Below are positions 1 to 22,162 of a stretch of DNA of 22,162 nt, one piece after another (the stretch's first letter is position 1; the number at the start of each line of letters is the position of its first letter). The DNA is from a virus: IMG/VR virus record IMGVR_UViG_3300043803_000215, positions 1 to 22,162 of that record, one strand, 5' to 3'. The translations under genes were made by a program, and so were the position numbers. The notes under the pieces are model-generated. The model was not told where the DNA came from. It ran no database searches and saw only the letters and a list, made by a program, of their open reading frames with translations.

Positions 1-25
1 ATGAGAAGGAGCAATCATCAACAAA

Positions 26-262
26 TTGCCAGCAAAGCAAGTATCTGAAACATTTAGAGTGCAAGAATTTATCCTCAAGGTAGGAGATGATAAGTATCCG
101 CAAGAAGTAAAATTCCAATTAGTGAATGATAAGATATATCTACTAGATTTTATCCAGGTGAATGATGCAGTAGAGCTTGTGTTTGAATTAAGAGGTAAAG
201 CATACAAAGAAACTCATTACAATACATTGAATGTACTTGAGGTAAAATCTAAGCTATTCTAA
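26..262 (+). CDS. DUF3127-type small protein, N-terminus uncertain
   Basis: Residues from QVSETF onwards (RVQEFIL, KYPQEVKFQL, a predicted beta-rich domain ending LEVKSK) look like the DUF3127 family, small proteins common in Bacteroidota and their phages and of unproven function, possibly nucleic-acid binding. The only start in frame is a TTG at 26. However, the codons just before it (from position 5) read EGAIINKLP, which is how family members usually begin. An in-frame TGA lies at 2-4 and an ATG at 1-3 is one base out of frame. A one-base indel at the window edge, or a non-ATG start, would explain this. The gene overlaps the next one by one base (TAATG). Family assignment is fairly sure, the start is not. 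Confidence 0.7.
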   Translation: MPAKQVSETFRVQEFILKVGDDKYPQEVKFQLVNDKIYLLDFIQVNDAVELVFELRGKAYKETHYNTLNVLEVKSKLF

Positions 263-441
263 TGAAAGTAGTTAAGTACATCATAGTGATGCTATGCCTA
301 CTAGCATTCTTTGTTCTGTTCTTCTATGGAATGTATACCTTCTTAGGCAAGATAGGAGTCACAATTGTCTCAATAATAATACTAATTTACTTTATCTATG
401 GATTTGTCAAAGATGCATACTATCACTATCTTAACAGATAA
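262..441 (+). CDS. Small two-helix membrane protein, unknown function
   Basis: A 59-residue protein beginning MKVVKYIIVMLCLLAFF. It has two hydrophobic stretches, about residues 5-26 and 31-49, separated by a short GK-containing turn, and ends in a polar tail (KDAYYHYLNR). The start codon shares a base with the stop of the preceding DUF3127-type gene and its end overlaps the next gene by 29 bases, so it is embedded in a compact operon. I do not recognise a family. The length, the clean two-helix pattern and the start/stop coupling support it as a real inner-membrane protein. It could modify the host envelope or be a minor holin-like protein, but nothing in the sequence shows this. Confidence 0.6.
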   Translation: MKVVKYIIVMLCLLAFFVLFFYGMYTFLGKIGVTIVSIIILIYFIYGFVKDAYYHYLNR

Positions 442-631
442 GGACTTCTCAGTCAAGGAATGGATGATAGAACAGACTAATCTGAGAATCACTAACAGAT
501 ACAAGCAGACTCACATAGCTGAGGACATTGGAGTCAATGGATCACAATTGTCTAGGTTTCTAACTGGCAATACTGTTAAAGACTCATTCTACGAAAAGTG
601 GTTTAAGTGGTACATTAATCAAGGGAGTTGA
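413..631 (+). CDS. Small helix-turn-helix protein
   Basis: I start this 72-residue protein at ATG 413 (MHTITILTDKDFSVKEWM); an in-frame ATG at 398 would lengthen the overlap with the membrane-protein gene. Residues about 30-52 (RYKQTHIAEDIGVNGSQLSRFL) read as a Cro/XRE-like helix-turn-helix: THIAEDIGV as the first helix, N-G turn, SQLSRFLTGN as the recognition helix. The C-terminal part is rich in aromatics (FYEKWFKWYINQ). It is likely a DNA-binding protein, perhaps a regulator. It lies at the end of the first small-gene operon, and its stop codon lies inside a terminator-like hairpin. Confidence 0.6.
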   Translation: MHTITILTDKDFSVKEWMIEQTNLRITNRYKQTHIAEDIGVNGSQLSRFLTGNTVKDSFYEKWFKWYINQGS

Positions 632-641
632 CAGCTCCCTT
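621..641 (+). terminator. Hairpin at the end of the first operon, weak terminator
   Basis: AAGGGAG (621-627) pairs perfectly with CTCCCTT (635-641) around a 7-base loop. The stop codon of the HTH gene falls in the loop. The T-run after it is poor (TTG then TCGTTT), so it may be a weak terminator or an mRNA-end stabiliser. A promoter-like sequence follows directly. Confidence 0.45.
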
Positions 642-669
642 TGTCGTTTATAAATATTAACTAACTTTA
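640..669 (+). promoter_or_regulatory. Candidate host-type promoter, imperfect
   Basis: TTTG at 640-643, an 18-bp spacer, then TAACTTTA at 662-669. This matches the Bacteroidota pattern TTTG, 19-21 bp, TAnnTTTG with one mismatch in the -7 box and a slightly short spacer. The downstream ATG (674) follows by only four bases, which would make a leaderless or internal start. It is judged plausible because a hairpin ends the previous gene here. Confidence 0.3.
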
Positions 670-673
670 CAAC

Positions 674-901
674 ATGATAGCATACATAACACCATTAGTA
701 GTATCCTGGTGGTTTACTAACTTTGAGCCTATTCAGAACTTCATTGATAGATTTATTCTACCTGACTGGCTACATACAGCTCTAGGATGCTGGAAGTGCA
801 TGTCATTTTGGACTGCATTAATTTACTCACAATCATTCATTGTAGCATGTGCTACTTCACTTATAGCCGTATGCTTACAGAAACTGATATACAACTCATA
901 G
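674..901 (+). CDS. DUF1360-like small membrane protein
   Basis: 75 residues with an N-terminal hydrophobic segment (about 2-15), a short amphipathic middle, then LGCWKCMSFWTAL followed by a second membrane segment (about 45-70). The C-x2-C-x-S-F-W pattern next to a membrane helix resembles the DUF1360 group of small membrane proteins, found in Bacillus and in many phages; the function is unknown. The 3' end overlaps the next gene by 31 bases. It is the first gene of a three-gene run ending in the sigma-like gene. A role in the host membrane is inferred only from topology. Confidence 0.6.
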   Translation: MIAYITPLVVSWWFTNFEPIQNFIDRFILPDWLHTALGCWKCMSFWTALIYSQSFIVACATSLIAVCLQKLIYNS

Positions 902-1074
902 AGTCTATAATTAATCTACCTGAGAGTGAGATAATGACAAAGAGGTCACTATCACAGCTTAAACAGATTAAAGTGGCTCACACTAAGGTAATTGATAAAG
1001 AGTGCTTTTGCTCTACAGTTAGAAGGAAGGTATGGTATAAAGACTTTTTATCCTGGTATGAAAAGAATGCTTGA
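871..1074 (+). CDS. Conserved small CxC protein upstream of the sigma-like gene
   Basis: I choose ATG 871 (MLTETDIQLIESIINLPESE), giving 67 residues, because the longer frame from 787 only shadows the membrane-protein gene. The second half carries KECFCSTVRRKVWYKDFLSWYE, a C-x-C pair followed by a basic and aromatic stretch. From memory, similar CFCS-type small proteins lie beside sigma-like genes in other Bacteroidota phages, but I cannot check this here. The function is unknown; a nucleic-acid or polymerase contact is possible. It overlaps its upstream neighbour by 31 bases and its downstream neighbour by 8, which suggests translational coupling with the sigma-like gene. Confidence 0.6.
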   Translation: MLTETDIQLIESIINLPESEIMTKRSLSQLKQIKVAHTKVIDKECFCSTVRRKVWYKDFLSWYEKNA

Positions 1075-1597
1075 CCAATACTTGCAAAAAAACTACACAG
1101 AGGTGCTCAAATACACTAAGCACTTTATTCAACGACTCAAAATACCTAGTTCTATAGAAGCTGATGCTGTCATCAATAATGCTTACCTTCATTGTGTTAA
1201 GTTAGAGATAGAAGGTATCACAGAAGACAAAGCTAAGAGCTATCTACTGAACACAATCAAATATGAGTTAATCTGGACTCAAGGCTCAAGGACAAAGAAA
1301 GATGATATCTATAGATCACATGAGTATCTAGGTGACTCATTAGATGACTCAAGCGACATTGAGCACAAGGTTAATCTAGAGGATAGCTATAATTTTAAGA
1401 AGGCAATGGTGGAGATATATCGTAACTCTTTGGATGATAGAATTAAAAAGATTATCTTTGAGGCATACTATGACAAAGGTCACTCAACACAAACAGCACT
1501 GGCTAAGTACTTTGACATTAATAGCACATCAGCTTTCTTTCTAATCAAAGAAATAAAACAAAATATTAAGGAAATACAATATAGGTATAAAGACTAA
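1067..1597 (+). CDS. Phage sigma-70-family-like factor (ECF-like)
   Basis: With ATG 1067 (MLDQYLQKNYTEVLKYTKHF) the protein has 176 residues, the size of an ECF sigma factor. The N-terminal helical half has a region-2-like pattern: EADAVINNAYLHC at about 31-43, then AKSYLLNTIKYEL at about 56-68. An acidic linker (about 88-106) follows. The C-terminal half looks like region 4: SLDDRIKKIIFEAYYDKG then TALAKYFDINSTSAFFLIKEIKQ (about 143-165), a helix-turn-helix that would bind an upstream promoter element. Such proteins would redirect host RNA polymerase to phage promoters. It sits just before the packaging and structural genes, as expected for a late regulator. A copy of the 15-bp repeated motif lies inside its last codons. 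The sigma assignment is by pattern only; another HTH regulator is possible. Confidence 0.7.
   Translation: MLDQYLQKNYTEVLKYTKHFIQRLKIPSSIEADAVINNAYLHCVKLEIEGITEDKAKSYLLNTIKYELIWTQGSRTKKDDIYRSHEYLGDSLDDSSDIEHKVNLEDSYNFKKAMVEIYRNSLDDRIKKIIFEAYYDKGHSTQTALAKYFDINSTSAFFLIKEIKQNIKEIQYRYKD
1575..1589 (+). promoter_or_regulatory. Repeated 15-bp motif, copy 1 (candidate late promoter)
   Basis: TACAATATAGGTATA, lying in the last codons of the sigma-like gene. It is the only copy whose end is not a start codon: the next ATG is at 1602, 27 bases after the motif begins. This favours a promoter over a pure translation signal. A TAA lies 21 bases upstream of the motif. It would drive the 1602 gene and both terminase genes. 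Confidence 0.5.
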
Positions 1598-1601
1598 AAT
1601 T

Positions 1602-1859
1602 ATGGAATACACAATTAAACCAGAATTCGTAGGTAAGACAGTGAAAATCTATGACAGATTTAAAGGCACTAAGACTATTGTAATTGATAAACTTGACCTT
1701 AGCAAAGTGAAATACTATCAGACAATTGGACTTAAGCACATCTTTGAAGAGGTAGTGACTGCTACAGCTCCTGAGTCTACTGTTATTGAGTACAATGCAA
1801 TTGAGGATGTACCAGTTAAAAAGAAACGTACAAAGAAGGTTAATACAGACAATGTATAA
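1602..1859 (+). CDS. Unknown small protein before the small terminase
   Basis: 85 residues, beginning MEYTIKPEFVGKTVKIYDRF. The first half is predicted beta-rich and contains FVGKTVKIYDRFKGTKTIVI; the middle (LSKVKYYQTIGLKHIFEE) is helical; the end is strongly basic (PVKKKRTKKV). I do not recognise the family. It is the first gene after the sigma-like gene, follows motif copy 1, and overlaps the small terminase start by 8 bases (ATGTATAA), so it is co-expressed with the packaging genes. A role at the packaging or head-to-tail interface is possible but not shown. Confidence 0.6.
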   Translation: MEYTIKPEFVGKTVKIYDRFKGTKTIVIDKLDLSKVKYYQTIGLKHIFEEVVTATAPESTVIEYNAIEDVPVKKKRTKKVNTDNV

Positions 1860-2280
1860 AAAGAAGTACATAGAGACTCCTGAGAAAATGTGGGACTTAT
1901 TTGTATCTTATAGAGATTGGTGCAAAGCTAATCCTAGATATCAATACTCACTTTCTAATAAAACTGGAGAGGCAACTGCTATTCCTTTAGAGAGACCATT
2001 GACGCAAGTAGGTTTCAGAAGTTATGCTGCTGATAATGGATGTACAGTGACTGATTATTTTTCAAATAAAGAAGATAGATATAGTGATTATGCCACAATC
2101 TGTACACGCATAGAGGAGGCTATCCGACATGACCAGATTGAAGGTGGCATGACTGGGCAGTACAATGCATCCATAACTCAAAGACTAAACAACCTGACTG
2201 AGAGAGTTGATACTACCACAAAAGGTGAAGCTATCTCAGAGATAAAGGTGAATATTATTACTTCTAATAAAGGGGAGTAA
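1852..2280 (+). CDS. terS: Terminase small subunit
   Basis: 142 residues from ATG 1852. The opening MYKKKYIETPEKMWDLFVSY, followed by DWCKANPRYQY and IPLERPLTQVGFRSYA, is typical of a group of small terminase subunits in Bacteroidota phages: a helix-turn-helix-like N-terminal half that recognises the packaging start site. The TRIEEAIRHDQIEGGMTGQYNAS stretch (about 84-106) is the usual central helix region, and the C-terminus (SEIKVNIITSNKGE) resembles segments that contact the large subunit. The longer in-frame start at 1786 lies within the preceding gene and is not supported. The large terminase follows 49 bases downstream, which strongly supports the call. Confidence 0.85.
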   Translation: MYKKKYIETPEKMWDLFVSYRDWCKANPRYQYSLSNKTGEATAIPLERPLTQVGFRSYAADNGCTVTDYFSNKEDRYSDYATICTRIEEAIRHDQIEGGMTGQYNASITQRLNNLTERVDTTTKGEAISEIKVNIITSNKGE

Positions 2281-2329
2281 TCTTAATAATAATAAATATA
2301 AGTACTACTAATAGTGGTATGATTTGTCT

Positions 2330-3481
2330 ATGGAGCTAAATTCAACTGTCATCTTTCAAAAGAATCACGAGGCACTCAATGACTCAAGTCATAGGTTTAT
2401 AATCAATGAAGGTGGCTCAAGGTCAAGTAAGACTTACAGCTTATGTCAGCTGATAATTGTCTATTGTCTACAGAATCCTAATAAGGTAGTATCAATCATT
2501 CGCAAAACTTTCCCAGCATTGAGAGCTACAGTTATGAGAGACTTCTTAGAAATCATGAAGAGCTTAGAAATCTATGACGTGGCTAGACATAATAAGTCAG
2601 AGCACATCTACACATTTGGTAATGGCTCAATAGTTGAATTCTTCTCAGTTGATGATGAGCAAAAGATAAGAGGTAGAAAACGTGACCTTGCATGGTGCAA
2701 TGAAGCTAATGAGCTGTACTATGATGACTTCACTCAGTTAAACATGAGGACAGAAGGCAAGTTAATCTTTGACTACAATCCATCTGAGAGCAACTCTTGG
2801 CTGTACGAGCTACCAGCTGAGGAGTCAATTCTAATCAAGTCTACCTACAAAGACAATCCATTCCTACCTGAGAGCATCAAGAGACAGATTGAAGACTTGA
2901 AGAGGACAGATGAGGCACAATATCAAATCTATGCACTAGGAGAGAAAGCTATCTCTAAGAGCAACATCTATTCTAATTGGTCCTTTGTCAAGCATAGACC
3001 TGCTAAGTTTACTGACTATGTGTATGGCTTAGACTTTGGTTATAATCACCCTACAGCATTGGTCAGAGTCTATTGGAGAGACAAAGACATCTACATTGAG
3101 CCTATCATCTATGAGAGCTACTTGACCACTACTGACTTGATAGCTAGAATGGATCAACTAGGGATTGAGAAGAGCATCAATATACTAGCTGACTACTCTC
3201 GACCTGAGACTATAGCTGAAATTGATAGGGCTGGATATTACATTGAGAATGCTAACAAGGTAGTCAAGCAAGGGATAGATAACATTAAGACCTTTGGTGT
3301 ATTCTGCGAGGACCATCCAGCAATCAAGAAGGAATACGAAAACTACAAGTGGAAAAAAATAGGTGATACAATAACAGATGAGCCAGTCAAATTGTGGGAT
3401 GATGCTATGGATGCTATCAGATACGCTGCAACCTACATCAAGAAGGAATACTACACAGATGACAGCTATATTTCCTTCTAA
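2330..3481 (+). CDS. terL: Terminase large subunit (ATPase-nuclease)
   Basis: 383 residues from ATG 2330; a TTG six bases earlier is an alternative start. It powers DNA packaging at the portal and cuts the genome. Walker A-like GGSRSSKT lies at residues 28-35. The Walker B and catalytic Glu region is DLAWCNEANE, about 119-128. The RNase H-like nuclease domain shows its acidic residues in GLDFG (Asp235), ILADYS (Asp288) and the C-terminal WDDAMDAIRYA (Asp357/358/361). The layout and the YYDDF segment fit the PBSX/Terminase_3 group. Length is slightly short for the family, but all motifs are present, so it should be active. The portal gene is not next to it but about 14 kb downstream. Confidence 0.95.
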   Translation: MELNSTVIFQKNHEALNDSSHRFIINEGGSRSSKTYSLCQLIIVYCLQNPNKVVSIIRKTFPALRATVMRDFLEIMKSLEIYDVARHNKSEHIYTFGNGSIVEFFSVDDEQKIRGRKRDLAWCNEANELYYDDFTQLNMRTEGKLIFDYNPSESNSWLYELPAEESILIKSTYKDNPFLPESIKRQIEDLKRTDEAQYQIYALGEKAISKSNIYSNWSFVKHRPAKFTDYVYGLDFGYNHPTALVRVYWRDKDIYIEPIIYESYLTTTDLIARMDQLGIEKSINILADYSRPETIAEIDRAGYYIENANKVVKQGIDNIKTFGVFCEDHPAIKKEYENYKWKKIGDTITDEPVKLWDDAMDAIRYAATYIKKEYYTDDSYISF

Positions 3482-3498
3482 TTGAAATCAGATAAAAA

Positions 3499-3513
3499 TA
3501 CAATATAGGTATG
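3499..3513 (+). promoter_or_regulatory. Repeated 15-bp motif, copy 2 (candidate late promoter)
   Basis: TACAATATAGGTATG; the final ATG is the start codon of the first tail gene. It lies in the 29-bp gap after the large terminase. TAATTG begins 20 bases upstream of the motif. It would start the tail tip and tape measure operon. Confidence 0.6.
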
Positions 3514-5004
3514 GCAACAACAATCATAGCACAGCCTCAGGACTTCACTCCAGCTTATAATGAGTGCAAGTTTATAATTGACTCTACTAACAAGAATAAG
3601 TCAGGTTTCAGATACATCTTTGAGGTGTTTGACTCAGTGACTAATCTAAGGATAGGCTACTACAAAGCACTCCCTACATTTGGCACTGGCTATGGTGAAC
3701 AAGACCTGTCTAAGCTACTGAGTAACAATGTGAGCTTTGACTTTAATCCTTCAATCACTACCTTCTATGATGCATCCAATAGTTACTTTGGCTATGATGT
3801 TAAATTTGGTGAAGAGTATATCTTTGACTTAAACTACACAGCATCACTAGCTGATAATAGTGGTAATGTTCGCATCACAGCTACACATCCATTTCAAGTA
3901 GGTGACCAGGTGAATATTACTCAAGCTGATGGTGGAGTTGCGAATCCTGGTGTTGAGGGTTTGCATACTGTGATAGCTATTACTGGCACAACTAACTTCA
4001 CAATCAATGCACTATGGTCAGGAGTAACAGATGCTACTATCAATGGTGTTGTTGAGTATGCTGATAAGAGAAAAACTATTGACTTAGACATAGAGTCAAC
4101 ACTTGACAAATTTGTCTTCAATGGTGTATACTCATGGCTTGAATTCCCATATTGGGATGAGACCGACTATGAGCTTGACGGTACTACTAAGGAATGGCTA
4201 ACAGACCAGCCTCAAGAATTTAGTTGCACACCTGGTCAAGATTTATGGCTAAACATTAGAGGCTTTGGAGTTGCACCAGGTGGGAAGGTATACTTTGAGA
4301 ATGACAATGGAGATTTATTCTCTAAGGTAGTAGCTGGTAGTGAGACTATCAAAGGTGTAGCGGTTGGTCCTAACAACTATGGCTCACTGACTGTTATTAG
4401 TGGCACAGCTCCATTAGTAAAGAATGACACTAAAAACTATAGCATTTATTATGTTGATGGCTCTCCACCAACTACTAAGTCAGTTAAGTACATAGTCAAC
4501 ATAGACAGACGTATGTTAATATCAGAGAGTCATATTGTGTTCTTAGATAGATTAGGCTCATGGAGTAGTTTTGCGTTCCAGCTTAAGGCTTATGAGAGAG
4601 GTAACATCACTAGACAGACTTATAATCAGGATGTACCAGGTAGTGTAGTAGATGGTCAGTGGCAATATAAAAGTTATGAACAAGGGACAGTCAACATTAA
4701 CACTGAGGTAACTAAGCTCTATGACTTATCTACCAACTTTATGACAGAATCTGAAGGAGATTATTTCCAGCAGTTGCTAACATCACCACAGACATACATC
4801 AAGAATGTACTTTATCACATCACAGAAGATGGAGCTGTACTATTTGATGAGGATGGCTGTGTTATTCACGTTCCTGAGAGCACTGAGTATGTTAGCTGTA
4901 ATGTGACCACTAATAACTTTGAAGTGTTCAAGCAAAGAAACAAGAATTTAATCAAGCAATCTGTTCAAGTAAGAATAGGCAACAACGACACTATCAATGG
5001 TTAA
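3511..5004 (+). CDS. Tail tip/baseplate-type structural protein
   Basis: 497 residues, mostly beta-strand and acidic, starting MATTIIAQPQDFTPAYNECK. The opening (PQ-x-FTPAYN, then a strand and IDSTN) is of a type I associate with tail proteins located upstream of the tape measure in Bacteroidota phages. Residues about 115-185 (NVRITATHPFQVGDQVNI ... TNFTINALW) look like an inserted small beta domain of the kind often found in fibres and baseplates. No enzyme motif is seen. It follows motif copy 2 and overlaps the next gene by 8 bases, so the two large proteins are likely made together and sit at the tail end. The exact position in the virion is inferred. Confidence 0.6.
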   Translation: MATTIIAQPQDFTPAYNECKFIIDSTNKNKSGFRYIFEVFDSVTNLRIGYYKALPTFGTGYGEQDLSKLLSNNVSFDFNPSITTFYDASNSYFGYDVKFGEEYIFDLNYTASLADNSGNVRITATHPFQVGDQVNITQADGGVANPGVEGLHTVIAITGTTNFTINALWSGVTDATINGVVEYADKRKTIDLDIESTLDKFVFNGVYSWLEFPYWDETDYELDGTTKEWLTDQPQEFSCTPGQDLWLNIRGFGVAPGGKVYFENDNGDLFSKVVAGSETIKGVAVGPNNYGSLTVISGTAPLVKNDTKNYSIYYVDGSPPTTKSVKYIVNIDRRMLISESHIVFLDRLGSWSSFAFQLKAYERGNITRQTYNQDVPGSVVDGQWQYKSYEQGTVNINTEVTKLYDLSTNFMTESEGDYFQQLLTSPQTYIKNVLYHITEDGAVLFDEDGCVIHVPESTEYVSCNVTTNNFEVFKQRNKNLIKQSVQVRIGNNDTING

Positions 5005-7738
5005 AATAGTACTATCAACTGGTGTGCTTGATGTATCTGAGAATCTTGCACTACCTATCACTTTCAGTATTGGTGACATTAGAGACTTATCATCTAGAAA
5101 GGGTACATTCTCAAAGACTGTCACTCTAGCTGGGACTAAGAATAATAATGACCTACTTGGTCACTACTATGATGTCAACATAGAAGCTGGTACATTTAAC
5201 ATCAATACACTAACAAAGTGTCAAGTCATTCAGAATGGTGTACCTATTTTAGATGAGGCACTTTTGCAATTGGTTTCAGTTAGTAAGGTGCAGACTAACA
5301 ATAGATTTGAGGATGAGGTAAGCTATGAGGTGCTAATCAAAGATACTAGAGCAGAATTTTTCACAGCCATCACTAATGCTAACTTGACTGACTTAGACTT
5401 CTCAGACTTAGATCATGTGTTTAGCTCCACTAATATAGTTGCGTCATTCAGTCACACTGTGGTAGATGGCTATAAGTATGTGATGCCATATATCAATAGC
5501 AATGACTTCAATGCTAATGACTTTAAGCCAGCAATCTATGCTAAGACTTACTTTGATAGAATCTTCGCTGTAGCTGGATTCACGTACACTTGGGATGAGA
5601 TAGGCTCAGCTAGATTTGATAAGCTGTTAATTCCTTACAATGGAGATACTAATAATCAAGATTACAATGATTTCTTAGTAGAGGCCACAAACACCTGGAC
5701 TACTACCAATGTACAAGCAGTAGGTCAGAATGTAACTTTTCAAGAAGCTATTGACTCAGGATGGACAGAGATAGTAGATACTCAATCAATATTCAACCCT
5801 ACAGATGGTGAGTATACTTCACCAATAAATACTAGTTTACCAGCTGGAGAGCATTACATCTATAGCTTGACAATTGGTGGCTCAATCATTTTAGAGAATA
5901 CAAGTGGAGAGGACTGTTATGTAGATACACCAGCAAAGTACTATAAAGTTTTTATGAGGGTTTCTGTAGATGGATTTGACAACCCTATAGTCTATGGCTC
6001 AACTGCTGTGGTTAATGGAATCACTACAGTACTACCTAATGGTAACACTACTATTTTAACATTTTCAAATACACTTCAAATACCAGCGGCAACTAATGCA
6101 AACAATGGTACAACTATAACAGTATCAGATATTCAAATTCTTAATACTGGAGTTGAGATATTTCACACAGATGCTGCATTCACTACTGGCAATTGGTACA
6201 CAGTATCTACTGACACATTAGCCCCAGTTAACGTGGTCCTAGACTTGACATCAATCAACATGTCAATCTTACCTAGCAACAACATTCAAGTAACTGGCTC
6301 AACACTATCAGTCAATCAATATGTACCATCTGAGATTAAGCAGTCTGACTTTATTAAGTCTATCCTACAGATGTACAACTTGTATATTGAGCAAGATGTT
6401 GATAACCCTTACAACTTAGTCTTAAGACATAGAGATGAGTACTATGACTCAGGTGCTGAGAAAGACTGGAGTAAAAAGTTAGCTAAGGATAAGGACCAGC
6501 AATTAATATTCCTTCCTGACTTGACTAACAAGAAGCTCAAATTAACTTATGCTCCTGACACTGATGAGTTTAACACAATGTATAAACAAGCTACTAGAGA
6601 GATTTATGGACAGCTTGAGTATACTTTTGACAATGAGTATGTGAAAGATGTTGACACTCAAGAGTTAATATTTTCACCTACACCAGTTACACTTACTTCA
6701 TTTGGTGCTTATGTACCAGCTATAGTTGGCTCAGCTCCTAACACTAATATTCGCATCTTGTATGATGGTGGTCTACAGTCATGTCAGCCATTTGACATCT
6801 TAGATTTTGGCACTACTGGAGAGTTTGGATTGACAAGCTATCCAATGCTAGGACACTTTGACAATGCTTTGACTCCTAGCTTTGACATCAACTTTGGGAC
6901 CAATGACTTTTACTTCTATGAGCCATTATCTCTTACAGCTAACAACCTATACAATCTCTACTGGAGAAGGACAGTCAATCAGATTAATGTAGGAAAAATG
7001 TTGATAGCTTTCTTTGACCTTGATGAGGTAGACATCCAATCACTTAAGCTGAATGATAAGATATACATTGATAACTCCTGGTGGAACATCAACAAGATAC
7101 AAGATTACAATGGTAATCAGAGACAGCTCACTAAGGTAGAGCTAATCAGTATTGACACTGAGATAGACCTTGCAAGGTTTAAGACTGGCTTAGGTAGACC
7201 ATTTGGTGACATCATGGTAGGTGTAGGTGTAGATGCATTGGTAGGTAGGAATACCTTTAACAACAATGTCATCTTACCAGGTGCGAATGCTCAAGTCTTT
7301 GGCAAGGGCAATGTAGTCACAGCTGGCACAAAAGGAATCATAGTAGGTGATGGTCAGACTTTGAGTGAAAGTGGTATGGTTATAAATAACTTGACAGTAA
7401 CTAACACAATCAATGGTGATGTTGTAGTACCTTACAAGAAATACATAGCTACAATTAGTCAGACTGGCACAAGTGATCCTACAGTCACAGTACTTGAGAA
7501 TACAATAGGTGACATAGTGTGGACTAGAGCATTAGCTGGTAGATATGAAGGTACATTGATAGGAGCTTTCCCTGACCAAGATAAAACTTATCTACTCAAC
7601 AGCACTACTCAGACAGACAATTACATAAGATTTTATTGGACATCTGCAAATGTAGTACAGATTAGAACTGCTGACTTCACTAACACACTTCAAGATGGAC
7701 AGCTTGATTTTAACACAATTGAAATAAGAACATACTGA
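4997..7738 (+). CDS. Large tail tip/baseplate protein with beta-roll C-terminus
   Basis: 913 residues. The N-terminus (VLDVSENLALPITFSIGDIR, then RKGTFSKTVTLAGTKNNN) resembles large tail-associated proteins of Bacteroidota siphoviruses, in which it is a conserved domain of unknown role. The middle is long and beta-rich, without enzymatic motifs that I can identify. Near residues 735-800 there is a Gly/Asn/Val-rich run (VGRNTFNNNVILPG, AQVFGKGNVVTAG, GIIVGDG) with a roughly 14-residue spacing, like the stacked turns of YadA-type head or left-handed beta-roll repeats, followed by a last beta domain. This suggests a trimeric adhesin or fibre-like end. It sits between another tail protein and the tape measure. 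Assignment is by context and composition. Confidence 0.6.
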   Translation: MVKIVLSTGVLDVSENLALPITFSIGDIRDLSSRKGTFSKTVTLAGTKNNNDLLGHYYDVNIEAGTFNINTLTKCQVIQNGVPILDEALLQLVSVSKVQTNNRFEDEVSYEVLIKDTRAEFFTAITNANLTDLDFSDLDHVFSSTNIVASFSHTVVDGYKYVMPYINSNDFNANDFKPAIYAKTYFDRIFAVAGFTYTWDEIGSARFDKLLIPYNGDTNNQDYNDFLVEATNTWTTTNVQAVGQNVTFQEAIDSGWTEIVDTQSIFNPTDGEYTSPINTSLPAGEHYIYSLTIGGSIILENTSGEDCYVDTPAKYYKVFMRVSVDGFDNPIVYGSTAVVNGITTVLPNGNTTILTFSNTLQIPAATNANNGTTITVSDIQILNTGVEIFHTDAAFTTGNWYTVSTDTLAPVNVVLDLTSINMSILPSNNIQVTGSTLSVNQYVPSEIKQSDFIKSILQMYNLYIEQDVDNPYNLVLRHRDEYYDSGAEKDWSKKLAKDKDQQLIFLPDLTNKKLKLTYAPDTDEFNTMYKQATREIYGQLEYTFDNEYVKDVDTQELIFSPTPVTLTSFGAYVPAIVGSAPNTNIRILYDGGLQSCQPFDILDFGTTGEFGLTSYPMLGHFDNALTPSFDINFGTNDFYFYEPLSLTANNLYNLYWRRTVNQINVGKMLIAFFDLDEVDIQSLKLNDKIYIDNSWWNINKIQDYNGNQRQLTKVELISIDTEIDLARFKTGLGRPFGDIMVGVGVDALVGRNTFNNNVILPGANAQVFGKGNVVTAGTKGIIVGDGQTLSESGMVINNLTVTNTINGDVVVPYKKYIATISQTGTSDPTVTVLENTIGDIVWTRALAGRYEGTLIGAFPDQDKTYLLNSTTQTDNYIRFYWTSANVVQIRTADFTNTLQDGQLDFNTIEIRTY

Positions 7739-7739
7739 T

Positions 7740-10301
7740 ATGAATGAAGTTGAAATACCATTAAAGATAACTGGCATTGGGGCCATCAAAGCTGAACTTA
7801 GAGAGTTAAAGGGTGCTATTGCTGACGCTACAGATCCTGAAACAATTGCTCAGTTATCACAAAGAGCTGGTGAGCTGAAAGATAAACTATCTGATGCTAA
7901 TGAGGCTGTGAATAACTTTGCTACTGGCTCTAAGTTTGAACAAGTCAGTAACTCATTAGGTGGTATCAAGGACTCATTGTTATCATTAGACTTTGCAGAG
8001 GCTCAACAGAAAGCTCAAGTCTTTGCTAGTGCATTAGGTAGTGTAAATCCAAAAGAGATATCTGCTGGATTTAAAAACTTTACTGGTGTCATTAAGACTA
8101 TGGGTGGTGCATTTGTTAAGTTAGGAGTACAGATACTTGCTAACCCTATCTTTCTATTGGTTGCAGTCATTGTGGCTATTGTTGCCGCAGTAGTTATATT
8201 CTTAGATAAGATAGGCGTGCTTTCTAAGGTACTTGATGTGCTTATGGCTCCAATTAATGCACTTATTGCTGGCTTTGAGGCTCTTACTGATTGGTTAGGA
8301 TTAACTGACAATGCAGCAGAGAAGAACGCTGAGAAGGTAATGGCTGCATCTAAGAAGAAAGAAGAGGCACATAAGGCTGAAATTGAGTCTCAGAGGTCAT
8401 TGATGGCAGTAACTAAGGACATGACAGATGAGGAGATTGTTCAAATCAACAAGTCATTAGGCATCAACATTGACAAGAATCAATCAATTTATGACTTAAA
8501 CAAAAAAGAGGCTGAAGGTTATATAGAGATTAACAATGCTAAGATAAAGGCATTAGAGAATAAAAAGGAATTATCAGAAGAAGAGAAGGCTGACTTAGAT
8601 AAATTGTACGCTGCTAATGTAGAGCATAAGAATAAAATTATTGCGAATGAGATTGAAAAATCTAATGCAAGACGCAAGATAAATGAGGACATCTCTAAGC
8701 AGATAGAATTACTCAACACTAAGCAAATCACCAATGAAAGCGAAAGAGCTAAGGTGATGATTGACATTCAGCTTAAAGAGTCTCTCTCGAAGATTGAAAA
8801 ACAAAAAAAAGAGCTTAAGCAAGCAAAAGGTAGTAAGGATGACCTTGCAAAATTAGAAGAACTTAAAACCTTAACAATTGCAGATGCTGAGAAGCAAAAA
8901 GAGGACTTAACTAAAACAGCTAACAACAAGAGAATAGCGGACAATAAGGCAGCTAATGCTAAGATAGAATCTGCTCAAGATAAGCATCTAAAAAAGATTA
9001 GAGATTTATTTAAGATTCAACTTGATGCAGCCATTGTTAATGGTAAGACTACTATGGAAATCGACCAGCTCAAAATTGACCAAATGGTTAAAGAGTATGA
9101 AGAGATAAAAGGCCTTGATATTAAGAAGACTAAAATATTTGCAACTGAGATGGAGAGAAAAATAGCATTAAAAGCTATTGACAAAGAAATTAAAATTGCA
9201 TTTGAACAACTTGAATTTGATAAGATAGCTATAGCTAATGAAGGTGCTGCCTCAAGAATTAGAATCAAAATGTCAGAGGAGCAAGATGCTATAAAAAAAC
9301 TAGAGCTACAGAAAAAATTAATAGAAGTTGAAAGAAGAACAGCTCTTGAAGCTAAGGATTTGACTGAGCAAAAAATTAAAGAGATTAACGCTAAGGCCGT
9401 TGATGACACAAAGGCTGTCTCTTTAGAAATCACAGCTATTGAGATTGACAAGAATGCTAAGATACTTGCAGCTGCACAATTAGTTAGAGAGACTAAGTTG
9501 TCAAATTCAGCATTTGAGCTTGAGAGATTTAAAGGAGATAAAGATGAGGAGATAAGACTTAACAATGAATTTTTAGCTCAACAACTTACAGCAATAGATG
9601 CTCAGAGAATAGCTGAGCTTGCAGCACTTAACTTGTCAGAGACTGAGAAAGAAGCTATAAGAGAGAAGTTTAGACAATCTGAAGTCACAGCAAAAGAGGA
9701 AACAGCTAAGAAGATTGAAGAGATAGAAGCTGAGGCTCAGGCTAAGACATTAAAGAATATTAATGATGGCTTTGAGACTACTAAACAAGCACTTAGTGCT
9801 ATTACTAGTGTTCAAGAAATTAGTACTAGAAATAAGTTGAAAAATGTTGAGAAAGGTAGTAAGCAAGAAGAGGCTATACTTAAGCAACAATTTGAGCAAC
9901 AGAAAAAAATGAATCTAGCAATGGCTGCAATCAATGGAGCACAAGCTATCTTAGCAATATTATCAGTACCTGACTTCACTCTAGGTATTGCATCAGGTAT
10001 AAGAATAGCCGCATCCATAGCGGCAACTGCTGCATCTATCTCAGCTATCTCATCTACATCTTTTGAAGGTGGTGGTAATGCTCCAAGTCCAGTAAGTGGT
10101 AACACTACACAGTCTAATATTGGACAAATGGCTACTCCTAACTTATTTGGCAACAGCAACAATGCTAACAATGTAGGCAACAATGGCAATAGCAATGACC
10201 AATCAACACCTAACTTCACAGTCACAGCTGTAGTAAGTGAGACTGAAATGACAAGTACACAAAATAGAGTTAAACGTATTCAAAGAAACGCTGAATTATG
10301 A
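7740..10301 (+). CDS. Tape measure protein
   Basis: 853 residues, the longest helical protein here. Residues about 133-158 (QILANPIFLLVAVIVAIVAA) form a membrane-like segment. Residues about 195-710 are almost continuous coiled coil rich in Lys, Glu and Ala. A second hydrophobic region at about 722-775 (MNLAMAAINGAQAILAIL) is followed by an Asn/Gly-rich linker and a polar end (VVSETEMTSTQNRVKRIQ) that I associate with tape measures in Bacteroidota phages. The protein sets tail length and later helps DNA pass through the membrane. By the usual rule of about 1.5 angstrom per residue the tail would be roughly 125 nm long, which is an estimate. It ends in an ATGA overlap with the next gene. Confidence 0.9.
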   Translation: MNEVEIPLKITGIGAIKAELRELKGAIADATDPETIAQLSQRAGELKDKLSDANEAVNNFATGSKFEQVSNSLGGIKDSLLSLDFAEAQQKAQVFASALGSVNPKEISAGFKNFTGVIKTMGGAFVKLGVQILANPIFLLVAVIVAIVAAVVIFLDKIGVLSKVLDVLMAPINALIAGFEALTDWLGLTDNAAEKNAEKVMAASKKKEEAHKAEIESQRSLMAVTKDMTDEEIVQINKSLGINIDKNQSIYDLNKKEAEGYIEINNAKIKALENKKELSEEEKADLDKLYAANVEHKNKIIANEIEKSNARRKINEDISKQIELLNTKQITNESERAKVMIDIQLKESLSKIEKQKKELKQAKGSKDDLAKLEELKTLTIADAEKQKEDLTKTANNKRIADNKAANAKIESAQDKHLKKIRDLFKIQLDAAIVNGKTTMEIDQLKIDQMVKEYEEIKGLDIKKTKIFATEMERKIALKAIDKEIKIAFEQLEFDKIAIANEGAASRIRIKMSEEQDAIKKLELQKKLIEVERRTALEAKDLTEQKIKEINAKAVDDTKAVSLEITAIEIDKNAKILAAAQLVRETKLSNSAFELERFKGDKDEEIRLNNEFLAQQLTAIDAQRIAELAALNLSETEKEAIREKFRQSEVTAKEETAKKIEEIEAEAQAKTLKNINDGFETTKQALSAITSVQEISTRNKLKNVEKGSKQEEAILKQQFEQQKKMNLAMAAINGAQAILAILSVPDFTLGIASGIRIAASIAATAASISAISSTSFEGGGNAPSPVSGNTTQSNIGQMATPNLFGNSNNANNVGNNGNSNDQSTPNFTVTAVVSETEMTSTQNRVKRIQRNAEL

Positions 10302-10750
10302 CAAGTTATCAGGCCCTAATAAACAAAATTGAAGCATTTTACAATGATCACCTACAAGTTAAGAAAGTAGGTAGTGACTTCAATGAGCAACTTCCTAACT
10401 TTGCTACTAAGGATGAGAGGTATCCTTTGGTGTTTATCACTCCAATTGTGGCATCTACTACAATGGATGTGAACACTATCAGCTTAGAGGTGTATTGTTT
10501 AGATATCATTCAGAAGGATAGAGCTAACATCACTGTTATTCTATCAGACTGTCATCAGATATTGGTAGACTTAATCAATTATTTTAATTTTAGTAATGAT
10601 TATTCCTTTGACATAGTTGGCTCACCATCTATCACTCCATTGAATAACCAACTACTAGACTATGCGGCTGGATGGGTAATGACATTAGATGTTGACATCA
10701 GCAATTGGACTAATTGTCAAGTGCCTTTAATAACTAATTTACCAGGTTAA
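10298..10750 (+). CDS. Small tail-completion-like protein
   Basis: 150 residues: an N-terminal helix (SYQALINKIEAFYNDHLQV), then a central beta region (YPLVFITPIVASTTMDVNTI, LEVYCLDII), a helix (ILSDCHQILVDLINYF) and a final beta segment (AAGWVMTLDVDISN). This alpha/beta pattern with an exposed edge strand resembles tail terminator or tail-completion folds, but I see no diagnostic motif. It is coupled to the tape measure by an ATGA overlap and ends 12 bases before the tail fibre gene, with motif copy 3 in between. A tail tip protein is an alternative. Confidence 0.5.
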   Translation: MTSYQALINKIEAFYNDHLQVKKVGSDFNEQLPNFATKDERYPLVFITPIVASTTMDVNTISLEVYCLDIIQKDRANITVILSDCHQILVDLINYFNFSNDYSFDIVGSPSITPLNNQLLDYAAGWVMTLDVDISNWTNCQVPLITNLPG

Positions 10751-10765
10751 TACAATATAGTTATG
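10751..10765 (+). promoter_or_regulatory. Repeated 15-bp motif, copy 3 (candidate late promoter)
   Basis: TACAATATAGTTATG, one base different from the consensus (T for G at position 11). It fills the whole gap between the tail-completion-like gene and the fibre gene, and its ATG is the fibre start. TAACTA begins 20 bases upstream, inside the preceding coding sequence. Confidence 0.6.
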
Positions 10766-12379
10766 GCACGTAGACAGAAGATATCACAGATGACTCCTAA
10801 GGGAGCTAACCTACAAGCTACAGACTTACTAGAGATAAGTGAGTTAAGTGGCACTGGTTACATCACTAAGTCAATAACTGGTCAAGAGATTATCAATGCT
10901 GGTGGCGGTGGTGGTAGTCAGAATTTACAACAAGTTACTGACATAGGAAATGACACTACTAATGGAATTATCACTACAAACTCATTTGTGGCATTTGATG
11001 ATATTTCAAGCCCAGATAATTATTCAGTTTTATCTCCTAATTACCTTGATATAGGCACCAATTCAACTGGAGAACAGCTTTTTTTATTTGGTAATAACAT
11101 CCAATTTGTTAGAGGTGGCGGTTCTATTGCTGGAACATTTAAAGCTACAAATGTCACTTCATCTAACAATGTCACTCTAGAATTTCCTAACAAAACAACA
11201 GGAAGCTACACCATAGCTACTACAGCTGATATACCTAGTGGTAGTGGTACAGTTACATCTGTAGACTTAACTATGCCATCAGCATTCACAGTGACTGGCA
11301 ATCCAATAACTACATCAGGTACATTAGCAGTTGCTGCTGCTGGTGTTGCAACACAATATATCAGAGGTGATGGTCAACTTGCTAACTTTCCAACTTCAAG
11401 TGGTGGTGGTGCATCTGTGAGCTATTATCTTAATGGCTCAGTAAGTCAAGGTACATTTGGTGGTGTTGCAATGCGTGAGATTAATAAGACACCAGTCATA
11501 GGAGCTGGCACAGATTTCACAATAGCAACTAATGGATACATTCAGTCATTCATAACAGATGCTAATGATCCTAATCAGTTAGAGATACCAGGTGGAAATT
11601 GGAACTTTGAAACCTATTTTTCTGCATCTAGTAGTGGTGGTACACCTTCATTTTACATTGAGCTATATAAATGGGATGGTGCTACACTTACATTGATAGC
11701 TAGTAACTCAGCAACACCTGAGGGTATTACTAATGGCACAGCAATAGACTTATATCTAACAGCATTAGCAGTACCACAGACTACACTAGCATTGACAGAT
11801 AGATTAGCTGTTCGTATATATGTTAACAATAGTGGTAGAACAATTACACTTCACACAGAAAATAGTCACCTTTGTCAAGTTATCACTACATTCTCAACTG
11901 GCTTAACTGCATTGAATGGCTTAACAGCTCAGGTACAGAACTTAGCAGTAGGTACAAGTGGCACTGACTTTGCAATCAGCTCAGTTACATCTACTCACAC
12001 ATTCAATCTACCTACAGCATCTGCTACTAATAGAGGTGCATTGAGCTCAGCTGATTGGAGTACATTTAATGGAAAATTAAGTGCTAATATAACAAGTGTT
12101 CAGAATGGTGACAACTTAGAGTATAATGGATCGCAGTGGGTTAATTCAGGCATTAAATACACTATTGAATTGGTAGATGCATTGACAGTAGACTTCTATG
12201 CTCCTTATGCTTTGAAAATTAGCTCAGTTAGCAATGTGTTGAATGCACCCACTATTACTATCTTAGATGATGGATCATCCTATACTGTAGGTGGAGGTGC
12301 CACTATTGCGATTGGTTCTAAAATAACTGTAACTGCAAGCATTGCATCTGTTGTTAATCTCAATATAATCAAAGCATGA
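10763..12379 (+). CDS. Tail fibre protein
   Basis: 538 residues, low in charge and rich in Thr, Ser, Gly and Asn. The N-terminal part (RRQKISQMTPKGANLQATDL, then a Gly-rich hinge at about 47-52) probably attaches to the virion. Typical fibre elements follow: SGTGTVTSVDLTMPSAFTVT at about 160-178 and, at about 423-440, RGALSSADWSTFNGKL, a motif common in fibres of Bacteroidota phages. Residues about 220-370 form a separate beta domain (YLNGSVSQGTFGG ... ITLHTENSH) that could bind a receptor or be structural. It has its own motif copy and couples to the next gene by ATGA. Confidence 0.75.
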   Translation: MARRQKISQMTPKGANLQATDLLEISELSGTGYITKSITGQEIINAGGGGGSQNLQQVTDIGNDTTNGIITTNSFVAFDDISSPDNYSVLSPNYLDIGTNSTGEQLFLFGNNIQFVRGGGSIAGTFKATNVTSSNNVTLEFPNKTTGSYTIATTADIPSGSGTVTSVDLTMPSAFTVTGNPITTSGTLAVAAAGVATQYIRGDGQLANFPTSSGGGASVSYYLNGSVSQGTFGGVAMREINKTPVIGAGTDFTIATNGYIQSFITDANDPNQLEIPGGNWNFETYFSASSSGGTPSFYIELYKWDGATLTLIASNSATPEGITNGTAIDLYLTALAVPQTTLALTDRLAVRIYVNNSGRTITLHTENSHLCQVITTFSTGLTALNGLTAQVQNLAVGTSGTDFAISSVTSTHTFNLPTASATNRGALSSADWSTFNGKLSANITSVQNGDNLEYNGSQWVNSGIKYTIELVDALTVDFYAPYALKISSVSNVLNAPTITILDDGSSYTVGGGATIAIGSKITVTASIASVVNLNIIKA

Positions 12380-12984
12380 TAACTCAATTCTATATAAAAG
12401 CAAGAGCTGTCATAAGTAGAACAACTGCTAAGCTAATGAAGACAGGGCAGACTACTTCTTATAGAACAGGAGATGATGGAAATATTCAAGCTGGTAGAGC
12501 TACATCATTTAGTGTACTTGCTGAGAATAATCCATTTGGAAATACTAACAGATTCACAGATGAGTTAGGAGGTCAGACATACACTAACAACATCATGATT
12601 GATTGGTCAACATTTGATGGAAGTAGCGTGTTAGGATGGGCAAGGAATACTTATAATAATAATGCTGATTGGAATACAGTAATTGATGCTGCATTAGCTT
12701 ATTCAGTAGGTACATTTACAACAGGGTGGAGGTTACCTAATGCTAATGAGTTGTTATCAATTTACAATTACTCACTTGCTGTTAAAACTAACTATTCACC
12801 ATTGAATATAACAGCTGGCATCAACGCGTGGACATCAACAACAGTAGCATCAAGTACTACACAAGCATATTATTCAAATCCAATATCCATAACTCCTATA
12901 CTTGCTTCTCTAAGTAAAGTAACATTAAGACCTGTTCATATCTTTTGTAGAACATTCACAGTAACAGGAACAACTTTAACATAA
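12376..12984 (+). CDS. DUF1566 / C-type-lectin-like receptor-binding protein
   Basis: 202 residues. After a short N-terminal stretch, the core reads KTGQTTSYRTGDDG, NPFGNTNRFTDELGG, IDWSTFDG and then GWRLPNANEL (residues 117-126), the hallmark of DUF1566. This domain has a C-type-lectin-like fold, which in phages is used for host binding; it occurs in Bacteroidota phage fibre tips. NAWTSTT (150-156) and VTLRPV (182-187) complete the pattern. It is coupled to the fibre gene by ATGA and is probably the adhesin at the fibre end. The fold is also used by targets of diversity-generating retroelements, but no reverse transcriptase or template repeat is present in this window. Confidence 0.7.
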   Translation: MITQFYIKARAVISRTTAKLMKTGQTTSYRTGDDGNIQAGRATSFSVLAENNPFGNTNRFTDELGGQTYTNNIMIDWSTFDGSSVLGWARNTYNNNADWNTVIDAALAYSVGTFTTGWRLPNANELLSIYNYSLAVKTNYSPLNITAGINAWTSTTVASSTTQAYYSNPISITPILASLSKVTLRPVHIFCRTFTVTGTTLT

Positions 12985-12990
12985 AATAAA

Positions 12991-13221
12991 ATGGCTACTT
13001 ATAAATTTCCCCAATTCAATGTAGAGATAATTGATCCTACAGTAATTATTAATAATGTGAATGACAACATCACAAATCAAACATGTTCAGTTGATGTAGT
13101 ATTGACTACACCATCTGCAGTATTTGGTGTGACATTTGATGGCTTCACTTACTCAAGAAATTGGAGTGATACTGAGATAAGAACATGGGTGAATTCAGAA
13201 CTAGCTAAATACTTGGTGTAA
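12991..13221 (+). CDS. Unknown small protein, fibre operon
   Basis: 76 residues starting MATYKFPQFNVEIIDPTV. It is predicted to be mainly beta-strand (VEIIDPTVIINNV, CSVDVVLTTPSAVFGVTFDGF), with one helix at the end (SDTEIRTWVNSELAKYL). I do not recognise a family. It is preceded by an A-rich start (ATAAAATAAAATG) typical of Bacteroidota initiation, and its stop shares a base with the next start. Its place after the fibre and lectin-like genes suggests a small virion or fibre-assembly component. Confidence 0.6.
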   Translation: MATYKFPQFNVEIIDPTVIINNVNDNITNQTCSVDVVLTTPSAVFGVTFDGFTYSRNWSDTEIRTWVNSELAKYLV

Positions 13222-13670
13222 TGGCATACGCAAATAACGGAGAGTTTAATGTGCTCTATCCTACAAGGAGAAGGATGGCTAACATCCTTAAGAGGATACT
13301 TAGAAATGATATAGTAGCTGGTCAAGGTACACTTGTAGAATCTATCAGAATCAATGCTAAAATCACCAGCTTTGAAAAGTTAGAAATACAAATAGTGGCT
13401 ATGTACTATTTTATCTTCTTGAATAATGGTGCTTTCTTATGGAATGGTGGTGTCATCACACCTAGAGACTATGTCAATCAGTTCACAAATGAGCTTAATA
13501 ACTCAGGAATCACAGCAGAAATATACTCTCAGTACACAGAATGGTTAACTAAGCGTTATCCTATGCTAAAAGTGGCTGAGATACTTGAAAAGAATCAAAG
13601 AATCACATACACATTTGAGGCTCTTGATCCACCTGAAGGTTTTAAAGTAGGCTATCCTTTAGATGTTTAA
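13221..13670 (+). CDS. Structural protein of unknown role, possibly tail completion
   Basis: 149 residues starting MAYANNGEFNVLYPTRRRMA. It begins with basic helices (RRMANILKRILRND), then GTLVESIRINAKI, EIQIVAMYYFIFLNNGAFLWNGG and a helical end. The order helix, strand DSIRI-like, strand, and an NNGA turn recalls HK97 gp10-like tail-completion proteins, but similarity is only suggestive. It is the last gene of the fibre operon, and its 3' end overlaps by 12 bases the end of the minus-strand chaperone-like gene, so convergent transcripts must run into each other. Confidence 0.5.
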   Translation: MAYANNGEFNVLYPTRRRMANILKRILRNDIVAGQGTLVESIRINAKITSFEKLEIQIVAMYYFIFLNNGAFLWNGGVITPRDYVNQFTNELNNSGITAEIYSQYTEWLTKRYPMLKVAEILEKNQRITYTFEALDPPEGFKVGYPLDV

Positions 13671-14390
13671 TTCTTTCTTCATGGCTAACATATTGAAGGT
13701 CATGATAAGTGGTAGATTGGTGACTTCTTCAAACTTAGTCAAGTCTTCATTACATAGGCTGTAGATTAGTCTCTCCCATCCCCATTTGATTTCACTCTTT
13801 TTAAGCTGTAAGTCTTTTGACTCTTGAGAGTTGGTAGGTCTATCATCCTCATCATCTTCTCCATTATCATCATGGAATAAATTGCCATAGGTATCCATAA
13901 AGTTTTCCCTAAAAGCTATAAACTCAGGTATTATTCCATAGATGTCATTGATGCAATAGTCTTCAAAGAGCTCATGCCTAACTCTAGGAGAGAAGTTATA
14001 AGGCTCAAATACAGTTACACCCCACTGATTGACTGTCTTTTGTCTATAGAGAATAGATGCAATGTGACCAATGTTTTGATTATAGTCCTTTGAGAAGTAG
14101 TGCTCAAGGTCAATGTACTCACCAACAGTCAACTTATCTAGTGACTTAAAGTGATAAGGGTATAGTTGGTGCTTGTATAGTTTAGATGGTTCTGAGTTAA
14201 CGAACTTTATCTCACTAATCATAGCAGTCACCTCTTCAATGTCAAGGTCTTCAAGCTCTTCTGAGCTGACATCAGCTAGTATAGCAAGAATCTCAATCTC
14301 TCTATTGAAGACCTCAGGTATAGTGTACAGCTCTCTAATCTCTTTGAACTGCAATACATCTATCTCACTCCAAGATTTCGGTAGGTTCAT
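13659..14390 (-). CDS. Tail assembly chaperone-like protein 2
   Basis: 243 residues from ATG 14390 (MNLPKSWSEIDVLQFKEIRE). I prefer this start to 14423 because it aligns with the start of the gene upstream on the same strand: LPKSWSEIDVLQFKEI against VPNQLNELTVQQFETI. Further shared pattern: EILAILADVSSEELEDLDIEEV against FEFLGVPTIKWDDVEIEEF. The protein is acidic and helical with a low-complexity acidic stretch (HDDNGEDDEDD, about 185-195). Two related adjacent genes of this type in a siphovirus suggest tail assembly chaperones, which coat the tape measure. This is inferred, since motifs are weak. It starts 26 bases before the end of the upstream gene and is on the strand opposite to every other gene. 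Confidence 0.5.
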   Translation of the reverse strand: MNLPKSWSEIDVLQFKEIRELYTIPEVFNREIEILAILADVSSEELEDLDIEEVTAMISEIKFVNSEPSKLYKHQLYPYHFKSLDKLTVGEYIDLEHYFSKDYNQNIGHIASILYRQKTVNQWGVTVFEPYNFSPRVRHELFEDYCINDIYGIIPEFIAFRENFMDTYGNLFHDDNGEDDEDDRPTNSQESKDLQLKKSEIKWGWERLIYSLCNEDLTKFEEVTNLPLIMTFNMLAMKKELNI

Positions 14391-14910
14391 CCTTAGGTAT
14401 GTGTTTAGATAACTTCTGACCAATCTCTACCAAATATGGCACAGCTATTTCTGCTTTCAATTCTCTAATTAACTTAGCTTTTAGCTTGATGTGTGCATCT
14501 GAATAGTGCTCTACCTTAGTTAAGTCAGTGCGTTTAAATAGAACAGCTAACAACTCAGAAATATAGCCTTTATGTTTGGAGTGCATAATCTTCTCAATGT
14601 GCTTAGTGTCCTTTACAGATAACTTGAACTTATCCTCAAATGCAGTATAAGTGTAGCCATCTATCTCAAGTGTGTTCACTAGCTCAGGCTTTCCTGACAA
14701 GTCATTAAAAGATTTCACTAACTCTTTGAATTCTTCAATCTCAACATCATCCCATTTAATTGTGGGCACTCCTAAGAATTCAAACACTTGAAGGTGTTTG
14801 TCAATAGCATCTAACTCAGTGTTAGCATGTATAGTTGTGATTGTTTCAAATTGCTGTACAGTTAACTCATTCAGTTGGTTAGGTACTTCAATGCCTAATA
14901 TATTCACCAT
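14365..14910 (-). CDS. Tail assembly chaperone-like protein 1
   Basis: 181 residues, starting MVNILGIEVPNQLNELTVQQ. It is helical and charged, with an N-terminal block shared with the next gene on its strand (VPNQLNELTVQQFETI, FLGVPTIKWDDVEIEEFKEL). The middle contains LEIDGYTYTAFEDKFKLSVKD, and the end is basic-helical (KLKAKLIRELKAEI). Its position between tail and capsid genes, its size and its related partner fit the G-like member of a chaperone pair. Fusion by frameshift, as in lambda, would need a +1 or -2 shift and the partner has its own ATG, so I infer reinitiation instead. A host-type -7 box lies 17 to 24 bases before the start codon. Confidence 0.5.
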   Translation of the reverse strand: MVNILGIEVPNQLNELTVQQFETITTIHANTELDAIDKHLQVFEFLGVPTIKWDDVEIEEFKELVKSFNDLSGKPELVNTLEIDGYTYTAFEDKFKLSVKDTKHIEKIMHSKHKGYISELLAVLFKRTDLTKVEHYSDAHIKLKAKLIRELKAEIAVPYLVEIGQKLSKHIPKDEPTEILE

Positions 14911-14926
14911 AGATTTTAATTTTTAA

Positions 14927-14934
14927 CAAATATA
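14927..14934 (-). promoter_or_regulatory. Host-type -7 box for the minus-strand pair
   Basis: Read on the minus strand the sequence is TATATTTG, a perfect match to the Bacteroidota -7 box TAnnTTTG, 16 bases before the ATG of the chaperone-like gene. No TTTG or TTG lies 19-21 bases upstream, so the promoter may be weak or need an activator. It overlaps the presumed upstream element (TAA at 14924) of the phage motif pointing the other way. Confidence 0.5.
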
Positions 14935-14942
14935 ATACTTTT

Positions 14943-14957
14943 TACAATATAGGCATG
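14943..14957 (+). promoter_or_regulatory. Repeated 15-bp motif, copy 4 (candidate late promoter)
   Basis: TACAATATAGGCATG, one base different from the consensus. The ATG starts the protease-scaffold gene. The gap of 44 bases separates divergent genes, so a rightward promoter is required here, and this is the only strong candidate. TAACAA begins 19 bases upstream of the motif. Confidence 0.65.
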
Positions 14958-15911
14958 GATAGACCAGTCTATAAGATAACAATTGATGATGAGTATGCTG
15001 ATGGTGAAAACTTAGGCATAGAAATGATTGCATTCACATCTAAACCTGCTATTAAGGTTAAAGGTATGGCATTCAATTCTCATGTGTTATGGCATTCATT
15101 TGACTCAGTTAAGATGAGAGTTGTTGCACCAGCAATGATACCTATGAATATCTATAGAATGGATGAGGATGGTGAAGAGTATGACGCACAATTCTCAGCT
15201 GAGGTGATTGAGCAGATACATTCTAAATTCATGCAGAATCTAAAGAATAAAGACATCTTTAATCTTGAGCATGATGCAACTGAAAAGGTCCCAGCTTACA
15301 TCCTAGAGGCTTGGATAGTAGATAGTCCAAAAACTGACAAAGCATTCACTACTTATGGTATTGATGTACCTAAGGGAACACTGATGCTAACAAGTCAAGT
15401 GACTGACAGAGCTTACTATGATGAGCTTGTAGAGTCAGGTCAAGTTGGTTACTCTATAGAAGGCTTTTTAGGTATGAAATTATCGGAACAATTAAAATTA
15501 AATACTATGAAATTACCTGATGGAGAGCATCTAATTGAGGATAAAATCTATGTTGTAAAAGACGGAGAAGTTATTGAGATTAAAGATGTACCTACAGAGA
15601 TGGAGGCTGAGTTGTCAGCTGACCCAGCTGTAGAAGAAGAAGTAGCTGATGCTGAGGCTCAAGCTACAGAAGAAGCTGAAACAGAAGAGGTAGCTATGGC
15701 TATTGACCCAACTGTAGATGCAGAAGCTATTATTGCCATTGTGAGACCTTTATTAGAGGAGCACATGAATTCAGTTATCTCAATGATTGCTGGTTTAAAA
15801 AATCAGATTGAGGAATCTATAGCAGTTGAGACTGAAGAAGAAGTAGCTAGTGTAGCATTGACTGCTCACGAAAAATTTAAAGAATTTGTAAAATTTTCAA
15901 AATCAAAATAA
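14955..15911 (+). CDS. XkdF-like prohead protease fused to scaffold
   Basis: 318 residues. Residues 1-185 resemble the XkdF-like serine protease group (Peptidase_S78_2 type): NLEHDA with His106 as likely catalytic histidine, then VGYSIEGF with Ser167 as likely nucleophile. The C-terminal part, about 210-318, is acidic and Ala/Glu-rich (EEEVADAEAQATEEAETEE), then a helix (IIAIVRPLLEEHMNSVI) and a basic end (KFKEFVKFSKSK), as expected of a scaffold that shapes the procapsid and is then digested. The capsid gene starts two bases after the stop. This is a common arrangement in which one gene supplies both protease and scaffold. Catalytic residues are inferred by pattern. Confidence 0.8.
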   Translation: MDRPVYKITIDDEYADGENLGIEMIAFTSKPAIKVKGMAFNSHVLWHSFDSVKMRVVAPAMIPMNIYRMDEDGEEYDAQFSAEVIEQIHSKFMQNLKNKDIFNLEHDATEKVPAYILEAWIVDSPKTDKAFTTYGIDVPKGTLMLTSQVTDRAYYDELVESGQVGYSIEGFLGMKLSEQLKLNTMKLPDGEHLIEDKIYVVKDGEVIEIKDVPTEMEAELSADPAVEEEVADAEAQATEEAETEEVAMAIDPTVDAEAIIAIVRPLLEEHMNSVISMIAGLKNQIEESIAVETEEEVASVALTAHEKFKEFVKFSKSK

Positions 15912-15912
15912 A

Positions 15913-16845
15913 ATGACACGTAACCTAAAATTCGACCTAGACATCGAAACAAATGCACTTTTGTGTGCAAACCCTGATGAGTTTTATTCTAAAGCATACT
16001 TATCAAGTCCTGACATTGCTAACAACTTCAGAACTTTACCAGGTATCAAGAGCAAGACTAAATTAGCAAATGTTACTTTTGGCTCTTTATTGAAAGAATC
16101 AACTTGTAACTTTACAGCTCCTACAGATACATTGGATGCAATTGACATTGATGTATGTGCTTTATCAGCTATGGCTCAACTTTGTCAATTTGACTTAGAG
16201 CAATCTTTCTTAGCTTTGCAAATGTCTCAAGGCTCAAATGGTGACTTCACAGTTGCGTCATTTATGTCTTACTACTGGAATGAAATGGCTATGGTTATTG
16301 GTCAAGACTTAGAGTTGTTAAGATGGCAAGGTAACACTGCATCTGAGGATCCTTTATTGTCTTTATGTACTGGATACTTGTTTCCAATGTTCTATGATAC
16401 TGATATTATCGGTTTATATGATGGTGCTATCACTACTGCAAATGTATTGACTGTATTAGAGTCAGTTGTTAACGCTGCTCCTGGTACAATTTCACGTAAG
16501 AAAGCAGACTTAAGATTGTATGTTTCAACAAATGTAGCTAATGCATACGAGTTGAAAGCGGCACAAGGTAACACACAAACTTATGTGACTTTACCATTAG
16601 GCTTGACATTCTTAGGAATCAATGTAGTAGTATGTGAAGGTATGCCTGACAACACTATCTTATTGACTTTGAGAACAAATCTTATCTATGCATTTGATGC
16701 TGAGGGAGATTCAAAAGCATTAAGAGCTGTAAACTTGTCTGACACTGTAGCTGAGCCTTACTTAAGAACTCGTGCTAACATGAAGGCTGGTTTTCACTAC
16801 ACTAACCCTTCTGAGATAGTGTTATACAATGCATTCTACATCTAA
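15913..16845 (+). CDS. Major capsid protein, HK97-like fold
   Basis: 310 residues beginning MTRNLKFDLDIETNALLCAN. Its position directly after the protease-scaffold, its size (near that of a capsid protein without a built-in delta domain) and the closing segment (PYLRTRANMKAGFHYTNP, then SEIVLYNAFYI) fit HK97-like major capsid proteins. The middle has the expected mix of a long helix (DLEQSFLALQMSQGSN), strand-rich domains and RKKADLRLYVSTNVANAY, as in the A domain. The start follows AAAATAAA, an A-rich leader suited to high expression in this group. A terminator follows the gene, which would let it be made in excess over later genes. Confidence 0.85.
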   Translation: MTRNLKFDLDIETNALLCANPDEFYSKAYLSSPDIANNFRTLPGIKSKTKLANVTFGSLLKESTCNFTAPTDTLDAIDIDVCALSAMAQLCQFDLEQSFLALQMSQGSNGDFTVASFMSYYWNEMAMVIGQDLELLRWQGNTASEDPLLSLCTGYLFPMFYDTDIIGLYDGAITTANVLTVLESVVNAAPGTISRKKADLRLYVSTNVANAYELKAAQGNTQTYVTLPLGLTFLGINVVVCEGMPDNTILLTLRTNLIYAFDAEGDSKALRAVNLSDTVAEPYLRTRANMKAGFHYTNPSEIVLYNAFYI

Positions 16846-16853
16846 GACATATA

Positions 16854-16882
16854 AGGGAGGTAGTAATATCTCCCTATTTTTT
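16854..16882 (+). terminator. Terminator after the capsid gene, probably partial
   Basis: AGGGAG (16854-16859) pairs with CTCCCT (16870-16875) around a 10-base loop whose edges can add one G-T pair. A short run ATTTTTT follows. A 6-bp stem suggests incomplete termination, so that some transcripts go on into the tail tube gene, which has no obvious promoter of its own. Confidence 0.65.
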
Positions 16883-16903
16883 AACTTTAAAACATAAGAA
16901 AAT

Positions 16904-17440
16904 ATGAGCTGTGATGCACTCCAAACCATCCTTAAGAGTTGTGACAACAACACTGGTGGTATTTATAAATTTTACGTCAATCAACAAGATAATGTTGACA
17001 TGACTACATTGTCAGTTGATCCAGCTGATGATTACTTAATTGACACTTTAGACTTAGTAGGTGGAGCTGATCCATTTATTGAATTTGAATTCAGACGTAA
17101 CACTTCAAGCTACACAGAAGAGTCAAACATTGACTTAATCAATGGCTCTTCATTTGTAACACAGACAATTAACTTGATGTTTCACAGACGTGAGTCAGTT
17201 AAGTCTAGTGCAATCAAAGTGTTAGGTTCTGGTCAGCAGTACTTAAGTGGTATTGTTCAAGATGCTAATGGCTTGTACTGGTTTTTCCCTTACTTGCAAT
17301 TAACTGCAACTGGTGAAGGCTCTGGAACAGCTAGAGCTGATGGTAGTAAGTACTCTATCACTCTTTTAGCTGAGAATGAGTTTTTGGCTTACCAAATTGA
17401 AGAGTCAGTAGTGACGACTTTAATTACACCAGCACCATAA
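16904..17440 (+). CDS. Major tail tube protein
   Basis: 178 residues: MSCDALQTILKSCDNNTGGI, a helix-poor, beta-rich protein. The series FIEFEFRRNTSSYTEES, SFVTQTINLMFHRRE, KSSAIKVLGSGQQYL, and GLYWFFPYLQLTATGEGSG then SKYSITLLAENEFLA is characteristic of tail tube proteins in Bacteroidota siphoviruses. Many copies stack into the tube around the tape measure. It lies after the capsid gene behind a partial terminator and before a strong terminator, so it is the last gene of the capsid transcript. Its start is preceded by AACATAAGAAAAT, again A-rich and without a Shine-Dalgarno site. Confidence 0.8.
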   Translation: MSCDALQTILKSCDNNTGGIYKFYVNQQDNVDMTTLSVDPADDYLIDTLDLVGGADPFIEFEFRRNTSSYTEESNIDLINGSSFVTQTINLMFHRRESVKSSAIKVLGSGQQYLSGIVQDANGLYWFFPYLQLTATGEGSGTARADGSKYSITLLAENEFLAYQIEESVVTTLITPAP

Positions 17441-17465
17441 TCTATTCTCCTCCATAGATAAAGAG

Positions 17466-17494
17466 GCCTTGCAGAAATGTAAGGCTTTTTTTTT
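17466..17494 (+). terminator. Strong rho-independent terminator after the tail tube gene
   Basis: GCCTTGC (17466-17472) pairs with GTAAGGC (17479-17485), seven pairs with one G-T, around a loop AGAAAT. Nine T follow (17486-17494), and the AAGAG before the stem can pair with part of them. This isolates the portal operon from upstream transcription, so the motif 20 bases later must supply a new promoter. Confidence 0.85.
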
Positions 17495-17513
17495 AATTAA
17501 AATTTTTACTCAG

Positions 17514-17528
17514 TACAATATAGGTATG
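17514..17528 (+). promoter_or_regulatory. Repeated 15-bp motif, copy 5 (candidate late promoter)
   Basis: TACAATATAGGTATG, identical to the consensus. The ATG at 17526 starts the next gene. TAATTA begins 20 bases upstream, at the end of the terminator T-run. The location just after a strong terminator is the best context evidence that the motif is a promoter. Confidence 0.7.
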
Positions 17529-17861
17529 ATATATCTTGAGAAAGACTCAACTAATAGCTTTGTATTGACCTTAACTGAGGTCACAACACTATCAAATGCT
17601 TACTATTTATTTGAGTTCGAAGATGAGTTTAACACAACATCAAACCCTATATATTGGCAAGGTGCTGATACTTCATTGTGGCCCTCAAGATTTAACCTAT
17701 TTACTATCGAAGACCCTATAGATATTGACTTTATTAAAGGTCAGTATAGATATAAAGTCTATGAAAGCTCTACACCTACACTTGATCCAGTTGGATTGAA
17801 TATGATTGAAGAGGGTAGAATGGTAGTAGCTGGTGCAATTATTAACTCAATTTATGACTAA
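17526..17861 (+). CDS. Unknown small protein before the portal
   Basis: 111 residues from ATG 17526 (MIYLEKDSTNSFVLTLTEVT); an upstream TTG at 17469 lies inside the terminator and is rejected. The protein looks like a beta-sandwich: alternating hydrophobic strands, SRFNLFTIEDPIDIDFIKG, then QYRYKVYESSTPT and IEEGRMVVAGA, a pattern seen in small phage fibre or baseplate domains where a polypeptide ends a strand with a Gly-containing turn. No family is recognised. It leads the portal operon and its stop shares a base with the portal start, so it is co-translated. Confidence 0.65.
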   Translation: MIYLEKDSTNSFVLTLTEVTTLSNAYYLFEFEDEFNTTSNPIYWQGADTSLWPSRFNLFTIEDPIDIDFIKGQYRYKVYESSTPTLDPVGLNMIEEGRMVVAGAIINSIYD

Positions 17862-19171
17862 TGGCTTGGTATAGTAGATTTATAGGCGAGAAGCCTAAAG
17901 GTATAGAAATAACAGAAGGCTATCAATCTTTCTCTACACCATTTGGTAGAGTAGGTGATGCTAACTTATCACTACCTTATGTTAATGGTAGATATCAAAT
18001 AGCTGGATATATCCCATTCGGTCAGGATAACATGTTTCCTGAGCTCCTTAACCAGCTCTACTATACATCACCTCTACATGGTGCAATAGTGGACTTTAAA
18101 ACCAACTCAGTAGTAGGTGGTGGCTATACTCTTAAGAGTGAAGGAATGACCAATGAGGACAAGTTAAAGCTCTACACATTTGAGAAGAAAATAAAACTTG
18201 GCAAAGTAGAGAGAGCTATAGCTCAGCAGTTGACTGTACACCATAGAGTATACTTCAAGTTGTGCTACAATGCTAAGAGAGAACTTTATAAGATATACAA
18301 TGTGTCACCTGAAAAGGTAAGAATAGCTAGAGATAAGCAGACTTACTTCTTATGTGATGATTGGTCAGCTAGAATTGACGTAACATCTATGAAAAGATAC
18401 CATCCTACTAACTCAGACCTAGAGCAATTGTATGTGTACGAGATTATGACACTAGGTCAAGAATGGTATCCATTACCACAGTACACTAGTGCTCTAAATT
18501 TTGCTTTCCTTAGTGGTGAGCTTAGTTACTTTGCAAAGTCAAACATCCAAAATAGTGTATTCCCTTCATTTGCTATGATGTTCCCAAAACGTCCACAGTC
18601 AGAAGAGGAGAAGTCAATGATCAAGCACACAATTGATAGGCTTAAAGGAGCAGCTAATGCTGGTAAGGCTGTAGCATTCTTTGCTAACTCAGCTGACCAA
18701 CTACCAAAGATAGAATCACTACCTACTAATGGCAATGATAAACTATTCCATGAGGCATCAGCATTGAATACAGAACAAATTTGTTTTGCTCACACTATTG
18801 ATCCTATATTAATGGGAGTCAGAACTACTGGCTCACTAGGTGGTGGAGCTGATATCAAGCAAGCCTATGTCATCTTTGAAAAGAATGTAGTAATGCCATT
18901 AAGAACTCAAGTTGAGGAGATAATTAATGAGCTTTTAGAAATCGCTAAGATACCAGGTGAATACACAATCAACAACTTTCAAATTATCAATGAGACAATT
19001 GTGGAGATTGAAGGTGACGCGAGTAAAACAGCTGATGCTATCAACTCACTTAGTCCATTGGTGGCTACAAAAGTACTTAATGCAATGACTCCTAATGAAG
19101 TGAGAGCTCTTGCATCTTTACCCCCTATAGAAGGTGGTGACGTAATGCCAACTGAAACACCAGCAATATGA
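17861..19171 (+). CDS. Portal protein
   Basis: 436 residues beginning MAWYSRFIGEKPKGIEITEG. The sequence IPFGQDNMFPELL followed by YYTSPLHGAIVDFKTNSVVG resembles the early part of HK97-type portal proteins. Later features include a helical stem region (EEEKSMIKHTIDRLKGAANAG), FHEASALNTEQICFAHTIDP, and MGVRTTGSLGGGADIKQAYV, typical of the wing-stem-crown organisation, and a C-terminal helix-rich end. Twelve copies form the vertex through which terminase packages DNA. It is unusual that the portal lies after capsid and tail tube instead of next to the large terminase. The next gene overlaps the end by four bases. Confidence 0.85.
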   Translation: MAWYSRFIGEKPKGIEITEGYQSFSTPFGRVGDANLSLPYVNGRYQIAGYIPFGQDNMFPELLNQLYYTSPLHGAIVDFKTNSVVGGGYTLKSEGMTNEDKLKLYTFEKKIKLGKVERAIAQQLTVHHRVYFKLCYNAKRELYKIYNVSPEKVRIARDKQTYFLCDDWSARIDVTSMKRYHPTNSDLEQLYVYEIMTLGQEWYPLPQYTSALNFAFLSGELSYFAKSNIQNSVFPSFAMMFPKRPQSEEEKSMIKHTIDRLKGAANAGKAVAFFANSADQLPKIESLPTNGNDKLFHEASALNTEQICFAHTIDPILMGVRTTGSLGGGADIKQAYVIFEKNVVMPLRTQVEEIINELLEIAKIPGEYTINNFQIINETIVEIEGDASKTADAINSLSPLVATKVLNAMTPNEVRALASLPPIEGGDVMPTETPAI

Positions 19172-19734
19172 TCTATTTTATAACAGAGACTTACCTTAAG
19201 GTCAACACACCAATCACAGCCAATGTAGATGTGACTGATGTTACTCCATACATAGCAACTCAGGCACAGCTTAGAGTGATGCCTATCTTAGGTACTACTT
19301 ACTATAATTATTTACTTAATGCGTACAATGCTCAGACATTAACAAATGATGAGGAGATACTTGTTACCTTTATACAGCCAGTAATTGCATGGAGAAGTGC
19401 AGAAGATGCTATCTTTGGATTGACTTATCAGTTAAAGAACAAAGGACTGCAGACTCAATTTGGTGACTTCTCAGCATCAGTGAGCAGAAGTGAGGTGGCG
19501 TTTGGTATGGAGCACTATGCACAGAAGGCATCATTTTATGAGCAGAGATTGATTAGATATCTTATAGCTAATAAAGACTTGTACCCGGGTTTCACAGATG
19601 ATACTAACAGAGACACTGACTTAAGACCTATGATTGATGCTTGTTCTTGCAATTGTGTTGGTCAATGTCATAGTGGATGCCCTTGTGGTGGTATGCGTGA
19701 GAATGGTTATAACAATTCAATACTTATACTCTAA
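19168..19734 (+). CDS. Head-tail adaptor-like protein (DUF6712-like), Cys-rich end
   Basis: 188 residues: MIYFITETYLKVNTPITANV, a helical protein (YIATQAQLRVMPILG, ILVTFIQPVIAWRSAEDAIF, HYAQKASFYEQRLIRYLIAN) of a type that follows the portal in Bacteroidota phages and probably corresponds to a connector or head-completion protein. The last 40 residues have an unusual cluster, CSCNCVGQCHSGCPCGG (about 158-174), with six cysteines and one histidine in 17 residues, which could bind zinc or form disulfides. It overlaps the portal gene by four bases and couples to the next gene by TAATG. The family call is from memory and context. Confidence 0.6.
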   Translation: MIYFITETYLKVNTPITANVDVTDVTPYIATQAQLRVMPILGTTYYNYLLNAYNAQTLTNDEEILVTFIQPVIAWRSAEDAIFGLTYQLKNKGLQTQFGDFSASVSRSEVAFGMEHYAQKASFYEQRLIRYLIANKDLYPGFTDDTNRDTDLRPMIDACSCNCVGQCHSGCPCGGMRENGYNNSILIL

Positions 19735-20024
19735 TGGCATTCAACGAGATAGCATTTACAATCATCACAGTTCTACTATCAGCTATAGGCTACTTTCTTA
19801 AAGCTGTACATAGTGAAATTAAAGCTGTAGTAAATGAGCAGAAAGAGATCATAGCTGATGTTAGTCAACTTAAAGGTAAGATTGATCTAGTAGACAATGA
19901 GGCAAGGCACAGAAGTGATGCTATTGAGAAGATGACTCAGCTTGAGATTAAGCATTTAGCTGAGCACATAAGTGAGCTGACTCAGTCAGTTAAGAAACTA
20001 ATCGAAATACAACTAATAAAATGA
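19734..20024 (+). CDS. Membrane-anchored coiled-coil protein of the lysis block
   Basis: 96 residues: an N-terminal membrane helix (FTIITVLLSAIGYFLKAV, about 7-24) and a long charged coiled coil to the end (EIKAVVNEQKEIIADVSQLK, EHISELTQSVKKLIEI). The topology fits XhlA-type accessory holin proteins or an inner-membrane spanin-like component. It lies just before a holin-like gene and an endolysin and overlaps its downstream neighbour by four bases. A spanin would need an outer-membrane partner, which is not obvious here. The membrane location is well supported, the exact role is inferred. Confidence 0.6.
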   Translation: MAFNEIAFTIITVLLSAIGYFLKAVHSEIKAVVNEQKEIIADVSQLKGKIDLVDNEARHRSDAIEKMTQLEIKHLAEHISELTQSVKKLIEIQLIK

Positions 20025-20224
20025 CACTAAGAGACAGATGGTGCTCCAAAACACCTAATTTTTGGGTTAGAGTAAGAAACTTATCAATCACAATTGGTAC
20101 TATTGGAGCTGTTTTATTGACTTCTCCTTTTGAATTACCTCCATTAGTGCTAACTATGGCTGGATACTTAGTAACTGCTGGTACAATTGGAGCTACACTA
20201 TCACAGTTAACAGTACAAAAGTGA
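20021..20224 (+). CDS. Holin-like small membrane protein
   Basis: 67 residues with two membrane segments (about 20-36, ITIGTIGAVLLTSPF, and about 41-62, LVLTMAGYLVTAGTIGATL), a basic N-terminus (MTLRDRW, VRVRN) and a polar end (SQLTVQK). Size, topology and position directly before an endolysin gene fit a holin that opens the inner membrane at the end of infection. Overlaps with both neighbours (four bases and one base) show tight co-translation. No family-specific motif is visible. Confidence 0.65.
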   Translation: MTLRDRWCSKTPNFWVRVRNLSITIGTIGAVLLTSPFELPPLVLTMAGYLVTAGTIGATLSQLTVQK

Positions 20225-20295
20225 TGGAATTTTTGTTAGGAGCTTTTTGTGGTATTATTTTAGGCATAATTGTAATAGTATACTATGAATTATAA
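20224..20295 (+). CDS. Tiny membrane peptide between holin and endolysin genes
   Basis: A 23-residue peptide (MEFLLGAFCGIILGIIVIVY, then YEL), almost wholly hydrophobic with a GxxxG-like spacing that favours helix packing. Its start uses the last base of the holin-like gene (TGATGG) and its end overlaps the endolysin gene by 11 bases, so it is coupled on both sides. It could be a small lysis regulator or only a translational bridge. Short ORFs of this sort arise by chance, but the coupling at both ends and the clean hydrophobic stretch argue for it. Confidence 0.45.
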   Translation: MEFLLGAFCGIILGIIVIVYYEL

Positions 20296-20800
20296 CTGGT
20301 TAAAAGAAGAGACTGGTCCTAGAATCCTAGTACAAGCTGTCAGCTTAATAGGTACGAAAGAAATTATAGGTAAAAATCACAACCCAGTCATTTTATCTTG
20401 GGCCATTGAGCTTGGACTTAAGGCATACACTAATGATGAGATCCCCTGGTGTGGTCTATTTATAGCTTACTGTGCTCACAAGGCTGGTGTTGAGGTAGTA
20501 GATGGTCCATTATGGGCATTGAACTGGGCAAAGTATGGAACAAAAGAAGCTATACCAATGTTAGGTGATGTATTGACATTCAAGAGAGATGGTGGTGGTC
20601 ATGTAGGCTTGTATGTTGGTGAGGATAGAACACACTACCATGTGCTAGGTGGCAATCAATCTAACCAGGTGAATGTAATGAGAATTGCTAAGTCAAGACT
20701 ACACCAGGCTAGAAGAACAGCGTGGAAAATAGCACAGCCATCTAATGTGAGAGTAATAGAATTATCAAATAAAGGAATAATAAGCACAAACGAAGCATAA
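20285..20800 (+). CDS. Endolysin, TIGR02594/NlpC-P60-like amidase or peptidase
   Basis: 171 residues. The likely catalytic core is IPWCGLFIAYCAHKAG with Cys56, RDGGGHVGLYVGED with His106, and GGNQSN with Asn124, the Cys-His-polar triad of the TIGR02594 group of cysteine peptidases or amidases that cut peptidoglycan. The flanking WALNWAKYG and MLGDVLTFKRDG elements are also typical. No signal peptide is seen, so it would need the holin to reach the wall. The single domain fits an endolysin of a Gram-negative host. Its start overlaps the tiny membrane peptide, and the cationic repeat protein follows by a one-base overlap. Confidence 0.8.
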   Translation: MNYNWLKEETGPRILVQAVSLIGTKEIIGKNHNPVILSWAIELGLKAYTNDEIPWCGLFIAYCAHKAGVEVVDGPLWALNWAKYGTKEAIPMLGDVLTFKRDGGGHVGLYVGEDRTHYHVLGGNQSNQVNVMRIAKSRLHQARRTAWKIAQPSNVRVIELSNKGIISTNEA

Positions 20801-21075
20801 TGAAGACACCCAAAAAGAAAAAAGACATCAACATCAACATTGACACTAAGAATGTGGATGTTAAAGTTACTCGTAAAAATGGCACTACAGAGGTTAAAGT
20901 GGACACTCCTAAGGTAGACGTAGACTTTCATAAAGATAGTGACTCTAAGAGCTTAAAAGTGGACACTGAGAAGGTAGATGTACAAGTGAACAATGGTGAG
21001 GTGAATGTAGATGTTAATGAGCAGTCAGGATTTGTAGGTAAGTTAATAAAATTCTTGCTTAGAAGAAAAAAATAG
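20800..21075 (+). CDS. Cationic VDV-repeat protein with amphipathic basic tail
   Basis: 91 residues in three parts. The N-terminus is basic (MKTPKKKKD). The middle is a run of alternating strands with VDV units: KNVDVKVTRKNGTTEV, KVDTPKVDVDF, KVDTEKVDVQV, VNVDVNE. The C-terminus, GFVGKLIKFLLRRKK, can form a strongly cationic amphipathic helix like that of an antimicrobial peptide. I recognise no family. It starts one base before the endolysin stop and ends the lysis block, and it is the last gene before the terminator region. A role in disturbing the outer membrane, as proposed for disruptin-type phage peptides, is an inference. A structural beta protein is the alternative. Confidence 0.6.
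   Translation: MKTPKKKKDININIDTKNVDVKVTRKNGTTEVKVDTPKVDVDFHKDSDSKSLKVDTEKVDVQVNNGEVNVDVNEQSGFVGKLIKFLLRRKK
20894..20983 (+). repeat. 60-bp-spaced direct repeat within the VDV gene
   Basis: AAAGTGGACACT then AAGGTAGA and GTA occurs at 20896 and again at 20956, with changes only in one codon (CCT or GAG) and one wobble base. The period of 60 bp equals 20 residues, so this is an in-frame duplication that lengthened the protein. Confidence 0.7.
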
Positions 21076-21084
21076 TTATATTTG
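21055..21084 (+). promoter_or_regulatory. Host-type promoter P1
   Basis: TTG (21055-21057), exactly 19 bp, then TATATTTG (21077-21084), an exact Bacteroidota -7 box. The -33 box lies within the end of the VDV gene. Transcription would begin near 21088-21092 and meet a terminator about 70 bases later, so its product would be a short RNA or a read-through transcript. Confidence 0.75.
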
Positions 21085-21089
21085 TACGC

Positions 21090-21159
21090 ATGTATATTGT
21101 TTGGTTACAATAACACACCCTCTTTGCCTCTTCACAATGCACACTAAGAGGGTTTTTTT
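21090..21159 (+). ncRNA. Candidate ~70-nt small RNA (or attenuated leader)
   Basis: The interval runs from the expected start of promoter P1 to the terminator T-run. It holds no gene except a seven-residue reading frame (MYIVWLQ, 21090-21113). Either P1 makes a stand-alone small RNA, or the terminator attenuates expression of the small-gene cluster downstream. Start and size are inferred from the promoter and terminator only. Confidence 0.4.
21118..21159 (+). terminator. Rho-independent terminator
   Basis: CCCTCTT (21118-21124) pairs with AAGAGGG (21146-21152), followed by seven T (21153-21159). The 21-base loop includes an inner TGC/GCA stem with a small bulge. It ends the structural and lysis transcripts and also the short transcript from P1. 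Confidence 0.8.
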
Positions 21160-21170
21160 ATGCAATCAAA

Positions 21171-21189
21171 TGTTAAAATATGTTAAAAT
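21171..21189 (+). repeat. 10-bp-phased direct repeat upstream of promoter P2
   Basis: TGTTAAAAT occurs at 21171-21179 and 21181-21189, offset by 10 bp, about one helical turn, and abuts the TTTG box of promoter P2 at 21191. This is a plausible binding site for a dimeric regulator or for the alpha C-terminal domains. Confidence 0.45.
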
Positions 21190-21190
21190 G

Positions 21191-21221
21191 TTTGCATATA
21201 TGAAAAGACTTACTAACTTTG
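21191..21221 (+). promoter_or_regulatory. Host-type promoter P2, full consensus
   Basis: TTTG (21191-21194), 19 bp, TAACTTTG (21214-21221): an exact fit to the Bacteroidota housekeeping promoter. Transcription would start near 21226-21228 and read the small-gene cluster from 21252 onwards. It likely serves early expression. Confidence 0.8.
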
Positions 21222-21251
21222 TTTCATAATTATTAACCAAAACAATAAATC

Positions 21252-21332
21252 ATGGAAGGAAAAATCGTTTATTTATTAGTGCTTTATAGCATAGTAGCAA
21301 CAATCAAAATTTTAACCCTTAAATCAAAGTAA
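21252..21332 (+). CDS. Tiny hydrophobic peptide, first gene after P2
   Basis: A 26-residue peptide (MEGKIVYLLVLYSIVATIKI, then LTLKSK) with one membrane-like stretch and a basic end. It is the first ATG after promoter P2 and is preceded by an A-rich leader (AAAACAATAAATC). The stop is one base before the next ATG. Function unknown. It could be a real membrane micropeptide or a leader that sets translation of the next gene. Confidence 0.5.
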   Translation: MEGKIVYLLVLYSIVATIKILTLKSK

Positions 21333-21333
21333 C

Positions 21334-21564
21334 ATGCAAAATTTAATCAAACACATCATTGAACAAGAGAAACATTGCTGGGACATGTATCTATTTTCAC
21401 TAAGCCAATTTGGTAAAGACTCAGAACCAGCAACAAGATGGAGATCATACTGGCATACATATTCAGACATGATTAAACAGTTCAACTTGACTGCTCCTAC
21501 TAGGAGAAACCTGAGCACATTCAAGTACAAAAAGTATACAACTGTTAAAATTTGTGAACTATGA
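21334..21564 (+). CDS. Unknown small protein
   Basis: 76 residues: MQNLIKHIIEQEKHCWDMYL, LSQFGKDSEPATRWRSYWHT, then a basic end (TAPTRRNLSTFKYKK). It is helical and rich in aromatic and basic residues. I recognise no family; the pattern of ATRWRSYWHTYSDMIKQF suggests a helical hairpin. It opens a string of very short overlapping genes under promoter P2 and couples to the next gene by ATGA. Such clusters in phages usually hold early host-takeover proteins, which is inferred here. Confidence 0.6.
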   Translation: MQNLIKHIIEQEKHCWDMYLFSLSQFGKDSEPATRWRSYWHTYSDMIKQFNLTAPTRRNLSTFKYKKYTTVKICEL

Positions 21565-21692
21565 TTTGCCCTGATTGTAATGGAGAAGGTACTATTGAGG
21601 TACACTTCTGCACATTTGGTAATGAAATTCACTACACAGAAGAGGAGTGTGGATGTAATAACGGAGAAATTGATGACAATGAACTTAGCTGA
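21561..21692 (+). CDS. 43-residue DnaJ-like zinc-finger protein
   Basis: MICPDCNGEGTIEV, then a polar loop, then ECGCNNGEID. The CPDCNGEG element matches the C-x2-C-x-G-x-G zinc motif of DnaJ-type fingers, and the second element C-x-C-x-N-G is a partial copy. Such single small fingers occur in phage early regions. The ATGA overlap with the preceding stop supports it. It is too short for most gene callers. It may bind zinc and a host protein or RNA, but the partner is unknown. Confidence 0.65.
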   Translation: MICPDCNGEGTIEVHFCTFGNEIHYTEEECGCNNGEIDDNELS

Positions 21693-21879
21693 TATTGAGT
21701 CCTACTGGACTAAGAGAGGTCACTTTAACATCCTTCTATACATAAACTATTTAAGAGCAAAAAATGAAAACATACAAAGTTACAATGAGAGACAAGTCCT
21801 TCAAGATAGTGAAGGCATACGACAGGCATCATGCATTCCTGATGGTGGACAGATGGATAGGTTTAATCTTAAAAATTGA
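21673..21879 (+). CDS. Possible small gene overlapping the next one
   Basis: From ATG 21673 (MTMNLADIESYWTKRGHFNI; an alternative ATG is at 21679) the frame runs 68 residues. The first 30 residues look like a natural helical protein. The rest (NENIQSYNERQVLQDSEGIR and on) lies in another frame from the 21764 gene and may be only its shadow. The start overlaps the zinc-finger gene by 20 bases. It could be a real overlapping gene, or one truncated by a frameshift. The longer start at 21580 runs across the zinc-finger gene and is rejected. Confidence 0.4.
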   Translation: MTMNLADIESYWTKRGHFNILLYINYLRAKNENIQSYNERQVLQDSEGIRQASCIPDGGQMDRFNLKN

Positions 21880-21889
21880 AGAACTATGA
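21764..21889 (+). CDS. 41-residue small protein
   Basis: MKTYKVTMRDKSFKIVKAYD, then RHHAFLMVDRWIGLILKIEEL. The strand-like start (KTYKVTM) with K/R-rich turns and a C-terminal helix looks like a natural small alpha/beta protein. It begins after AAAAAAATG, an A-rich start, and ends in an ATGA overlap with the next gene, the same coupling used through the cluster. I recognise no family. This frame is more convincing than the overlapping one from 21673. Confidence 0.6.
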   Translation: MKTYKVTMRDKSFKIVKAYDRHHAFLMVDRWIGLILKIEEL

Positions 21890-22107
21890 CACCGAAAGAG
21901 AAAGCAAAAGAGTTAGTAGATACCTATAGGATAATGCTAATGAACAGTGATACTGAATGTGGTGAAGAGATACTATGTACTGTGATAGCTAAGTACTGTG
22001 CATTGATTGCAGTTGATGAGATAATTAAAGCAATGGACAATGTTATGTTACCTAATCCATTTAAGCAATATTGGAACAAAGTTAAACAAGAAATACAATC
22101 ACTATGA
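21886..22107 (+). CDS. Small conserved phage protein, helical
   Basis: 73 residues: MTPKEKAKELVDTYRIML, then CTVIAKYCALIAVDEIIKAM and FKQYWNKVKQEIQSL. I have the impression that this pattern (MTPKEKA-x-ELV, AKYCALIAVDEII, YW-x-x-VKQEI) is widespread in small proteins of Bacteroidota phages; its function is unknown. It is probably a helical bundle. It couples by ATGA on both sides and so belongs to the same operon from P2. Confidence 0.7.
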   Translation: MTPKEKAKELVDTYRIMLMNSDTECGEEILCTVIAKYCALIAVDEIIKAMDNVMLPNPFKQYWNKVKQEIQSL

Positions 22108-22162
22108 CAGCAACACACAGAGTATGGTTAGAAGACTCAGTAGAAGAGCTAGGTGGCTTTTG
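22104..22162 (+). CDS. Start of the next gene, cut by the window edge
   Basis: The ATG at 22104 overlaps the preceding stop (ATGA) and the frame reads MTATHRVWLEDSVEELGGF to the end of the window without a stop. Nineteen full codons are visible, too little for a function. The coupling matches the other genes in this cluster. Confidence 0.5.
   Translation, partial: MTATHRVWLEDSVEELGGF

Follow-up and report, generated by a model that had tools for sequence, protein, structure and literature searches.

A diverged sigma-like phage protein as the probable reader of bipartite late promoters in an uncultured phage group

Introduction

Which protein reads the short motif that recurs ahead of the late gene modules of an uncultured phage, and is that protein encoded beside the first copy? 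The window, by which is meant the whole stretch of 22,162 bases that was analysed, comes from an IMG/VR virus record and encodes late functions, among them terminase, portal and head proteins. At about 33% identity, its large terminase resembles the enzymes of Parabacteroides, Bacteroides and Flavobacterium phages, and on this ground the host phylum of this uncultured, freshwater phage group is probably Bacteroidota.

The first-pass annotation had named a sigma-like protein, encoded just upstream of the late modules, as the likely reader of the motif. That proposal is supported, at the level of sequence, by the presence of both -35 and -10 boxes, by selection acting on DNA, and by concerted change of the motif within clades. 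The reading that we regard as likely, with some room for doubt, is that a diverged ECF-like phage sigma factor directs host polymerase to five bipartite late promoters; more broadly, the phage very probably steers host RNA polymerase to its late genes by a switch of its own. The -35 box, the start codon borne by the promoter, and a conserved host-type promoter that overlaps the fourth site go beyond what the earlier account had described.

A bipartite motif before the late modules

The motif consists of a -35-like TAAACA or TAACA box followed, after 17 nt, by AATATA within ACAATATAGGTATG, and it occurs five times in the window, always on the plus strand. P1 (1554-1588) has a -35-like TAAAACA at 1554-1560 and the core ACAATATAGGTAT at 1576-1588, and falls within the 3'-terminal part of the sigma-like gene; after it come an 85-aa ORF (1602-1859) and then the first late genes, those for the terminase small subunit (1849-2280) and large subunit (2324-3481), both on the plus strand. 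The other four copies supply the start codon of the gene that follows. P2 (3479-3513), with a weak -35-like TAATTG and the core ACAATATAGGTATG at 3500-3513, provides the ATG at 3511 of a 497-aa ORF; P3 (10731-10765; TAACTA, core ACAATATAGTTATG at 10752-10765) that of a 538-aa ORF at 10763; P4 (14923-14957; TTAACA, core ACAATATAGGCATG at 14944-14957) that of a 318-aa ORF at 14955 with a match resembling head maturation proteases; and P5 (17493-17528; weak -35-like TTAATTA, core ACAATATAGGTATG at 17515-17528) that of a 111-aa ORF at 17526, which is followed by the portal gene. Two positional claims of the first-pass annotation hold, as the sigma-like gene directly precedes the first module that bears the motif, and the copy at 1574-1588 overlaps its last codons, encoding the QYRY end of the protein.

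With at most two mismatches allowed, the core finds the five copies, and shuffled sequences yield about 0.5 matches; at three mismatches the count in the window (6 against 3.5 expected) is not significant, and a bipartite matrix is needed. When a bipartite weight matrix built from other clades alone was applied to the window, these five copies and no others were recovered; they score 18.3-34.8, compared with 4.4 for the next best site and 11.8 for the best of 20 shuffles. A logo of 30 non-redundant copies from outside the sigma gene reads TTwTAAmmAAwT followed by ACAATATAGGTATG or ATAATATAGGTATG. The spacing of 17 bases from the AAACA-like box to AATATA is fixed in 27 of 35 scored copies, and counting gives the same 17 at every site of the window, the upstream box being weak at P2 and P5. 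When relatives' loci were chosen by protein alone, 319 of 320 copies lay on the gene strand. Among near-complete records, G015 and G013 have five copies and G001 has four exact ones, all within the late half. Judged from the logo and the held-out matrix, in which -35 and -10 elements stand at fixed spacing, the motif is a predicted bipartite promoter with a -35 box. A palindromic operator was also considered; the ATAC...GTAT arms occur in the window clade and are not retained in other clades.

The gene and its family

The earlier note had placed a 176-residue ORF at 1067-1597. The frame itself is real, as it is open from 992 to 1597, and its start has been revised: the gene more likely begins with the ATG at 1058 (1058-1597, plus strand; MKRMLDQ...), giving a product of 179 aa, since L041 and other relatives carry a stop just upstream, followed by ATG AAG. 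Successive scans of IMG/VR returned 191, 183 and finally more than 500 matching stretches, with identity down to 42-44%, and the regulator thus occurs in hundreds of environmental contigs though missed by annotation. A tblastn search with three family members against 50,697 GenBank phage records gave zero matches. With no GenBank phage relative found and with curated profiles missing the protein, such a regulator is invisible to routine annotation. The one bacterial sequence found to carry a member, in a search of bacterial genomes, is the MAG contig L297 (JAIXRY010000011.1; 29,629 bases), which is labelled as a bacterium, shows the gene order of the window phage and a variant of its promoter, and may represent phage DNA that was binned with a bacterium.

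Selection on the P1 copy and concerted change among clades

In 52 of 52 sequences (less than 97% identical, and found by protein rather than by motif) the P1 codons are invariant, CAA TAT AGG TAT, whereas elsewhere tyrosine is encoded by either TAC or TAT, and five different codons serve one conserved arginine. This difference indicates that the overlap is a maintained DNA signal and not an accident of protein sequence; judged by its codons, P1 is subject to selection at the DNA level.

The -10 box also changes in concert. The L297 clade has the AAG variant AATATAAGTATG in every copy (P1, P2 and P3), and in the L326 clade P1 and P3 both read AATATAGTTATG (AGT), the end of the protein shifting with the motif from QYRY to QYSY. 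In clade Y (L354, L357, L363-L366, L369) the sigma gene ends without QYRY and the P1 motif is lost; the copy after TerL there reads AATATTGGTATG, AATATTGTTATG or AATATATATATG, with TAAACA kept. Concordance of -10 variants within genomes was 0.69 against 0.59, and 0 of 5000 permutations were as high, a significance that is overstated because the genomes in the test are related. This concerted variation was counted as evidence suggesting that one trans-acting factor reads all copies, and the natural variants AGG, AAG, AGT and TGG make its specificity testable by promoter swaps.

Evidence for a sigma fold

Searches of Pfam, PHROGs and PDB-chain sequences with the protein gave no informative match, and the Pfam models of sigma regions 2 and 4 (Sigma70_r2, Sigma70_r4_2) did not match it. 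Nevertheless, when 24 members were compared with NCBIfam, 10 of the 15 families matched were sigma models, foremost among them PRK12520, with 9 members, and TIGR02937, with 8 (best E 2.4e-4), and a wider set of members again ranked sigma models first. On the window protein TIGR02937 reaches E 0.009 and aligns residues 5-170 with model positions 3-161 of 165, both domains being in register; the score of 15.6 bits falls short of the cut-off of 42.9, and as no family's curated threshold was reached, the protein is termed sigma-like rather than a proven family member. Profile-profile comparison against some dozen bacterial ECF sequences yielded an alignment of 139 columns, colinear through both domains (E 0.045, score 19.3), a score to be read against the 19-28 obtained by some unrelated phage families.

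The claim that the protein has region-2-like and region-4-like halves is borne out by both AlphaFold models, in which region 2 is followed by region 4 in a predicted sigma fold. For the first model (pLDDT 62) the top eight PDB entries were sigma factors or sigma-like domains (E 0.1-1.3). The second, built from a wider alignment, has pLDDT 66, with most of the first 76 residues at 80-91; its best PDB match is 9n9q_C, from an RNA-guided transcription complex (E 0.008, probability 0.99), and the next seven are sigma factors or sigma-like domains, judged by entry description. Region 2 of sigmaE on its -10 element (4lup_C) superposes on this model at 3.2 A over 82 columns. Among viral structures, the first-ranked Foldseek match is a homologue without a name, and the 30 that follow include many annotated as phage sigma factors. 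Structure prediction had been proposed as a check that a confident unrelated fold would fail; sigma factors rank first for both models, and no such fold emerged. In the second model the linker is poorly modelled. As no PDB match reaches E 0.001 in Foldseek, the fold support is of moderate strength, and profile and fold evidence combined make a good but not conclusive case for a sigma factor.

The main competing view is that the protein is an activator of the RinA/ArpU type, known from phages of Gram-positives, whose helix-turn-helix (HTH) half would bind upstream of the -10 box and aid the host sigma factor without itself being one. Region-4-like domains are hard to distinguish from activators of this kind, with which the window protein shares a C-terminal HTH match and a proposed role at late genes, and the RinA model (TIGR01636) does match 9 of the 24 members, at best with E 0.0012. 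On the window protein, however, the match scores 15 bits against a cut-off of 31.9 and is restricted to residues 113-170, whereas TIGR02937 spans both halves; RinA/ArpU proteins have no region 2, and it is the N-terminal half that is best modelled and matches region 2 of sigmaE. Moreover, the -10 box of the motif is unlike the host TAnnTTTG, and it varies between clades where it should be constant if read by a host sigma factor. An activator of this type is therefore unlikely.

Co-occurrence of gene and motif

If the sigma-like protein is the reader, a genome with the motif and without the gene would speak against it, as the first-pass annotation recognised. Exact motif matches across IMG/VR include a first class with the -35-like box, in contigs that share the marker genes of the window phage, and the same search did not find the bipartite promoter outside this phage group. 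When the bipartite-motif records were searched whole, nine carried the gene and the remaining ones ended before its expected position, as judged from the fixed distances between motif sites; every such record that covers the locus has the gene. A second class of lone exact matches (L101, L133 and others), without -35 box and without marker genes, probably reflects chance.

Co-occurrence is a limited guide in one respect, in that the same association would be seen for any other protein conserved in the lineage. It could accordingly be argued that an alternative host sigma factor or another phage protein reads the promoter and that the sigma-like protein serves elsewhere, the more so as there are further early genes without assigned function. 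Against this, a scan of ten early proteins of G013 gave a methylase, a DnaA-C-like HTH protein, an ERF-like annealing protein, an exonuclease, a nuclease and others without assignment, none of which resembles a polymerase or a sigma factor; the motif variants follow phage clades; and the sigma-like gene adjoins P1, which in most clades lies within it. A different reader is thus very unlikely.

Comparison with known sigma factors

In the literature searched, there is no report of such a sigma factor in Bacteroidota phages. The closest analogue to the sigma-like protein appears to be gp47 of the Salmonella phage 7-11, a phiEco32-like phage, which acts with host polymerase at two-element late promoters, GTAAtg-16-aCTA, with a 16-nt spacer, and whose closest homologues include sigma24 of Winogradskyella, itself a member of the Bacteroidota (PMC8948821). 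By analogy, both would be phage sigma factors with a region 4 that serve bipartite late promoters. The promoter sequences are unrelated, however, and the phages are of different type; moreover, in 7-11 a late promoter, P48, feeds the sigma gene, whereas in the window phage a copy lies inside the gene's 3' end, and no motif copy was found upstream of it. A looser likeness is to gp36 of phiEco32, which switches middle and late genes through a private -10-like element, tAATGTAtA (PMC4331800, PMC8948821). The resemblance there is that of a phage sigma factor with its own promoter motif; phiEco32 promoters lack a -35 element and gp36 lacks a recognisable region 4, in contrast to the conserved -35 box of the window phage. 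The tblastn search described above gave no match to the gp36/gp47 group.

Bacterial ECF sigma factors (TIGR02937, and TIGR02985 of Bacteroidota) share with the window protein its size, domain order, in-register match below threshold and predicted fold; they differ in that all scores lie under curated cut-offs and the Pfam models for regions 2 and 4 are silent. T4 gp55, which the earlier note had taken as precedent, lacks region 4 and works with gp33 and gp45, and a -35 box is absent from T4 late promoters. A private -10-like late promoter, a phage sigma factor and host polymerase would be common to the two systems, but the window protein has a C-terminal HTH region and its promoters a conserved -35 box. 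For these reasons gp55 is the weaker analogy, and 7-11 gp47 comes closer.

A proposed late switch and leaderless starts

The scheme that would follow is a simple one, and it makes this uncultured phage group a clear candidate for an early-to-late switch. The host primary sigma factor would read the early operon, whose last gene is that for the sigma-like protein; this protein, with its region 2 and region 4, would bind host core RNA polymerase; and polymerase carrying the phage factor would then start at P1-P5, serving the modules for packaging, tail, head and portal. What we infer here is the binding to polymerase, the recognition of the promoters, the point at which transcription starts and the timing.

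Transcription would most likely start at the A of the ATG that the promoter carries, yielding leaderless late mRNAs. In 27 of the 30 logo copies the motif ends in a start codon; a pyrimidine stands just before the A of the ATG, and this A is taken as +1 because a pyrimidine-purine step stands there at the right distance from the -10 box, an assignment drawn from copies free of the logo search pattern, which itself fixed the pyrimidine and ATG positions. In the literature, leaderless genes are recognised by a -10-like signal that lies some 10-12 nt ahead of the start codon (PMC3160421). With the start codon inside the promoter, most late mRNAs are probably leaderless, and leaderless late translation becomes directly testable; transcripts of Flavobacterium johnsoniae are mostly leadered, 87% having more than 10 nt (PMC6847099). 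Exceptions with an ATG further downstream are P1 of the window clade, L049, L218 and a few others. P1 of the window is predicted to be leadered, since the next gene's ATG stands at 1602, about 15 nt downstream of the presumed start of transcription.

That the motif so often ends in a start codon would also be expected of a translation-start or other RNA-level late-gene signal unrelated to the sigma-like protein. Such a signal is highly improbable, given the second box upstream at fixed spacing, the P1 copy of the window clade that keeps the motif without an ATG (TATAAAG) while its gene starts downstream, and a position -3 that is usually G, when it is A at -3 that helps translation in F. johnsoniae (PMC6847099).

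Host-type promoters and the overlap at P4

The published host-type consensus is TTTG/TANNTTTG (PMC6847099), and sites of this type (TTG, 17-21 nt, TAnnTTTG) precede the early operons of the phage; additional matches within coding sequence are probably due to chance. One host-type -7 box, TATATTTG, lies on the minus strand at 14927-14934, where it overlaps the -35 box of P4 and belongs to a divergent operon of two ORFs (14910-14365 and 14423-13659; 181 and 254 aa). No other operon of the late region runs on the opposite strand; both ORFs of this one are conserved in relatives, have no Pfam or PHROGs match, and are not clearly paralogous. The overlap (window 14911-14957) is present in each of the 11 non-redundant relatives (L291, L294, L181, L184, L194, L121 and others), and its conservation suggests competition of host and phage sigma factors at one site. 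A bolder proposal, that a single factor changes transcription and translation together, with most late operons leaderless in a phylum of chiefly leadered transcripts, and at P4 displaces the host sigma factor, silencing the opposing operon while the late head genes are switched on, stands at slightly worse than even odds in our estimation.

Two further host-type promoters stand in tandem after the late genes, on the plus strand between 21055 and 21221. The first, TTG-N-TATATTTG (21055-21084), follows the late genes, and the second, TTG-N-TAACTTTG (21192-21221), precedes the early genes and has a near-identical counterpart in G013 at oriented position 19511. The early region of G013 also encodes a 449-aa C5 cytosine methylase (L293, 8350-9696).
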